Below, piece by piece: positions 1-64,000 of a stretch of DNA of 64,000 nt. Made by a program: the position numbers and the translations under genes. The notes under the pieces are model-generated. The model did not search any database, was not told the origin of the DNA, and was given only the letters and a program-made list of their open reading frames with translations. How positions within the stretch are numbered: position 1 is the stretch's first letter; each line of letters opens with the position of its first letter. The stretch is from Bacteroidetes bacterium GWF2_33_38. Its GTDB lineage: Bacteria; Bacteroidota; Bacteroidia; Bacteroidales; GWF2-33-38. The stretch lies in assembly GCA_001769505.1 (NCBI GenBank), contig MEOF01000018.1, positions 1 to 64,000 on the forward strand, read 5' to 3'.

Positions 1-1948
1 AAGTTAAAAGACCAGTTCCACCAGAAACAGTAACATCGATAGTTCCGTCGGTTAAACCGTTACAAGAAATATTTGTAGCAATAGCAGTAGCAGACAAGGC
101 TGTGGGATTTGTCAATGTTGCCGAATGAGTTGCCAAACAATTATTTGCATCATAAACAGTTACATAATAATTTCCAGCCACTAAACCAGAGATATCTTCT
201 ATGGTTTGAGCGTTGCTCCATAGTATTGTATAAGGGCTTGTTCCTCCTGCAATTATTAAGTCAATTTCTCCATCAGAATCTCCATTACAAGAAGGGTGTG
301 TAATTACAGAACTTAATGATAATGCTGCTAATGGCTCGGATATGGTTACTGAATCGCTTGCAGAAGTTGCAGGAATATCCGAATCGGTTATTGTAACAGC
401 ATAATCTCCAGCAACTAAGCCTATAGCTGTTTGTGTTGTTTGTCCATCGCTCCACAAATATGTGTATGGAGGTATTCCGCCAATAGCTGTAGCTGTAGCT
501 GTTCCATTATCATCTCCATTACAAACAACGTCTGAATTAGACATGCTTATTATCCAATTGTATTGAGCTAAAAACATATCAGGAAGAGCATCTGTATTTG
601 CGTCAGTTATGGTTATTGCGTTTCCTGTTAAGGTTTTAGAAACAAAATAGCCTGATATATAGCTGTTTCCTTTTGTGTCAACAGCGATTGCTTGACTTTC
701 ATCTGCAACAACAGCAACTCCAACAAGACTATTTGCATTTATAGGATTTCCCGAATTATCAAAAACGGCAATGAAGGGTTCTGTTGAAGCTGAAGAGATA
801 AGTTGGTCGTCGCCTATCGTTAGTGTGTCTGTGAATGAGCCCGATACATAAATATTATCATCAAGCAAAGATAAAGAATATATTTGGTCAGTTCCTGGTT
901 GAGCCGAATGTGTTACCCAATATAACGCTCCTAAAGGGCTTCGTTTAGTAATATAGAAATCAATTCCATCAGTTGTAACTAAGTTTCCATCAAAAGAAAT
1001 ATCTGTTCCGTTAATATAACCAGCAGAATATACATTTCCGTCAGCATCTACCTGAATTTCTTTACTTTCGTCCCCATTAACTCCGCCAACGTCTTTTGCC
1101 CACAACAAATCGCCATCAGTATCAACTTTAAAAAGCAAAACGTCTTTTTCGGTTGTTAAAGTGCTTGATAGAGTAGTTGAGCCATCATCAAATGTGAAAT
1201 TTCCCGCAAGTGAACCGCTAACGTAATATCCAATACCATCATGTTTTGCAAGAGAAGTTAAATTTGAGTTTGCACTTGTGCTTGTATAGTGATGTTCCCA
1301 AACATAAGCTCCGGCATTATCATATTTAGCTATGAAAAAATCTCTTGTGCCAACAAGAGCTACGGTTGGACCTCCGGTAAAAGTTATTCCATTCGTATAA
1401 AATCCGACTATAATTAACTCGTTATTATCAACAATTATATCCGTTGCCCGTTGATTATTAACCCCTGTTGCAACATTAGAAACCCATTGTAACGCTCCAG
1501 ACGAATTATATTTTGCGATAAATACATCTTGTCCGGCTACATTTGAGTTCACGATTGTAACGGGACCTACATCGTTAAATGTAGTTGTAGCAGCAAATCC
1601 TCCGGTAATATAAACGTCTCCGTTAGAATCGATGTCCATACCCATACCATTTTCAGCTCCGGTTGCACTTCCTGCTCTAACTGCCCATTGCAATGTTCCT
1701 AACGAATTAAACTTTGCTAAAAACATATCCGTTACCCCCCCGTAAGGAGCCAATGGAGTTCCTTGAATGGTCAGAGTTCCAGAATAATCTCCAAATACAT
1801 AAAGATTATCTGAATTATCAACTTTACTTGCTCGAACATTAAAAGTTCCTCCAGTACATTCTCCTTGTCCTAACCAATTCCAATCTTGAGAATAAGCATT
1901 TACAACAAATAATATTGAAAATAAAAAGCTTACGTATAAATTTTTCAT
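1..1948 (-). CDS. Secreted beta-propeller (SBBP) and SprB-repeat protein, C-terminus outside window
   Basis: The open frame runs from an ATG at 1948 to the window edge without a stop, so about 649 residues of the N-terminal part are visible. The first ~21 residues are a signal peptide ending at AYSQ. Next come seven similar blocks with cores such as NLYVFGDYSG, DVYITGGF, NVYSAGYING and NSYISGYF, each followed by phrases like FLAKFNSLGTLQW. These are SBBP-type repeats and seven would make one propeller. Then come at least three SprB-type repeats (CNGDDNGTATA..GG.PPYTYLWS). Proteins of this build in Bacteroidota are usually exported by the type IX system and work at the cell surface in adhesion or gliding. 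The C-terminal sorting signal cannot be checked here. Confidence 0.85.
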   Translation of the reverse strand, partial: MKNLYVSFLFSILFVVNAYSQDWNWLGQGECTGGTFNVRASKVDNSDNLYVFGDYSGTLTIQGTPLAPYGGVTDMFLAKFNSLGTLQWAVRAGSATGAENGMGMDIDSNGDVYITGGFAATTTFNDVGPVTIVNSNVAGQDVFIAKYNSSGALQWVSNVATGVNNQRATDIIVDNNELIIVGFYTNGITFTGGPTVALVGTRDFFIAKYDNAGAYVWEHHYTSTSANSNLTSLAKHDGIGYYVSGSLAGNFTFDDGSTTLSSTLTTEKDVLLFKVDTDGDLLWAKDVGGVNGDESKEIQVDADGNVYSAGYINGTDISFDGNLVTTDGIDFYITKRSPLGALYWVTHSAQPGTDQIYSLSLLDDNIYVSGSFTDTLTIGDDQLISSASTEPFIAVFDNSGNPINANSLVGVAVVADESQAIAVDTKGNSYISGYFVSKTLTGNAITITDANTDALPDMFLAQYNWIISMSNSDVVCNGDDNGTATATAIGGIPPYTYLWSDGQTTQTAIGLVAGDYAVTITDSDIPATSASDSVTISEPLAALSLSSVITHPSCNGDSDGEIDLIIAGGTSPYTILWSNAQTIEDISGLVAGNYYVTVYDANNCLATHSATLTNPTALSATAIATNISCNGLTDGTIDVTVSGGTGLLT

Positions 1949-2217
1949 AATATAAAGTGTTTACTATCTACATAAATAATGTAGTAAAACTAAATAATTA
2001 ATTTCATTTTTCGATATTTTTTTAGTAAACAGTTCAAATTAGCGGTTTAACAACATTTTTTAATTGATTAGTAAATATTTTACTATTTTCAACTCTTGAA
2101 AAATTACGTACTAATCTCGGATTGTGATAAATCTTTCAAATAACTGTAACTTAAATCAAAAAATGTCTTAATTTAGTTTTTTTGAAAATTTAGTTTTCGG
2201 TCAATTATAATTATTCG

Positions 2218-3114
2218 ATGAAGCCCCTTGTACATATTGGATATCCTAAAACTGCAACTACTTGGTTTAGAACAAGATTTTATCCAATGGTAAGAGATGC
2301 TTTTTTTGTTGACCGAAAAACGATTAATCCAATAATTGTTAAAACAGATTTGGCTAATTTCAACAAATCAATAATTATTGAAAAGCTACAAATCCCAAAA
2401 TCCAATCAATTAATACTTTGTTCTGAAACATTGATGGGGCATATAAGTGATGGAAGTACAAACTGGAAATATTCAAAAGAAAATGCCATAAAGTTGAAGG
2501 AATTATTTCCAGATTCAAACATTGTAATTTTTATCAGAAACCAACAAGAATTAATAACGTCAGCATATATCCAATACATTAAAAATGGGGGGAATTATTC
2601 GATAAATAAATATTTGTATTCGAACGAAAATTTATTTCGTTTTGACCATTTAGAATTTGATAAAAAATTAGCTCATTATATTCAAATTTTTGGGAGAGAA
2701 AATATTCATATATATGTTTATGAAGACTTTATAAAAGACCGAAAAGCATTTCTTGAAAAATACATAGCTAAATTTCAATTAGAAATTAATTTTAAAAATC
2801 TTAATCTGGTACAGGTAAATTCAAGAATTAAGAGTAATTTTATTCCCTTGAAAAGATTTGCGAATTGTTTTATTAAAAAAAATTCGATAAAATTTAAGCA
2901 TCGTTTATTTTATATTCCATTGGTAAATCGAATGGTTGATTTTTATATTAAACAAACTAGTAATACATTTTTAGCAGGAGAAATAGCTACATCAGAAAAA
3001 ATTTTAGGAGCAAAAAACATCGCATATATTAAAAATTATTATGCACAGAGCAATCTAAATTTAATTAAAATAATTGATGTTGAACAATTAAAGCAATACA
3101 AATATTTGTCGTAA
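2218..3114 (+). CDS. Sulfotransferase-family protein (PAPS-dependent), copy 1
   Basis: 298 residues. The N-terminus has the PAPS 5'-phosphosulfate loop as HIGYPKTATTW (residues 6-16). The 3'-phosphate-binding motif follows as FIRNQQELITSAYIQY, with Arg107 and Ser115. Both are signatures of the sulfotransferase fold. Such enzymes move a sulfo group from PAPS to a hydroxyl or amine, often on a glycan or lipid; the acceptor is unknown. The start lies directly before the P-loop, as usual for the family. It is followed 4 bp after the stop by a paralogue with the same motifs, so the two are probably co-transcribed. They converge on two glycosyltransferase-like genes, which suggests decoration of a surface glycan. 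Confidence 0.8.
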   Translation: MKPLVHIGYPKTATTWFRTRFYPMVRDAFFVDRKTINPIIVKTDLANFNKSIIIEKLQIPKSNQLILCSETLMGHISDGSTNWKYSKENAIKLKELFPDSNIVIFIRNQQELITSAYIQYIKNGGNYSINKYLYSNENLFRFDHLEFDKKLAHYIQIFGRENIHIYVYEDFIKDRKAFLEKYIAKFQLEINFKNLNLVQVNSRIKSNFIPLKRFANCFIKKNSIKFKHRLFYIPLVNRMVDFYIKQTSNTFLAGEIATSEKILGAKNIAYIKNYYAQSNLNLIKIIDVEQLKQYKYLS

Positions 3115-3118
3115 AAAA

Positions 3119-4039
3119 ATGTCTAAACCAATCATACATATTGGATTTCCCAAAACAGCTACAACTTGGTTGCAAAAAGAATTTTTTCCAAATGTTGCGA
3201 ATATAAACTTTGTTCAGCGAGAAGATATTATTGAAAAAATTCTTCGTCCCAATACATTTGAAATTGATTTTGCTTCGACCAAAAATTACTTTAAAAATAA
3301 AAAGAGAACTGTAATTTGTGATGAAATTTTGGTTGGAGGATTAGACGCTTGTTTTGGAAATGGGGCATTTATTAAGGAAACAGGAATGCGATTGAAACAA
3401 ATTTTTGACGAAGCAGAAATCATAATTTTTATCAGAAATCAACCATCGATAATTGCTTCGACATATTTTCAATACATACGAGCTGGAGGAAATTATTCGG
3501 CGAAAAAATATTTAAGGCAAGGTCAGAAGCACTATCCATTTTTAGTAAATCAACTTTTGTTTTCGTACGATATATTTAAATTTGATCAAACTCTTTCATT
3601 TTACAAACAACTATATGGTAATGAGAATGTTCACGTTTATTTGTATGAAGATTTCAAAGAAGATAGAGAAGCATTTTTAATCCGACTTAAGCAAAAATTC
3701 GAACTTGAGATTGATATTCATAATTTAAAATTAGAAACGATCAGAAATGCTAGGTATAAGAAAATATTCGTAAAATTGGCACGATTTACAAATAGCTTTT
3801 GCATTGAGAAAAATTTGTTTAAATATTACATTTTTAACATACCTAAAATGTTCGTTTTAAGTCATAAAATATTCACCAAATTAAATAATTACAGAATATT
3901 CGGAAAATATAATACAGATGCTGAAATTATTGGGACTTCGAGTATTAAGAAAATTCAAGAAGTTTACAAACAAAGTAATAAAAATTTGATTGAAAAACAC
4001 GGGCTTGAATGCATTAAGAAATACAACTATCCTTTATAA
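3119..4039 (+). CDS. Sulfotransferase-family protein (PAPS-dependent), copy 2
   Basis: 306 residues, clearly homologous to the preceding gene over its whole length. It shows the PAPS loop HIGFPKTATTW (residues 7-17) and the 3'-phosphate motif FIRNQPSIIASTYFQYI with Arg106 and Ser114. The start is 4 bp after the stop of copy 1, a tandem duplication in one operon. The two sequences differ widely outside the motifs, so the duplication is old and acceptors may differ. Its last 6 bp overlap the 3' end of the convergent glycosyltransferase-like gene. The acceptor cannot be told from sequence. Confidence 0.8.
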   Translation: MSKPIIHIGFPKTATTWLQKEFFPNVANINFVQREDIIEKILRPNTFEIDFASTKNYFKNKKRTVICDEILVGGLDACFGNGAFIKETGMRLKQIFDEAEIIIFIRNQPSIIASTYFQYIRAGGNYSAKKYLRQGQKHYPFLVNQLLFSYDIFKFDQTLSFYKQLYGNENVHVYLYEDFKEDREAFLIRLKQKFELEIDIHNLKLETIRNARYKKIFVKLARFTNSFCIEKNLFKYYIFNIPKMFVLSHKIFTKLNNYRIFGKYNTDAEIIGTSSIKKIQEVYKQSNKNLIEKHGLECIKKYNYPL

Positions 4040-4846
4040 ATTTCTATTTATTAGACCTAAATTTTCGCAAAAATTAAAATCTGTTTCAATTTTTTTAAAT
4101 ATTTCATCTGTCAAATAACGATTTTCTCGGTAGGGCTTAGAATACAAAATTCTACGAACAAATATAATTCTTGACAAAATTTGATCCATCCATGTAAACG
4201 AACTTTCGAGCAAATGTGTATCAATTTTCGAAATAGGAGTTCGGAATCCGGCTCCATGATGGTAAATAAGATTATCGTAAATAGCAAACCATTGTGGATG
4301 AATATTATGTTGATTGTTTCTTATCATCGGATACCATGCAAAATCATTTTCAGTAAGTGTTTTTAGTAAATTTCCGCCAACATCACTTAGTTCACGATTA
4401 ATCAGTTCATTTTTCCAGCTATACCCAGCATTCCAATCTCCTTTTATTTTTTTCCAAAAGCCAACTGTTGAAACACAAAAAGAAGGATGAGGCTGACAGT
4501 CACCAAAATCAATGCTTCGTTTTATTGCCAAGAGAGGAAATTGTTGAAGTTTTTCTTTCAAAAACGTATCTATTTCCCGAATAGGAAAAGCATCACCATC
4601 AATGAATATTACTAAATCGTTGTCAGCCGCATTTTCGATAATTTTATTTGCTAAAAAATTTAATTTTTCTGCATGCGATTCAATTTTAGCTTTTGACGAA
4701 TAAAAAAATTTGTGCGAATGATCTGTTTTAATTCCATTCAAAAAAGCGTATATCTGATATGGACTTTTTATATACGCTTGAATATACTTAAGTTGAATAT
4801 CAATCCACTTATCTGAACGGTGATGAACAGTAGCTATATGAATCAT
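4034..4846 (-). CDS. Glycosyltransferase-like protein (GT-A type DxD), copy 1
   Basis: 270 residues starting MIHIATVHHRSDKW. A GT-A-like acidic motif is seen as VIFIDGDAFPI, with Asp83 and Asp85 as the likely metal and nucleotide-sugar ligands. Conserved blocks shared with its paralogue include AIKRSIDFGDCQPHP, VGFWK.IKGDW.AGYSW and LIYHHGAGFR, the last a possible catalytic or acceptor loop. No signal peptide or membrane span is seen, so it is probably cytoplasmic. It overlaps its paralogue by 4 bp (ATGA type) and lies last in a minus-strand run. The sugar donor is unknown. The glycosyltransferase call rests on the DxD motif and context rather than on a recognised subfamily. Confidence 0.6.
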   Translation of the reverse strand: MIHIATVHHRSDKWIDIQLKYIQAYIKSPYQIYAFLNGIKTDHSHKFFYSSKAKIESHAEKLNFLANKIIENAADNDLVIFIDGDAFPIREIDTFLKEKLQQFPLLAIKRSIDFGDCQPHPSFCVSTVGFWKKIKGDWNAGYSWKNELINRELSDVGGNLLKTLTENDFAWYPMIRNNQHNIHPQWFAIYDNLIYHHGAGFRTPISKIDTHLLESSFTWMDQILSRIIFVRRILYSKPYRENRYLTDEIFKKIETDFNFCENLGLINRNL

Positions 4847-5634
4847 AAATTTTTATAAAACGTGTAATCATTCACAATTTGCTTGAAAATAGAATCGCCT
4901 AATCGTGCATTTTTTCGTATCGCTTTTAAATATAAAATTCGTCGGATAAATCTAATTTTATCAATCATTCGTTCCATCTTATTAAAAGAACTGGTAATTG
5001 AGTTATGGTCAACATTTGAAATGGGAATTCGAAACCCGGCTCCGTGATGGTAAATCAAATTTCCATAAACAGCAAACCATCTAGGATGAGGATTTTTAAT
5101 ATTTGTTCTGATTAAAGGATACCAACGAATGTTATTGTCGCTTAATAATTTTAGTAAATTTCCACCAGGGTCGGTGTTTTGTTTATCGTAAATGCTATTA
5201 TGCCAAGAATATCCTGCACTCCAATCTCCTTTTATCTCTTTCCAAAAGCCAACAGAAGAAACACAAAAAGCCGGATGTGGCTGACAATCCCCAAAATCGA
5301 TGCTTCGTTTTATTGCCAATACCTTAAATTCTTTTAGTTTTTCGTATAAAAAAAAATCCATTTCTTGAATTGGAAAAGCATCGCCATCTAGAAACAGTAT
5401 TAAATCATCATTTTTAGCGTTTTCGATAATTTTTTTTGCTAAGATATTTAACTTTTTAGCGTGCGATTCAATATTTTCTTTTGATGAAAAATAAAACTTA
5501 TTTGAATAATCTTTTTTCACGCCATTTAAAAAAGCATAAATCCGATAAGGTTGACGTATATATTTTTCAATATATTTCAGTTGAATGTCAATCCACTTAT
5601 CGGATTTATGATGAACCGTAGCAATATGTATCAT
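4843..5634 (-). CDS. Glycosyltransferase-like protein (GT-A type DxD), copy 2
   Basis: 263 residues, with high similarity to the downstream paralogue from the first residues (MIHIATVHHKSDKW) to the end. The DxD-type motif is LILFLDGDAFPI. The blocks AIKRSIDFGDCQPHP, SVGFWKEIKGDWSAGYSW and LIYHHGAGFR are retained, so both copies look functional. Translational coupling with the next gene is likely from the 4-bp overlap. It begins 17 bp after the gamma-lyase stop and could be read through from that gene. The pair faces two sulfotransferases, giving a 2+2 set of glycan-modifying genes. Confidence 0.6.
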   Translation of the reverse strand: MIHIATVHHKSDKWIDIQLKYIEKYIRQPYRIYAFLNGVKKDYSNKFYFSSKENIESHAKKLNILAKKIIENAKNDDLILFLDGDAFPIQEMDFFLYEKLKEFKVLAIKRSIDFGDCQPHPAFCVSSVGFWKEIKGDWSAGYSWHNSIYDKQNTDPGGNLLKLLSDNNIRWYPLIRTNIKNPHPRWFAVYGNLIYHHGAGFRIPISNVDHNSITSSFNKMERMIDKIRFIRRILYLKAIRKNARLGDSIFKQIVNDYTFYKNL

Positions 5635-5651
5635 CGGGACTTCACAAATAC

Positions 5652-6833
5652 TTAGATTTTTTTTAACGCTTGATCCAAATCTGCAATAATATCTTCTACA
5701 TTTTCGATACCAACTGAGAATCGAACCAACTCGTCGGTTATGCTGGCAGCAAGTCTATTTTCTTTTGATAATCCTGCGTGAGTCATCGATGCCGGATGTT
5801 GAATCAGCGTTTCTACTCCTCCTAACGATACTGCAAGAAGAGCAAGCTTAACGTTGTCCATTAAAATTCTTCCAGCTTCAAAACCCCCTTTAACGCCAAA
5901 GCTAATCATTGCTCCATCTCCTTTCATTTGCTCTTTAGCTAAATTATATTGAGGAAATGATTTTAATCCTGGATATTTTATCCATTCTACTTTAGGATGT
6001 TTTTCCAGATATTCGGCAACTTTCATTGCACTTTGTTGCGAGCGTTCCATTCGCAAAGCCAATGTTTTTACTCCACGAATTACCATGTACGCTTGGTGTG
6101 GATCCATGTTGCCGCCCATGTATGTCATTGCTTTACGGAGTTTATTATATACTTGTTCGTCTTTTGCAATTAATGCTCCTCCAACAATATCTGCATGCCC
6201 GTTGATAAATTTTGTTAACGAATGTAGCGATATATCAGCACCTAAATCTAAAGGTTTTTGTAATAATGGGCTTGAAAAAGTATTGTCAACGCAAACCAAT
6301 ATATTGTGTTTATGTGCAATTTCACTTGCTTTTCTAATATCAGTCAAGGTCATAGTTGGGTTTGCTGGCGTTTCGAGATACAAAAGTTTTGTATTTGGTT
6401 TAATTGCTTTTTCAATGTTTTCCAATAACGACGAATCAACATAGCTTGATTGAACGCCAAACCCAGCAAAAATGGATTCCATAACGCCTCTACTTGGACC
6501 ATAAACAGCACTTGTGCTAATCATATGGTCTCCTTGTTTTAACAATGCACTATAAACTGTAGTAACGGCAGCCATTCCTGAAGCTAAGGCGATTCCTCGA
6601 TAGCCGTTTTCCAATTCAGCTAACTTGTTTTCTAACGCATCTATTGTTGGATTTCCAATACGAGTATAGATAAATCCTTTTTCTTTGCCTGCAAATAAAT
6701 CTGCACCGTGTTGTGCATTTTTAAAAGCAAATGTCGATGTTTGATAAATAGGGGTTACTGCACTTCCGTATTCGTCGTGAAAATCACCTGCGTGAATTAA
6801 CTTGGTTTCAAAACCACTGTTTTTTGTGTCCAT
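5652..6833 (-). CDS. PLP-dependent Cys/Met-metabolism enzyme (methionine gamma-lyase / cystathionine lyase family), copy 1
   Basis: 393 residues, full length for the Cys/Met metabolism PLP family. The PLP lysine is Lys208 in SLHSLTKFINGH. Tyr56 and Arg58 (YTRIGNPT) would bind the cofactor phosphate from the neighbouring subunit, Tyr111 (AVYGPSRG) is the stacking tyrosine, and Asp183 (VDNTF) pairs with the pyridine nitrogen. Overall it resembles bacterial methionine gamma-lyases, which release methanethiol, ammonia and 2-oxobutyrate. However, the cysteine that normally follows YG in those enzymes is Pro113 here. A cystathionine gamma-lyase or gamma-synthase role is therefore equally possible. 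A close paralogue lies at 26577-27758. No SAM riboswitch was noticed in the short upstream gap. Confidence 0.85.
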   Translation of the reverse strand: MDTKNSGFETKLIHAGDFHDEYGSAVTPIYQTSTFAFKNAQHGADLFAGKEKGFIYTRIGNPTIDALENKLAELENGYRGIALASGMAAVTTVYSALLKQGDHMISTSAVYGPSRGVMESIFAGFGVQSSYVDSSLLENIEKAIKPNTKLLYLETPANPTMTLTDIRKASEIAHKHNILVCVDNTFSSPLLQKPLDLGADISLHSLTKFINGHADIVGGALIAKDEQVYNKLRKAMTYMGGNMDPHQAYMVIRGVKTLALRMERSQQSAMKVAEYLEKHPKVEWIKYPGLKSFPQYNLAKEQMKGDGAMISFGVKGGFEAGRILMDNVKLALLAVSLGGVETLIQHPASMTHAGLSKENRLAASITDELVRFSVGIENVEDIIADLDQALKKI

Positions 6834-6898
6834 TTTTAATGTTTTTATTTTAAGACCTAAAGGTATTTATTTTGTTGATAATTTTAATATTTGATTTA

Positions 6899-7435
6899 TT
6901 ATTCTTTGCTTTTTTCAGGAGTAGAAATTACATCCTCCTTCATTTTGTTAAAATCGAGTTCCGCAATCGAAGGATATATTGTTAGAACCATATCTGAAAT
7001 CGGTTTGTACAACAACGATTCTTTTTTGATTTCTTCGGATATAACCTTTGACTTAGGATCAAATCGGTTCAATAATATAATCACGACTCCTAAAATCAAT
7101 AAAAATTTTGCTGTTCCAAACACCGCTCCTAGAATTCTATTTACAACTCCTAACGAGGCTGTTTTTATCATCGAATCAATTAACTTTGAAATCAGGTGAA
7201 CTAAAATAACTATGATAATAAAAGTAATTGCAAATGAAATAACGGGTAAATACTCGCTTGTAAAATCGAAAGTTTTGATTAGAAAGCTAGATGTATAATT
7301 AGAAAGTTTAATGGCTCCATAAATTCCTAAAATTAACGAAAGCAACGAAGCAATTTCAGTAATCAGCCCTTTTGTAAAGCCTTTGTATGCTCCCCATAAT
7401 AAAGGAATAATAATCAATATGTCAATGTAATGCAT
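6899..7435 (-). CDS. CvpA family membrane protein
   Basis: 178 residues with four hydrophobic spans in roughly the first 125 residues. The start MHYIDILIIIPLLWGAYKGF and the block GVVNRILGAVFGTAKFLLIL match the CvpA/colicin V production family (known from family). A charged C-terminal tail of about 50 residues would be cytoplasmic. CvpA proteins are inner-membrane proteins of uncertain biochemical role, linked in other bacteria to envelope stress and biofilm formation. It is first in a minus-strand run, 65 bp upstream of the gamma-lyase gene, and is divergent from the GH3-family gene. Confidence 0.8.
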   Translation of the reverse strand: MHYIDILIIIPLLWGAYKGFTKGLITEIASLLSLILGIYGAIKLSNYTSSFLIKTFDFTSEYLPVISFAITFIIIVILVHLISKLIDSMIKTASLGVVNRILGAVFGTAKFLLILGVVIILLNRFDPKSKVISEEIKKESLLYKPISDMVLTIYPSIAELDFNKMKEDVISTPEKSKE

Positions 7436-7511
7436 TGTTTTTCTAAAAATAGTATATTACAAAAGTAAAAAAAATGTGCTTGAAAAAAATTATTGATGCG
7501 AATTATAGTTA

Positions 7512-7519
7512 TAAATTTG
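7512..7519 (+). promoter_or_regulatory. Bacteroidota -7 element upstream of the GH3-family gene
   Basis: TAAATTTG matches the TAnnTTTG -7 consensus. It lies 25 bp before the ATG at 7545, giving a short leader. The -33 half is poor: only an ATTG at about 16 bp is visible. Confidence 0.4.
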
Positions 7520-7544
7520 TATATTTAGCATTCAAAAAGAGCTT

Positions 7545-9071
7545 ATGCCCATTCTAAATTCTATTGTATCGTGGTTAAATATAAAACGCTTATATCAAAT
7601 TGAGCTTTTTAAAAAATATCCTATTGAGGTACAAGAAGAAACATTTAATAAACTCATTAAAAAAGCAAAAGATACCGAGTGGGGCGTTAAATATCATTAC
7701 AAAACGATTCAATCAGTTGAGCAATTTAAAAATAGAGTTCCAATTCAAGACTACGAAAAGATAAAACCATATGTAACCAGACTTCGTCAAGGGGAGCAAA
7801 ATTTATTATGGCCTACCGATATTAAGTGGTTTGCAAAATCTTCGGGAACTACTGCCGATAAAAGCAAGTTTATTCCAGTTAGTAAAGAGGCAATTGAAGA
7901 TTGTCACTTTCGCGGAGGAAAAGATATAATTGCTATTTATACTCAAAATAATCCCGAAACGGGAATATTATCAGGCAAAGGTCTTGCCCTTGGTGGAGCA
8001 CACCAGGTTAATAATTTTAGCAACGAATCGTATTATGGCGATGTTTCGGCGATATTGATACAAAATCTTCCGTTTTGGGCTGAATTTATCCGAACCCCGA
8101 ATTTGTCAATTGCTTTGATGAGTGAATGGGAAGAAAAACTGGAAAAAATGTCGGAAGCTACAGTCAACGAAAATGTTACAAACATTGCCGGAGTGCCTTC
8201 ATGGATGTTGGTTTTATTAAAAAACATCCTCGAAAAAACAGGAAAAACAAATATTCTAGACATTTGGCCTAACCTAGAGGTTTTTATTCATGGCGGAGTT
8301 AGCTTTTTGCCTTATCGTGAGCATTTTAAACAAATAATCAAGTCCGACAAAATGAACTACCTTGAAACATATAATGCTTCGGAGGGATTTTTTTCAATTC
8401 AAGACGACCCAACTACCGACGACATGCTATTAATGCTTGATTACGGGATTTTTTACGAATTTATTGCAATGGAAAACATTGATAAACCACATCCCAAAAC
8501 ATTGATGCTTGATGAGGTAGAAATTGGGAAAAATTATGCAATGTTAATTACAACCAATGCAGGATTGTGGAGATATCTGATTGGTGACACCGTTAAGTTT
8601 ACTTCGAAATATCCTTTTAAAATAAAAATTACAGGGCGTACAAAACATTACATAAATGTATTTGGCGAAGAATTAATTATTGATAATGCTGAAAGTGCAA
8701 TAAAAGTTGCCTGCGAAAAAACTCATGCAATGGTTCGTGAATACACAGCTGCACCAATTTTTATGAATCAAGACGAAGCTGGGGGACACGAATGGCTGTT
8801 TGAATTTGAAAAAGCCCCCGAAAGTTTAGATTACTTTGCCGATGTATTAGACAATGCTCTTAAGGCTGTTAATTCTGATTACGAAGCCAAAAGGTACAAA
8901 AACATGGCTCTGAAACTTCCAAAACTTACGAGTTTAAAATACGGCGTTTTTTACACTTGGTTAAAAGAAAAACAAAAACTTGGCGGACAGCATAAAATTC
9001 CTCGTTTGTCGAACTCAAGAGATTATGTTGAGCAATTACTAGACATTAACAGCAAAATGAAAAATGATTAA
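7545..9071 (+). CDS. GH3 family acyl-acid amido synthetase-like protein
   Basis: 508 residues, close to the usual length of bacterial GH3-domain proteins. The ATP-binding loop of the acyl-adenylate superfamily is visible as KSSGTTADKSKFIPVS (about residues 104-119). Further motifs are ETYNASEGFFSIQ, WRYLIGDTVKF and ITGRTKHYINVFGEEL, the last being the adenylation hinge. Plant GH3 enzymes join carboxylic acids to amino acids through an acyl-AMP. The bacterial substrates are unknown. It ends 8 bp inside the next gene, suggesting coupling. Confidence 0.85.
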   Translation: MPILNSIVSWLNIKRLYQIELFKKYPIEVQEETFNKLIKKAKDTEWGVKYHYKTIQSVEQFKNRVPIQDYEKIKPYVTRLRQGEQNLLWPTDIKWFAKSSGTTADKSKFIPVSKEAIEDCHFRGGKDIIAIYTQNNPETGILSGKGLALGGAHQVNNFSNESYYGDVSAILIQNLPFWAEFIRTPNLSIALMSEWEEKLEKMSEATVNENVTNIAGVPSWMLVLLKNILEKTGKTNILDIWPNLEVFIHGGVSFLPYREHFKQIIKSDKMNYLETYNASEGFFSIQDDPTTDDMLLMLDYGIFYEFIAMENIDKPHPKTLMLDEVEIGKNYAMLITTNAGLWRYLIGDTVKFTSKYPFKIKITGRTKHYINVFGEELIIDNAESAIKVACEKTHAMVREYTAAPIFMNQDEAGGHEWLFEFEKAPESLDYFADVLDNALKAVNSDYEAKRYKNMALKLPKLTSLKYGVFYTWLKEKQKLGGQHKIPRLSNSRDYVEQLLDINSKMKND

Positions 9072-9870
9072 AATCATTAGCATATTAATCTTGTTTTTGT
9101 TTGTTTCGGCTAACGATTTTGAGAAAAAATCAGAAATAAAATTCGAAGGACAATATTTTACCACCGATAAATTGGGGTTTATTTATGTGGTAAATAAAGA
9201 ATCAATCAAAAAATATACGCCGGAAGGAATCTTAAAACACACGTACAGCAATGCTAAGTACAGCGAAATTTCATCAATCGATGCTACAAATCCAATGCGA
9301 ATTCTTGTATTTTACAAAGAGTTTAATCAAGTTTTGTTTTTAGACAATACGCTTTCAGAAATTCGGAGTGCAATTAGTTTAGATGACCTAAATGTTGAAT
9401 CTCCAGAACTTGTTTGTTCTTCATACGATTCTGGTTTTTGGGTTTTTAATGGATTTACGAAACAACTTTTATACTTCAACAACAACCTGCAGCTTATTCA
9501 CAAAGGAGTAGAGATTGGCTCAATGCTTAAAGAAAATAGCTTGCCGACTTTTATAATCGAAAAGAACAACCAAGTTTTTTTAAATATGTCGAATCAAGAA
9601 ACGTTTGTTTTCGACCGCTTTGGCAATTTCAAATCTATTATTTACGCCGATATTGCGAAAGATTTTCAGGTAATCGACAATAATTTATATTTCTTCTCAA
9701 ATCAACATTTAATAAAACTTGACCATGTGCTACTAAAAACAGATACGTTAAATATTCCGATTATTGAAAATCCAATTGCTCTGCGTATAGAGTCAAATTA
9801 TCTTTTTTTAGCAAATACAAACAGCATTTTTGTATTTCAAAATCTTTCCGCATTGAATAAATCAGAATAA
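9064..9870 (+). CDS. Predicted secreted/periplasmic beta-propeller-like protein of unknown function
   Basis: 268 residues with an N-terminal hydrophobic segment (IISILILFLFVSA) that looks like a signal peptide without a lipobox cysteine. The rest is rich in beta-strand patterns with repeats such as GFIYVVNKESIKKYTPEG and GFWVFNGFTKQLLYFN, typical of a small six-bladed propeller. No catalytic residues are recognised. The start overlaps the GH3-family gene by 8 bp in another frame, so the pair is probably one transcript. The function is not known; a link with the GH3 reaction is only inferred from coupling. Confidence 0.6.
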   Translation: MIKIISILILFLFVSANDFEKKSEIKFEGQYFTTDKLGFIYVVNKESIKKYTPEGILKHTYSNAKYSEISSIDATNPMRILVFYKEFNQVLFLDNTLSEIRSAISLDDLNVESPELVCSSYDSGFWVFNGFTKQLLYFNNNLQLIHKGVEIGSMLKENSLPTFIIEKNNQVFLNMSNQETFVFDRFGNFKSIIYADIAKDFQVIDNNLYFFSNQHLIKLDHVLLKTDTLNIPIIENPIALRIESNYLFLANTNSIFVFQNLSALNKSE

Positions 9871-9934
9871 TCAAAGAGCGAGGCAAAAGAAAGTTGGATT
9901 TATGCATTCATCGAAGTCTTTATTATGAAGAGCA

Positions 9935-10049
9935 GTGTGAAATGCGAAGCATTCACGAAAACCACAACATAATAATTTTGAGAAATCGAGAGGTTCACGT
10001 ACAGTTCTGCGAGAGGTTTGGGGGTGAAACTCCCCTTTACCTACTCGAT
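9935..10049 (+). mobile_element. Degenerate group II intron 3' end (domains V-VI), copy 1
   Basis: The segment reads TTATTATGAAGAGCAGTGTG, then a hairpin (TGAAATGC GAA GCATTCA), then an insertion, then CGTACAGTTCTG, then GGGGGTGAAACTCCCC and CTACTCGAT. The order and end match group II domain V, domain VI and an AY-type 3' splice end. The domain V lower stem has an A-A mismatch where copy 2 has C-G, a sign of decay. No reverse transcriptase or 5' end is present. The 3' end stops 1-2 bp from the stop codon of the minus-strand Bro-N gene. Confidence 0.65.
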
Positions 10050-10050
10050 A

Positions 10051-10887
10051 TTATTCTTTAGTCTTTGATTTCAGTCCTTTTTTCTTTGTTTCAGGTAAAT
10101 AGTTTTGTTTAGTTACAACTTTTTTTCCTGATTTAATTTCAAGTTGTTTTCTTGCATCTCCTGCTATTTTTCCACCAACTTTCGCAGCTTTCTTATTCTG
10201 TTCAAATCCTTTCGGGTTTGTATTTACAACAATTTCTTTTGTAGATGCTTCTCCGAGCATTGAAAAGATTAACTCAAGGTCAGTCATGTGGTCTCTCAAG
10301 TTTTGACTTTTAAGTCCTTTCAAGTGCTTGTGCTGAGAGGGAGTTAGACCAAAAGTTGCTTTGGAGATTTCTGCTGTAAGAATTGAGTATTCAATTTGTT
10401 CTTTTATTCCATGATTATTCCATTCTTCGGTTAGTTCTTCTCGAATGGCAATACTTCGCATACGCTTTTCTATCCAATCATCAGGATAACCCTTTAGCTT
10501 GTATAGTTCACGTGTTCGCTGTGTGGCTAATTCTGGATTTTCAATTTCATCTAACCTGTCAGAACCAACTTGTGCCAACCATTGTTTAAAAGGTTCCGCT
10601 TTGGGTGATGGAATGGATTGTATTATTCTTAAAAGTCCTTTAGTATCTGATGCTTGCACTTTGCGTCTTTTGCCATCAGCAGCCTGCATTTCAACGAGGG
10701 TACAAATTGTACCCCAGTTCATTTTGAGCAACTCATCACGGCGAAGCATTTTTTTTAGATATTGCTTCACATCTGAACTGTCAGTCAATGCTTCTACTAC
10801 GTCTTGAACTGAAAAGTACCACTTATTCTCTTTTTCGTTCCAAATCGACCTTATTTTCTTGCTTTCGAAGAGTTTTATATTGCTCAT
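10051..10887 (-). CDS. Bro-N domain (prophage antirepressor-like / DinD-like) protein
   Basis: 278 residues. The N-terminus has the Bro-N pattern FESKKIRSIWNEKENKWYFS..DVVEALTDS and a later QWLAQVG motif, as in phage antirepressors. The C-terminal half (SILTAEISKATFGLTPSQHK..KGL..NLRDHMTDLELIFSMLGEA) matches the DinD-like arm of this family. The tail is Lys-rich and may bind nucleic acid. Such genes are often carried on mobile elements. It lies between two group II intron relics and directly beside another accessory gene (TIR/SEFIR). Its role here is unknown. Confidence 0.75.
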   Translation of the reverse strand: MSNIKLFESKKIRSIWNEKENKWYFSVQDVVEALTDSSDVKQYLKKMLRRDELLKMNWGTICTLVEMQAADGKRRKVQASDTKGLLRIIQSIPSPKAEPFKQWLAQVGSDRLDEIENPELATQRTRELYKLKGYPDDWIEKRMRSIAIREELTEEWNNHGIKEQIEYSILTAEISKATFGLTPSQHKHLKGLKSQNLRDHMTDLELIFSMLGEASTKEIVVNTNPKGFEQNKKAAKVGGKIAGDARKQLEIKSGKKVVTKQNYLPETKKKGLKSKTKE

Positions 10888-10906
10888 ATCTCAATCGTCT
10901 TTACTA

Positions 10907-10914
10907 CAAAAATA
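10907..10914 (-). promoter_or_regulatory. Bacteroidota -7 element upstream of the Bro-N gene
   Basis: On the minus strand the sequence reads TATTTTTG, a match to TAnnTTTG. It lies 20 bp before the ATG at 10887. A TTAG at 20 bp upstream would be a weak -33 element. Confidence 0.4.
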
Positions 10915-10960
10915 ATAAATTATTCTTGGTAAAGCTAATCAGGGTTGTTGCTAACCATAA

Positions 10961-11090
10961 TCGTAGCCTTTATTATGAAGAGCCGTGTGAAATGCGAAGC
11001 ATTCACGAATACCACAACTGAGTAATCGAGAGGTTCAAGCACGGTTCTGAGAGAGGTTTAAGGGTGAAATTCCCCTTTTTCTACTCGATT
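10961..11090 (+). mobile_element. Group II intron 3' end relic (domains V-VI), copy 2
   Basis: GAGCCGTG pairs fully with CACGGTTC to give the domain V lower stem, with an AG bulge before CACGG. The upper hairpin TGAA(A)TGC-GAA-GCATTCA is intact. Between the hairpin and the bulge sits a ~32-nt insertion ending GAGGTTCA, at the same place as in copy 1. Domain VI-like AGGGTGAAATTCCCCT and the end CTACTCGATT follow. The 3' end is about 6 bp from the stop of the TIR/SEFIR gene on the other strand. No intron 5' part or reverse transcriptase is seen. Confidence 0.7.
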
Positions 11091-11095
11091 TTCAT

Positions 11096-12544
11096 TTAAC
11101 GTATTGTTCCAATTTTTTCAATTTCTATAAGATTGTAAATAGGAATTACTCTATCAAATGAACGGGAATACCCAATCCGATTTTGATTTTTGTCTGCTTC
11201 TTTGAAAGCTAAAAGTTTGTCTTGTAACCCTTTTACAGAATTAACACTAAAAAGAACTTTTACTTTTTCAAAGTGTCTTAATGATATTAGTCTAGAGATA
11301 ACTTCAAATTTACCGTTGTCTCTTGTTCTGTATACATAAGTTATGGGAAACCAATAAAGGTTTTCTAAAGAGGCAATGTAATAAATTAGTAAATCGGCAT
11401 TTATAATGTCATCTAAGCTCACATTTTCAGGCAATCGCTTTATTATTAGGTCTGCCATAGGACTGAAGTAGTCCTTTGAATATGTTTGTTTGTAGTATTG
11501 GTCAAATATTTCCACATAATTGTATAGTTCATTAAACCTTTGAACTTCTTTTTTATAATCATGTCTGCCTTGAAAGAAATAACCAGAGTATAATATTTCT
11601 TCAACAAACTTGTATTTTTCACTTTTCAGTCCAATAGCTATTGTGTAAAGAAACATCTCGTGAATGAAAAATCTAAAATTGTCAAATTCACTTGGTGACC
11701 AACTACTCCTACCATCTTGAGGGTCTTTAAGTATTGGTAGCTTTTCAAAGAATCTAATAAATATATCTATATCAAATTCAATTTCACTTTTCAATAGTTT
11801 GTCAAGAAATGCCACATAGTCATTTCTCAATGAAGTGTATGAAACAATATTGTCGTGAATCGCCTTACCAAACACAATTACATCCATTGTCGAAACAACA
11901 TTTGCAGAATACCCTTTTAGGTCATCAAAGAAATTGTCAAGGAACTCTCTAACAATTGAATTAATTCGCCTTGGTGATTTTGAAATTTGGTTGTCAAAAC
12001 TTCTAACAATGCTTGAAGTTTTGTGGGTCATTGGTGTTTCTTCAAAAAGGTAACTAGGTGCTTTCCCTATTTTGGGCTTACTGTATGCCGGTCTTTGATA
12101 AATGTTTCTTAATAAAGACTCATAATTTTCTTCAAATTTATCTTGTTCGGAAAGGTCAATATAAATTCTCCCTTCAAGGTAAGTTGGGACACATGCGTTT
12201 CCATTTTCATTTTTCTCTGAAACAATTGGAATAAATTTTTCTTGTGATACGTCACCGTATATTTTAGGACTTATTATTTGGGTTTCTGTGCCAACTCCAC
12301 CAGCTCTTTGTTCTGCCTTTTCCGAATATTTCTTGTCTAGGATTATTAAAACCTTTTGAATGTCTTTTGATTTGACCATCGTCTCCATAAAGTCGAATTT
12401 GTCTTGACCCTCTTTTAAATTCCATTTGTCTATTACAACATCAACTCCGTCTGAAACCAATCTTTCAGCAAGATTAATAACCCAATCTTCATGAACAGGA
12501 TTTGTCCAACTGTATGATATAAATATTTTAGGTGTTTCTGTCAT
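11096..12544 (-). CDS. TIR/SEFIR-domain protein, candidate anti-phage or stress NADase-type effector
   Basis: 482 residues. The N-terminal ~150 residues form a SEFIR/TIR-type domain: KIFISYSWTNPVHEDWVINL, LVSDGVDVVIDKWNLKEG, then KFDFMETMV, whose Glu sits where TIR enzymes carry the catalytic glutamate, and KVLIILDKKYSEKA. The remaining ~330 residues are largely helical and unrecognised. In bacteria, TIR and SEFIR proteins act as NAD-degrading or signalling effectors in phage defence (family knowledge); that role is inferred here. No obvious partner sensor gene lies next to it, unless the Bro-N protein plays a part. The promoter region is a repeat shared with a gene 44 kb away. Confidence 0.75.
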   Translation of the reverse strand: MTETPKIFISYSWTNPVHEDWVINLAERLVSDGVDVVIDKWNLKEGQDKFDFMETMVKSKDIQKVLIILDKKYSEKAEQRAGGVGTETQIISPKIYGDVSQEKFIPIVSEKNENGNACVPTYLEGRIYIDLSEQDKFEENYESLLRNIYQRPAYSKPKIGKAPSYLFEETPMTHKTSSIVRSFDNQISKSPRRINSIVREFLDNFFDDLKGYSANVVSTMDVIVFGKAIHDNIVSYTSLRNDYVAFLDKLLKSEIEFDIDIFIRFFEKLPILKDPQDGRSSWSPSEFDNFRFFIHEMFLYTIAIGLKSEKYKFVEEILYSGYFFQGRHDYKKEVQRFNELYNYVEIFDQYYKQTYSKDYFSPMADLIIKRLPENVSLDDIINADLLIYYIASLENLYWFPITYVYRTRDNGKFEVISRLISLRHFEKVKVLFSVNSVKGLQDKLLAFKEADKNQNRIGYSRSFDRVIPIYNLIEIEKIGTIR

Positions 12545-12570
12545 TTTGTTGTGTTTAAAAATTGCCTACA

Positions 12571-12714
12571 ACATAATAGAGTTTAATTAATTCGATTTCA
12601 AACAAAAGTAACAATAAATGAGAATCTTTCAAAAGACGAATAATGATAATCAGAGGTATAAGATTATGATTGATAAAACTGAGTTGGACTATGTCGCTAT
12701 GGGCATTCTATTTT
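12571..12714. repeat. ~144-bp promoter-bearing repeat module, copy 1
   Basis: This segment is nearly identical to 57191-57333 (143 bp), with only scattered differences over the whole length. Both copies lie just upstream of a minus-strand accessory gene at almost the same distance (27 and 29 bp). Each carries the same promoter and the start of a small plus-strand reading frame. Sequence similarity stops at CTATTTT. At the second site the ~150-bp hairpin module follows immediately, while here unrelated sequence follows. Confidence 0.85.
12603..12633 (-). promoter_or_regulatory. Consensus Bacteroidota promoter for the TIR/SEFIR gene
   Basis: On the minus strand TTTG (12633-12630) is followed after exactly 19 bp by TACTTTTG (12610-12603). 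This matches the TTTG-N19-TAnnTTTG promoter of the Bacteroidota primary sigma factor. The leader to the ATG at 12544 would be about 50 nt. The same promoter with the same spacing is present at 57222-57252. Confidence 0.7.
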
Positions 12715-12773
12715 GTGCTGTAATTCAATATTTTATATCATCGCAATTTTATTCCAAACAAGATTATAATTGA
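12666..12773 (+). CDS. Possible small membrane peptide (35 aa) in the repeat module
   Basis: The frame begins MIDKTELDYVAMGILF and continues CAVIQYFISS to a TGA at 12771-12773. It has one likely membrane span. The first 16 residues are identical to a 41-residue frame in the second repeat copy (57285-57410), after which the two differ. AGAGG lies about 12 bp upstream. The conservation may simply reflect DNA repeat identity, so translation is unproven. It is divergent from the TIR/SEFIR gene. Confidence 0.25.
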   Translation: MIDKTELDYVAMGILFCAVIQYFISSQFYSKQDYN

Positions 12774-12826
12774 TTATCCGCTTATTTGATCGTATTTTAA
12801 CTCAAATAGCAGATTAGTCGGATAAT
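12773..12826. repeat. Imperfect inverted repeat
   Basis: ATTATCCG pairs with CGGATAAT, and inside it TTATTTGA pairs with TCAAATA(G). The hairpin arms enclose about 12 nt. It sits between the TIR/SEFIR promoter module and the UspA terminator, in a gene-free stretch of about 345 bp that otherwise holds only those elements. Confidence 0.5.
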
Positions 12827-12833
12827 AGTGTAA

Positions 12834-12867
12834 AAAAATCCGGTGTCTCGCAAGACATCGGATTTTT
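12834..12867 (-). terminator. Rho-independent terminator of the uspA-like gene
   Basis: AAAAATCCGgTGTCT-cgca-AGACAtCGGATTTTT forms a strong stem flanked by A and T runs, so it can act on both strands. It lies 23 bp after the stop of the universal stress protein gene. Confidence 0.85.
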
Positions 12868-12889
12868 CTGTATTAAAAATTCGTGGGGA

Positions 12890-13708
12890 CTAGTTAAATC
12901 CTCCAAATTTTCTTAAATCTTCTCTAGGGTTAACACACATTACCGAAACTTTTGCCGTATTTGCAATAATTTTTTGTTCGTGTGCTCCAAGCAAATAGTC
13001 ATTAAATCCGATGTCTTTGGTTGTCATAATCAACACTAAATCGGCATTGATTTTCTCGGCAAAATCAATTGTAGCTTGAGGAAAGTCAGAACCTTCGGCT
13101 GTAGAAATATCATAATCAATTCCTTTGCTATCGAGAATTTTTTTAGCAAATAATAAGTTGTTGTTTATTAATCGCTTCAAAGCCTCATCGTTAGTGTCGG
13201 GTCTGATTATTCTAACTTTTAATTTATAATACTTAGCCAAATAGTTAACCCAGTTCAATTTTTCTTTGTTCTCGGTTTTAAAATCTACTGGAAACACAAT
13301 GTTTTCGTATTTTTCGTTTTGAGGTGGGGCTTGAACTACCACAAACGGAACTTTAGAACTTACAATAACTTTAAGAGCCCAACTGCCGGTTAGCTTCTGC
13401 ATACCTCGAATTCCGTGTGTTCCCATCAAAACTAAGTTTGCCCCAATATCAGAAGCTGTTTCAGATATTGTTGTAAAAATAGTTCCTTCTTTTACGATTG
13501 GCTCTGGTCTTCTTCCGTACTTTTTAAATGCCTCATCAGCAACATGATTCAACTTTTTTGAAGCCTCTTCAATCTCCTTACTTTTTTTCACTATGTGTAT
13601 CAAAGCTATTTCGTTATCGGTAATAGCTGCGAATTTATTTGCATGAGCTAAGGCGTACTCTGAAAGGTCTGTAAAATCCCAAGTAACTAAAATTTTATTT
13701 TTTTCCAT
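12890..13708 (-). CDS. Tandem-domain universal stress protein (UspA family)
   Basis: 272 residues made of two Usp domains. The first (residues 1-~148) starts KILVTWDFTDLSEYALAHAN and has the nucleotide-binding loop LVLMGTHGIRGMQKLTGSWALKVI. The second starts NIVFPVDFKTENKEKLNW and ends LVLIMTTKDIG..DYLLGAHEQKII. In UspA proteins the G-2x-G-9x-G(S/T) loop binds ATP; the first domain retains a GTHG-like form, the second is divergent. It is divergent from the adenylate cyclase-HD gene, 75 bp away, and has its own terminator. It is probably a cytoplasmic stress protein. Confidence 0.9.
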   Translation of the reverse strand: MEKNKILVTWDFTDLSEYALAHANKFAAITDNEIALIHIVKKSKEIEEASKKLNHVADEAFKKYGRRPEPIVKEGTIFTTISETASDIGANLVLMGTHGIRGMQKLTGSWALKVIVSSKVPFVVVQAPPQNEKYENIVFPVDFKTENKEKLNWVNYLAKYYKLKVRIIRPDTNDEALKRLINNNLLFAKKILDSKGIDYDISTAEGSDFPQATIDFAEKINADLVLIMTTKDIGFNDYLLGAHEQKIIANTAKVSVMCVNPREDLRKFGGFN

Positions 13709-13783
13709 AAATATTAGTTTAATTTTGTAACATATTTACAACGCAAAATTAAGAATTAATTGCGTAATTTACGTAATCTTTTT

Positions 13784-16700
13784 ATGAGAAGCAACAATAT
13801 GTTTTCTAAATCCATATATTTTTTGATTAAAGGATTTTTTGCTTTTGCGATTACATTATTTGTGTACACGAATGCTTATTGCCAAAATATCGACAATGGG
13901 ATTCCTTTGATTACGAATATTCCACCCAAAATTTATGGATTTGAAAGTCAAAATTATTCGATTGCTCAAGATAAAAACGGAATAATTTATATTGGAAATT
14001 TAAGTGGGGTTATTGAATACGACGGTACATTTTGGAAATTAATAAAAGTAACAGGCATTCCCATTTTAAAAACGAACAACGAAGGGACAATCTTCGTTGG
14101 TGCATATAACGATTTTGGATATTTAGATCACGATTCGCTTAACCAAATTTGCTTTAAATCAATTCGGAAAAATATTAAGATTAAAAATTTTGGAGCGATA
14201 AATAAAATTGAAGCTATAGGGAATAATGTTTTTTTCTGTTCCGAAAATAGTATTTTTAAATATTCGATTTCTGATAAATCGATTGAACTCATAAATTCGA
14301 GTCCTAATTATATAAACATATTTAAAGCAAATAACGACCTTTTGGTTTACAAATACGGTTTTGGTTTATATAAGTATATCGATAATCGATTTAAACTTAT
14401 TCCGAATAGCGAATATTTTAAAAATGAGCCCATTATAGATATTATTTCGTATCGTAATTCCGATTTACTGATAAAAACTCAAAATCAAAAAAAGTTAATA
14501 CGATATAACTACAATTACATTCGAGAATTTGAATCTGACGTTGACGATTTTATTGCAGCTAACGAATTTGTAAAAGGAGTGCAGCTTTCAAACGGACAAA
14601 TTGCTCTTGCAACAAAAAGATGTGGCATTGCCATAATCGACCAGCAAGGAAAACTCATAAATATCATTAATACTCAAAACGGGCTTTACAACAACAATGT
14701 AAACGATTTGTTTATTGATAAAGCTAACAATCTATGGGTTGCATTAAGCAATGGTTTAAGCATAATAGAAACACCATCAAAAATTTCATTTTTTAACGAA
14801 ACAAGCGGTATTCAAGGGGGTATATATTCAATGACAAAAGTCAACGATATTCTATATGTAGCCACATCGCAAGGTGTGTTTAAATACGAAGGAAATGCTC
14901 AAAATTTATCATATAATTTATGCCAACCTCTTAGAGTTTTTAGTCCTATATCTAATATAAGTTGTCCATGTTATTCGTTTTATAAAATAAACGGAAGGTT
15001 ATATGTTACCAGCGATAATGGGGTGTACGAAATTACTGACAATCGAGCGGTGCTTGTTTTCGAAGGGCAATTAAGATCAATTCATCAACTCAAAAAAGAT
15101 TCAAACATTGCATTGTTTGGCATTAAAGATGGGTTATACATTATCACGGTTGATGAAAATGGAGTTTTTAGGAGTTCTACCAAAATCGACAATTTTAAAG
15201 AATACGCTAGAACTTTTGCCGAAGATGACGCTGGAAATATCTGGTTTGGAAGCGATTATGCAGGAATATACAAAATGAGATTAAACGAAAACGATATTTC
15301 AAAACCAGAAATAATAAAGTACAATCAACAACAGGGCTTACCCGACAATTTTGGTTGGATTGATGTTTACTCTTCTTCAAATGGCGTTTTGTTTTCTACC
15401 TACAAAGGCATTTACAGATTCAACTACAAAACCGAACGATTTTACATCGATACGTTAATCGGTTTCGATTTTTCGACTGCCGACAGATGGGTTTACCCTA
15501 TTGTGGAAGATAATAATAAGAATCTCTGGTTAAGTTCGGGTGAACATAATAAGTTTATGAAGCACACAGGAGTCGCTTATTTCAATAAAGCAAAAAAGAA
15601 ATATAATCTCGACCTTATACAATTTAGCAAACTAAGCAATTATACGATTGAGGCTATTTATCTTGATAAAGACTCTGTCGTTTGGCTTGGTGGCTTCGAC
15701 GGACTAATTCGATTTGATAAAAAAATTAATAACGAAACAACTCACGATTTCATTACGCTTATTCGAAAGATTATTATTCATAAAGATTCGCTAATCAGCA
15801 CTACGATAAACAAATCATTAGCCGATGTTTTATCTTATAATATCGACTCAGTAATTGTTGAAATTCCGTACAAATACAATTCCATCCGATTTGAATATAG
15901 TTCGCCAGAATATAGTGCCGATTCAAAAATTGGGTATGAATACATACTCGAGGGTTACGATGAAAATTATTCGGTTCTTAAAAATTCAAATGTAAAAGAA
16001 TATACTAATCTAACTGAAGGCGATTATACATTTAAAGTGAGGGCAAGAGATATTTATGGCAATATCTCAAAAGTCGCAATGTATAAATTTACAATACAAC
16101 CTCCACTTTATCGAACTTGGACAGCAATTATTATATACATTATTTTAATTGTCTTTATTATTTTGGTTTTCAATAACTGGAGAAGTTACTTTTTTGAAAA
16201 AGAAAAAAATAAACTCGATAAAATTATTACCGAAAAAACCGAAGATTTAGTCAAGCAAAAAGAAAGAGCCGAACAGCTTGTTAGCAATATTTTGCCACGA
16301 CAAACAGTCGAAGAGTTAAAATCGATGGGGCGTGCAAGTCGTAAAAAATACAAAATGGTAACCGTATTATTTTCTGATATTCAAGAGTTTACTCGTATTG
16401 CCGACACCATGAACCCCGATCAATTATTAGACGAATTAGACAAATATTTTTTACACTTCGATTCGGTTGTCGAAAAACTAAACATTGAAAAAATTAAGAC
16501 AATTGGCGATGCCTATATGTGTGCTGGAGGAATCCCTCAAAAAAATCGAACAAATCCTATTGATGTTGTGTTTTCGGCATTACAAATGCGACACTACTTA
16601 AACGATTTAAAAGAAAAAGAAGAAGATGTTTGGGATGTTAGAATTGGAATTCATACAGGTAGCGTAATTGCCGGAATTGTTGGAAGCAAAAAGTACACGT

Positions 16701-17533
16701 ACGATATTTGGGGCGACACAGTTAACATTGCAAGTCGAATGGAATCGCTCGGAAAACCTGGCGAAGTAAACATTTCAGAAACAACCTACGATTTAGTGAA
16801 AGAGTTCTTCGATTGTGAATTCAGAGGAAAAGTTCCTGTTAAATACAAAGGAGAAATGAAAATGTACTTCGTTAAAGGACTTAAACCTCAATTCTCAGAA
16901 AATAACGATGGAATAACGCCCAATAAAGATTTTATGATTAGGCTTCAACTCATTCGTTTCGACGACCTTGACGAACTAATTATGACTAAGTTGGAAAAAG
17001 GACTTTTGAAAACATTATACTATCACGATTTAAAACATACCATTGATGTTTGCACTCAAGTTGAAATTATCGGACGAATGGAACATGTAAGCGAAGAAGA
17101 AATGCTTTTATTGAAAACCGCTGCATTATTTCACGATACCGGATTTATTATTGGCTATGAAGACCATGAATTTTTAGGAATTAAAATGGCTCGAGATATT
17201 CTTCCCCAATTTTCATATACTGAAGACCAAATTAAAGCGATTTGTGATTTGATATATGTAACAAAACTGCCACCACAGCCACAAAATCTATTGGAGCAAA
17301 TTATTTGTGACGCCGATTTAGATTATTTAGGAAGAACAGATTTTATCCCAGTATCTCAAAAACTTTTCAGAGAGTTATTTGAGCGAAATAAAATTAAAAC
17401 TCTTGATGAGTGGAATAAAATGCAAATTAAATTTATATCTGAGCATCAGTACTTTACTGAGTCGGCTAGAAAAATGAGAAACGTCAATAAGCAAGAACAA
17501 TTAGATAAACTTCGAAATTTAACCAAAAATTAA
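13784..17533 (+). CDS. Periplasmic propeller sensor / class III adenylate cyclase / HD-domain fusion
   Basis: About 1249 residues from the ATG at 13784; an in-frame TTG at 13760 is less likely because a signal peptide (FAFAITLFVYTNAYCQ) follows the ATGs. Two-component-type propeller repeats (NLWVALSNGLSIIE, NIWFGSDYAGIYKM) fill the first ~650 residues, then a Y_Y_Y-like domain (YTFKVRARDIYGN). One membrane span follows near 780-800 (WTAIIIYIILIVFIILVF) with a short coiled segment. The cyclase domain (~857-1035) has metal-binding FSDIQEFT and GDAYMCAGG, adenine-selecting Lys and Asp in KIKTIGDAYM and YDIWGDTVNIASRME, so it should make cAMP. An HD domain (~1050-1240: YYHDLKHT, ALFHDTGF, DADLDYLG) follows. 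The fused HD domain might hydrolyse a nucleotide. Confidence 0.85.
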   Translation: MRSNNMFSKSIYFLIKGFFAFAITLFVYTNAYCQNIDNGIPLITNIPPKIYGFESQNYSIAQDKNGIIYIGNLSGVIEYDGTFWKLIKVTGIPILKTNNEGTIFVGAYNDFGYLDHDSLNQICFKSIRKNIKIKNFGAINKIEAIGNNVFFCSENSIFKYSISDKSIELINSSPNYINIFKANNDLLVYKYGFGLYKYIDNRFKLIPNSEYFKNEPIIDIISYRNSDLLIKTQNQKKLIRYNYNYIREFESDVDDFIAANEFVKGVQLSNGQIALATKRCGIAIIDQQGKLINIINTQNGLYNNNVNDLFIDKANNLWVALSNGLSIIETPSKISFFNETSGIQGGIYSMTKVNDILYVATSQGVFKYEGNAQNLSYNLCQPLRVFSPISNISCPCYSFYKINGRLYVTSDNGVYEITDNRAVLVFEGQLRSIHQLKKDSNIALFGIKDGLYIITVDENGVFRSSTKIDNFKEYARTFAEDDAGNIWFGSDYAGIYKMRLNENDISKPEIIKYNQQQGLPDNFGWIDVYSSSNGVLFSTYKGIYRFNYKTERFYIDTLIGFDFSTADRWVYPIVEDNNKNLWLSSGEHNKFMKHTGVAYFNKAKKKYNLDLIQFSKLSNYTIEAIYLDKDSVVWLGGFDGLIRFDKKINNETTHDFITLIRKIIIHKDSLISTTINKSLADVLSYNIDSVIVEIPYKYNSIRFEYSSPEYSADSKIGYEYILEGYDENYSVLKNSNVKEYTNLTEGDYTFKVRARDIYGNISKVAMYKFTIQPPLYRTWTAIIIYIILIVFIILVFNNWRSYFFEKEKNKLDKIITEKTEDLVKQKERAEQLVSNILPRQTVEELKSMGRASRKKYKMVTVLFSDIQEFTRIADTMNPDQLLDELDKYFLHFDSVVEKLNIEKIKTIGDAYMCAGGIPQKNRTNPIDVVFSALQMRHYLNDLKEKEEDVWDVRIGIHTGSVIAGIVGSKKYTYDIWGDTVNIASRMESLGKPGEVNISETTYDLVKEFFDCEFRGKVPVKYKGEMKMYFVKGLKPQFSENNDGITPNKDFMIRLQLIRFDDLDELIMTKLEKGLLKTLYYHDLKHTIDVCTQVEIIGRMEHVSEEEMLLLKTAALFHDTGFIIGYEDHEFLGIKMARDILPQFSYTEDQIKAICDLIYVTKLPPQPQNLLEQIICDADLDYLGRTDFIPVSQKLFRELFERNKIKTLDEWNKMQIKFISEHQYFTESARKMRNVNKQEQLDKLRNLTKN

Positions 17534-17623
17534 AATGTATTTAATAACATTTTCATTGAAAAGTCTATCTACTTTTCTTAATTTTGACAAAATATATATA
17601 CTTACACATCATAAAAGTCCATT

Positions 17624-18649
17624 ATGGAAAATATAGATTGGAAAAGCCTGCCTTTCGGATACCTAAAAACAGATTACAATACTCGATGCACTTACCGTGA
17701 TGGAAAGTGGGGCAAAATTGAGATTAGCGATTCGGAATATGTAAATGTTCACATTGCAGCCACTGGGCTTCACTACGGACAAGAAGCATTCGAAGGACTT
17801 AAAGCATTCATGGGAAAAGATGGTAAAGTTCGATTGTTTCGTTGGCAAGAAAATGCTGAAAGACTTCGTAATTCAGCTAATGGAATATTGATGCAAGAAG
17901 TTCCAAACGAAATATTTTATGAGTCAATAATTACCGTTATCAAAAACAACAAACGATTTATCCCTCCATACGGCTCAGGAGCATCGTTATACTTACGTCC
18001 ATTGCTTTTTGGTTCAGGTGCAAAAGTTGGTATAAGCCCTGCTGATGAATATACGTTTTTAGTATTCGCAACACCAGTTGGTCCATATTTCAAACAAGGC
18101 TTTAAGCCAGTTGACATGTTGTTAACTCGTGAATTCGATAGAGCTGCACCAAGAGGAACCGGAAATATAAAAGTTGGAGGAAACTATGCTGCAGGGTTAA
18201 GAGGAATGCGCAAAGCTCATGCAAATGGATTCGCTTCGGTTTTGTTTCTTGATGCAAAAGAAAAGAAATACATTGATGAATGCGGACCTGCTAACTTTTT
18301 TGGCATAAAAAATAATACGTACATCACACCCAAATCAGATTCGATATTGCCTTCTATTACAAACAAAAGTTTAATCGAATTAGCAAAAGACTTGGGATTA
18401 AATGCCGAAAGAAGACCAATTACTGACGTTGAGCTAGAAACATTTGAAGAAGTTGGAGCATGTGGTACTGCTGCCGTGATTTCTCCAATCAGGAAAATAG
18501 TTGACGACGAAACAGGAAAAACATATCACTATACAAAAGACGATATACCTGGACCAATTTCCACAAAGTTATATCATAAACTTCAAGCTATTCAAACAGG
18601 CGACGAACCTGATAAATTTGGATGGGTAGAAATTGTAAAAATTGATTAA
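17624..18649 (+). CDS. ilvE: Branched-chain amino acid aminotransferase
   Basis: 341 residues, the usual length of the type II (eukaryote-like) fold-IV enzymes. The PLP lysine is Lys183 in GNIKVGGNYAAG. Other family blocks are HYGQEAFEGLKAF, LYLRPLLFGSGAKVG and ECGPANFFGIKN. It moves the amino group between Leu, Ile or Val and 2-oxoglutarate, the last step of branched-chain synthesis and the first of breakdown. It stands alone with its own terminator. It is oriented like the cyclase gene upstream but 90 bp away. Confidence 0.93.
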   Translation: MENIDWKSLPFGYLKTDYNTRCTYRDGKWGKIEISDSEYVNVHIAATGLHYGQEAFEGLKAFMGKDGKVRLFRWQENAERLRNSANGILMQEVPNEIFYESIITVIKNNKRFIPPYGSGASLYLRPLLFGSGAKVGISPADEYTFLVFATPVGPYFKQGFKPVDMLLTREFDRAAPRGTGNIKVGGNYAAGLRGMRKAHANGFASVLFLDAKEKKYIDECGPANFFGIKNNTYITPKSDSILPSITNKSLIELAKDLGLNAERRPITDVELETFEEVGACGTAAVISPIRKIVDDETGKTYHYTKDDIPGPISTKLYHKLQAIQTGDEPDKFGWVEIVKID

Positions 18650-18650
18650 G

Positions 18651-18681
18651 AAAAAAAACTCGCTTTTGCGAGTTTTTTTTT
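18651..18681 (+). terminator. Rho-independent terminator of ilvE
   Basis: The A-run, ACTCGC-tttt-GCGAGT stem and a run of nine Ts start 2 bp after the ilvE stop. The stem is perfect. Confidence 0.92.
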
Positions 18682-18723
18682 ACCCTAAAAATTGTACATT
18701 TATAAAAATAAAATTATAAAAAC

Positions 18724-19110
18724 ATGGGATTATTTTCAGCATTACTTGGCAACGCAGGAGCTGTGAACCAAGAAGAATTAGTAAAACAATACGGACAATT
18801 GTTAGTTGATGGAGAAGAAATTGAATTGGGGTTTAAACTCATTCGCGACACATTTATTTTCACCAATAAACGACTTATTTTAGTTGATAAACAGGGAATT
18901 ACAGGTAGTAAAACCGAGTACAAGTCTATAGCATATAAAGCTATATCAAGATTCAGTATTGAAACAGCAGGAACGTTTGACTTAGATGCAGAACTAAAAA
19001 TTTGGGTATCTAGCGAAATACTTCCAAGCATAACCAAACAGTTCAACAAATCAGTAAGTGTTTATGATGTTCAAAAAATTCTTGCACATCATGTTTTGAA
19101 TAAGGTTTAA
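18724..19110 (+). CDS. PH domain-containing protein (bPH type)
   Basis: 128 residues consisting almost only of one bacterial PH-like domain. The strand pattern GEEIELGFKLIRDTFIFTNKRLILVDKQGITG is typical of the YvbH/bPH_1 family, followed by YKAISRFSIETAGTFDLDAELKIWV. No membrane span or signal is present, so it is probably cytoplasmic. The biochemical role of this family is not settled. Next to it, 19111-19338 holds no gene that can be recognised. Confidence 0.8.
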   Translation: MGLFSALLGNAGAVNQEELVKQYGQLLVDGEEIELGFKLIRDTFIFTNKRLILVDKQGITGSKTEYKSIAYKAISRFSIETAGTFDLDAELKIWVSSEILPSITKQFNKSVSVYDVQKILAHHVLNKV

Positions 19111-19338
19111 GAGCGTAAGTGAAAAATCCACATTCTTGAAAAGTTTACGAATAAAATATAGCGTCAAATAAAATATTAGTTTTACGTATTTCTTTGTTTC
19201 AGTACCACAAATCTAATAGTTTTAGTTTGTAGCGTTAGGTTTGTGAACTCAGACATTTCTCAAAATATTACAATTAACGAAGTAAATATTGTAATTAAAT
19301 CAATTCTTCAATTTTCTCAAAAAAAGGTATAAAAGCAG

Positions 19339-19368
19339 AAGAGACTGTCTAAAAAGGCAGCCTCTTTT
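19339..19368. terminator. Terminator hairpin between the PH gene and the TonB receptor
   Basis: AAGAG(A)CTGTC pairs with GGCAG(C)CTCTT, with one mismatch and one G-T pair, followed by TTTT on the plus strand. It lies 12 bp beyond the stop of the minus-strand TonB receptor and may serve both strands. A related GCTGTC..GGCAGC hairpin follows the malic enzyme at 42261. Confidence 0.65.
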
Positions 19369-19379
19369 ATGTTGAATCG

Positions 19380-21602
19380 TTAAAATGGAATTTTCAAACT
19401 TATTGCAATATTTCGTCCAATATTATTAAAATTCATTGGTTTTAAGGTTGAAAGATGGTCAATGTATTTTGTGTCGAAAACATTATTTACTGAAATTCCA
19501 AAATCGATTGTTTGTTTAAACACAACAATATCTGAACTAAATCCAATATTAAAAATTGTGTATCCATCACTTGATGTTTCAAAAACTGAAAAATTGTTTT
19601 GTTGCAAAGCAGTAAGTGCTGATATTTTGAGTTTTAAATGTTTCAAAAAACCAATTTTCTCTTTTTCAATTCTAATTTCATATCTAAATTTTTGAGCAGG
19701 AATAAACGGTAAAAAATTTCCATTTTCTTGCTCACCAATAACCGAAGAATAATTTCCTTGAATGTGTAAACAAGGCAAAAATTTTGGATGAAAATGTATT
19801 CCTAATTCTGCTCCATAAAGATTTGCATTGCTTTGCGAAAATTTATAAATACTTAAACCACTTGATGTTGTGTCGGAACTTGGCGTTATAAAAATGTAAT
19901 CGTCAATTAAATTGTAAAAACCTGCAACATCAAACGAAATATATTCGCCGTGAAAGTGTGTGCTAAAATCAGTTTCGTAAGCATTTTCGGGTTTTAAGTT
20001 TTCGTTTCCAATTTCGTATCTATTTCCGTGCATTCCTGCCGAAGTTAGCTCCGAAAGTGTTGGAACTCGATATGCTTTTGCAAAATTTGCACGAAAAATT
20101 AATTTCTCATTTACGTTATAAGTTGCACCAATTGAACCATTTATGCTTGAATATTGTTTCGATACGGCTTTGTGAAAACCTTCTGTTCCAATTGTTCCTA
20201 ATTCAAAAGTATTGATGTTGAAAATATCGAAACGCAAACCACCTTGAATTTTAAGTTTCTTCTTAAATTCAAATTGTGATAAAGCTAAAATTCCAATATT
20301 ATTCATATTTGCATCGGGCAAAAATTGTGAAATTCTATCGTTTCTATTTCTATTTTGTTGAGTTGAACCTTGAATTCCTACAATATTTTCGAAGTTTTTT
20401 CCTGTAGAAATCATAAGTTTAGAATTGTAGGATATTGTATTCAAATTCATTTCAACAAAAGGCTCTTCAGTGGTTGTAATTAGTTTACGTATAGCACTTT
20501 GAAATGCAATATTTGTTTCCCATTTAATGTTTTCAAAATACATTTTGTTTTGCGACGAAATTAAATGATGTTCTAAATCTTGAAACCAAATTTCATTTTT
20601 TCGTGCTTGTTCTGTAATAGTTGAAATTATTGCCGGAACAGTCATTCCCAAGTTTTGTTTAAAATAATCGTAATATAATTTTGAAGTTCCTTTTGCTCCT
20701 GTATATCCGAGATTTGAACTCAACGAAAGTTCGTTAAAACGTGAATTTGGAACAAAAATTCCATCAGCTTGACGATAATCTGAATGCGATTTTTGATTTA
20801 GATTTAAACCTGCAAAAAAATGTTGCGAAGCTCCTTTAATTCCAAAGCTGTTGCAGTATCCGAGTGTGTTTGAATGAAATTGAGTTTTGTAAAAACCTTG
20901 AATAGTGTTAGTTGGAGCGGGTTTTTCTTTCACAAAATTTAAAACTCCACCAATTGCATCAGAACCATAAAGCAACGAAGCCGGACCTTTAATAATTTCA
21001 ATTCGTTCGATGCTATTCTCGTCAACTCCCAAAGGATGATTTTCGCTATATTGATAATTTTCAATTTTTACGCCATTGTTTAAAACCAAAATATCGTTCA
21101 TCGAAAGTCCGCGAATTACAGGTTTTGAAACACCAATTCCTTTCGAAATCATATCAACTCCGGGTATTTTTGTAATACTTTCCATAAAATTTGACGTTCC
21201 CGACAGAAGAATTTCTTTGGCTTTTAAAACATCAATTTTAATTGCATTTTCGTGTTGCGAGTTTATTAAAAAACCTGAAACAACCACTTCTTGTGTTTCA
21301 ATAATTTCACTAATTAATTGAACGTCAAAGTTTTTTGTTTCATTATGTAGTTCAATTATTTGAACAACATTTTTATATCCGAGAAACGAAAATTGAATTT
21401 TAAATTTTCCGTTTGGAAGATTTGAAATTTCGTAATTTCCATTTTCGTCAGATGTTGTTCCTTTGTTAATTTCGGGCAAAAATATGTTTACACCAAACAT
21501 CGAACTATTGTCTTTGTCTGAAATTTTGCCAATTATTTTGTTTTGTGCATTTACACTATGATATAGCAATATCATAGCAAATGCAATGAATATTTTTTTC
21601 AT
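19380..21602 (-). CDS. TonB-dependent outer-membrane receptor
   Basis: 740 residues. A signal peptide ending SVNAQ is followed by a carboxypeptidase-D-regulatory-like domain (KIIGKISDKDNSSMFGVNIFLPE, residues ~21-105). A plug domain follows (SGTSNFMESITKIPGVDMISKGIG..VIRGLSMNDILVLNNG..LYGSDAIGG), then a 22-strand-type barrel ending IGRNIAISLKIPF. The order matches CirA/FepA-like receptors of Bacteroidota. The ligand is unknown. A gene for a His-rich exported protein lies 138 bp upstream on the same strand, so metal, haem or a metal chelate is a reasonable guess. A Crp/Fnr gene lies further upstream. Confidence 0.9.
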   Translation of the reverse strand: MKKIFIAFAMILLYHSVNAQNKIIGKISDKDNSSMFGVNIFLPEINKGTTSDENGNYEISNLPNGKFKIQFSFLGYKNVVQIIELHNETKNFDVQLISEIIETQEVVVSGFLINSQHENAIKIDVLKAKEILLSGTSNFMESITKIPGVDMISKGIGVSKPVIRGLSMNDILVLNNGVKIENYQYSENHPLGVDENSIERIEIIKGPASLLYGSDAIGGVLNFVKEKPAPTNTIQGFYKTQFHSNTLGYCNSFGIKGASQHFFAGLNLNQKSHSDYRQADGIFVPNSRFNELSLSSNLGYTGAKGTSKLYYDYFKQNLGMTVPAIISTITEQARKNEIWFQDLEHHLISSQNKMYFENIKWETNIAFQSAIRKLITTTEEPFVEMNLNTISYNSKLMISTGKNFENIVGIQGSTQQNRNRNDRISQFLPDANMNNIGILALSQFEFKKKLKIQGGLRFDIFNINTFELGTIGTEGFHKAVSKQYSSINGSIGATYNVNEKLIFRANFAKAYRVPTLSELTSAGMHGNRYEIGNENLKPENAYETDFSTHFHGEYISFDVAGFYNLIDDYIFITPSSDTTSSGLSIYKFSQSNANLYGAELGIHFHPKFLPCLHIQGNYSSVIGEQENGNFLPFIPAQKFRYEIRIEKEKIGFLKHLKLKISALTALQQNNFSVFETSSDGYTIFNIGFSSDIVVFKQTIDFGISVNNVFDTKYIDHLSTLKPMNFNNIGRNIAISLKIPF

Positions 21603-21740
21603 TTTACTTAATTTAAAATTAGTTGATAAGTTTATTGGTCGATAAGTTGAAAGGTTTGAATTCCGAAAATAGAATTCAGAATTTCAAATACAATAATTGA
21701 TAATTGAAAATTACTAATTATTAATTGAAAAAAATACCTT

Positions 21741-22061
21741 TTATCTTCCCACAGGCGGAGCACGTAAAAGGAATGAATATTCCGAACTTGTACAACAAAA
21801 ATTTAAAAAGTTTTCTATAACAAAATCGTTAATAGCAACTTTTATAAATGTTTCAAAATATGATTGTTGAAATGTAAAAAATGCAAATTCGTAATGTAAA
21901 ATTGGACATTCGTCGTGATGTTGATGAAAATGTCTATCGTTTTCAGTTGCATTGCATTCGAAATGTTCGTGATGATGCGAAAAACCATCCAAAAACTTAA
22001 CCGTTAGCGGAGTTAAGAAAATGAAAAGAATTAGAAACGATATGAGTTTTTTTAATCGCAT
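21741..22061 (-). CDS. Small exported His-rich protein with LRAPP tail
   Basis: 106 residues. The N-terminus is a signal or membrane anchor (LISFLILFIFLTPLTVKFL). It is followed by His-rich stretches (HHHEHFECN and HFHQHHDECPIL) with Cys residues, which could bind a transition metal. The C-terminus ends SFLLRAPPVGR; I recall a similar LRAPP end on short exported proteins coded upstream of TonB receptors in Bacteroidota. It probably shares a transcript with the receptor downstream. The function is unknown; metal handling is inferred from composition. Confidence 0.65.
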   Translation of the reverse strand: MRLKKLISFLILFIFLTPLTVKFLDGFSHHHEHFECNATENDRHFHQHHDECPILHYEFAFFTFQQSYFETFIKVAINDFVIENFLNFCCTSSEYSFLLRAPPVGR

Positions 22062-22138
22062 TTTTGTTTTTTTTTGCTTATTTGGTTATTTGGTTATCTG
22101 ATTATCAACAAATAATCGAATAAACGAATACACAATTT

Positions 22139-22831
22139 TTATCCGTGTCTGCTTATGCTTTTTAGTTTTTCGAGGTCTAATATTTTAATATTTTTACCTT
22201 CGAGTTCAATAATATTTTCGTTTTTGAATTCGGCTAAAATTTTCACTGTGCTTTCGTTAGAAATGCAAGCAAAATCGGCAATATCTTTTCGAGTTATGTA
22301 TTTATACAAATCTTCGTTATTAAATTTTTCTGATGATAAATATAAAATTACATCGGCAATTCGCCCGTTCATTTGTTTGTAACTTACAGATTTTAATCGT
22401 TCTATAATAATATTTTCATCTTTGCTATATCCTTTAATTATTTCAGATGCAAATGCCGAATTGCTTTCGATTAAATTTCGAATTCCTTCTTTTTCAATTA
22501 AACAAATTTGAGCATCTTTTATGGCAACGGCTGAATAATTGTAAATGTTTTCGCCAAAAACCGAAGCAAATCCTATAAATTCTCCTGCTTTTAAAATTTT
22601 AAAATTCGTGAATTTATTGTTTGTGTTTTCAATATATAACTTAACCAATCCACTTGCAACATACAAAACATAAGATGCATAAGCTCCTTGTTTACAAAGA
22701 TTTTCGCCTTTGCGATACGCTATTTGTGTTTTTTTCTCATTGATAAATTCAAGTTCTGCTAAAACGAGCTTGTTAAAGCAGTTCGAACCAATTTTACATT
22801 CAATACAATTATGTATATCGCTCATTATCAT
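22139..22831 (-). CDS. Crp/Fnr family transcriptional regulator
   Basis: 230 residues from the first ATG; a second ATG two codons later (22825) is also possible. A cyclic-nucleotide-binding-type beta roll occupies residues ~25-145 (KGENLCKQGAYASYVLYVASGLVKLYI, LKAGEFIGFASVFG). The helix-turn-helix near the C-terminus reads YITRKDIADFACISNESTVKILAEFK. The N-terminal CIECKIGSNCF has three Cys that could hold an Fe-S cluster as in FNR, but this is not proven. The gene is divergent from the ORP-like operon at 23022, so it is a candidate redox regulator of that operon. Confidence 0.85.
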   Translation of the reverse strand: MIMSDIHNCIECKIGSNCFNKLVLAELEFINEKKTQIAYRKGENLCKQGAYASYVLYVASGLVKLYIENTNNKFTNFKILKAGEFIGFASVFGENIYNYSAVAIKDAQICLIEKEGIRNLIESNSAFASEIIKGYSKDENIIIERLKSVSYKQMNGRIADVILYLSSEKFNNEDLYKYITRKDIADFACISNESTVKILAEFKNENIIELEGKNIKILDLEKLKSISRHG

Positions 22832-23021
22832 GAAATATTTAATGCAAATTTAATAATTTATAAATCGCTATTGTTAATAGAAACACTAATATTCATCAAT
22901 TAAAAAGTTGAGATATATTGGTATTTGCAATTAAGTTCATCGAACCGTATTTTGAAAAATCGAAATGGGATGGACTGTATCTTTGTTTTGGAATTTAAAA
23001 ACTAAAATCAAGGAGGTAAAT

Positions 23022-23207
23022 ATGCCAAATCATGATGGAACAGGTCCGCAAGGTAAAGGTTCAAAAACAGGAAGAGGACAAGGAAATTGTCGCCCCAAAA
23101 ATACAAATTCTGAAGAAAATGCTTCAAGTCAAGAACAACAAGGTGCAAGACGAGGAAAAGGATTAGGACTTGGAATGGGAAAACAACACAGAAATAGAGG
23201 AAATTAA
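23022..23207 (+). CDS. DUF5320-like small Gly/Arg-rich protein
   Basis: 61 residues starting MPNHDGTGPQGKGSKTGRG, the typical opening of DUF5320-like peptides found beside NifX-like and MinD-ferredoxin genes in anaerobes (family knowledge). The composition is Gly, Lys, Arg and Gln with low complexity. The start is fixed by a perfect AGGAGG at 23011-23016, six bases before the ATG; such Shine-Dalgarno sequences are unusual in Bacteroidota. It is the first gene of the 23.0-26.1 kb cluster. Function is unknown. Confidence 0.75.
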   Translation: MPNHDGTGPQGKGSKTGRGQGNCRPKNTNSEENASSQEQQGARRGKGLGLGMGKQHRNRGN

Positions 23208-23230
23208 GTTTATTATTTAGTCTTATTTTT

Positions 23231-23312
23231 TGTCATTTCGAACTTCCTGTGAGAAATCTCATTAATAAAAATTAGAGATTTCTCGATCGCTATCGCTCAT
23301 ATCGAAATGACA
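23231..23312. repeat. REP-like inverted repeat (TGTCATTTCGA type)
   Basis: TTGTCATTTCGAacttcctgtGAGAAATCTC is followed by an inverted GAGATTTCTC..ATCGAAATGACAA. The same palindrome family recurs at 38.9-39.5 kb. It sits between two genes of the ORP-like cluster and could form a strong hairpin in the transcript. Confidence 0.8.
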
Positions 23313-23396
23313 ACAAATTTTATAACAGTAATTTCAAATACGAAATACTGAAAATCAAAAAAACGTAAATTTAACAAGTCAAAATAAAATAAAAAA

Positions 23397-23732
23397 ATGG
23401 GAAAAATAGCAATTCCGGTAATTAACGGTCAATTAAATAGTCATTTTGGTCACACGAATCAATTTTATGTTTATACGACAGAGAATAATAAGATTATTAA
23501 AGAAGAAATCTTAATTCCTCCGGCACACGAACCAGGTGTATTTCCAGCATGGTTAGCAGAACTCGGAGTAACCGATGTGATTGCAGGAGGAATGGGGCAA
23601 CGAGCAATCGGTTTATTTCATCAAAGTAAAATTAATGTTTTTGTAGGCGTTTCAATTAAAGCTCCTAAAGATTTGGTCTTAGATTTTATTTCAGGAATTT
23701 TGGAAACCAGCGATAATGTTTGCGACCATTAG
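23397..23732 (+). CDS. NifX/NifB-like (dinitrogenase Fe-Mo cofactor domain) protein, ORP-type, copy 1
   Basis: 111 residues made of a single domain. Its marks are IAIPVINGQLNSHFGHTNQFYVY at the start and the block VTDVIAGGMGQRAIGLFHQSKINVFVG. This domain binds metal clusters in NifX and NafY, and in the Desulfovibrio orange protein it holds a Mo-Cu-S cluster (family knowledge). The tail carries one Cys and a His (NVCDH). It is followed by two MinD-ferredoxin ATPase genes, the same set as in ORP operons. The metal is unknown. Confidence 0.82.
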   Translation: MGKIAIPVINGQLNSHFGHTNQFYVYTTENNKIIKEEILIPPAHEPGVFPAWLAELGVTDVIAGGMGQRAIGLFHQSKINVFVGVSIKAPKDLVLDFISGILETSDNVCDH

Positions 23733-23802
23733 GGGAAAGTGAAAAGTTATTGGTAAACGGTGGTCGGGAATCAATAGTAAATAATAAATAGAAAATAGTA
23801 AG

Positions 23803-24675
23803 TTGAAAATAGCGATTGCAAGCGGAAAAGGTGGAACAGGAAAAACAACTTTGTCGGTTAATTTAGCTTCGTTGTTGAGTGAATTATATACCGATAAAAA
23901 CATTGTTCTTGTTGATTTAGATGTTGAAGAACCAAATTCAGCTCTTTTCTTACAACAATCTATATTAAAAGAAGAAATAAAGTATAGAAATATACCGAAG
24001 TGGGACGAAACCAATTGCATTCATTGCGGAAAATGTAAAGAAGTTTGTAATTTTAATGCAATTGCTCAGTTGCCAAAATTGGTATTTATTTTCAATGAAT
24101 TATGTCATTCTTGCTACGCATGTTCGGAACTTTGCCCAACACAATCGCTTCCCATGAAACCTATGCGAATGGGAACTTTGCAAATGTCAGTAATTTCTGA
24201 AAATTTCTATTTTATTGAGGGAAAACTTGATATTGGACAAGAATCGGCTGTGCCTCTAATTTCCCAAACTAAAAAATTTGTAAAAGATAATTTTCCTGAC
24301 AAATCTATAATTTTATACGACTCTCCTCCTGGTACTTCTTGCCCAGTAATTGAAGCTGTGAAAGATAGTGATTTTGTAATTCTTATAACCGAACCAACTC
24401 CATTTGGTTTACACGATTTAAAATTGGCCATAGCGACTATGCAAGCAATGAAACAAATTTTTGGAGTAGTTATAAACCGAGCTGGTATTGGGAATAATGA
24501 AGTTGAAAAATATTGTTCAGAAAATAAAATTCAAATTTTAGGAAAAATTCCCAATATGCGAGAAATTGCAGAACTATACTCGAAAGGGAAGCTTATCTAT
24601 CATGAAATTTCGCAGGTTGAGAACGAGTTAATTCAAATTTTTGAAAACACAAAATCTTTACTCGAACATAGATGA
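23803..24675 (+). CDS. MinD/Mrp-type P-loop ATPase with inserted 2[4Fe-4S] ferredoxin domain, copy 1
   Basis: 290 residues. The start is a TTG at 23803, chosen because the protein then opens KIAIASGKGGTGKTTLSVN, the deviant Walker A loop that begins this family. A ferredoxin insert follows at about residues 64-110: CIHCGKCKEVCNF and CHSCYACSELCP, eight Cys for two [4Fe-4S] clusters. The switch regions YDSPPGTSCPV and ILITEPTPFGLHDL come next. In Desulfovibrio, paired proteins of this type form the ORP complex. It overlaps the next gene by 4 bp. Confidence 0.88.
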   Translation: MKIAIASGKGGTGKTTLSVNLASLLSELYTDKNIVLVDLDVEEPNSALFLQQSILKEEIKYRNIPKWDETNCIHCGKCKEVCNFNAIAQLPKLVFIFNELCHSCYACSELCPTQSLPMKPMRMGTLQMSVISENFYFIEGKLDIGQESAVPLISQTKKFVKDNFPDKSIILYDSPPGTSCPVIEAVKDSDFVILITEPTPFGLHDLKLAIATMQAMKQIFGVVINRAGIGNNEVEKYCSENKIQILGKIPNMREIAELYSKGKLIYHEISQVENELIQIFENTKSLLEHR

Positions 24676-25550
24676 AAGAAATTGTAATAATATCAGGTAA
24701 AGGCGGAACAGGAAAAACTTCAATCACCGCAGCATTGGCAGTTTTGGCTGGTAAAAATGCTGTTATAGCCGATTGTGATGTTGATGCGGCTGATATGCAT
24801 TTGCTTCTTTCGCCCGATTTTGCATATAAAGAAGACTTTTATAGTGGGAAAATTGCCTTGATAAATCAAGCAAAATGTATAGAATGTGGAAAATGTAATT
24901 CGGTTTGCCGATTCAATGCCATTTCTGTTATAAATAATAATTATACAATCAACGAAATAAATTGCGAAGGCTGTGGCTACTGTGCTAAAATTTGCCCTGC
25001 AAATGCAATTGAGATGAAAGATAATTTAACAGGAAAGCTTTATATTTCAAATACACGATTAGACAATACATTGGTTCATGCCGAATTAAATGTTGGAGCA
25101 GAAAATTCAGGCAAATTGGTAACAAAAGTTAGAAAAGAAGCTCTTAGAATTGCCAAAGAAACCAAAAAAGATTATATAATTATTGATGGAACTCCTGGCA
25201 TTGGCTGTCCAGTTATAGCCTCGATAACAGGAGCAAACTATATAATTGTCGTAACAGAACCAAGTGTTTCAGGCTTTCACGATATGAAACGAGTGTTTGA
25301 ATTAATTGAACGGTTCAAACTGAAATCGGCTTGTGTAATAAATAAAGCTGACATAAACCAAGATATTGTTTGTGAAATCAAGAATTTTTTGGTTTTACAC
25401 AATGTTCAATTAATTGCAGAATTACCATACGACGAAGTTTTTGTTAAATCAATTATCGAAGGTAAAACTGTAGTTGAAAATGACGAAAAATGTAAAATTA
25501 AAGCCTCGCTTGAGACTTTTTGGGAATTCATACAAAACATAAATAAATAA
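24672..25550 (+). CDS. MinD/Mrp-type P-loop ATPase with inserted 2[4Fe-4S] ferredoxin domain, copy 2
   Basis: 292 residues, paralogous to the preceding gene and coupled to it by an ATGA overlap. The deviant Walker A loop is ISGKGGTGKTSITAALA. The ferredoxin insert is CIECGKCNSVCRFNAI and CEGCGYCAKICPANAI. The Walker B/switch motif is IIDGTPGIGCPV, followed by IVVTEPSVSGFHDM. The two ATPases may form a heterodimer, as such pairs do in ORP-like systems (inference). It would act in the cytoplasm in building or moving a metal cluster. Confidence 0.88.
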   Translation: MKEIVIISGKGGTGKTSITAALAVLAGKNAVIADCDVDAADMHLLLSPDFAYKEDFYSGKIALINQAKCIECGKCNSVCRFNAISVINNNYTINEINCEGCGYCAKICPANAIEMKDNLTGKLYISNTRLDNTLVHAELNVGAENSGKLVTKVRKEALRIAKETKKDYIIIDGTPGIGCPVIASITGANYIIVVTEPSVSGFHDMKRVFELIERFKLKSACVINKADINQDIVCEIKNFLVLHNVQLIAELPYDEVFVKSIIEGKTVVENDEKCKIKASLETFWEFIQNINK

Positions 25551-25561
25551 CATATAAACAG

Positions 25562-25918
25562 ATGAAAATAGCATTTGCAATTCAAAAACAAGAAGGCTGG
25601 GATTCAATCATAAACAGTCGATTTGGACGAACCGAAAATTTTGCACTTTACGACGAAAAAAGCGACTCGTTTTCATATAAATCGAATGAAGAAAATGTTG
25701 ATGCAGGGCATGGTGCCGGAATTCAAGCAAGTCAAATTGTAGTAAACTTTGGGGCTGAAGTTGTTATAACAGGAGGAAGTTATGGCCCAAAAGCCTTTGA
25801 TGTTTTAAAAGCCGCAAAAATCAAAACTTTTTCGCAAGTTGGCGAAATAACGTTGAAAGAAGCCTACAAAAATTTTAAAGCAAATAAATATTCCGAAACA
25901 TTAGAATCGGATAAATAG
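25562..25918 (+). CDS. NifX/NifB-like (dinitrogenase Fe-Mo cofactor domain) protein, ORP-type, copy 2
   Basis: 118 residues starting MKIAFAIQKQEGWDSIINSRFGRTENFALYD. Later come the motifs DAGHGAGIQASQIVVNFGAEVVITGGSYGPKAFDVLKA, typical of the NifX/orange-protein domain. It differs clearly from copy 1, so the two may bind different clusters or partners. It starts 11 bp after the second ATPase gene and belongs to the same transcript. A ferredoxin gene follows. Confidence 0.82.
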   Translation: MKIAFAIQKQEGWDSIINSRFGRTENFALYDEKSDSFSYKSNEENVDAGHGAGIQASQIVVNFGAEVVITGGSYGPKAFDVLKAAKIKTFSQVGEITLKEAYKNFKANKYSETLESDK

Positions 25919-25941
25919 TAATAACAAAAAAAACAATTATT

Positions 25942-26109
25942 ATGGCTTATGTAATTACAAAAGATTGTACCGCTTGTGGAACTTGTATTGATGAATGCCC
26001 AGTTGAAGCAATATCTGCGGGCGATATTTACAAAATCGATCCAACTATTTGTACCGATTGCGGTGCATGTGCTGATGTTTGCCCGATGGAGGCAATAAAT
26101 GCAAATTAG
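25942..26109 (+). CDS. Small 2[4Fe-4S] ferredoxin
   Basis: A 55-residue protein starting MAYVITKDCTACGTC. The two cluster motifs are CTACGTCIDECPVEAI and CTDCGACADVCPMEAI, each CxxCxxCxxxCP. It is a full-length clostridial-type ferredoxin and closes the ORP-like cluster, 23 bp after the NifX-like gene. It is the likely electron carrier or partner for the ferredoxin-bearing ATPases, or a general low-potential carrier. Its presence points to anaerobic metabolism. Confidence 0.92.
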   Translation: MAYVITKDCTACGTCIDECPVEAISAGDIYKIDPTICTDCGACADVCPMEAINAN

Positions 26110-26162
26110 TTTTTAGCAGGGTATTGACAATTTGGGAAATGCCCTGTTTTTATACCTATCAA

Positions 26163-26573
26163 ATGAAAGAAGAACTACAAATACGAGTAAGGTATAACGA
26201 AACCGACTCAATGAAATATGTATATCATGGAAATTACGCTACGTATTTTCATGCTAGTAGAACCGAACTTTTGCGAAAAGTTGGACTTGACGATAAAACG
26301 ATGGAAATGAACGGAATTATTTTACCAGTAGTTGAGATGAATGTAAAATATATTCAACCAGCTGTTTATGATGAGTTATTGACTGTGAAAACGTCGGTTA
26401 AAGCTATTTCAGCATGTAAATTATATTTTAATCATCAAATTTTCAATGCGAATAATGTGCTTATAAATCAGGCAGAAACAACTATTGCATATGTAAATAG
26501 TTCCACCCGTAAACCCATCGCTATCCCTAAAGAAATTAAAGAAAGACTAAATATATTAACTTCAAAAAACTAA
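26163..26573 (+). CDS. Acyl-CoA thioesterase, 4-hydroxybenzoyl-CoA/YbgC-like hotdog family
   Basis: About 136 residues from the ATG at 26163. A longer frame from 26079 would overlap the ferredoxin gene and adds unrelated sequence, so it was not used. The opening QIRVRYNETDSMKYVYHGNYATYFHASRTELLR contains the family's Asp-containing active-site loop (YxETDxMxxVYHxxY). Such enzymes hydrolyse acyl-CoA thioesters in the cytoplasm. The stop is 3 bp before the second gamma-lyase gene, so the two are coupled. Confidence 0.87.
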   Translation: MKEELQIRVRYNETDSMKYVYHGNYATYFHASRTELLRKVGLDDKTMEMNGIILPVVEMNVKYIQPAVYDELLTVKTSVKAISACKLYFNHQIFNANNVLINQAETTIAYVNSSTRKPIAIPKEIKERLNILTSKN

Positions 26574-26576
26574 AAC

Positions 26577-27758
26577 ATGGAAACTAAAAATCTTGGATTT
26601 GATACCAAATTGATTCATGCTGGAGATTTTCACGACGAAAATGGCAGTGCTGTCGTTCCTATTTATCAAACATCAACCTTTGCATTTAAGAGCTCAAAAC
26701 ATGGAGCCGATTTGTTTGCAGGAAAGGAAGAGGGATACATTTATACCCGAATCGGAAACCCAACAATAAACGCTTTGGAAAACAAACTAGCTGAACTTGA
26801 AAATGGATATAGAGGAATTGCACTCGCATCGGGCATGGCTGCTGTTTCGACTGTTTATATGGCATTACTTGCAAAAGGCGATCATATGATTAGCACTGGT
26901 GCAGTTTATGGACCGAGTAGGGGAGTAATGGAAACACATTTTGCTAAATTTGGAGTCGAATCGACCTATGTTGATACATCAGATTTAAGTAATATTGAAA
27001 AAGCAATTCGTCCAAACACAAAATTGCTATATCTCGAAACTCCTGCAAATCCGACGATTCAATTAACCGATATTAAAAAAGCGTCAGATTTAGCACATAA
27101 ACACGGAATTAAAGTTGTGGTTGATAATACTTTTTGTAGTCCATATTTGCAAAAACCACTTGATTTAGGTGCCGATGTTTCGTTACATTCGTTAACAAAA
27201 TTTATCAACGGACATGCCGATATCGTTGGTGGAGCTATAATCGCAAAAGAAAAATCGCTTTACGATATTATTCGAAAAACAATGATATATATGGGTGGAA
27301 ATATGGATCCACACCAAGCATATTTAGTAATTCGAGGTGTAAAAACGCTTTCGTTACGAATTGATCGAGCTCAGGAAAATGCAATGAAGGTTGCTGAATT
27401 TTTAGAAAATAATCCCAAAGTAGCTTGGGTAAAATACCCGGGATTAAAATCCTTTGCTCAGCACGAACTTGCAAAAGAACAAATGCGAGGTTTTGGTAGC
27501 ATGATTAGCTTTGAGCTTAAAGGAGGTTTTGCTGCTGGTGAAAAATTAATGGATAATGTTCATTTAGCAACATTAGCAGTATCACTTGGGGGAGTAGAAT
27601 CGTTGATTCAACATCCAGCTTCGATGACTCATGCAGGCATTTCTCGCGAAAACAAATTAGCAGCAGGCATTACCGATGGATTAGTTCGATATTCGGTCGG
27701 AATAGAAGATGTGAACGATATCATTAATGATTTAAAACACGGTTTAGAATATTGCTAG
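26577..27758 (+). CDS. PLP-dependent Cys/Met-metabolism enzyme (methionine gamma-lyase / cystathionine lyase family), copy 2
   Basis: 393 residues, the same length as the gene at 5652-6833 and very similar along its whole length with no gaps. The PLP lysine is in SLHSLTKFINGH, the phosphate-binding pair in YTRIGNPT, and the stacking tyrosine in AVYGPSRG. As in copy 1, the Cys expected after YG in methionine gamma-lyases is Pro. Differences are scattered, so both genes are under selection. It is coupled to a thioesterase gene. Substrate could be methionine, homocysteine, cystathionine or an acyl-homoserine; sequence does not decide. Confidence 0.85.
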   Translation: METKNLGFDTKLIHAGDFHDENGSAVVPIYQTSTFAFKSSKHGADLFAGKEEGYIYTRIGNPTINALENKLAELENGYRGIALASGMAAVSTVYMALLAKGDHMISTGAVYGPSRGVMETHFAKFGVESTYVDTSDLSNIEKAIRPNTKLLYLETPANPTIQLTDIKKASDLAHKHGIKVVVDNTFCSPYLQKPLDLGADVSLHSLTKFINGHADIVGGAIIAKEKSLYDIIRKTMIYMGGNMDPHQAYLVIRGVKTLSLRIDRAQENAMKVAEFLENNPKVAWVKYPGLKSFAQHELAKEQMRGFGSMISFELKGGFAAGEKLMDNVHLATLAVSLGGVESLIQHPASMTHAGISRENKLAAGITDGLVRYSVGIEDVNDIINDLKHGLEYC

Positions 27759-27810
27759 TATTGGTTTCTTTTAGATAAAAAACGGTTATTTCTTTTTTCC
27801 ATAAAACAAA

Positions 27811-27844
27811 GGAAGAATGTTGAAATCTTTTTCAACATTCTTCC
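27811..27844. terminator. Bidirectional terminator, 15-bp perfect stem
   Basis: GGAAGAATGTTGAAA pairs perfectly with TTTCAACATTCTTCC around a 4-nt loop. It lies between the convergent gamma-lyase and ABC transporter genes and can serve both. Confidence 0.88.
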
Positions 27845-27852
27845 TTTTAATT

Positions 27853-29673
27853 TTATACAAACATTTGATAGTCGTGGAGTTTTTTGTACTCTCCATTTTT
27901 GATAATAAGTTGGTCGTGAGTACCGCGTTCGACAATTTCGCCTTCGTTTACAACTAATATTTCATCGGCATGATGTATAGTAGAAAGTCGATGAGCAATT
28001 ACAATCGAAGTTCTATTTTTCATTAAATTTATTAAGGCTTCTTGTACTAAGCGTTCCGATTCGGTATCAAGCGAAGAGGTTGCTTCGTCTAAAATCAAAA
28101 TAGGGGGGTTTTTCATTACTGCTCGTGCAATGCTTATTCGTTGTTTTTCGCCTCCCGAAAGTTTATTCCCTCGGTCTCCAACATTTGTATAATATCCATT
28201 TTTAGAACTTTCGATAAAATCGTGTGCATTTGCAATTTCAGCAGCAGACTTAACAAGATTTAACTCGGCATTTTGCATTCCAAACGAAATATTGTTGAAA
28301 AACGAATCGTTGAAAAGAATTGCTTCTTGGCTCACGTATCCTATTAAACTTCTTAAATCGTTTAACTTATAGTTTTTTATTGAAACGCCGTCGATTAAAA
28401 TATCGCCATGTTCAACGTCGTAAAAACGAGGGATTAAATCTGCAATGGTTGATTTGCCTGAGCCAGACTGACCAACAATGGCAATTGTTTTTCCTTTTTC
28501 GATTTTAATGTTAATATTTTTTAAAACAGGTTCTTTTTCATATTGAAAGCTAACATTTCTAAATTCGATTGAATTTTTAAATTCGGTAATTGATTTAGCA
28601 TTTTCTTTCTCTACAATTTTTACTTCTTCGTCTAATAATTCGTCGATTCTTTCCGCCGAAGCCAAGCCTTTTTGAAGGTCGTAATATGCAGTTGAAAATG
28701 ATTTTGCAGGACTAATTATTTGTGAAAAAATAATTATAAATCCGATTAATGCTTGTGATGTTAATGAACTTTCGTTGTTAAGAACCAATGAGCCTCCATA
28801 CCACATTACAATAATCATTACAATGGTTCCTAAAAACTCGCTCAATGGCGAAGCCAGCAATTTTCGGCGATTCATTTTTATGATTAATCGAGTGTAAAAA
28901 CTGTTTGTGCTTTGAAAACGAGTGTACATTTTTGTTTCTGAATTGAATGCTTTTATTACCCTTAATCCAGAAATAGTTTCTTCTATTATCGACAACAAAG
29001 CCCCCAAACGTCGTTGACCTTTCATTGATGTTTTTTTGAGGTTTGTACCAAGTCTTCCGATAATTAATCCGCTGATTGGTAATAAAATCAAAACAAAAAC
29101 AGTTAAGCTTGGACTTATTATAAAAAGGGAGGCCATGTAAACAATAATGGTTATAGGGTCTCTGAACAACATTGACAACGAACTTACGATGGAAGCTTCT
29201 ACTTCTTGTACATCAACGGATATACGCGAAATAATATCGCCTTTTTTCATTTCTGAATAAAACGACAATGGCAAACTTAACAACTTATTATATATTTTGT
29301 TCCGAATATCTTTGATAACGAAATTTCGAAGACTTGCCATAAAATAATCGGCCAAATATTTAAAGCCAGTTTTGAAAAATGTCATTGCTACAACTATTAA
29401 ACAGACGATAAGCAGAGCAGATTCTTTTCCTTGATTTTGAATAATTTGACTTAGCAGGAAATTGAAATTTTGTTGTATAGATTCAACCGATAAACTTAAT
29501 TCTGGAGCTGTTTCGACCAATGGTTGATTGTCAAATAAAATTCCCATAAATGGAATTGCCATTGTTAGCGAAAACAAAGAGAAAACTACCGATAAAATAT
29601 TAAAGGAAATATTCAACGAAACAAGTCCCCAGTAGGACGATAAATACTTTAAAATACTTAAAAAACGCTTCAC
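27853..29673 (-). CDS. ABC transporter, fused membrane and ATPase domains (MsbA/lipid-exporter type)
   Basis: 606 residues. The N-terminal half has about six membrane spans (residues ~15-325). The C-terminal half is an ATPase: Walker A GQSGSGKSTIADLIPRFY, signature LSGGEKQRISIARA, Walker B ILILDEATSSLDTE and the switch IVIAHRLSTIHHAD. This half-transporter layout acts as a homodimer and exports lipids, lipid A or drugs; MsbA-like is the best general match. It starts 11 bp after purB ends and is likely co-transcribed with it. Confidence 0.88.
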   Translation of the reverse strand: MKRFLSILKYLSSYWGLVSLNISFNILSVVFSLFSLTMAIPFMGILFDNQPLVETAPELSLSVESIQQNFNFLLSQIIQNQGKESALLIVCLIVVAMTFFKTGFKYLADYFMASLRNFVIKDIRNKIYNKLLSLPLSFYSEMKKGDIISRISVDVQEVEASIVSSLSMLFRDPITIIVYMASLFIISPSLTVFVLILLPISGLIIGRLGTNLKKTSMKGQRRLGALLSIIEETISGLRVIKAFNSETKMYTRFQSTNSFYTRLIIKMNRRKLLASPLSEFLGTIVMIIVMWYGGSLVLNNESSLTSQALIGFIIIFSQIISPAKSFSTAYYDLQKGLASAERIDELLDEEVKIVEKENAKSITEFKNSIEFRNVSFQYEKEPVLKNINIKIEKGKTIAIVGQSGSGKSTIADLIPRFYDVEHGDILIDGVSIKNYKLNDLRSLIGYVSQEAILFNDSFFNNISFGMQNAELNLVKSAAEIANAHDFIESSKNGYYTNVGDRGNKLSGGEKQRISIARAVMKNPPILILDEATSSLDTESERLVQEALINLMKNRTSIVIAHRLSTIHHADEILVVNEGEIVERGTHDQLIIKNGEYKKLHDYQMFV

Positions 29674-29684
29674 AATGTATTTTG

Positions 29685-31031
29685 TTAATTAATTCCGGTG
29701 TAGTTGAAAGGAGTAATATTATGTAACTCTTTTTTTATATTTTCACTTACATTTAACGTTTCAATAAAGTGTTGTATTGCTTCTTTGGTAATCATTTCGT
29801 TGGTACGAGTCAATTTTTTAAGTTCGTTGTACGGATTTTCAAATCCTTCGCGGCGTAAAATAGTTTGAATTGCTTCGGCAACAACACTCCAATTGTCTTC
29901 TAAATCAGCTTTTATAGCTTTTTCGTTTAGCACAAGTTTACTCAACCCTTTTTGTAAAGATTTTATGGCTAAAATCGTGTGAGCAAAAGGAACTCCTACA
30001 TTTCGTAATACAGTTGAGTCGGTTAAGTCGCGTTGCAAACGAGAAATAGGAAGTTTTGCTGATAGATGCTCAAATATGGCATTGGCAAATCCTAAATTTC
30101 CTTCTGAATTTTCAAAATCAATGGGATTCACTTTGTGAGGCATTGCTGATGAGCCAACTTCGTCTTTTTTGATTTTTTGTTTGAAATATTCCATCGAAAT
30201 ATACGTCCAAAAATCGCGGTCTAAGTCAATCAAAATAGTGTTAATTCGTTTTAACCCATCAAACAACGCAGCAAGATTATCGTAATGTTCGATTTGCGTG
30301 GTTGTTTGCGAGCGACTCAATCCCAAGGTGTGATTTACAAAGTCGTTTCCGAATTTGACCCAGTCAATTGATGGATAGGCTACATAATGTGCATTAAAAT
30401 TTCCGGTAGCTCCGCCAAATTTTGCTGAAAAAGGGATTGTTTTTATTTGCAACATTTGAACTTTAATTCGCTCGACAAATACGTTGATTTCTTTTCCAAG
30501 TTTGGTTGGAGAAGCTGGCTGACCGTGGGTTCGTGCTAACATAGAAATATTTTTCCAATTCTCGACCAATACCGATAAATCGTTTACCAGCTCGGCTATT
30601 AAAGGAAAATAAACATTTAACATGGCCTCTTTTAGCAAAAGCGGAGTTGCTGTATTGTTTATGTCTTGAGAAGTAAGTCCAAAATGAATAAATTCGTTGT
30701 AAGGTGAAAGATTCAATTCCGTAAATTTTTCTCTCAAAAAATACTCAACAGCTTTAACATCGTGGTTTGTTGTACTTTCGATGTTTTTAATTCTTTCGGC
30801 ATCGATAAGTGAAAAATTATTGTAAATATTTCGTAAATCAACATATCGTTTTTTATCGATATTTTTTAATGCAGGAAGGTTAATTTCGCAAAGTTGAATG
30901 AAATATTCAACCTCGACCAATACTCTGTATTTTATTAAAGCAAATTCCGAAAAAAACTTATCTAATTCCGATACTTTTGAACGATAACGTCCGTCAATTG
31001 GCGAAATAGCGGTTAAGTCAATTAAATTCAT
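29685..31031 (-). CDS. purB: Adenylosuccinate lyase
   Basis: About 448 residues from the ATG at 31031. A GTG further upstream (31061) overlaps the -7 promoter element, so it cannot be the start. The opening NLIDLTAISPIDGRY is the family's normal N-terminus. The fumarase/aspartase signature is SSAMPHKVNPIDFEN, and other active-site blocks are TTNHDVKAVEY and ARTHGQPASPTKLG. It splits adenylosuccinate and SAICAR, releasing fumarate, in purine synthesis. It precedes an ABC exporter gene. Confidence 0.94.
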   Translation of the reverse strand: MNLIDLTAISPIDGRYRSKVSELDKFFSEFALIKYRVLVEVEYFIQLCEINLPALKNIDKKRYVDLRNIYNNFSLIDAERIKNIESTTNHDVKAVEYFLREKFTELNLSPYNEFIHFGLTSQDINNTATPLLLKEAMLNVYFPLIAELVNDLSVLVENWKNISMLARTHGQPASPTKLGKEINVFVERIKVQMLQIKTIPFSAKFGGATGNFNAHYVAYPSIDWVKFGNDFVNHTLGLSRSQTTTQIEHYDNLAALFDGLKRINTILIDLDRDFWTYISMEYFKQKIKKDEVGSSAMPHKVNPIDFENSEGNLGFANAIFEHLSAKLPISRLQRDLTDSTVLRNVGVPFAHTILAIKSLQKGLSKLVLNEKAIKADLEDNWSVVAEAIQTILRREGFENPYNELKKLTRTNEMITKEAIQHFIETLNVSENIKKELHNITPFNYTGIN

Positions 31032-31060
31032 TTGAATATTTATTAACGTATTGTAATGCA

Positions 31061-31091
31061 CAAACGTACATCAAATTTGAGAATTGACAAT
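31061..31091 (-). promoter_or_regulatory. Bacteroidota promoter of purB
   Basis: On the minus strand ATTG (31091-31088) precedes TACGTTTG (31068-31061) by 19 bp. The -7 element matches TAnnTTTG exactly and the -33 differs by one base. This fixes the purB start at 31031. Confidence 0.6.
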
Positions 31092-31362
31092 GACAAAAAA
31101 GCGTTTTTGAATAGTTTATGGTAGAAAAAAATGATTATTGAATGTATATGGTATTTTTCTTAACGAAAAATTGTTCAAAAATGAAACATCGACAAAGCAG
31201 GAGTCTAGAGAAAAGCGGAATTTAAAACTCCGTTTAAAATATTTTTTGCATCTTTGAATTGTTTTGTTGTATTTTATACTAGAATCTATAAGTTACCGCC
31301 AATGGAACAAAACGACACTACAAATTGATACAGAATAGTTATAATCTTAAAAAAACATAAAT

Positions 31363-33072
31363 ATGGCAAGTATAAAAATCAAAGACTTTTTTAATGGTCG
31401 TTTTTTTGAAATTCCAAAATATCAAAGAGGATATGCGTGGGAATTACAAAATATTCGTGATTTATTTGATGATGTGATTGAATCAATAGAATCAAATTCA
31501 AATCATTATATTGGAACAATCGTGCTGTCAAAATCATCAAAAGATGATGAATTATTTTATGTTGTAGATGGACAACAGCGAATCACAACTGTTTCATTGA
31601 TTATGAATGCACTAATTAATCAATTAGATAAAAAGGATTCTTATTATTATCGTAGATTTTATATCAAGGAGGATAACCGTTTTAGACTTTCTCCACTGGG
31701 AAGAGATAGAAAATTCTATTTTAAGATTTTGCAATCTGAAGATATTCATCCAGAGAATAAAAGCCAACGATTTATGAAAGATGCGGTTGAAGAAATAGAA
31801 AATAAAGTTTCTTCAATCCCTGAAAAATTGAAATTTCTCAAATCCATTGAAAAATTGGAAATTATGGAATTTGTAGAGAACTCTGAGGGTGATGCGATTA
31901 GAATTTTTCAAACGGTAAATGACCGAGGGAAGCCACTTTCAAATATGGAAAAGGCGAAAAGTTTATTGATTTATTTTTCAAACAGATATTTGAATAAAGA
32001 ACTTGATGACACAATTAATGATTATTTCAGCGATATTTTTGAAATTTATGACGACATAAAGCATATAGGAGAAGAACAAAACATTACACTTATTAAAAAC
32101 AAAGAGTTTAATGAAGATAATTTAATGCGTTATCATTTTGTTTCATATACGAATGAAGATTATGACCCAACAGCGACTTATGTTTTAAATTATTTAAAAA
32201 CAAGACTTACAAATCTCAGAAATGAGGCTAACGGTTCCAAAGACTACTCTAAAATTCATGATTTCATAAAAACGTATATATCAGACCTAAAAGAATACTT
32301 TTTGGCTACTCGACGAATAATAGAAAGAGCGAAAACTGAACCTAAATACTATAAAATATTTAGCATTTTAAATTTGTCTGCTACATTATATCCTCTCATT
32401 ACAAAGCTTGAGATGATAAATAAGCTTAACGTAAATTTGCCATCTGATAAAAATGCTTCTTTTACTTTTCTAGATTTAATTGAAATTATTGATGTTAGAA
32501 TATATAAAACAAGAGGCACAGACCCAAAAGCAGATATTTCTGGATTTGCATATCGTTTAAATAAACAATTTAGAACAGAGGATATTGAGAATTGGTTATT
32601 ATGGTTTAATCAAAGATGGATGAGTAAAGACGAATTTCAATCAAATTTATCTAGTTCTGTATATGGTAATCGTGCATTAAATTTAATTTTTATTGAATAT
32701 TGTGAAGAATTGAAAGGTAAAAAATTCGAGATTGAAGAATTAAACAAAATTTCTTCAAAAAGTCCAAACATTGAGCATGTTTTGTCTCAAACACCAAAAT
32801 TCACTCCAAGAGCATTAGGTTTTAAAAACACGGAAGATTTTATTGATTATGAACACACTTTAGGGAATTTAACGATACTTGAAAAATCTTTTAATTCCTC
32901 TATTCAGAATAAAAGTGCAATAGATAAAGTCGATACTTATGGAAAAAGTATTTTTAAAATGACAAAAAAATTAGCATCTGATATTGATACGAACAAATCA
33001 TTCTTAAAAAAAGACATTATTGAAAGAACTGAATTATTATCAAAATCAATTGTTTTACGTTGGTGGTGCTAG
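31363..33072 (+). CDS. GmrSD-like DUF262/DUF1524 protein, type IV restriction-type candidate
   Basis: 569 residues. The N-terminal DUF262 domain opens with FFNGRFFEIPKYQRGYAWE and carries the DGQQRITT motif at about residue 71, seen in GmrS subunits. The C-terminal part holds a DUF1524-like HNH region: NIEHVLSQTPKF (about 468-479) and LGNLTILEKSFNSSIQNKS. Single-chain GmrSD proteins restrict modified phage DNA (family knowledge); target here is unknown. In the HNH block the usual IEHILPQ reads IEHVLSQ, with the His kept. It stands alone, upstream of a GC-rich palindromic element, and looks like an acquired defence gene. The 300 bp before it holds only the purB promoter. Confidence 0.8.
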   Translation: MASIKIKDFFNGRFFEIPKYQRGYAWELQNIRDLFDDVIESIESNSNHYIGTIVLSKSSKDDELFYVVDGQQRITTVSLIMNALINQLDKKDSYYYRRFYIKEDNRFRLSPLGRDRKFYFKILQSEDIHPENKSQRFMKDAVEEIENKVSSIPEKLKFLKSIEKLEIMEFVENSEGDAIRIFQTVNDRGKPLSNMEKAKSLLIYFSNRYLNKELDDTINDYFSDIFEIYDDIKHIGEEQNITLIKNKEFNEDNLMRYHFVSYTNEDYDPTATYVLNYLKTRLTNLRNEANGSKDYSKIHDFIKTYISDLKEYFLATRRIIERAKTEPKYYKIFSILNLSATLYPLITKLEMINKLNVNLPSDKNASFTFLDLIEIIDVRIYKTRGTDPKADISGFAYRLNKQFRTEDIENWLLWFNQRWMSKDEFQSNLSSSVYGNRALNLIFIEYCEELKGKKFEIEELNKISSKSPNIEHVLSQTPKFTPRALGFKNTEDFIDYEHTLGNLTILEKSFNSSIQNKSAIDKVDTYGKSIFKMTKKLASDIDTNKSFLKKDIIERTELLSKSIVLRWWC

Positions 33073-33084
33073 AAAGACAAGTAA

Positions 33085-33235
33085 AAACAAAAAGCCACAG
33101 GCGGTAATATGCGGTTATAGCCAATAAGGGTTTTAGTGGTATGCAAAGGTAGTAGCCCGCTTCAACTTTTCGTGTAACTTGATAGGATATTCGCCCGCCC
33201 GCCATTACTGGTCATATCGCCACCGTTATATAATC
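33085..33235. repeat. GC-rich imperfect palindromic element downstream of the DUF262 gene
   Basis: This stretch is far richer in G and C than its surroundings. Its ends can pair: GGCGGTAATATG near 33096 with CATATCGCCACC near 33215, leaving two mismatches and one wobble in 12. It begins within about 15 bp of the gene stop. The long, imperfect, fold-back shape recalls integron attC sites, but no clear RYYYAAC/GTTRRRY pair was seen. It may be a recombination site, a structured RNA or a relic. Confidence 0.4.
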
Positions 33236-33243
33236 CCTTTTAA

Positions 33244-33426
33244 ATGAAGCACATCGGTTTAATTTTATTATTAATTTGGGCATATTTGATTTACGCACAA
33301 GAATCAACTGATATTCTAAGGTTTGGAACTTATTTTTCACCTAAAATTGAGACAGACACAAATTCTACTGCAAAACTTATTGGGACAAATGCACATTTTT
33401 TATTGCCAACAAAAACAAATTGTTAA
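33244..33426 (+). CDS. Small exported hypothetical protein, possibly a truncated gene
   Basis: 60 residues starting MKHIGLILLLIWAYLIYAQ, a clear signal peptide, followed by about 40 residues with no recognised domain. The frame ends in LPTKTNC. It lies directly after the GC-rich palindrome and before an unrelated coiled-coil protein gene. It is unusually short for an exported protein and may be what is left of a longer gene. Confidence 0.35.
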   Translation: MKHIGLILLLIWAYLIYAQESTDILRFGTYFSPKIETDTNSTAKLIGTNAHFLLPTKTNC

Positions 33427-33512
33427 TTTAACTGCTCAAAACTTTAAAAATATAATGGTTTTATTTTGATTATTATTGCATAATTTTGCTTTGAATTTTT
33501 GAATCTACATAC

Positions 33513-34412
33513 ATGGAAAACGACAATATTACAAGAAAAAAAAGCACCAGTGTTTATTGGATTTTTATAGTGCTATTTTTCAGTTCAACTTGCGTAATGG
33601 CTTGGTTATATTACACCGAACTTCAAAAAAGCAAAACGCTTATTGTTCAGGTTACCGATACAACCAACGAGAAAGAACAAATTACCGAAGATTTGAATAA
33701 TTTGATTGGCGAGTACGACCAACTAAAAACAAACAACGATACGCTAAATGCAAAATTAGAGAAAGAAAAAGCTCGAATTCAAGAACTTGTCGAGAAAATT
33801 CAAAACATAAAACAAGCAAATTCATATCAAATTGCACAGTATAAGAAAGAGTTGACCACATTACGCGAAATAATGAAAAGCTATATTGTTCAAATCGATT
33901 CGCTAAATACGATGAATAAAACTCTTACGGCCGAAAACATAATGGTTAAAACCGAATATCAAAAAGCTCGCATCACAAATAAAGAACTAGAAGACAAAAA
34001 CCAAGATTTATCGCAAAAAGTTACTGTAGCTTCAGTTATAAAAGTTAAAGAGTTAACAGCTATTCCGATAAACTCAAAAAGCAAAGAAGTAAACAAAGCA
34101 TCGAAAGTTGATAAAATTAAAGTTTGTTTCACACTCGAAGAAAATGAAATTGCTCCGGCAGGGTTAAAAGATGTTTTCATACGTATTGCTCGTCCCGATG
34201 AACTTGTGCTGGCAACATCTGAAAACAATTTATTTTCGTATCAGGGCAACACAATTGTTTATTCGGCAAAACGAGAAGTCGATTATCAAAATCAAGATGC
34301 AAGTATGTGTATTTATTGGAAAAATAAAGACGAACTTATTACCGGTCAATACATGGTCGATATTTTCGCCGATGGAAACATGATTGGTTCCACAACTTTT
34401 ATTTTGAAATAA
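33513..34412 (+). CDS. Membrane-anchored coiled-coil protein, function unknown
   Basis: 299 residues. One membrane span near the N-terminus (residues ~13-33, WIFIVLFFSSTCVMAWLYY) is followed by a long coiled coil at ~38-170 with many Glu, Lys, Gln and Asn heptads. The C-terminal ~100 residues form a compact domain (KVCFTLEENEIAPAGLKDVFIRIARPD..MCIYWKNKDELITGQYMVDIFADG). This suggests a periplasmic or surface stalk ending in a beta domain. I do not recognise the family. The gene converges on a cation exporter gene with 1 bp between them. Confidence 0.65.
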   Translation: MENDNITRKKSTSVYWIFIVLFFSSTCVMAWLYYTELQKSKTLIVQVTDTTNEKEQITEDLNNLIGEYDQLKTNNDTLNAKLEKEKARIQELVEKIQNIKQANSYQIAQYKKELTTLREIMKSYIVQIDSLNTMNKTLTAENIMVKTEYQKARITNKELEDKNQDLSQKVTVASVIKVKELTAIPINSKSKEVNKASKVDKIKVCFTLEENEIAPAGLKDVFIRIARPDELVLATSENNLFSYQGNTIVYSAKREVDYQNQDASMCIYWKNKDELITGQYMVDIFADGNMIGSTTFILK

Positions 34413-34413
34413 A

Positions 34414-35052
34414 TTATTCCGACGTGTTTTTATAATCAAGCAACACTTTTCCCGAATCTTTCAGCAAAGCTATCGACCATTTAATAATCACAAGTGAGCT
34501 TAGTATAGCAGCAATTGTGTCGATATATTCGATTTTCCATATCATAGCAATCAGCAAACCTACGATAGCCGAAATACTTGTAAGAGCATCGGCAATTACG
34601 TGCAAATATGCAGCTTTAATGTTATGGTCTGTGTGGTCGTGATGATGGTGCAAAATAAAAGCACTTGCAATATTTACAAGCAATCCGATAATGGCAACAT
34701 AAATTGCATCAAGATATACGATTTCTTCAGGATTTAAGAAGCGATTTGCGGCTTCAACGATGATATAAAACGCAAAAATAAGCAATAGCAAACCACTTGT
34801 AAAACCTGAAAGCGAAAGGGCTTTTTCGGCATTAAAATTATATTTTTTGTTCAACTGCGATTTTCGAATAAAAAAGTAAGCAAACCAACTAAGTCCGATT
34901 GCTAACACATGCGAGCCCATATGAATTCCGTCAGCCAAAAGGGCCATTGATTTTGTCGATAATCCGAAAAAAATTTCAACAATCATCACCACAAAAGTGA
35001 TAATAACAACGATTCCTGTTTTTTTCTCGTTTTCGCTATGAGAGTGTCTCAT
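34414..35052 (-). CDS. Cation diffusion facilitator, DmeF-like (Co/Ni-type)
   Basis: 212 residues with six membrane spans. The second span has the unusual site LLADGIHMGSHVLA (HxxxH instead of HxxxD), as in DmeF-type exporters. The fifth has HVIADALTS (HxxxD). A loop HHHHDHTDHN is His-rich, and the N-terminus begins MRHSHSEN. The protein ends after the sixth span, so the usual cytoplasmic C-terminal domain of CDF proteins is missing. It should export a divalent metal, possibly cobalt or nickel, in exchange for protons. It is 9 bp downstream of a histidine kinase gene. Confidence 0.8.
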   Translation of the reverse strand: MRHSHSENEKKTGIVVIITFVVMIVEIFFGLSTKSMALLADGIHMGSHVLAIGLSWFAYFFIRKSQLNKKYNFNAEKALSLSGFTSGLLLLIFAFYIIVEAANRFLNPEEIVYLDAIYVAIIGLLVNIASAFILHHHHDHTDHNIKAAYLHVIADALTSISAIVGLLIAMIWKIEYIDTIAAILSSLVIIKWSIALLKDSGKVLLDYKNTSE

Positions 35053-35061
35053 ATTTGCTTT

Positions 35062-36213
35062 TTATTTATGAAGCACGATTCTAAAGGTTGTTCCTTTGTT
35101 TATTTCAGAATTTTTTACAAAAATTTTCCCCGAATGATATTGCTCAATTATTCTTTTCGATAGCGAAAGTCCAAGTCCCCAGCCTCTTTCTTTGGTTGTA
35201 TATCCCGGATTAAAAATAGTTTTGTATTTCGATTTTGCGATGCCTTTTCCGCTGTCTTTTATGTCAAGATAAACAACTTGAGTGTTGTCGGTAATTGTAA
35301 AGTCGAGGTCGCCTTTTCCTTCCATTGCATCTATTGCATTTTTGCTAATATTTTCGATAACCCATTCGAAAAGTGCGTTATTTATCGGAACAAGTAGTTT
35401 TTGAGTTTCATTGAAATTGGTTTGAAACTTAATTTTGGACGACGACCTTGTTTTTAAATAGGTTATCGATTTTAAAAGCGATTCGTAAATATCGATGGGT
35501 GTTAATTTTGGAGATGATCCAATTTTTGAGAATCGTTCGGTAATTACCTCTAAGCGTTTTACATCTTTGTCAACTTCAGCAATAATAGATTGGTCTGTTT
35601 CTTTTAATTTCAGCAATTCGACCCAAGCCAGCAATGACGAAATGGGCGTTCCGAGTTGATGTGCAGTTTCTTTCGAAAGTCCTACCCAAACTTGATTTTG
35701 TTCGGCTCGGCGTGAAGAACTAAATGCCAAGTATGCTACTAAAATGAATAAAAATATTACACCAAGTTGAATAAACGGATAATAAAACAAACGTTGCAAC
35801 AGAATGGAATCGCGATAATATATTCGTTGAACAATTCCTTCTTCGATGTTGATTTCGATAGGAGGGTTTTGTTCTTTCATAATCTTGATTTGGGTTTTTA
35901 AATAATTCTCATCGTCAAGTTTTAATGAGTCTATATTTCTGGCATATAAAACATTTTCGTCAGCATCGGTCAATATTACTGGAACGGTTTCGTTTTTCCG
36001 AACCACTTCAAACACAAAATTCAAATTGGAGTCGTTGTTATCGGGACTTGCCAATTGTTTCATTCCCTCAGCCCATAGTTCAACCTTTTTTCTTTCTTCG
36101 ATTGACAGTTTTTTGATGAGTACGCTTGTGTACCACATCGAACTTATTCCAATCAAAATGGCAATTATAAATAAGGATAATTTCCAATAAAATTTTTTAC
36201 TGTATATGTTCAC
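35062..36213 (-). CDS. Sensor histidine kinase
   Basis: 383 residues. Two membrane spans (about residues 12-32 and 140-160) enclose a periplasmic sensor region. The phosphoacceptor box is SKETAHQLGTPISSLLAWVELL, followed by the N, G1 and G2 boxes of the ATPase: ENISKNAIDAM, IKDSGKGI and ERGWGLGLSLSKRIIEQYHSG. No HAMP domain is clear and no response regulator gene is adjacent, so the partner is coded elsewhere. It lies between an AsmA-like gene and a cation exporter gene with very short gaps, so the three are probably co-transcribed. Confidence 0.88.
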   Translation of the reverse strand: MNIYSKKFYWKLSLFIIAILIGISSMWYTSVLIKKLSIEERKKVELWAEGMKQLASPDNNDSNLNFVFEVVRKNETVPVILTDADENVLYARNIDSLKLDDENYLKTQIKIMKEQNPPIEINIEEGIVQRIYYRDSILLQRLFYYPFIQLGVIFLFILVAYLAFSSSRRAEQNQVWVGLSKETAHQLGTPISSLLAWVELLKLKETDQSIIAEVDKDVKRLEVITERFSKIGSSPKLTPIDIYESLLKSITYLKTRSSSKIKFQTNFNETQKLLVPINNALFEWVIENISKNAIDAMEGKGDLDFTITDNTQVVYLDIKDSGKGIAKSKYKTIFNPGYTTKERGWGLGLSLSKRIIEQYHSGKIFVKNSEINKGTTFRIVLHK

Positions 36214-36224
36214 GGTCTATTTTT

Positions 36225-38783
36225 TTAATCTTCGCTTGTTTCAGTTTCTTCTTTTCCTTCTTCCCAAATGATGTTGTATTTTCTATCAAAAATATTTGTT
36301 GTGTCTTTTTTGTTTTTGATTATAGACGAGTCTTTTTTAAACCATCCGAATTCTTCATTTAAAATTTTCTTGAGATTATTTTTTTCCTCTTTTATGCTTT
36401 CTTTGATATGTTCTTTTACTTTTCGCGAATCGTAAACTACGTTATAATTGTCAGGTGTTCCTGAAATTCTAAGGTATATACTCGTTTTTCCAAGTCCGTC
36501 GTCTTCAATCACTCCGAACTCTTCGTTTTCTTTTTTCGCCTTTTTGGCTTTTTTTGCCAATATGTCTGACATTAAAACTTTAACGCTGTAATCAAATTCA
36601 TTGTCGAAATTATGAGTTCCCGAAGCTAAGATATTAAATGCCGATGAAAAAATATCCATTGCCGGAATCGTAATTACTCGATCTTTAATGAAAATATCGT
36701 TTTCCAATTTTGAAAACTTGATTCTCTTTAAATCGTCAAGTTCAATATATTTTGAAAGTTGTGTCATTGGTTCAAAATCAAGTAATTCGCCATCAACAAT
36801 TGTGATTGAGCTTTCGGCCATTATCGATTTTTCAATAACTTCAAGATTTGTATTCCATTCGGCTGAAATATTTAGATTTCCTGAAATATCGCCCTTTAGA
36901 TTTTGTGCTAAAATAAAATTTTGCGAAAAATTATCGAATGTTTGAAACAAATTCGTAATGTCTATATTTTTCAATTCGGCTTTGCTTTTGAGTAAATAAT
37001 TTTCGGTTTCGAGTTTGGTAAACAAAGCTTCGCCCTTTACGCTTCCTTTCATTGAATTAAAAGATAGATTGTTGGCTATAATTTTATTGCTGTTGTAATG
37101 TAAATTTCCTTTGACACTCGTGGCAACAAATTTTTCGTATCCTATCTTGTTTGATTTTAAATATGTGTCGATAATAACATTGGGTAGTAGTTCTTGCGAA
37201 GATTCGCTACTTTCGTTGCTTGCAAAAGCTTTTATAAAATAATCGATGTCGATATTTTCGGCTGTTACGTTTGCATTTATGGCTAAAATTTCGTTTTCAA
37301 ACAAAATGTAAGGAAAAATATTTTTGACCCAGCCTTTGAGCAGGAAATCACTTTTGTCGAGCGTAACATTCATGCTATCGATGAAAATATCGGCATTTTC
37401 AAACGAGAATTTTCCGTTTACATTCGAATAGTTCAATCCGCTTTCGACTAATTTCAAATTTGCATTGTAAAGTTTGACAAAACCTTGTGTTTGTGCATAT
37501 TTAAAGTCAGATTCTGTAAGTTCGTTAATTTTCTTTTGAAAGCCTTGATATTTGAATTCTGCTTGTATTTTTCCGTTGAAAACCTCGATTGTATCCGAAT
37601 TTATAAGTTGTTTTATATCATTTAGGTCGGCTTCGGTTTTTAAATTGATGATGATTCGTGGGTTAATAAAATTTTCGAGGGTATATTCGCCCGAAAAACT
37701 TGAAGCATTATATTGTGCTGATATGTTTTTTATTTTCAACGAGGCTGTTTCGGAACTATTGCTCGAGCCATTTGTATAAACTCCTTGAAGGTTAACATTT
37801 TTCAAGTCGATTCCTTCACTAATGTAACGAACCTCTGCTTTTTCGATACCAAAACTTGCTTTAATATGTGGCGAATTTCGCTTATCAACTTTCCCGCTGA
37901 TGTTACAATCGATATAAAATAAACCTTCGCTTTTAAAATCGTCAATTTCACTTATCAGCGAGCGTGGTAAAAGCGATAAAAACGACTTAATGTTTATATC
38001 TTGTCCTTTTATGTCGAGGTTTAGTTCGTCTCCAAAATTGCCATTAATCGAAAATTTTATCCCAGAAAGGTTTATATTTCCTTTATGAATTACGGTATTT
38101 ATGCTATCAACTCCTAATGTTATTTCGGCTGATAGTTTTCGGTTTTCGAGATATGATATTTTTTCGATTTCAAGAAAATTATTTATTGTTTGAACATCAA
38201 GTGTTAAATCAAAAACATCTTGCGATAAATTACCAGAAAGTTCGGCGGCTTTAATAAAAGTGGAATAATTTAATTCTTTTATTCGGTTGATATGGTGTAG
38301 TTTTACTTCATTTAATTCCACCTTTTTAAGGTCAAGGTTGCTTTCTCCAGAATTGGACTTTTTTTCCCAAAACAAATAGTTTTCGTTGCCCGATTTATCA
38401 ATTAATATGTTGATTTTTCCGTTTTCTAGATTGACTTTTTGAATGTTGTATTGCTTGTTGAAAATATCCCGAATGTTAAATTCGAGAAATAGTTTTTCGG
38501 CAAAACAAAGTGTATCAACATTTATGTCAAAGTCTTTTTTATTGATTCCAGTTGATGATTTTATGCAAACATTTTTAAATTCAAGCGAGGCATTTGGGAA
38601 CTTACGTAATACCGAAAAATTAATATCATCAACAGAAATTTCGGTAAGTAAATTTTGATTTAATTTTGAAACGACTAGGTTTTTAACTTCGTCTTCGTAA
38701 AAATATGCAAGCACAACTCCCGATACGACAATTAGAAGTATAATCGACAACAAAAATATCAATACGTATTTTATATATTTCAC
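36225..38783 (-). CDS. AsmA-like large envelope protein
   Basis: 852 residues. One N-terminal membrane span (YVLIFLLSIILLIVVSGVVLAYF) is followed by DEVKNLVVSKLNQNL..ISVDDINFSVLRKFPNASLEFKNV, the typical AsmA/TamB opening. The rest is a long series of beta strands ending in a charged tail with DDGLGKTSIYLRISGTPDNYNV. Such proteins bridge the inner membrane and the periplasm and are thought to help lipid transport to the outer membrane. It is the first gene of a run with a histidine kinase and a metal exporter, gaps of 11 and 9 bp. Confidence 0.8.
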   Translation of the reverse strand: MKYIKYVLIFLLSIILLIVVSGVVLAYFYEDEVKNLVVSKLNQNLLTEISVDDINFSVLRKFPNASLEFKNVCIKSSTGINKKDFDINVDTLCFAEKLFLEFNIRDIFNKQYNIQKVNLENGKINILIDKSGNENYLFWEKKSNSGESNLDLKKVELNEVKLHHINRIKELNYSTFIKAAELSGNLSQDVFDLTLDVQTINNFLEIEKISYLENRKLSAEITLGVDSINTVIHKGNINLSGIKFSINGNFGDELNLDIKGQDINIKSFLSLLPRSLISEIDDFKSEGLFYIDCNISGKVDKRNSPHIKASFGIEKAEVRYISEGIDLKNVNLQGVYTNGSSNSSETASLKIKNISAQYNASSFSGEYTLENFINPRIIINLKTEADLNDIKQLINSDTIEVFNGKIQAEFKYQGFQKKINELTESDFKYAQTQGFVKLYNANLKLVESGLNYSNVNGKFSFENADIFIDSMNVTLDKSDFLLKGWVKNIFPYILFENEILAINANVTAENIDIDYFIKAFASNESSESSQELLPNVIIDTYLKSNKIGYEKFVATSVKGNLHYNSNKIIANNLSFNSMKGSVKGEALFTKLETENYLLKSKAELKNIDITNLFQTFDNFSQNFILAQNLKGDISGNLNISAEWNTNLEVIEKSIMAESSITIVDGELLDFEPMTQLSKYIELDDLKRIKFSKLENDIFIKDRVITIPAMDIFSSAFNILASGTHNFDNEFDYSVKVLMSDILAKKAKKAKKENEEFGVIEDDGLGKTSIYLRISGTPDNYNVVYDSRKVKEHIKESIKEEKNNLKKILNEEFGWFKKDSSIIKNKKDTTNIFDRKYNIIWEEGKEETETSED

Positions 38784-38897
38784 AGGCGATATTTAAAAAA
38801 ACTTAATACAAAGGTATTGAATTTAGATTATAAACGGATAACCGTAGTTTAGATTTTGTAAACCCGTAAAAAAAAGAATATGAGTATCCGAATTTTT

Positions 38898-39475
38898 ATT
38901 GCAAGGTGCGAAACAAACTCAAATAATTAGTTCTGTTTATTATTACTTGTCATTTCGAGTTTCTTGCGAGAAATCTCTATTTTTTAATTGTCATATATTT
39001 CTCAATAGCTATCGCTCATTTCGAAATGACAGCCCACTTTCAATTTGTCATTTCGAACTTGCTGTGAGAAATCTGTTTTGTTCCATTTATCGAAGAAAAA
39101 AAACAATTTAGATTTCTCGTCGTTTCACCTCTCTTGGAATGACAAAAAATATCACTTTACAAATTTGATGAACTTTACAAGCTTATTGCAAGGTGCGAAA
39201 CAAACTCAAATAATTAGTTCTGTTTATTATTAATTGTCATTTCGAGTTTCTTGCGAGAAATCTCTATTCTTTAATTGTTATAGATTTCTCAATCGCTATC
39301 GCTCATTTCGAAATGACAGCCCACTTTCAATTTGTCATTTCGAACTTACTGTGAGAAATCTGTTTTGTTCTACTTATCGAAGAAAAAAAACAATTTATAT
39401 TTCTAGTCGTTTCACCTCCATCGGAATGATAAAAAATATCACTTTACAAACTTTACAACTTTACAAACTTGATGA
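38898..39475. repeat. Tandem ~287-bp duplication containing REP-like palindromes
   Basis: A unit starting TTGCAAGGTGCGAAAC at 38898 is repeated with minor changes at about 39185. Each unit holds two palindromes of the TTGTCATTTCGAgtttcTTGCGAGAAATCTC / TTTCGAAATGACA family. After the second unit, short direct repeats (CTTTACAAAC, GATGAACTTTAC) run to 39490. The ~816 bp between the AsmA-like gene and pdxA hold nothing else; short open frames there belong to the repeats. Confidence 0.85.
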
Positions 39476-39599
39476 ACTTTACAAACTTTGCAAACTTTTT
39501 ACTCAAATATTATTCGAAATAAAATGAAAGAAAAACAAAAAAAATAGTCATTTTTGTTAAAAATTAAGAAATCATACATTCAATATAAATTCTTTGATA

Positions 39600-40661
39600 A
39601 TGAAAAAAAATATTGTTAAAGTTGCTATCTCGCATGGCGACGTAAATGGGGTTGGATATGAAATTATCATGAAAACTTTGCTTGATCCTCGAATTATTGA
39701 AACATGTACACCAATTATTTACGGATCTTCGAAAGTCGCTGCGTATCATAAAAAAGTTTTAGATATTCAAGCTATTAATTTTAATAATATTAAAGACGCT
39801 CAAGAGGCTGATTCAAAAAAGATAAATCTGATTAATTGCATTCCCGAAGAATTGAAGGTTGAATTAGGTTTATCAACAGTTGAGGCAGGAGAAGCATCGG
39901 TAAAATCGTTAAATTTTGCTGTTGACGATTTGATTAATAATAAAGTTGATGTCTTGGTTACAGCTCCAATAAATAAAGAAAATGTACAATCGAAAGACTT
40001 TTCTTTCAACGGGCATACTGAATTTCTTCAAAGTAAAACCAAAACCGACGAAGTTCTCATGCTTATGGTTAGTGATATGCTTAAAGTTGGAATTGTTACC
40101 AATCATTCACCACTTTCAAAGGTCGCCTCAGAAATAACTAAAGATTTAATCGTAAAAAAGCTAAAAATTTTAAACAAATCGTTAATCGAGGATTTTGGCG
40201 TTCGAAAACCCAAAATAGCAGTTCTTGGACTTAACCCTCATGCTGGCGATAGTGGATTGCTTGGAAAAGAGGAAATAGATATTATTATGCCCGCAATAAA
40301 TCTTGCAAAAGAAGAAAATATTTTAGCTTTTGGACCATATGCAGCAGACGGATTTTTTGGAAAAGGAAATTATAACGCTTTTGATGCAGTATTGGCAATG
40401 TATCACGATCAAGGCTTAGCTCCTTTTAAGGCTCTTTCATTCGATAACGGAGTTAATTATACTGCTGGGTTACCTGTAATTCGGACTTCTCCATCACACG
40501 GAACAGCATACGACCTTGCAGGTAAAAACGAAGCTTCGCCTGATTCGTTTCGACAAGCAATTTATCTCGCATGCGACATATACAAAAATCGAATGTTGTA
40601 CAAAGAAATCAATAAGAATCCTCTTCCATTCAGTGAGTCAAGGCAAGGTAACGAAGATTGA
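39600..40661 (+). CDS. pdxA: 4-hydroxythreonine-4-phosphate dehydrogenase
   Basis: About 353 residues from the ATG at 39600; an upstream TTG only adds two residues. The family opening VAISHGDVNGVGYEIIMKTL, the metal-binding NGHTEFLQ, and YHDQGLAPFKAL and SPSHGTAYDLAGK are all present. The enzyme oxidises 4-phosphohydroxythreonine with NAD in the deoxyxylulose-phosphate-dependent route to pyridoxal phosphate. No other pyridoxal pathway gene is near. It stands alone after a repeat-rich gap. Confidence 0.93.
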   Translation: MKKNIVKVAISHGDVNGVGYEIIMKTLLDPRIIETCTPIIYGSSKVAAYHKKVLDIQAINFNNIKDAQEADSKKINLINCIPEELKVELGLSTVEAGEASVKSLNFAVDDLINNKVDVLVTAPINKENVQSKDFSFNGHTEFLQSKTKTDEVLMLMVSDMLKVGIVTNHSPLSKVASEITKDLIVKKLKILNKSLIEDFGVRKPKIAVLGLNPHAGDSGLLGKEEIDIIMPAINLAKEENILAFGPYAADGFFGKGNYNAFDAVLAMYHDQGLAPFKALSFDNGVNYTAGLPVIRTSPSHGTAYDLAGKNEASPDSFRQAIYLACDIYKNRMLYKEINKNPLPFSESRQGNED

Positions 40662-40784
40662 GATTTATAGGAATAAAGCGGACAATCATTTAAGAATAAT
40701 GTTAAATAACAACATGTATTTTTATAGATAAGTATTTATTATGTTTTATCTTCGTTTTAAACAAATTTAATAACGCTTAAAAAA

Positions 40785-42239
40785 ATGGCAAAAATTGATT
40801 TTTCTTTAAACAATTTAGACGAGCTTTTTCCTGCGGATTTTACACAGGAGCAAATAGCTAAGGGCAAAACCGCTTTTTTGAAAGAACTTTCGTACGATAT
40901 GCACAAGTTCTACGGTGGAAAAATGATGACCGTTCCGAAAGCTGGTTTGTATGGGTTTAATTGGTTTAATGTTTGGTACACCCCTGGAGTATCTAAAGTT
41001 TCTACAACAATTAGAGATAACAAAAACGAGTCGTTTCAATTATCAAATCGTGGGAATTTAGTTGCGATAGTGAGCGACTCAACAAGAGTTTTAGGCGATG
41101 GTGATTGCACTCCTCCAGGCGGTTTAGGAGTTATGGAAGGGAAAGCATTTTTGATGAAATATCTTGGCGGAGTTGATGCCGTTGCTCTTTGTGTTGATAG
41201 TAAAAATAAAGCAGGCAAGAACGACCCCGACAAGTTAATTGACTTTGTAAAAATGGCTCAACACAGTTTTGGTGCTGTTAATCTTGAAGATATTTCTCAA
41301 CCAAATTGTTACAAAGTATTAGACGTTTTACGTGATGAGTGTGAAATTCCTGTATGGCACGATGATGCTCAAGGAACGGGCTGTGTTACTTTGGCAGGAT
41401 TAATCAATGCGTTGAAAATTGCTAAAAAAGATATTAGCAAAGTGAAGATGGCATTTTTGGGAGCAGGAGCTTCGAATACAACTATAGTTAGATTAATTGT
41501 TCAAGCAGGAGCAAATCCTCAAAATATTGTTGTAATTGATACAAAAGGTGGATTACATAAAGATAGAAAAGATATTGAAGCCGATAAAGCATATTATCGT
41601 AAGTGGGAAATTTGCGAAACCACAAATCCAAATAAAATAAATACCATTGCAGAGGCGATGAAAGGTGCTGATGTGTTGATTTCACTTTCACAACCAGGTC
41701 CTGATGTTATTAAGCCTGAGTGGATTAAGCAAATGAACGAAAAATCAATTGTTTTTACTTGTGCAAATCCAGTTCCTGAAATTTATCCTTATGCTGCAAA
41801 AGAAGCAGGAGCATATATTTGTGCAACTGGTAGAGGTGATTTTCCAAATCAAGTAAATAATTCGCTAGGATTCCCTGGAATTTTGAAAGGAGCTTTATTG
41901 GTAAAAGCTTCCTCAATTACTGATAATATGGCAATTGCTGCTGCGAAATCAATTGCTGCTACTGCTGAGAAAAAAGGAATTCACCCCGATTATATTGTTC
42001 CGTTGATGTCAGAATGGGATGTATTTCCACAACTTGCCACCGATGTAGCAATGCAGGCAATTGAAGATGGTGTAGCACGTCAAATATATACTCGTGAAGA
42101 AATTTATGCAATGGCAGAAAAAGATATTCGTGAATCTCGCGAAATGATTGACCATTTAATGCAAGAAAATTTCATTAAGAAGCCACCGATTCATTTGTTA
42201 GAAGAAGCTCTACAAAGAGCTATTAAATTAGTTGGATAA
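40785..42239 (+). CDS. Malic enzyme (NAD(P)-dependent malate dehydrogenase, decarboxylating)
   Basis: 484 residues, with the malic enzyme N-terminal domain up to about 190 and the NAD-binding domain behind it. The opening block YTPGVSKVSTTI, the metal-binding region CEIPVWHDDAQGTGCV and the nucleotide fold MAFLGAGASNTTI are present, and later FTCANPVPEIYP and GRGDFPNQVNNSLGFPGI. It converts malate to pyruvate and CO2. The absence of a phosphotransacetylase domain gives the short form. A terminator hairpin follows 22 bp after the stop. Confidence 0.93.
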   Translation: MAKIDFSLNNLDELFPADFTQEQIAKGKTAFLKELSYDMHKFYGGKMMTVPKAGLYGFNWFNVWYTPGVSKVSTTIRDNKNESFQLSNRGNLVAIVSDSTRVLGDGDCTPPGGLGVMEGKAFLMKYLGGVDAVALCVDSKNKAGKNDPDKLIDFVKMAQHSFGAVNLEDISQPNCYKVLDVLRDECEIPVWHDDAQGTGCVTLAGLINALKIAKKDISKVKMAFLGAGASNTTIVRLIVQAGANPQNIVVIDTKGGLHKDRKDIEADKAYYRKWEICETTNPNKINTIAEAMKGADVLISLSQPGPDVIKPEWIKQMNEKSIVFTCANPVPEIYPYAAKEAGAYICATGRGDFPNQVNNSLGFPGILKGALLVKASSITDNMAIAAAKSIAATAEKKGIHPDYIVPLMSEWDVFPQLATDVAMQAIEDGVARQIYTREEIYAMAEKDIRESREMIDHLMQENFIKKPPIHLLEEALQRAIKLVG

Positions 42240-42260
42240 GACTTGATTTATCAAAAATAG

Positions 42261-42280
42261 GCTGTCTAAATGTAGGCAGC
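42261..42280 (+). terminator. Hairpin after the malic enzyme gene
   Basis: GCTGTCTA pairs with TAGGCAGC around AATG, eight pairs with one G-T. No long T run follows. The group II intron relic begins about 20 bp later, which fits insertion downstream of a terminator hairpin as known for class C introns. Confidence 0.6.
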
Positions 42281-42297
42281 TAGTTCAAACAAGGTTA

Positions 42298-42340
42298 TTT
42301 GAGAGGTTTAGGGGTGAAATTCCCCTTTTCCTACTCGATT
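42298..42340 (+). mobile_element. Group II intron 3'-end relic (domain VI only), copy 3
   Basis: GAGAGGTTTAGGGGTGAAATTCCCC followed by CTACTCGATT matches the end of copies 1 and 2 at 9935-10049 and 10961-11090. Domain V is missing. As in the other copies, the 3' end faces the 3' end of a gene on the minus strand, here 44 bp away. Confidence 0.55.
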
Positions 42341-42383
42341 TCTCTTATGTCGCTTATTCTAAATTTCTTTTAAAATTTAGCAA

Positions 42384-43247
42384 CTATTGTTTCTCGACAT
42401 ATATAATATTCAAAACTTTCCCGTCCTTATATATGGCAGTTTTAGTAAGTTTCCCTTCGGCGTTATAGTAGAATTTTTTCCCTTTCATCAATACTCCGTT
42501 TGCAAAATCTCCTTCTTGTTCTATAAGTCCGCGTTTGTTAAATAATTTATTAAATCCATTTCCATTAAAAACATCTAAATTGTTCGTATTAGTAGTTGAA
42601 TTTACACGAATGGTGTCTTTTTTAACTGTGTTAGTGGCACTCTGATTATTATTTTTTGATGCCGAATAAACCTTTACCGATGACGCATCTAGCTGACCAT
42701 CATTATAATTTTTTTCTGAAACTAAGTTCCCTGACTCGTCAAATTCTTTAATTACTCCACTTTCTTTACCCTCATTCCATTCGCCCTCAATCATAACTTT
42801 TCCATTCTCGTGGTAATATTTTTGCACGCCTGACCTTTTTCCCGATTCATTATATCCCCACTCGTATGACAAGTTTCCATTTTCGAAATAAAATTTATAA
42901 TCTCCTACCCACTTGTTATTTTTCCATAGACCTTCTTCCGAAATATTCCCATTTTCATAATAAAACTTGGCGTATCCATTTGGTTTGTTATCAACATAAA
43001 CAAGTTCTTGTTTTATTTTTCCATTGTCAAAGTATTTTTTCCAAGCCCCAACTTTCTTGTTGTCCTTGTAATTTCCTTCCTCTTTAATTTTTGTTTTATC
43101 TTCGTTAAATACAATCCAGTATGACTGTTTAAATTGATTTGCATCAACACGATTAATTGTGTCGCCCTTATATAATTCAAACGATTGAGCGTTTAACGAA
43201 AACTCAATTGCCATTAAAAGAATTATAATAATCTGAATAGGTTTCAT
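42384..43247 (-). CDS. MORN-repeat exported protein (YwqK-like)
   Basis: 287 residues. A signal peptide (IQIIIILLMAIEFSLNAQ) is followed by at least five MORN_2-type repeats such as GAWKKYFDNGKIKQE, GYAKFYYENGNISEEG, GDYKFYFENGNLSYEW and GVQKYYHENGKVMIEG. Then a Ser/Asn-rich linker and a last repeat near the C-terminus. In Bacteroidota such proteins are common, exported and of unknown function; some are annotated as antitoxin-like, which is not supported here. It is a single gene, divergent from metH. Confidence 0.78.
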   Translation of the reverse strand: MKPIQIIIILLMAIEFSLNAQSFELYKGDTINRVDANQFKQSYWIVFNEDKTKIKEEGNYKDNKKVGAWKKYFDNGKIKQELVYVDNKPNGYAKFYYENGNISEEGLWKNNKWVGDYKFYFENGNLSYEWGYNESGKRSGVQKYYHENGKVMIEGEWNEGKESGVIKEFDESGNLVSEKNYNDGQLDASSVKVYSASKNNNQSATNTVKKDTIRVNSTTNTNNLDVFNGNGFNKLFNKRGLIEQEGDFANGVLMKGKKFYYNAEGKLTKTAIYKDGKVLNIIYVEKQ

Positions 43248-43318
43248 TCTTGTTTTGATTTATAGCAAAATTAATAAAAAACATATATTTATGCTAATTT
43301 GTTAAATTTTACATTCTT

Positions 43319-43351
43319 ATTGTGAATAACTTTTAAAACATTGTATTTTTG
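43319..43351 (+). promoter_or_regulatory. Bacteroidota promoter of metH
   Basis: ATTG (43319-43322) and TATTTTTG (43344-43351) are 21 bp apart, close to TTTG-N19-TAnnTTTG. The -7 element overlaps an upstream possible start, so the real start must be the ATG at 43376. No cobalamin riboswitch fits in this short leader. Confidence 0.6.
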
Positions 43352-43375
43352 CAACTTAAACGACAAATTAATGCC

Positions 43376-46300
43376 ATGGAAAATAAAGCTAACATTCAAG
43401 ACGAACTCAAAAAACGCATTCTTGTCCTCGATGGAGCAATGGGAACAATGATTCAACGATACAAGTTAAAAGAAGAAGATTACAGAGGTGAACGGTTTAA
43501 GTCTATTTCACAGTCCATAAAAGGAAATAACGACATTTTATCCCTTACACAACCACATATAATTTCAGAGATTCACAAAGCATATTTAGACGCCGACGCC
43601 GATATAATTGAAACGAACACTTTTAATGCAACTAGCATTAGTCAAGCCGATTATAAATTCGAAAAATTAGCCTATGAACTAAATGTTGAATCGGCTAAAA
43701 TTGCCCGTCTTATAGCAGACGAATACACAGCAAAAAATCCTGCAAAACCTCGTTTCGTTGCTGGAGCAATAGGCCCAACAAACAAAACTGCATCGATGTC
43801 TCCCGATGTTAACAATCCTGCATACAGAGCTGTTTCGTTCGATGATTTATACGAGGCTTACAAAGAGCAAGCATTGGGTTTAATTGATGGAGGGGTTGAT
43901 ATTTTATTGGTCGAAACCATATTCGACACGTTAAATGCAAAAGCAGCTTTATTTGCCATAAACGATGTACTGAAAGAAAAAAACTTAAAAATGCCGATTA
44001 TGGTTTCGGGAACGATTACCGATGCAAGCGGAAGAACTTTGTCGGGGCAAACGGTTGATGCATTTTTAACTTCGCTCACTCACATTGAAATATTGAGTAT
44101 AGGATTGAATTGTGCCTTAGGAGCAAAAGAAATGACTCCGCATATTAAAGAACTTGCCGAAAAATCATCGTGTTATGTAAGTGCATACCCAAATGCAGGC
44201 TTGCCCAATCAAATGGGAGAATACGACGAAACTCCCGAACAAATGACTGAGATTATTTCGGAGTACATGAACAATAATTATGTCAACATTGTAGGAGGTT
44301 GCTGCGGAACTACACCTAATCATATTCATTTATTTGCCCAAGCCGCAAAAAACATAAAAGTTCGCGAACCGAAAAAAAATAGCCACGAAACAAAACTTAG
44401 CGGATTAGAAACACTTATAATAAACAAGCAATCGAACTTTATTAATATTGGCGAACGCACAAATGTTGCTGGCTCGAAAAAATTTGCAAACTTAATTCGC
44501 GAAAAAAAATACGACGAAGCATTATCAATTGCTCGCCAGCAAGTTGAAAATGGAGCCAGCATTATTGATGTAAATTTAGACGATGGCTTATTGGATTCAA
44601 AACAAGAAATGGTGCATTTTTTACATTTACTCTCGTCAGACCCCGATGTAGCCAAGTGTCCGATAATGATTGACTCATCGAAATGGGAAGTAATTGAAGC
44701 TGGGTTAAAGTGTTTACAAGGAAAAGCAATTGTAAATTCAATCAGCTTAAAAGAAGGAGAAAAAGATTTTTTAGCAAAAGCCGAAAAAATAAGAAATTAT
44801 GGAGCTGCCCTTGTTGTTATGGCATTCGACGAAAATGGACAAGCAGTGAGCTACGAAAGAAAAATTGAAATCTGTAAGCGAGCATACGATTTGTTGACAA
44901 AAAAGCTAAATTTCTCACCACAAGATATAATTTTCGACCCAAATATTCTGACCATTGCAACCGGAATCAAAGAACACAACAACTATGCTGTCGATTACAT
45001 AAATGCCATTAAATGGATAAAAGAAAATCTGCCTCACGCCAAAGTAAGTGGAGGTATTAGCAATCTTTCGTTTTCGTTTCGAGGAAATAATTATGTTCGA
45101 GAAACAATGCACGCCATATTTTTATATCACGCAATAAAAGCTGGAATGGATATGGGAATTGTTAATGCAGGAGCTCTTCCGGTTTACAGCGATATTCCTG
45201 TCGATATTGTTTCGTTAATCGAAGATGTGATTTTAAATAGAAACGATGATGCAACCGACAATTTGATTGCTTTCGCCGAAAACAATAAGCAAGAAATTAA
45301 TCAAGAAATTAAAATTGAAGAGTGGAGAAAAGAATCGGTTGAAAAACGTCTTGCAATGTCATTAGTAAAAGGAAACGCCGATTTTATTGAAGAAGATGTT
45401 AATGAAGCCTTGAAAAAATACAGCCGTGCTCTTGATATCATTGAACAACCTTTGATGGAAGGTATGAATATTGTTGGCGACTTATTTGGTGAAGGAAAAA
45501 TGTTTTTGCCTCAAGTTGTGAAAAGTGCTCGGGTTATGAAAAAAGCCGTAGCTGTTTTAATGCCTTACATTGAAGCCGAAAAACTTGCAGGCACCAATTC
45601 TTCGGCAGGAAAAGTGTTGCTCGCTACCGTAAAAGGAGATGTTCACGATATTGGGAAAAATATTGTTGGAGTTGTGTTATCATGTAACAATTACGAAGTT
45701 ATTGATTTAGGCGTTATGGTTTCGGCAGAAAAAATATTGAAAGTTGCCGAAGAAGAAAATGTTGATATTATCGGATTAAGTGGACTAATTACGCCATCGC
45801 TCGAAGAAATGGTTAATGTTGCACAAGAAATGGAAAAACGCAACATGAATATTCCATTGTTAATCGGCGGAGCAACCACTTCTAAAGTTCATACAGCATT
45901 AAAACTTTTACCAGTTTACAAATCGCCGATTGTTCATGTTAAAGATGCATCTCGCTGTGTTCCTGTACTCAACGAACTTTTATCGAAAGATAGAAAAGAA
46001 AATTTTGTAAAAAATATTATTTCAGAATATGCCGAATTAAAACGAAAGTACGAAGAAAGTCGAGGAACTATTTCGTATTTAACCCTTGAGAAAGCTCGTG
46101 AAAATAGATTGCAAATTGATTGGAAAACGGAAGAAATTCATACTCCAAATTTCATCGGAATTAAAGAATTTAACGATTTTTCGATTTCGGAAATTAGCAA
46201 ATACATAAATTGGACTTTCTTTTTTATGGCTTGGCAATTGAAAGGTCGCTATCCGCAAATTTTGGAACACGCTGAACACGGCAACGAAGCTCGAAAATTG

Positions 46301-47053
46301 TTTGCCGATGCTCAAGAAATGTTGAAAAAAATTGTCTCCGAAAAAATGTTACGTGCCAACGCTGTGGTTGGAATTTTTCCTTCAAATTCTGTAGGTGACG
46401 ATATTCAGGTTTATAAAGACGAAAACCGAAAAGAAATTATAAGCACTTTCGTGAATTTGCGACAACAAAAATCAAAAACTGATGTTGACGACCCAAATCT
46501 TTGTTTATCGGATTTTATTGCACCAAAAAATTCGGACAGAAAAGATTACCTTGGAGCTTTTGTTTGCACGGCTGGCGAAGGAATTGACAAATGGTTAACC
46601 TATTACGAACAACAAAACGACGACTATAATTCGTTACTTTTGAAAGGAATTGCCGACAGACTTTCGGAAGCATTTATTGAACTTTTGCACGAAAAAGTGC
46701 GACAAGAAATTTGGGGATATTCGCCCGAAAATCTTTCAAACGACGAAATGTTTGCCGAAAAATACAAAGGAATTCGTCCTGCATTTGGCTATCCTGCTTG
46801 CCCCGACCATTCTGAAAAGTTAACATTATTCAAACTTTTAAATGCTGAACAAAAAACTGGAGTTTCGTTAACCGAAAACTTTGCAATGTTGCCAACGGCT
46901 TCGGTTTCGGGATTGTTTTTTGCAAGCAAACACGCAAAATATTTTGGAACTGGAAAAATTACCAAAGAACAAATTGTTGATTATGCAACTCGCAAAAATA
47001 TAACCGTTGAAAAAGCAGAAAAGTTTTTGGGACATTTGTTGAGCTATAGGTAA
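43376..47053 (+). CDS. metH: Cobalamin-dependent methionine synthase
   Basis: About 1225 residues, full length with all modules. Homocysteine-binding domain: residues ~1-330, with [11 protein letters not shown] and zinc cysteines in [10 protein letters not shown] and [11 protein letters not shown]. Pterin-binding domain: ~345-620, [14 protein letters not shown] and [10 protein letters not shown]. Cobalamin domain: [14 protein letters not shown] with the cobalt-ligating His, after a cap at ~640-720. Reactivation domain: the C-terminal ~330 residues, with [15 protein letters not shown]. It methylates homocysteine using 5-methyltetrahydrofolate in the cytoplasm. An upstream TTG at 43349 is rejected because it lies in the promoter. 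A B12 supply is implied. Confidence 0.97.
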
Positions 47054-47103
47054 GAGTTCGTAAAGTTTATAAAGGAGAAAGTTGGGGAAAATAACTATCT
47101 TCG

Positions 47104-47721
47104 ATGATAAAAATTTTAATTATATATAACATAATGGGGGCTAGCTCTTTTTTAGAAAAAGAAAAGATTACAGATAAAAAAACATTAACGATATTGTTTT
47201 TTATTATTGGGTTAACTATTATACTTCTATTATTTAAGTATTATTTTAAAAGTGAACAAAATGCAATAAATTACTTTTCAATTATAGGAACCTATGCAAG
47301 TATATATGGAATTGTTGTTGGAATTATTCAAATTGTTTCAATAAAAGAAAATGTTAAGCTTACTAAAATCGAAGTGTTTCAAACAGTTAACAAAATTGAT
47401 AGTATTTTCACAATTTCTGAATTAGCTTCTTCTATTAAACTAATTGAAGAAATTCATGCTTATATGTTAGCTAAAAAATATCAAATGGCTTTAATTAGAC
47501 TACGAGATTTAAAAAAAAATGTAATAGAAAATTCATATAAACATTCAGAATTGAATAAAATTATTCCCCTTATTACAACTGACATAAATAATCTTATGAA
47601 ATTGGTATATGAAGAAACTCAAATTAAAGAAGAAATAATAAGAGAAAATCTTGAAAAAACGAGTACTATTTTAATCAAATTAAAAACTAATCTTAATCCT
47701 TTGTACAATGTTAACAAATAA
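47104..47721 (+). CDS. Two-span membrane protein, unknown; first gene of a coupled pair
   Basis: 205 residues. Two hydrophobic spans lie at about residues 28-46 (TLTILFFIIGLTIILLLF) and 58-80 (YFSIIGTYASIYGIVVGIIQIVS). The C-terminal ~120 residues are soluble, helical and charged, possibly coiled-coil. An internal ATG (47134, MGASSF) is a possible alternative start. The gene overlaps the next by 14 bp, so both are translated from one message. No family is recognised. Low GC and an unknown two-gene build beside an IS relic suggest an acquired unit. Confidence 0.6.
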   Translation: MIKILIIYNIMGASSFLEKEKITDKKTLTILFFIIGLTIILLLFKYYFKSEQNAINYFSIIGTYASIYGIVVGIIQIVSIKENVKLTKIEVFQTVNKIDSIFTISELASSIKLIEEIHAYMLAKKYQMALIRLRDLKKNVIENSYKHSELNKIIPLITTDINNLMKLVYEETQIKEEIIRENLEKTSTILIKLKTNLNPLYNVNK

Positions 47722-48349
47722 AATTGAACAAATAGTAGAATTATTAACAAATAAGACATTAAATAATAGTATTACTTGGACTGAAACAAGTGGAGAGAAT
47801 GGTTATCAAACTCAACTTAGTAGCGGTACTATTACTGTAGAAAAATACTCATCTCTTTTTGTGGACAATATTCAATTTTCTATATTAAATATAAAGGGGA
47901 AGCAAATTGAAAGTATAAAACTAAAAGAAGTTGAAGATAATTATTCTGTATTAAATAACTTATTCACAGCGATAGAGAAATCATATTTAAAAGTAGATGA
48001 GGTGTTAGATAGTATTTTTGATGAAATTAAAAATCCATCCCAAAGTTTGCAAATATCAGATATATTTATTGGAAAATGGAAAAACAGCTATAGTTTAAAT
48101 AATAAAATTTACGAAGAAGTATTTGACATTGAAGACGGTAATAAATATACTGTTAAAGAAATTAAATGTTTTGAGATCATTGATTTAAAGTGGGATGAGG
48201 AAACAAAAAAATTATCTTTTACAAAATCATCCATTCTACAAAATGACAACAGAAGATTGCAAAATGTTTTAACTAAAATAAGTGATAAATGCTATCAAGG
48301 TTTTGAAAATGAAACAATACCTGTTACTTATATTCGAGTTGATATTTAA
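47708..48349 (+). CDS. Unknown protein coupled to the upstream membrane protein
   Basis: 213 residues with no signal peptide or membrane span. The N-terminal half mixes helix and strand (WTETSGENGYQTQLSSGTITVEKY). The C-terminal half, from FIGKWKNSYSLNNKIYEEVFDIEDG to the end, looks like a small beta-barrel, reminiscent of lipocalin-like or DUF-type sheets. The start lies inside the preceding gene (14-bp overlap). A terminator follows 29 bp after the stop. I do not recognise the protein. Confidence 0.6.
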   Translation: MLTNKIEQIVELLTNKTLNNSITWTETSGENGYQTQLSSGTITVEKYSSLFVDNIQFSILNIKGKQIESIKLKEVEDNYSVLNNLFTAIEKSYLKVDEVLDSIFDEIKNPSQSLQISDIFIGKWKNSYSLNNKIYEEVFDIEDGNKYTVKEIKCFEIIDLKWDEETKKLSFTKSSILQNDNRRLQNVLTKISDKCYQGFENETIPVTYIRVDI

Positions 48350-48377
48350 AAATGAAATATTAAATCACAATTTTTCC

Positions 48378-48407
48378 AAAATCCGATGTGGTAGCATCGG
48401 ATTTTTT
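48378..48407 (+). terminator. Rho-independent terminator after the 47.1-48.3 kb gene pair
   Basis: AAAATCCGATG-tggtag-CATCGGATTTTTT is a perfect stem with a T run, 29 bp after the stop. Confidence 0.88.
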
Positions 48408-48427
48408 GTTTATTGGGGTTGTGTTCT

Positions 48428-48462
48428 AAACCTCCAAGGTTTTCGGAAACCTTGGAGGTTTT
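48428..48462. repeat. Perfect 15-bp inverted repeat
   Basis: AAACCTCCAAGGTTT and AAACCTTGGAGGTTT flank a TCGG loop. It could act as a second terminator. It stands in a 390-bp stretch before 48846 that holds only hairpins and an IS relic. Confidence 0.8.
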
Positions 48463-48485
48463 TATGTGCAGAACATTTCAATTTT

Positions 48486-48518
48486 AACTTTGCCAAAGTT
48501 TAAAACTTTGGCAAAGTT
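48486..48518. repeat. Perfect 15-bp inverted repeat
   Basis: AACTTTGCCAAAGTT and AACTTTGGCAAAGTT flank a 3-nt loop. It follows the previous hairpin by 23 bp and lies at the broken end of an IS982-like relic. Confidence 0.8.
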
Positions 48519-48555
48519 GAGAGAGCAGAACAAATTGGTTGTAGAGACACGATGT

Positions 48556-48702
48556 AGCAATCGTTATAACTTCAGATTTGGACATTATTGGCTTCTTTTT
48601 AGCTTGATTCCCTAAAGTGAGTGGTTCAATTTTTTTATCAAATTTTTCACAAAATTCATCAACTACGCAAAAAATATCTGTAATTTTATCATAGGTAATC
48701 AT
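48556..48702 (-). pseudogene. IS982-family-like transposase N-terminal remnant
   Basis: From the ATG at 48702 about 49 residues resemble the start of IS982-type transposases: ITDIFCVVDEFCEKFDKK, then IEPLTLGNQAKKKP and MSKSEVITIA. After that the match ends. The DNA past the break shows a GTAGAGACACGAT-type short repeat and a palindrome. No catalytic DDE region remains, so the element is dead. No terminal repeats could be defined. Confidence 0.5.
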
Positions 48703-48845
48703 AAAGCAAAATCCAATTAACTATTTATGTGTCAGTAAATTAAATGTATCAACTTTTGCTTTATTTACTAAGTAATTTAATGAAAATTATTAATCGAACT
48801 CAAGTTATAAATAACAATCGATTATTAGAATTCCAAATAAAAATT

Positions 48846-49481
48846 ATGAAAAAATCTTTCGTATTAATATTTCTATTTGTTTCATTTATAACATTTTCGC
48901 AAGAAAGTCCATTTCAAAAATTCAAAAAAATTTCTTGTGCCGAAAAAAGGTGGGTTTTGTTTCATCCATTTATTGCAAAAAAAACATTCCGAATTTCGTC
49001 AAATACAAGTAAAATTAGCAATGAAATGTTAAGCGATTCATTGTTAGATGGAGATGGAAACGGAGGACAGGTCGATGCGTTTCGTCATGCGTTTTGGATG
49101 GCTTCACTTTCGCAACAAATTCGTTGGCGAGCAGTGTATAAATTGGGCAAAGCTCACGAAAAAGGAAATAAAAAAGACTTCAAAAAACATCGGTTTGAAG
49201 AAGGAACTTTGCCCGATGAGCCTTCGTGCCAAATGGATTATTTAAACAACGACATAGGAATTGCAATTGGTCGCCAACAAGACAACATATCTCAAGACAG
49301 CTTAATTCGTTTTATAAAACAAGAGATTCTGCTAGGCAAAATGTTTGTGCTTAAGAAAAATAAGCTCGGAAATTTCCTTGATGCAGATGGAAACGTGTTA
49401 TTACTTGAATCTTATCAGGGTAAATGGCTTAACGAAAAGTGTATTGTGAGTTCAAATCTAAAGTCGAAAACAATAGAATAA
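48846..49481 (+). CDS. Exported DUF6973-like protein
   Basis: About 211 residues from the ATG at 48846, chosen because a signal peptide (KKSFVLIFLFVSFITFSQ) starts there; a longer frame from 48744 only adds unrelated residues. The core SLLDGDGNGGQVDAFRHAFWMASLSQ and AVYKLGKAHEKGN resemble DUF6973, which has a conserved DAFRHAxW segment and an acidic AHE motif. It is exported and of unknown activity. The conserved His and Asp suggest metal or enzyme function. It lies upstream of a tRNA on the other strand. Confidence 0.7.
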   Translation: MKKSFVLIFLFVSFITFSQESPFQKFKKISCAEKRWVLFHPFIAKKTFRISSNTSKISNEMLSDSLLDGDGNGGQVDAFRHAFWMASLSQQIRWRAVYKLGKAHEKGNKKDFKKHRFEEGTLPDEPSCQMDYLNNDIGIAIGRQQDNISQDSLIRFIKQEILLGKMFVLKKNKLGNFLDADGNVLLLESYQGKWLNEKCIVSSNLKSKTIE

Positions 49482-49521
49482 AAAATTTGTAGATAAGCTA
49501 AATTGAAAAAGCTTATTGTAG

Positions 49522-49593
49522 TAGCCCCACCGGGAATCGAACCCAGATCTACAGTTTAGGAAACTGCTATTCTATCCGTTGAACTATGAGGCC
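49522..49593 (-). tRNA. tRNA-Arg (anticodon CCT)
   Basis: Read on the minus strand, the acceptor GGCCTCA pairs with TGGGGCT (one G-T and one T-G pair). The anticodon arm is GCAGT-TTCCTAA-ACTGT with CCT, reading AGG. The T arm holds GGGTTCGATTCCC. The 3' CCA is not encoded. No other tRNA was found in the window. Confidence 0.9.
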
Positions 49594-49615
49594 TTTTAGC
49601 AAAGAAGTCGTACGT

Positions 49616-50755
49616 TTATAATTTTATCAACTTTTCTGCAGCTTTTTCTAGCGTTTCGTTTGTTTTTGCAAAACAAAACCTCAATACATTGTTTTGTATT
49701 TTTTCGTGATAAAACGCCGAAACAGGAATCGATGCAACTCCAATTTCTTTCGTTAATCGTTCGGCAAAAACATTGTCTTTTTCGTTGGTGATTTTTTCGT
49801 AACCTAGCAATTGAAAATATGTACCACTCGAAGGACGAATTGTAAATTTAGAACCCGAAAGTAGTTTTAAGAAATAGTCGCGTTTTTCTTGATAAAAAGC
49901 ACCCAGTTGCAAATATTCATCTTTATTTTTTAAATATTCACTTATGGCATATTGTATAGGTGTATTCACTGCAAAAACAACAAATTGATGAACTTTTCTA
50001 AATTCTTTCATTAATTCTTTTGGTGCGAGGCAGTATCCCATTTTCCATCCAGTTGTATGATAGGTTTTTCCGAAGGAAGAAATAATAATACTACGTTCGG
50101 CAAGTTGAGGAAACCTAGCAACACTTTGATGCTCGTATCCATCGAAAATGATGTGCTCGTAAACTTCGTCGCTCAAAATTATTATGTTGCTTCCTGTTGT
50201 AATTTTCTTCAACTTCTCTAAATCTCCTGCCGAAAATATAGCTCCACTTGGATTATGAGGCGAATTTAAAATAATCATTCGTGTTCGCGAAGAAATAGAT
50301 CGTTGAACCACGTCCCAATCAATATCGTAGTAGGGGTGTTTAAGTTGAATGTAGATAGGTCGTCCTCCATTCATAACAATTGCTGGGACATAACTATCGT
50401 AAGCTGGTTCAAAAACAATTACTTCATCTCCTTCTCTTACAAAAGCAGTAATTGCAGAAAACAAAGCTTGTGTTCCTCCTGCAGTTATCGTAATTTCCTT
50501 TTCGGGATTATATTTTTTTGAATAAATTTCTTCGGTTTTTTCGGCAATCATTTCCCGCAAAGGCATAATTCCTTCCATCGGAGCATATTGATTATATCCT
50601 TTTTTCATGTATTTATCGACAAGGTTTATCAATTCGGGGGAACATTGAAAATCGGGAAAACCTTGTGATAAATTAATGGCATTGTGTTCGTTTGCCAACT
50701 TCGACATGACAGCAAAAATGGACGTTCCTATTTCAGGAAATTTTGAGTTTATCAT
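49616..50755 (-). CDS. Class I aminotransferase, methionine/aromatic type (YbdL-like)
   Basis: 379 residues. The opening NAINLSQGFPDFQCSPELI, NQYAPMEGIMPLREMIA, ILNSPHNPSGA and the PLP-lysine block SSFGKTYHTTGWKMGYC match fold-I aminotransferases of the YbdL/kynurenine aminotransferase group. These use methionine, glutamine or aromatic amino acids with 2-oxo acids. In this window it could join methionine salvage with metH and the gamma-lyases, but nothing directly links them. It is a single gene, convergent with the tRNA region. Confidence 0.88.
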   Translation of the reverse strand: MINSKFPEIGTSIFAVMSKLANEHNAINLSQGFPDFQCSPELINLVDKYMKKGYNQYAPMEGIMPLREMIAEKTEEIYSKKYNPEKEITITAGGTQALFSAITAFVREGDEVIVFEPAYDSYVPAIVMNGGRPIYIQLKHPYYDIDWDVVQRSISSRTRMIILNSPHNPSGAIFSAGDLEKLKKITTGSNIIILSDEVYEHIIFDGYEHQSVARFPQLAERSIIISSFGKTYHTTGWKMGYCLAPKELMKEFRKVHQFVVFAVNTPIQYAISEYLKNKDEYLQLGAFYQEKRDYFLKLLSGSKFTIRPSSGTYFQLLGYEKITNEKDNVFAERLTKEIGVASIPVSAFYHEKIQNNVLRFCFAKTNETLEKAAEKLIKL

Positions 50756-50784
50756 AAAAATAAAAAGCTAATTACGAATAATTG

Positions 50785-50815
50785 CAAATTTAATAAAAAT
50801 TACTCTTGTCTTAAA
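50785..50815 (-). promoter_or_regulatory. Bacteroidota promoter of the aminotransferase gene
   Basis: On the minus strand TTTA is followed after 19 bp by TAAATTTG at 50792-50785. The -7 element matches the consensus, and the -33 differs by one base. Confidence 0.5.
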
Positions 50816-50840
50816 CTAGTAAGTATTTATTTTAATTATA

Positions 50841-50848
50841 TATTTTTG
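50841..50848 (+). promoter_or_regulatory. Bacteroidota -7 element of the methyltransferase gene
   Basis: TATTTTTG matches TAnnTTTG and lies 27 bp before the ATG at 50876. No good -33 element was seen. Confidence 0.4.
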
Positions 50849-50875
50849 CACAAGTTACTTACATAAAAAAAGTTC

Positions 50876-51928
50876 ATGAAAAAAGGTTTCCGTATTCTAC
50901 TCAAGTATTTTATACAAAAAGCTCGAAAAAGCCGACTGCTTCTTTCTTTGTTTGAAGCTCCAATTGATGTTCAGTCGATGAATGTTAGTAGAAGTTTTAC
51001 TAGCCAAACTGGAAAATCGTTCAATTTATATCGAGATTTTAGAAGTAAAATTAAACCTGGCTGGGAAAATTATTTACTAAATCAAGGTAAAAAAATTGAT
51101 TATTCGGACGAAAAACTTAATAAATCAATTGAAAATGGACAATTTGCCTTGTCTCGAATATTGCCAATAGTAAATGCAGCATCGAAAAAAATAAAAGACT
51201 CAACGATTCTCGAAATCGGATGTCATTTAGGTTCGGTTTCGTATTTGCTTTCTGATATGAATGCCCAAGAAATATACGCTACCGATTTTACTGGATACAA
51301 AGCAAAATCGGCAAATTCTGACGACGTTTCGGAAAAAACGCTCGAAGCTATAGATGTTGAATTATCGGTTGCTCGCGAAAATTTGAGAGCCAAATTTAAA
51401 AATGGTAATAAAGTTAAATTTTATAACGATGACATTTGTACTTCTACTCTTCCAAAAAATAAATTCGATATCATCTTCAGTTTCGATGTACTTGAGCATA
51501 TCAGCGATTCAAATAAAGCTTTTGAAACGATTGCATCTTTGTTAAAGCCAAACGGAATAGCCATTCATGAATACAATCCGTTTTTTAGTCTCAATGGTGG
51601 TCATAGTGCTTGTACGCTTGATTTTCCTTGGGGGCACGTAAGATTATCAAAAACCGATTTCGAAAAATATATTGATGAAATCAGACCGAAGGAAAAACAA
51701 TTGGCAAAATCTTTTTATTCCGATGGACTTAACCGGATGTCGATTAGTCAATTGAAAGAATACAGCAAAAAAAACGGGCTAGAAATTGTTTCCATATTGC
51801 AATTTACGAAAGAACAACACGTTAGAATGTTAACCGACGAAATAGTGGAAGAATGCAAAGCAAATTATCCATCAATTGATATTGCTGATTTGGTTGCACC
51901 AAAAGTTATCGTAATCCTTAAAAAATAA
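50876..51928 (+). CDS. Class I SAM-dependent methyltransferase
   Basis: 350 residues. Motif I for SAM binding is TILEIGCHLGSVSYLL at about residue 107, followed by IYATDFTG (motif II) and KFDIIFSFDVLEHISDS (post-motif). Homologous proteins methylate sugars, lipids or small molecules. It comes 5 bp before a flippase gene, so a role in modification of a surface polysaccharide precursor is reasonable but not shown. The N-terminal ~100 residues are not recognised. It is probably cytoplasmic. Confidence 0.78.
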   Translation: MKKGFRILLKYFIQKARKSRLLLSLFEAPIDVQSMNVSRSFTSQTGKSFNLYRDFRSKIKPGWENYLLNQGKKIDYSDEKLNKSIENGQFALSRILPIVNAASKKIKDSTILEIGCHLGSVSYLLSDMNAQEIYATDFTGYKAKSANSDDVSEKTLEAIDVELSVARENLRAKFKNGNKVKFYNDDICTSTLPKNKFDIIFSFDVLEHISDSNKAFETIASLLKPNGIAIHEYNPFFSLNGGHSACTLDFPWGHVRLSKTDFEKYIDEIRPKEKQLAKSFYSDGLNRMSISQLKEYSKKNGLEIVSILQFTKEQHVRMLTDEIVEECKANYPSIDIADLVAPKVIVILKK

Positions 51929-51933
51929 ATTCA

Positions 51934-53418
51934 TTGGGAGTAATTATCAAACAAAGCATAAAAGGAACCATATTCACGTATATGGGAATTTTTATAGGTT
52001 TTCTTACTTCGGGATTATTGTTTCCATTGTTTTTAAAAACTGACGAAATTGGTTTATTGAATATTTTGGTTGCATATTCATCTATTTTCGCACAGTTTGG
52101 AAGTTTGGGTTTCAATGCGGCTGCTACCCGACTATTTACCTATTTCAGAAACGAAAAAAATAATCATAATGGATTTCTATTTCTTTCGATGATGGTTGGA
52201 ATTGCGGGTTTTTTGTTGGCTGTAATTGTCCTAATTTTACTAAAACATTTTTTACTTACAACAGGAGGAAACGAGTCGCTATATTTTGAATCGTATTTTT
52301 GGTATTTGATTCCATTGATATTTTTCACGCTGTTTTTTAACGCTTTGGATACTTATTATAAAATGCTTTACAATTCTGTAATCGGAACTTTCATGAAAGA
52401 ATTTGTGCAACGAATTCTAATTTTATTGGTTTTTGCATTTTACTTTTTAAAATGGATTGATTTCTCTCAATATGTTCTAGGCTATGTAGTTGCAATGGCT
52501 TTGCCAACCCTTTTGGTTACAGTTGTATTAATTAAGGAAAAGAGTTTTAATTTAAAACCCAATCTGTCGTTTATAAACACAGAACTTCGAAAATCGCTTA
52601 CAAGCGTTAGTTTTTTTGGAATTATTTCGGGGTTTAGCAGTTTAATTATACTCCAGTTAGGAACCATAATGATTACAATGTTGTTGGGTTTAAGTTCAAC
52701 AGGAGTATATACAACTATGTTTTTTTACGCAACCTTAATTTTGATTCCATCAAGAGCAATTATCAAAATTTCGTCGGTAGTAATCGCTGATAAGTGGAAA
52801 AACAATGATGTTGCAGCAATTGCCGATATATATTACAAAAGCTGCATCAATCAACTCGTGATAGCAGCGATTTTGTTCATTGGTTTGTGGGGAAATATCG
52901 ACAATATTTTCCGTATTTTACCCGCAGAATTTGAAAGCGGAAAGTATATTTTGCTGTTTATCGGATTAGCAAACCTTTTCGATATGGCTACCGGAGTGAA
53001 TGGAACCATAATTAGCACATCGAAATATTATAAAATTCATACATACATTATGATTTTTTTAATCGCATTAATTATTGTTACGAACCTAATTTTTATTCCA
53101 ATCTATGGAATTGTAGGAGCAGCCTTTGGCTCGGCAATTTCGGTTTTTGTATTTAATATTGTTCGATATTTGTTTTTGTTGTCAAAATATAAAATGCAAC
53201 CCTTTAATTATAAACATTTATTGATAATTGGAATTTCTGCTTTTTCATATTTATCGGTTTACTTTATTCCTGAAATCGAAAATTTATTGTTTGATATTTT
53301 GATAAGAAGTTCGATAATGACAATTGTATTTGTAATCCCAGTTTATTTTCTGAAAATTTCTGACGAAATAAATCAAGGAATCAAATCGATTTGGTCGAAG
53401 ATAAAAATTAAACAATAA
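51934..53418 (+). CDS. Polysaccharide flippase-like membrane protein (MATE/Wzx-type)
   Basis: 494 residues with about 12-14 membrane spans. The start is a TTG at 51934, 5 bp after the methyltransferase stop. It is preferred because it restores the family's opening GVIIKQSIKGTIFTYMGIFIGF; the next ATG is inside that segment. This class moves lipid-linked glycans across the inner membrane. The methyltransferase gene upstream suggests a small glycan-related operon. No glycosyltransferase lies beside it. Confidence 0.82.
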   Translation: MGVIIKQSIKGTIFTYMGIFIGFLTSGLLFPLFLKTDEIGLLNILVAYSSIFAQFGSLGFNAAATRLFTYFRNEKNNHNGFLFLSMMVGIAGFLLAVIVLILLKHFLLTTGGNESLYFESYFWYLIPLIFFTLFFNALDTYYKMLYNSVIGTFMKEFVQRILILLVFAFYFLKWIDFSQYVLGYVVAMALPTLLVTVVLIKEKSFNLKPNLSFINTELRKSLTSVSFFGIISGFSSLIILQLGTIMITMLLGLSSTGVYTTMFFYATLILIPSRAIIKISSVVIADKWKNNDVAAIADIYYKSCINQLVIAAILFIGLWGNIDNIFRILPAEFESGKYILLFIGLANLFDMATGVNGTIISTSKYYKIHTYIMIFLIALIIVTNLIFIPIYGIVGAAFGSAISVFVFNIVRYLFLLSKYKMQPFNYKHLLIIGISAFSYLSVYFIPEIENLLFDILIRSSIMTIVFVIPVYFLKISDEINQGIKSIWSKIKIKQ

Positions 53419-53422
53419 CGTA

Positions 53423-53746
53423 CTATAATTTAGGATTTTTCAAATGGCGTTCGCTATCACGAGTTGTTTTCTTTCTGAAATTTTCTTCCAATGCCTTTGT
53501 TAAATCAATATTTGTTTGATTGGCAATACAAATCAAAACCCATAAAACATCAGCAAGTTCTTCTGACAATTCTTTTTCATCAGCTTTATTTTTTGACGAT
53601 TGCTCGCCGAACTTTCGAGCCATAATTCGAGCAACCTCTCCAACTTCTTCGGTTAGAATAGCCATATTGGTAAGTTCGTTAAAATATCGAACGCCGTACT
53701 TTTTAATCCATTCGTCAACCAAGTTTTGAGCTTCTTTAATGGTCAT
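53423..53746 (-). CDS. MazG-like nucleotide pyrophosphohydrolase
   Basis: 107 residues. The MazG/dCTPase-type core is seen as NMAILTEEVGEVARIMARKFG and LSEELADVLWVLICIANQ, giving the EExxE and ExxD metal-binding acid clusters. Such enzymes hydrolyse non-canonical or excess nucleoside triphosphates to the monophosphate and pyrophosphate. It lies 3 bp after the dtd gene on the same strand, so both are one transcript of quality-control enzymes. Confidence 0.87.
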   Translation of the reverse strand: MTIKEAQNLVDEWIKKYGVRYFNELTNMAILTEEVGEVARIMARKFGEQSSKNKADEKELSEELADVLWVLICIANQTNIDLTKALEENFRKKTTRDSERHLKNPKL

Positions 53747-53749
53747 AAT

Positions 53750-54202
53750 TTATTCTTTTGTTCGTGAATCAATAATTATGGTTACAGGTCCATCGTTTAC
53801 TAAACTGACGTCCATCATAGCTCCAAATCTACCAGTCAATGGTTTTATGCCCGATTCAATTTGCAGTTGGTTTATAAAAGCTTCGTAAAGAGGAATGGCT
53901 TTTTCAGTTAGTTCTGCTTTTATATACGAGGGGCGATTTCCTTTTTTGGTACTTGCATGAAGTGTAAATTGACTTACAACAAGAAGTTCGCCGTTTATTT
54001 CTTTAATCGAGATGTTCATTATTCCATTCTCATCGTTAAAAATTCGGAGATTTACTATTTTTTTGACCAAATATTCAATATCCGAAAAAGCATCATCTTT
54101 CTCAATTCCCAACAATATCAAAAGTCCTTTTTCAATTCTACTTATCTCGACCTTATCAATAAAAACAGAAGCCGTTTTTACTCTTTGTACAACTACTCTC
54201 AT
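53750..54202 (-). CDS. dtd: D-aminoacyl-tRNA deacylase
   Basis: 150 residues, standard length. The start MRVVVQRVKTASVFID and the two catalytic loops are canonical: the SQFTL motif (VVSQFTLHA) and the C-terminal NxGPVT motif (LVNDGPVTIIID). It removes D-amino acids (and glycine) from mischarged tRNA. It is followed by the MazG-like gene with a 3-bp gap. No oddities are seen. Confidence 0.95.
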   Translation of the reverse strand: MRVVVQRVKTASVFIDKVEISRIEKGLLILLGIEKDDAFSDIEYLVKKIVNLRIFNDENGIMNISIKEINGELLVVSQFTLHASTKKGNRPSYIKAELTEKAIPLYEAFINQLQIESGIKPLTGRFGAMMDVSLVNDGPVTIIIDSRTKE

Positions 54203-54301
54203 GTTATTTAATCAAAAAACATTATCTTTAAGCCAAAAGTAGTTTTTTCTTATACAATCGGAAAAATTCTTTTAAAATTTAACATAAACTCCTTGTTACA
54301 G

Positions 54302-55351
54302 ATGAAAAAAATATTCTTTATTTCCTTTTTTGTTCTTACTCTATTAAATTCTTTTGGACAAATCCCAAACGGATACTACGATTCAGCCGAAGGATTAACC
54401 GGAACTCAATTGCAATCGGCTTTGCACAATATCATTAAAAATCATTGGGTAATTAATTACGATAATCTTTGGAGTTATTTTTCGCTTACCGATAAAAAAG
54501 CAAACGGTAAAGTTTGGGATATGTATTCAGATAATCCGAGTGGCTCAACTCCCTATGAATTTGTTTTTAGCACCGACCAATGTGGCTCATACGATTCGGA
54601 AAACGACTGCTATAATCGAGAACATTCTTGGCCACAAAGTTGGTTTGGAGAATCCTCTCCGATGGTTTCCGATTTATTTCATGTGTATCCTACCGATGGA
54701 TATGTAAATAATATTAGGGCAAATTATCCATTTGGGGAAGTGAATAACCCAAGCAAAACAACTCTAAATGGAAGCAAATTAGGACCTTGCGTTTCTCCTG
54801 GATATTCAGGAACTGTATTTGAACCAATCGACGATTTTAAAGGAGATTTTGCTCGTACATATTTTTATATGTCGACAAGATATTACGGTGAAGATTCAGG
54901 TTGGCCTGGAAGTGCAATGACTGATGGTGCAAACTTAAAAGAATGGGCATTGGATATGATGATTGAGTGGCACAAAGCCGACACAGTAAGCCAAAAAGAG
55001 ATTGATCGAAATAATAAAGTTTATACGTACCAACACAATCGAAATCCTTTTATCGACCATCCTGAATACGTGGCCGACATTTGGACAAGTTCGATTGAAG
55101 AAATTAATGACGATAAAATTAAAATTTATCCCAATCCGGCTAACGACAATTTATTTATAAAATACAATGTTAGCTCAACTTCTTTCGATTTTTCTATCTT
55201 TAATATTTTGGGGCAAAAAATGCTTTCAGATAATGACCTTGACAACGATGGTAAGCTTGAAATTAATATTTCATCTTTCGAAAAAGGAATTTATTTTCTA
55301 ATTGTAACTTCTGAAAAAACACCCAAATATCGCAAAATTGTGATTGAATGA
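54302..55351 (+). CDS. Secreted endonuclease I-family nuclease with T9SS sorting domain
   Basis: About 349 residues from the ATG at 54302 (a TTG three codons upstream was not used). A signal peptide (KKIFFISFFVLTLLNSFGQ) precedes the EndA/NucM domain, with CYNREHSWPQSWF holding the catalytic His, and SDLFHVYPTDGYVNNIRANYPFG. The C-terminal ~75 residues form a T9SS type A sorting domain: KIYPNPANDNLFI..FSIFNILGQKMLS and GIYFLIVTSE. It would be exported by the type IX system and cleave DNA or RNA outside the cell, probably for nutrients. It is a single gene. Confidence 0.92.
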   Translation: MKKIFFISFFVLTLLNSFGQIPNGYYDSAEGLTGTQLQSALHNIIKNHWVINYDNLWSYFSLTDKKANGKVWDMYSDNPSGSTPYEFVFSTDQCGSYDSENDCYNREHSWPQSWFGESSPMVSDLFHVYPTDGYVNNIRANYPFGEVNNPSKTTLNGSKLGPCVSPGYSGTVFEPIDDFKGDFARTYFYMSTRYYGEDSGWPGSAMTDGANLKEWALDMMIEWHKADTVSQKEIDRNNKVYTYQHNRNPFIDHPEYVADIWTSSIEEINDDKIKIYPNPANDNLFIKYNVSSTSFDFSIFNILGQKMLSDNDLDNDGKLEINISSFEKGIYFLIVTSEKTPKYRKIVIE

Positions 55352-55463
55352 AAAACTAACTTACCCTATCAAGAAGCCTGAAAAATTGCTTATTCGTTGT
55401 AATACAATCCTTTATACTCCAATTGTCATTTTGACCACATTCCCTTTTTTTATTGTCTTGCTA

Positions 55464-55934
55464 TTAGTAAATAGGTTCCCACAATTGAACTTTATTTCCA
55501 TCTCCGTCAAGAATATGTACAAACTTACCGTAATCGTATGTTTCAATTTTGTCAACTATTGTTACACCTTCTTTTCTCAGTTCTTCTACAAGACGCTCCA
55601 AGTTTTCTACACGGTAGTTGATCATAAAGTGCTTCTCAAAGTATTTTGAATCTTCAGAGAATGGCGTCCATTGCGTTTGTGCTTTTTTTGTACTGTCTGG
55701 ACTTTCGTACCATTCAAAGGTCGCACCATATGGGTTTGTGTCCAAACCAAGGTGCTTTTGATACCATTCGGTTGTTGCTTTGGGGTCTTTGCATTTAAAA
55801 AAAACGCCTCCAATTCCTGTTACTCGTTTCATTTTATTGTTATTTGTTGTTGTTATTGTCTTAACTGCGAAACCGAGACAAAAACTTGTCGCAAGTGTCA
55901 AAGTTATTAAAATTATTTTCTTCATTATTGCCAT
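55464..55934 (-). CDS. VOC/glyoxalase-family protein with N-terminal signal or anchor
   Basis: 156 residues. The N-terminal segment KKIILITLTLATSFCLGFAV is a signal peptide or anchor. The VOC domain starts at MKRVTGIGGVFFKC (residue ~35) and includes DPKATTEWYQKHLGL, FMINYRVENLERLVEELRKEGV and ILDGDGNKVQLWEP. Metal-ligand positions (Glu/His) cannot be assigned with certainty. An alternative start at 55925 (MKKII) is also possible. It is the lowest gene in the accessory array at 55.5-59.6 kb but lacks the repeat module at its own 3' end. Substrate is unknown. Confidence 0.75.
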   Translation of the reverse strand: MAIMKKIILITLTLATSFCLGFAVKTITTTNNNKMKRVTGIGGVFFKCKDPKATTEWYQKHLGLDTNPYGATFEWYESPDSTKKAQTQWTPFSEDSKYFEKHFMINYRVENLERLVEELRKEGVTIVDKIETYDYGKFVHILDGDGNKVQLWEPIY

Positions 55935-56041
55935 TTTAATGTGTTGTCAATTTTATTGTCGGTCTTTCTAAGCTATTGACTAACGTCAAATATTATATCT
56001 AATAATCAGCTAGTTAATTCTTTTTGTCAGTTCGAACTTCC

Positions 56042-56198
56042 TTTTTGCCCTTGTCGGAATCCTTTCCGACAATAGACCAAAATATACTCCAAAAATTTGG
56101 AGCAAAGAGCAAAATCTGTATGCAAATCGAACCATTCCGATTTATAGGAGTGGTTTACTCCGTCAGATTTTACTAGCGGAAAAGTCTGCTCGATTGGG
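56042..56198. repeat. ~150-bp hairpin module, copy A
   Basis: Starts TTTTTGCCCTTGTCGG. It holds three hairpins: TGTCGGAA-tcct-TTCCGACA, CTCCAAA-aa-TTTGGAG and CCATTCC-gattta-ta-GGAGTGG. It ends with TAGCGGAAAAGTCTGCTCGA. AAAATCTG pairs with CAGATTTT around the third hairpin. It stops 2 bp before the stop codon of the minus-strand gene at 56200. The third hairpin's loop is inverted compared with copies B and C. Confidence 0.88.
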
Positions 56199-56199
56199 C

Positions 56200-56421
56200 T
56201 TAGTTTTGCTTTTTAACTATTTCAAAATCATATAAAATAATGGTTTCTATTTCATCTTGCCATTGTTCAATTGAAAAAACATTTGGATATTTGTCAACTA
56301 TTGATGTTTCTATATATTCTGTTCTTCCTTTTATTTTAATTTTCGCCTTAAATGTTATTGGTTTTTCAAGATGATGAACTGTCGTCAAAACAACTAATTT
56401 TGAATCCAATGAAACCAGCAT
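56200..56421 (-). CDS. Small hypothetical protein in the cassette array
   Basis: 73 residues starting MLVSLDSKLVVLTTVHHLEKPITFKAKI. It has no signal peptide, span or known motif. It is mostly beta-strand in pattern and could be a small soluble protein. It starts 33 bp after the stop of the 235-residue gene, on the same strand, and may be its partner. Its 3' end abuts hairpin module copy A. Confidence 0.45.
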   Translation of the reverse strand: MLVSLDSKLVVLTTVHHLEKPITFKAKIKIKGRTEYIETSIVDKYPNVFSIEQWQDEIETIILYDFEIVKKQN

Positions 56422-56454
56422 ATTTTATGACTCGTTGTTGGCAGAAGTTGATTA

Positions 56455-57162
56455 TTATTGATAGTTTGTCATCCACGATGAATAATCTGAAACTATAATA
56501 TAATTTGGAGACTTTTCATCTATCACTTCCAAATCCCACAATGGTAAATCAAATTTTTTATTGTCAGATAATCTTTTAACTTTTATTAGAATTCCTTTCC
56601 AATCATCAATATCTTCAACTAAGCTAATAAATTCAAATTTATCTGTATATGAAGGTTGGGTTAATTTCAATTTTTCATATTCATTTTTACTCCACCCTCC
56701 CAATATATATGGCTCCTCCCAATCAAAGTCTTCCATTCCTGTCAATATACATGGCTTTTGAATATTCTCTTCTAGAAATTTAAAGTAGACTCCTTGATTT
56801 TTTTCTGTCACAGTAGAATCGTTTGATTTTAATACATTTAAAATTCGCTTTTCTTCTTCATCCAGTGAATATCGTGCATTTATCTCTTTTTGTTTTAGCA
56901 AAGTATCATTTTGTGTATCTCTTGGTTTTGCAAGCTCTAAATCTTCTATATCTAAACATATTTCTGTATAATCAGCATCTTCGACAATACTATCAATTAT
57001 ATAATCCTTACTTAAACTTTCTAATGATAGACTATCTAATTCAATCGTAACCGAATTAAAACCAAGTTCAGTAATACGTCCTTGCCAACCTTCTATTTTT
57101 AAATCACCATAATCTGGCGACATTACGCCTTTCTTAACTTTTACATTATCTCCTTTTTTCAT
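56455..57162 (-). CDS. Hypothetical protein with N-terminal KOW/SH3-like domain, cassette array
   Basis: 235 residues. The first ~45 residues (KKGDNVKVKKGVMSPDYGD..EGWQGRITEL) have the GDxVxVxxG pattern of a small beta-barrel (KOW/SH3-like). A similar opening occurs in some calcium-binding-type proteins. The rest is acidic and unrecognised (EKILNVLKSND.. region, YIILGGW.. ). Its promoter sits in repeat module copy 2 with a TTTG-N19-TACTTTTG pattern identical to that of the TIR/SEFIR gene at 11096-12544. Function is unknown. Confidence 0.6.
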   Translation of the reverse strand: MKKGDNVKVKKGVMSPDYGDLKIEGWQGRITELGFNSVTIELDSLSLESLSKDYIIDSIVEDADYTEICLDIEDLELAKPRDTQNDTLLKQKEINARYSLDEEEKRILNVLKSNDSTVTEKNQGVYFKFLEENIQKPCILTGMEDFDWEEPYILGGWSKNEYEKLKLTQPSYTDKFEFISLVEDIDDWKGILIKVKRLSDNKKFDLPLWDLEVIDEKSPNYIIVSDYSSWMTNYQ

Positions 57163-57221
57163 TGCACTGTGTTTTTTTCAATTTCTGCCAATATAATAGA
57201 GTTTTATTAATCGTTTTCAAA

Positions 57222-57252
57222 CAAAAGTAACAATAAATGAGAGTCTTTCAAA
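57222..57252 (-). promoter_or_regulatory. Consensus Bacteroidota promoter of the 56455-57162 gene
   Basis: On the minus strand TTTG (57252-57249) precedes TACTTTTG (57229-57222) by 19 bp. Sequence and distance to the start (60 bp from the -7 element) match the promoter of the TIR/SEFIR gene. Confidence 0.7.
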
Positions 57253-57284
57253 AGACGAATAATGATAATCAGAGAAATAAGGAA

Positions 57285-57410
57285 ATGATTGATAAAACTG
57301 AGTTGGACTATGTCGCTATGGGCATTCTATTTTTTGCCCTTGTCGAAATCCTTTCCGACAACAGATCAAAATATACTCCAAAAATTTGGAGCAAAGAGCA
57401 AAATCTGTAA
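57285..57410 (+). CDS. Possible small membrane peptide (41 aa) spanning both repeat modules
   Basis: The frame opens MIDKTELDYVAMGILFFALV and continues EILSDNRSKYTPKIWSKEQ to a stop. It has one predicted span followed by a polar tail. Its first 16 residues equal the 35-residue frame at 12666-12773, and its tail is also readable in module copies A and C. It may be a true small protein of the element or only a reading of palindromic DNA. Confidence 0.3.
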   Translation: MIDKTELDYVAMGILFFALVEILSDNRSKYTPKIWSKEQNL

Positions 57411-57495
57411 ATCGAACCGCACCTATAAATCAGAGTGGTGTACTCAGTCAGAATTTACTGGCGGAAAAGTCTGTTCGACTGTGCGTTCGGTATAT

Positions 57496-57648
57496 TTATC
57501 TCGCCAATTTTAATTTTCTGCGATTTAAATATTCTTTAAATTCCGCAAAAGTCATTCCTTTAGTTTCTTTTGCAATTTTCTCTTTCACTTCTCTGAAAAA
57601 TTTAACGGTGTCAAATTCTTTTTCTGTGATATTTGGTTTATTATTCAT
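57496..57648 (-). CDS. Small antitoxin-like protein paired with the PIN protein
   Basis: 50 residues starting MNNKPNITEKEFDTVKFFRE, then VKEKIAKETKGMTFAEFKEY, ending NRRKLKLAR. The pattern EFDTVKFFREVKEKI with a downstream MTFxEFKxYL is like short antitoxins I associate with PIN toxins. Its start overlaps the end of the PIN gene by 8 bp, so the toxin gene comes first, the reverse of the usual order. Its stop is 10 bp from hairpin module B. Confidence 0.6.
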   Translation of the reverse strand: MNNKPNITEKEFDTVKFFREVKEKIAKETKGMTFAEFKEYLNRRKLKLAR

Positions 57649-58102
57649 TTGTAATAATGTCTTTAGGTGAACGAATGTCTAATTGAATATGTCCGTTTTT
57701 AATGTTAATTGCATTGTAGCCTCTAATTCTAAAAATGTTTACAATATGTTTAAAATTCCAGCTGATTAAATAGTCAACTTTGTTAATTGTCGCACAAGCA
57801 ATATGCCTGCAATCGTCAATGCTTGTTTCTCCAACCACTTTTTCTTGGATATATTCTTCGGCAAGTTGGTTGATTTCTTCTGTAATTTCTACAAATTCTG
57901 TTTGATTTTTGCCAAGACCTAAAAAATGATTTTTTACTTTTTCGGGTGCATTTTCAAGTTCATATTCGCAAAGATCAGAGTAAACACAGATTATTTCTCC
58001 ATTTTTAACCATTTCAAAAAGCAATTCAGTTTCTTGTTGGAATTCAACGTCATAAATTCCACCAAAAACAGAAGTGTCGAAGTATAATCTTGGTTTTTTC
58101 AT
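57641..58102 (-). CDS. PIN-domain ribonuclease, toxin-like
   Basis: 153 residues, one PIN domain. The first Asp is in RLYFDTSVFGG (residue ~9). A second acid lies in DLCEYELENA, and the last pair in SIDDCRHIACATINKVDYLISWNFKHIVN, giving the four-acid metal site of PIN nucleases. Such proteins act as RNA-cutting toxins in type II systems. A small antitoxin-like gene follows, overlapping by 8 bp. The pair forms one cassette of the array and ends at module B. Confidence 0.78.
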   Translation of the reverse strand: MKKPRLYFDTSVFGGIYDVEFQQETELLFEMVKNGEIICVYSDLCEYELENAPEKVKNHFLGLGKNQTEFVEITEEINQLAEEYIQEKVVGETSIDDCRHIACATINKVDYLISWNFKHIVNIFRIRGYNAINIKNGHIQLDIRSPKDIITNE

Positions 58103-58193
58103 TTAACAAATATAATTCTTTTTTTTGAGATTTCTGTTAGTCAATTTCACGTTCTGTCTGTCAATGCTGACGCATACGCCTGTTGTTTATTTT

Positions 58194-58348
58194 TTTTGCC
58201 CTTGTCGGAATCCTTTCCGACAGCATACCAAAATATACTCCAAAAATTTGGAGCAAAGAGCAAAATCTGCAAATCGAACCGCTCCTATAAATCGGAGTAG
58301 CATACTCAGTCAGAATTTACTAGCGGAAAAGTCTGCTCGATTAGCGGA
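58194..58348. repeat. ~150-bp hairpin module, copy C
   Basis: Matches copies A and B: TTTTGCCCTTGTCGG, the TGTCGGAA/TTCCGACA and CTCCAAA/TTTGGAG hairpins, then CGCTCC-tataaatc-GGAGTAGC and a shared end TAGCGGAAAAGTCTGCTCGA. It ends 10 bp before the stop codon of the DUF6602-like gene at 58359. Confidence 0.88.
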
Positions 58349-58358
58349 TATTTTTTTC

Positions 58359-59129
58359 TTACATATCAAATAATCCAAATGCAAAATAACTATTTAAATC
58401 TCCCTTCTTATAGTATGAATCTCTTTCTTTTCTTGATTCATCAGTTTTTCTATTTTTATCATTATATTCCTCAATTAGTGAATAAACTGAGATATAAAAG
58501 TTTTGTAACGCACTTATCTCTGTGCCCTTTTCATCATTAAAAAAATACGAACTATATCCTATCTGCTCTCTGTCTCCTATCACTGAATCCTTTCTTAAAT
58601 GATACGAATTATTTATACCAGTAATTTCATCTGGTAATGATTGAAAAGTATTATGGTCAAATTGTTGATAATCCCCTTTATGCTTATACGATTGAAAATA
58701 TCCACTGAGTTTTGTAATATCACAAGAATTATAAACAAATAGATATTTTTTTGCACCTGTAATCATGCTAATATTTTCAAAATAATCTATCACACTATGG
58801 AAAATAGACTTATTTAAAGTTGTTTTTACCTCAATTACAGCAATCACTGAGTCTGATGGAACAACTACAATGTCATTAATTCTGTAGAAAGGGGCATAAA
58901 AATTAGAATCATATATTAAAATGTCGCATTGCTTAGACAACATTCCATTTTCAGATAAAATAAACCCTTGTTCGACGCTAACACTTTTTGGTAAATAATT
59001 TTTCAGAAATGACCTCAATATTTCTTCCGTTAATACTCCAATTGTTGGATTGTGTTTTTTTATAAACTGTCTTGTTTGATTTAACTTTATCAACAGTTCA
59101 TCACTCACTAATTTAAAATAGTTTACCAT
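58359..59129 (-). CDS. DUF6602-like, PD-(D/E)XK-nuclease-type protein
   Basis: 256 residues. The core GFILSENGMLSKQCDILIYD and, after a spacer, VIAVIEVKTTLNKS gives the D..ExK signature of restriction-type nucleases, with Asp in QCDIL and Glu/Lys in IEVKT. N-terminal blocks KKHNPTIGVLTEEILRSFLKNYLP are also conserved in DUF6602 proteins. It could be a nuclease of a defence system, but some DUF6602 relatives are unstudied. A membrane protein gene lies 8 bp upstream on the same strand. Confidence 0.72.
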   Translation of the reverse strand: MVNYFKLVSDELLIKLNQTRQFIKKHNPTIGVLTEEILRSFLKNYLPKSVSVEQGFILSENGMLSKQCDILIYDSNFYAPFYRINDIVVVPSDSVIAVIEVKTTLNKSIFHSVIDYFENISMITGAKKYLFVYNSCDITKLSGYFQSYKHKGDYQQFDHNTFQSLPDEITGINNSYHLRKDSVIGDREQIGYSSYFFNDEKGTEISALQNFYISVYSLIEEYNDKNRKTDESRKERDSYYKKGDLNSYFAFGLFDM

Positions 59130-59137
59130 TTTAATAA

Positions 59138-59617
59138 TTATAAATCTATCAATTGTTTCATTTGGTCAACTTCTGTATCTGCCGTCATTATTAGTTTTAA
59201 TATATCACTTTCATTAATCAACGTTTTGGGATGCCCCATATCTTTTCTTATAAGAATGTATAATTCTAAAAACAATTTTGCATGCCTCATATCACCTTCA
59301 TTATTAGAAATAAATCTATTCCATTCTATGAATTTTTTTACAATTAAGTCAGGGGCGTAAATAAGCAAGTCTTTTTTAATATCAATTATCTTTGTTCCAA
59401 TTACCTTGATACTTTGGTTTTTTATACCTTTTTCGGATTTAATTATGTCAAAAAACAAGGAATATACACCATGATAGAGCTTGTATTTTCTTTCTGAAAG
59501 CTGACTTTCAATTGATTTTAATTTCTCTTTTTGTTCTTTAATTATAAATCCAAGTCCAGAAGAAATAATTACCAAGACTGCGACTAGAATTTCTGAAATT
59601 GAAATTGAATATTCCAT
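59138..59617 (-). CDS. Single-span membrane protein paired with the DUF6602-like gene
   Basis: 159 residues. One N-terminal span (ISEILVAVLVIISSGLGFII) is followed by a coiled segment KEQKEKLKSIESQLSERKYK and a helical soluble part (YHGVYSLFFDIIKSEKGIKNQ..WNRFISNNEGDMRHAKLFLEL). No known motif. It is the first gene of a two-gene unit with the DUF6602-like gene, 8 bp apart. The gap above it (59618-59912) holds no recognisable gene. Confidence 0.65.
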   Translation of the reverse strand: MEYSISISEILVAVLVIISSGLGFIIKEQKEKLKSIESQLSERKYKLYHGVYSLFFDIIKSEKGIKNQSIKVIGTKIIDIKKDLLIYAPDLIVKKFIEWNRFISNNEGDMRHAKLFLELYILIRKDMGHPKTLINESDILKLIMTADTEVDQMKQLIDL

Positions 59618-59912
59618 ATGGCGGTTGTTTTTTTAAATAGCCCATACGTCAGTTCGTCTAACAACCTACAATATGGTTTAAATTTTGACTAAATTAAAGC
59701 GATTATACGAGCGTGCAAAATATATTGAGGTTATTTTTATAAATCACCAGAATTCGTTAAAATTTATAATTTCGAGCCCCAAATGGCGGAATATTATTAA
59801 AAATTCAAGCGGAAGTATCTAAATCTTTTTTTAGTCTTTCATATCCTATTAGATTTATAATTCTGCGTAAATTGTATGCACTAAACATAAAATTCCACCA
59901 GACAAAAGGATA

Positions 59913-61211
59913 TTATTTGTCAACAATACTTACGTTGTCAATATCCCAAAAGCTTGCACTACCGTTTCCATCGCTGCTCGATTTATATCGAAAAGCGATT
60001 CGTACATCTGAACCGGAGTATTCCGATAAATTAATCTCGCCACTCGAAACCCAACCAGTAAAAGAACTTGTTGTATTTAAATCGAAGGTCGCCGATAATT
60101 TTGTCCAACTTGTAGTGGAAGCATCGCCAGTGTAATCGGTTGTGATATAAACTGCCATAGGTTCAGTTTCGGTGTCGGCAAAGCGACGACGGCTTGAAAA
60201 TGATAAAATAGGATTTACCGCAGTTGATAAATCAAATGAAGCAGAAACTAAATAATCGTCGTTTCCTGCCCCCGTACCATCTCCGTCCCAACCATTAATT
60301 TTCATGGTTAAATCAGTTGAGTTAAATATCCAAGCAGCATCACCCGAAATGCTTTTTTTATCCCAACCACTTGGTTCGGTTCCAAAATATTCAGCTAAAA
60401 TAGATGTGTACATTTGAATATCGTCAATATCACGAATATACAATCGATATTCGCTGTTATATGTGCTTAAAATTCCAGTAATATCACCAGTACCCTCTGG
60501 CAGTGTGTCATTCGCAAAAGTTGCATACGAACTATTGCTCAAAACCATTGTATTTCCATTCGCATCAACAACTGTTCTTTCGGGATAGGATTCTCCTGGG
60601 TTTGCAAAAAGATTGGTTCCTGCTTCTTGAAACGATACATTCGTGATTTTAACGAGTTTACTCAAATCACTTGTCGAAAATCCCGATGCTCCAACTACGG
60701 TTTTTGGGTCGGGAATAAAACTCAAATCAGGAAGACCATCAAGCATAACAATTGTGTCTATCTTATCGGATATTATTCTTCCTGGACCACCTTCAAAAAC
60801 ACTCCCAAACTGAGGAATTCCATACGAATTACCAAGGTAAAAACCTTTGCAGTTTAAATAAACAGTTTGACCAATCGGATATTTTAAATACATGTCTTTT
60901 GCGTCGATAGAAAGAACAATTCCTCCGGTTGAATCTTGCATATAAAGCTTTTTATAAATATTTCCCGACTCGTCGTTTGCTGTAATAATACCTTTAACAA
61001 AATAGTTCGAATCGATTAAATAAATTCCAGGTGAAGGAAGTGGAGATGGAGGTAAATTTTTCAATTGTTCTATAGTAATCATTGTTCCTCCGCTTGTGTC
61101 GGCTTCAGGAATATGATAAGGAGGAGTATCGAGCTCTAATTCTTTACAACTGCTAAGCGTAAGTATTCCTAAAGAAATTGTAAATATCAAAAATATTATT
61201 TGTAGTTTCAT
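59913..61211 (-). CDS. DUF5689 lipoprotein with C-terminal choice-of-anchor-J-like domain, copy 1
   Basis: About 432 residues from the ATG at 61211. A lipobox (GILTLSSC) marks a lipoprotein signal. DUF5689 covers ~50-270: FVKGIITANDESGNIYKKLYMQD, and later LSKLVKITNVSFQ and TMVLSNSSYATFA. The C-terminal ~150 residues resemble a jelly-roll anchor domain: FRYKSSSDGNGSASFWDIDNV. It is the last gene of a run beginning with a TonB receptor, and probably a cell-surface partner of it. It is a paralogue of the next gene. Confidence 0.83.
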   Translation of the reverse strand: MKLQIIFLIFTISLGILTLSSCKELELDTPPYHIPEADTSGGTMITIEQLKNLPPSPLPSPGIYLIDSNYFVKGIITANDESGNIYKKLYMQDSTGGIVLSIDAKDMYLKYPIGQTVYLNCKGFYLGNSYGIPQFGSVFEGGPGRIISDKIDTIVMLDGLPDLSFIPDPKTVVGASGFSTSDLSKLVKITNVSFQEAGTNLFANPGESYPERTVVDANGNTMVLSNSSYATFANDTLPEGTGDITGILSTYNSEYRLYIRDIDDIQMYTSILAEYFGTEPSGWDKKSISGDAAWIFNSTDLTMKINGWDGDGTGAGNDDYLVSASFDLSTAVNPILSFSSRRRFADTETEPMAVYITTDYTGDASTTSWTKLSATFDLNTTSSFTGWVSSGEINLSEYSGSDVRIAFRYKSSSDGNGSASFWDIDNVSIVDK

Positions 61212-61331
61212 CTGTTTATTTTTTAATTTTTTTTTTATTTGCCAGATGGAATACGCCAACAATAATCATCTTGGTTGTTGTTTTATTCCAAATCATGGCT
61301 ATTTCATAAATTCTATTTTTATTGTAGGTTA

Positions 61332-62621
61332 CTATTTATCAATAACATATACATCGTCAATATCCCAATACGTTGCTGTTCCGCTACCATTACCGCTTGA
61401 TTTATATCGGAAAGCTATTCGAATATTCGCTCCGGTATAAGCTGACAAATCAATATCTCCACTCGATACCCATTCGGCAAAACTTGTTGCTGTGTTTGGG
61501 TCTAAAATGGCACTCAATTCATCCCATACAGTCGTAGTAACATCTCCGGTATAATTATCGGTAATCATTACAGTCATTGGCTGTGGCTCAGTATCTGCAA
61601 ATCGTCGACGATTTAAAAAAGAGAAAGAAGGACTTGCTGCATTTGCCAAGCTAAACGATGGAGAAACCAGCCAATCTTCATTTGCAACTCCTGTATTTGT
61701 TCCCCAACCATTTATTTTCATACATGTGTCGGTTGCATTGTAAGCCCACGATTCGACACCAGCAACACTGACTTTTGTCCAGTTGGATGGGTCTGTTTCA
61801 AATGTTTCGGAGACTAACATGTCATACATTTGTACATCGTCGAGGTCTCGAATATATAATCGGAATTCACTATTGTACAAACTTAAAATTCCAACAATAT
61901 CGCCAAAGCCCGAAGGAATGGTATCGGCAGCAAAATTTGCATAGGTACTTGTACTTAAAACCATTGTATTTCCATTAGCATCAACCACTGTTCTTTCGGG
62001 ATAATCTTCGTCTTCGTTTGCATACAAATTACCTGGGTCTTGAAAATGCACATTGGTTAATTTAACTAATTTACTAATATCGTTCGTTGTAAAACCAGTT
62101 GCTCCATTTGCTGTTTTGGGCTCGGGAACATTCACTATATCAGGAAGACCATCTAGCATAATGGCACTATCGACCAAATGCGTAGGAATACGCCCAGGAC
62201 CTCCATTATAAATGTATCCAAATTGTTTGATTCCGCCATAATTCCCTAAGTAAAAATCTTGACATCTTAAATAAACAACTTGTCCAACCGGATATAAATT
62301 AAACAATGATGTTTTATCGATTTGAAGTTCTAGACCACCAGTTTCGTCTTGAATATACATTTTTTTGTATAAGCAACCCGACTCGTCGTTTGCAGTAACA
62401 ACACCTTTGACGTAATATTCCGAGTCAACTTTAAAAACTGAACCGGCTGCAAGTTCTGGTGCAAGGTTAATAAAACCACTTATAGTAAGCAGTTTTGTAG
62501 AATCGAAATCGGCAACCGGAACTTCAAAAGTTGGCGTATCGAAATTCTTATCTACACATCCCAGAAGTGTAAATAATGCTGCGAAAATGGCTATTAAAAA
62601 GGGATTTAATTTATTTTTCAT
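61332..62621 (-). CDS. DUF5689 lipoprotein with C-terminal choice-of-anchor-J-like domain, copy 2
   Basis: About 429 residues from the ATG at 62621; an upstream TTG is rejected because the signal peptide starts at the ATG. Lipobox AALFTLLGC. It is collinear with the neighbouring paralogue: YVKGVVTANDESGCLYKKMY, SKLVKLTNVHFQ, RTVVDANGNTMVLSTS and the same ending RIAFRYKSSGNGSGTATYWDID. It lies 28 bp after the TonB receptor gene ends, so it is likely in one operon with it. Both copies are intact, so ligand specificity may differ. Confidence 0.85.
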   Translation of the reverse strand: MKNKLNPFLIAIFAALFTLLGCVDKNFDTPTFEVPVADFDSTKLLTISGFINLAPELAAGSVFKVDSEYYVKGVVTANDESGCLYKKMYIQDETGGLELQIDKTSLFNLYPVGQVVYLRCQDFYLGNYGGIKQFGYIYNGGPGRIPTHLVDSAIMLDGLPDIVNVPEPKTANGATGFTTNDISKLVKLTNVHFQDPGNLYANEDEDYPERTVVDANGNTMVLSTSTYANFAADTIPSGFGDIVGILSLYNSEFRLYIRDLDDVQMYDMLVSETFETDPSNWTKVSVAGVESWAYNATDTCMKINGWGTNTGVANEDWLVSPSFSLANAASPSFSFLNRRRFADTEPQPMTVMITDNYTGDVTTTVWDELSAILDPNTATSFAEWVSSGDIDLSAYTGANIRIAFRYKSSGNGSGTATYWDIDDVYVIDK

Positions 62622-62649
62622 ATCTAAAATCTTTTTCTTTTTTGGCAAA

Positions 62650-64000
62650 TTAAATTCTGAAACTCAAATTCAAATAAAATGTTCGTCCAAATGAGTAGAA
62701 ATATTTTGGAGGGAACTTCGTAACGGTTTTATTCACAAAATCAAATCTCATTTGTTCGTATCCACCTGTAATGATTTCGGTATTATCGAGAATGTTACCT
62801 ATGCTGAAATTCAAGTTGATATAATATTTGTAATCAATTCTCCACGACTTTCCAATTGACAAATCAATTGTCATGGCATTTGGGATTTTCTCGATTGCAG
62901 TAATTTCATCAATTTTCATTTCGTATTCGTCAGCATACCAAGTGTTTCCATTGATTGCAGCTTCGGAACGACGCTCAGGATTGAAACTCAAATACGATTT
63001 TGTTAAATAATTAACATTGGCATTAAAAAACCAATAATTGACATAATATTTCAAGCCAAAAGAGCCGACTGCTTGAGCTCCGGGCAAATAATAATTATTG
63101 ATGTATATTGTTTTTGATGAATCAGCTTGAGAACCATTTTCAACTGAGACGGTTGCTGTTGGTCTCGAAATGTAGCGATTGTCAGCATAGGAACCGGCTA
63201 ACAAAACACTAAGTTGATTTGTTATTTTTACTTCAGAGCCAAACTCAATTCCTTTAAGATTTTGATCGACATTGGTCATTGAATAGTTAACATACGATTT
63301 TAATTCGTCGTGATAGAAACTGTTTAAGGTCGTTTTATCAAGCATAAAAGTATTATATGCTGTGATTTTTGCATTAAACCTTTTGTATTTTATTACATAC
63401 GAAAAATCTGCGGTATAAATAATTTCGCTTGATAAGCTATCAATTAAATCGTCCTTGATACGCGGCGACAAATATGAATTTTTAGGGCTTGGTGCTTTTG
63501 TTTCGTAAAGACCATTTGCAATAAAATAGTGATGCCCAGATAATTTAATTGTTGCTCCTGCTTTTAGTCCATAGTTCAAAAAAGATGTGTGTGCTGATTC
63601 TCCAAAAGAATTTTCAGGAGCACGACCATTTTTCATGTTTCCAACTCTCCAAAACTCTGTATGCACGACGTTTGCTCCTGCGTAAAATTCGAAATTATCG
63701 TAAATAAATTTCGATTGTGCCCAAACATCTTCCGAATTAACATGAATATCGTAATCGTATCCAAAACGATCTCCTTCGTAACAAACTCTATTTGGATTGT
63801 TTAAATCATTTTGTATAATTGAGTCGTTTCCTGGAAAATCTCTTTCGGCAAATTGGTCAACATCAACCCAAAAGTAGTTTCCTTCTTGGTCATCGTATTC
63901 GAGCAAATCGTCGATTAATTTATAGTGATTGACTTTGTAACGACTAACTTCAGCACCACCCGAAAGGGTAATGTTTTCGGTTAAAATATGATTGATGTTT
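62650..64000 (-). CDS. TonB-dependent receptor, C-terminal barrel part (N-terminus outside window)
   Basis: At least 450 residues, open to the window edge with no start needed inside it. The visible part is a long outer-membrane beta-barrel ending FYSFGRTFYLNLSFRI with the typical C-terminal aromatic strand. It shows barrel phrases such as LSGHHYFIANGLYETKAPSPKNSYLSP and FNANVNYLTKSYLSFNPERRS. The plug and carboxypeptidase-like domains would lie beyond 64000. It is followed by two DUF5689 lipoprotein genes, a common receptor-lipoprotein arrangement in Bacteroidota. Confidence 0.85.
   Translation of the reverse strand, partial: NINHILTENITLSGGAEVSRYKVNHYKLIDDLLEYDDQEGNYFWVDVDQFAERDFPGNDSIIQNDLNNPNRVCYEGDRFGYDYDIHVNSEDVWAQSKFIYDNFEFYAGANVVHTEFWRVGNMKNGRAPENSFGESAHTSFLNYGLKAGATIKLSGHHYFIANGLYETKAPSPKNSYLSPRIKDDLIDSLSSEIIYTADFSYVIKYKRFNAKITAYNTFMLDKTTLNSFYHDELKSYVNYSMTNVDQNLKGIEFGSEVKITNQLSVLLAGSYADNRYISRPTATVSVENGSQADSSKTIYINNYYLPGAQAVGSFGLKYYVNYWFFNANVNYLTKSYLSFNPERRSEAAINGNTWYADEYEMKIDEITAIEKIPNAMTIDLSIGKSWRIDYKYYINLNFSIGNILDNTEIITGGYEQMRFDFVNKTVTKFPPKYFYSFGRTFYLNLSFRI

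Follow-up and report, generated by a model that had tools for sequence, protein, structure and literature searches.

The two interrupted intron ends in the window (the whole 64,000-nt stretch of DNA that was analyzed) carry, inside catalytic domain V, copies of a separate, dispersed, non-coding element of about 45-55 nt. The intron ends themselves, c1 and c2, come from one group II intron lineage and are dead remnants of its 3' part, domains V-VI. We favor, at a probability of roughly 85%, a history in which a small non-autonomous element that targets TGAA would have landed in one relic of this lineage, and that relic would then have been copied until it stood at four places next to cassette-like genes. 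The same insert sequence is found at unrelated places, which points to a mobile element of its own rather than to a product of the intron. Even the most conserved part of a ribozyme can be strikingly changed by something from outside it.

Intron relics and the position of their insert

In both relics, a domain V helix that has the catalytic triad and the 2-nt bulge precedes domain VI, as judged from the group II model RF00029 and from alignment to L096, the nearest relative that encodes a reverse transcriptase (RT) (Table 1). The model scores c2 at 40.9 bits (E 1.4e-4), which passes the gathering score, whereas c1, at 31.5 bits, falls short of it. Further insert-bearing copies exist in the same genome: relics c3 and c4 lie about 1.1 kb apart on contig C40, at 69.9 and 71.0 kb, with the same insert. 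Domains I-IV and the 5' end GUGYG are absent from all four, whose truncation point lies close to where domain V starts (for c1, near the RT stop codon of the parent intron in the L096 alignment); intact relatives begin with GTGTGTCC. Since the four relics start at about domain V and no RT of the matching kind was found in their genome, they are unable to splice. Relics free of the insert also occur, in the window (domain VI only) and on C38 of the same genome. Set beside group II introns of Bacteroidia (RF00029; TIGR04416, RT-encoding and endonuclease-free), the relics have the same AGC triad, 2-nt bulge, domain VI and 3' end (...CTACTCGAY), but they are without domains I-IV and RT, and their insert is foreign to the intron family.

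Table 1. Intron relics, inserted elements and adjoining genes, in positions of the window
Feature	Position	Strand	Remarks
Group II intron relic c1	9919..10049	+	RF00029 match; alignment to RT-encoding relative L096; short upstream stretch, domain V 9930-10007 including insert, domain VI 10010-10049, 3' end CTACTCGAT
Inserted element in c1	9942..9985	+	44 nt; directly 3' of TGAA 9938-9941; gap against L096
Bro-N domain gene	10051..10887	-	Pfam PF02498; stop codon adjoins c1, antisense
Group II intron relic c2	10964..11089	+	RF00029; L096 alignment; domain V 10980-11047 including insert, domain VI 11050-11089
Inserted element in c2	10992..11025	+	34 nt; directly 3' of TGAA 10988-10991; gap against L096
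SEFIR/TIR domain gene	11096..12544	-	Pfam PF08357, PF13676; stop codon adjoins c2, antisense
Third intron relic	42283..42341	+	domain VI only, insert-free

Against L096, each of c1-c4 has one gap, always in the same position, following GTGTGAA or GTATGAA. The insert is therefore in the 5' strand at the tip of domain V, and the terminal GAGGTTCA is native. In close RT-encoding relatives, from other genomes in this order, domain V is continuous, GAGCCGTRTGAATCGAGAGGTTCAMGYACGGTTC, and is capped by a GAGA tetraloop. Their empty junction reads GTGTGAA/TCGAGAGGTTCA and their tip GAGCCGTRTGAATCGAGAGGTTCA; the AATCGAGAGGTTCA of the relics is this native tip with its GAGA tetraloop. The first-pass annotation had recognized that both intron ends share one interruption and that its removal leaves the canonical pairing of domain V, which holds for all four copies in the L096 alignment. 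It had, however, placed the interruption in the 3' strand, a position that the intact relatives and the L096 alignment rule out, and had counted the shared terminal sequence GAGAGGTTCA, which is native in the intact RT-encoding relatives, as part of the insert. This misplacement was possible because TTCA stands on both sides, and the insert sizes given then as about 42 and 32 nt are corrected to those of Table 1.

The inserts of c3 and c4 are 46 nt each. That of c1 has a decayed right end, TGAGAAA, and that of c2 a shortened A-rich loop, such that the difference in length between the two window copies comes from changes inside the insert. The four relics are 83-91% identical to one another over aligned positions, which argues that a single old insertion was copied together with the sequence around it. 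A covariance model of the element, R2, detects both window copies (48.5 bits at 9938-9986 in c1 and 45.3 bits at 10988-11026 in c2). The insert hairpin has only two matches in the window at up to 3 mismatches, at the c1 and c2 sites, where 0.01 is expected.

Sharing of the insert by four copies, together with the canonical pairing restored on its removal, could also be expected if domain V itself had evolved the insertion and stayed functional in a derived family of group II introns. Introns of this order also carry different palindromic inserts within or close to domain V, some of them repeated within a genome or shared between genomes (L080/L081, L098/L099), which lends this idea some plausibility. 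Yet none of the carriers has domains I-IV or an RT, the RT-bearing relatives have a canonical domain V, the insert stands alone at many unrelated places, and no domain V carrier from another genome appeared among the loci read from the R2 searches. Four carriers in one genome and no intact intron found with the insert indicate one inherited event and not a new intron family, and we reject the derived family as extremely improbable. The earlier proposal of a derived RNA family, not one accident, thus survives in its second half, as the insert predates the copies and is no chance accident of one relic. No derived intron family emerges, and no intact RT-bearing copy with the same insertion was found.

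Unrelated short palindromic inserts lie in or adjoin domain V at L039 (G019:C239), L072, L073, L080/L081 and L098/L099. One insert is shared by two copies in a single genome (L080/L081) and another across two genera (L098/L099), which suggests that some such inserts may be tolerated by moving introns.

All four insert-bearing relics stand antisense, immediately past the stop codon of a gene: Bro-N twice, SEFIR/TIR and ParE. The second Bro-N gene (L012 3989-4840, on C40) lies between c3 and c4, adjoining c3, and is 51% identical to the Bro-N protein of the window by blastp. Both Bro-N genes are bracketed by insert-bearing relics on either side, as if relic-gene-relic were a unit. Across the order, 22 of 55 intron ends have the stop codon of a gene in antisense no more than 50 nt away, and intact relatives have attC-like hairpins in their 5' exons. 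Insertion beside the stop codons of cassette genes resembles that of the integron-associated introns of PMC7923331, and the relic copies probably travelled with cassette-like genes, which fits both of these tendencies.

At several loci (L028, L029, L030, L086, L093, L096 and L100, and in the window at 10049 and 11089), intron 3' ends lie no more than a few bases from the stop codon of a gene in antisense, a pattern that may reflect integron-cassette-type targeting in Bacteroidia by AGC-triad introns. An integron attC identity of the relics themselves was rejected, given a misfit to the core-site consensus by eye and no integrase above the cut-off. The best recombinase of the genome, a 536-aa tyrosine recombinase (L115, G000:C56:2156-3766), resembles integron integrases in two pieces (126 and 102 bits), falls below the IntI cut-off and, by inspection, lacks the IntI insertion.

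Distribution and structure of the dispersed element

Among genomes sampled at one per bacterial or archaeal species, the hairpin pattern TGAAATGCNNNRCATTCAYGAA occurs at 109 places, nearly all in Bacteroidota and often several to a genome; about 7 would be expected by chance, by our own estimate from the length of the pattern. Most matches share a tail as well, YGAAYnCC followed by an A-rich stretch and RTGARTAA. With R2, the element is found in 106 of 395 genomes of the same class, about a quarter, and in 44 of 393 of the same order. Several genomes hold 10 to 14 copies, and the number reaches 14 or more per genome. Because the first set came from a fixed pattern and R2 was trained on that set, part of the conservation seen in the hairpin and in TGAA is a product of the search itself. 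Copies lie at start codons, in intergenic hairpins, in a GxxExxY gene and in another intron domain. Searches of viral contigs and plasmids gave no clear copies, the plasmids yielding weak partial matches only.

Two arrangements stand out among the loci. Four copies lie in tandem with a 195-bp period at L288 (G421:C19:54003-54652), and at L376, L377 and L378, in three different genomes, the element sits in the same AATCTGTGAA/TCTGTGG repeat.

Rfam 15 has no match, up to E 1, at the element in eight stand-alone loci, and none at the element in the window. No published description of such an element was found in the open literature searched. It appears to be a kind of short, dispersed, non-autonomous mobile repeat with no earlier description in that literature. 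If it is already on record, the likeliest place is among the atypical REPs of RAYT subclass 2.6 (PMC6006769).

The element follows its target TGA-A with a short hairpin and then TCA-YGAAY-nCC-A-rich loop-RTGARTAA, and each inserted copy has two helices. P1 is the variable hairpin at the left end, at whose foot the GA of the target pairs with TC of the element. Its stems change on both sides between genomes (ATGC/GCAT, ATAC/GTAT, ATC/GAT, ACC/GGT) around a constant GA/TC foot. P2, which was recognized because two alignment columns co-vary almost perfectly, pairs A/G-Y-GA-A-Y with R-T-GA-R-T/C and encloses tandem G.A pairs. In 100 distinct elements, pair 17-56 is A-T in 90, G-C in 5 and other in 5; pair 18-55 is C-G in 52, T-A in 40, T-G in 5 and other in 3; and pair 22-51 is C-G in 47, T-A in 46, T-G in 5 and other in 2. 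The alignment (A3) has 99.8% of its cells paired and a covariation score of 0.191, higher than in any of 500 shuffles (mean 0.098) or any slide (maximum 0.096). The covarying pairs enclose G.A and A.G, and both strands read Y-G-A-R there, a context known for tandem sheared G.A pairs. As the G.A pairs of this helix exist on the + strand only, that strand is probably the functional one, as DNA or as RNA. Energy folding returns the P1 hairpin, which is not exceptionally stable, and does not find P2. An obligatory third helix drawn from the flanks was set aside: their complementarity is 10.9 against 9.5 in shuffles (sd 0.34), but it comes partly from one Arenibacter group.

A sense-strand G.A motif is possible in RNA, and the element holds an internal complement of its target besides the covarying right-end helix. 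These features would suit mobility at the RNA level, by reverse splicing or reverse transcription at TGAA with TCA guiding the 5' side, as would the cassette surroundings that group II introns share. The element is, however, smaller than any known splicing ribozyme, its GAA triloops suit DNA equally, and the reading frame is kept in intact GxxExxY genes, which splicing would not require. We consider an RNA-level element very unlikely.

Insertion 3' of TGAA and regeneration of start codons

The element inserts 3' of (A)TGAA without clear target duplication. The tetranucleotide at its 5' side is TGAA in 70 of 100 elements, the sequence that R2 favors. In a gene for a small rhodanese-like secreted protein, G716 reads ATGAA/element/AAAATAC (L347), whereas the orthologous versions in G776 and G774 are empty, reading ATGAA/AAAACAC (L348) and ATGAA/AAAGAG (L350). 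This orthologous empty site confirms insertion and is the one orthologous case among three comparisons; the other two, L096 against the filled domain V of c1-c4 and the empty intron loop CTCCTGTAATGGGAG of L034 against L127, are of paralogous introns. The empty sites are equally compatible with no duplication and with a 2-nt AA duplication.

At ATGAA targets, the right end RTGARTAA regenerates an in-frame ATG or GTG start. The rhodanese-like protein changes from MKK... to MSKK... and its frame is kept because the right end of the element carries ATG-AGT-AA. Among 97 distinct elements with sufficient sequence, an open frame reaching at least 100 codons begins with the element's ATG or GTG in 19, whereas each of the other two frames has 2 such cases. 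The base before the target is A, as in a former ATGAA, in 18 of these 19 and in 27 of 85 elements elsewhere. Frame is also preserved within genes: in L227, L237 and L355, intact GxxExxY genes of different genomes (TIGR04256 confirmed for L227 and L355), the element lies in antisense at the same codon as an in-frame insert of 17 residues, TH...IRECFAF or IRECFAV.

Many of the N-termini that begin in the 19 start-supplying elements are signal-peptide-like, and the covariation of P2 takes in the start codon. Both observations would be expected of a cis-regulatory leader RNA of secreted-protein genes, in which P2 would mask the RTG start until a signal opened it, the remaining copies being by-products. 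About four fifths of the elements, however, lie away from gene starts, copies stand in introns, antisense inside GxxExxY and in tandem, and the orthologous empty start codon marks a recent insertion into a normal MKK start. A leader RNA is thus a distinctly improbable account of the element, and regulation may be a side effect of it.

Candidate movers and known systems

For the mobile element that we favor, movement would call on an enzyme encoded elsewhere. The strand would be folded, as single-stranded DNA or possibly RNA, and might be joined at TGAA by a recombinase acting in trans, in the manner of an HUH single-strand transposase, with pairing between the target and the internal TCA perhaps choosing the site. 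We propose such an enzyme because the HUH group is marked by a fixed 5' tetranucleotide, guide-like pairing and the lack of clear duplication (PMC6006769); a single hairpin and the lack of a GT[AG]G foot speak against a simple assignment. We hold the HUH mechanism as a tentative possibility, short of even odds, and give most of the remaining probability to a recombinase outside the recognized groups. The surroundings of Y1_Tnp genes (30 + 20 loci, about 1.5-2 kb) hold no clear element, with one weak 22-bit match at L297, and Y1_Tnp and Y2_Tnp are absent from several carrier assemblies (G716, G609). IS91-like Y2 transposases were rejected as the mover, being present in a minority of carriers and also in one non-carrier.

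A REP-like repeat mobilized by subclass 2.6 of the TnpA-REP (RAYT) proteins would be a more familiar identity. PMC6006769 describes this subclass as a Bacteroidetes group that has atypical secondary structures on its flanks and further copies of them at other places of the genome; phylum, non-GTAG ends, weak secondary structure and dispersed copies all agree with our element. Seven genes with the YIH[NQ/E]NP signature were located, but none has an adjoining element within the roughly 2 kb around it, and the 99% complete carrier G716 is without Y1_Tnp. We therefore regard this identity as unlikely, on a comparison with the description of these REPs.

More speculatively, the element could represent a minimal class of mobile element, widespread in Bacteroidia, whose whole cis machinery would span about 50 nt, with targeting by TGA/TCA pairing, closure by the covarying tandem-G.A helix, a right end that rebuilds starts and a mover outside the IS and RAYT groups. 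Insertion at ATGAA starts would then be nearly harmless, as the right end rebuilds them. We consider so distinct a class doubtful.

A mobile element of this size that restores the start codon at its insertion site would alter N-termini and leaders in many secreted proteins of Bacteroidia, would leave no obvious scar and would be missed by annotation. The covarying structure and the fixed target make the mechanism directly testable.

The ends of IS200/IS605 elements (HUH Y1, PMC6006769) insert 3' of a fixed tetranucleotide without clear duplication and use short-end pairing with guide bases beside a hairpin, traits that the element may share. The element differs from them in its total length of about 45-55 nt, in that the target itself forms the hairpin foot, and in that no cognate transposase was found. 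IS200/IS605-type hairpins near both ends are not present; there is a single left-end hairpin, and the right end pairs back to its foot. REPs and REPINs with their TnpA-REP (RAYT) proteins (PMC6006769, PMC3116915) are similarly short, hairpin-bearing, dispersed and non-coding, and insertions within genes that do not break the frame have been reported for REPs. Our element departs from them in having no GT[AG]G foot, a second covarying helix with tandem G.A pairs, a fixed TGAA target and no copy beside RAYT genes. Rickettsia palindromic elements (RPE, PMC4316617), compared by description only, are about 100-150 nt long and belong to another phylum, and the passage that describes them makes no mention of start-codon regeneration. 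As described there, they are, like the element reported here, short, selfish and palindromic, with copies between genes, in functional RNAs and in frame within genes.
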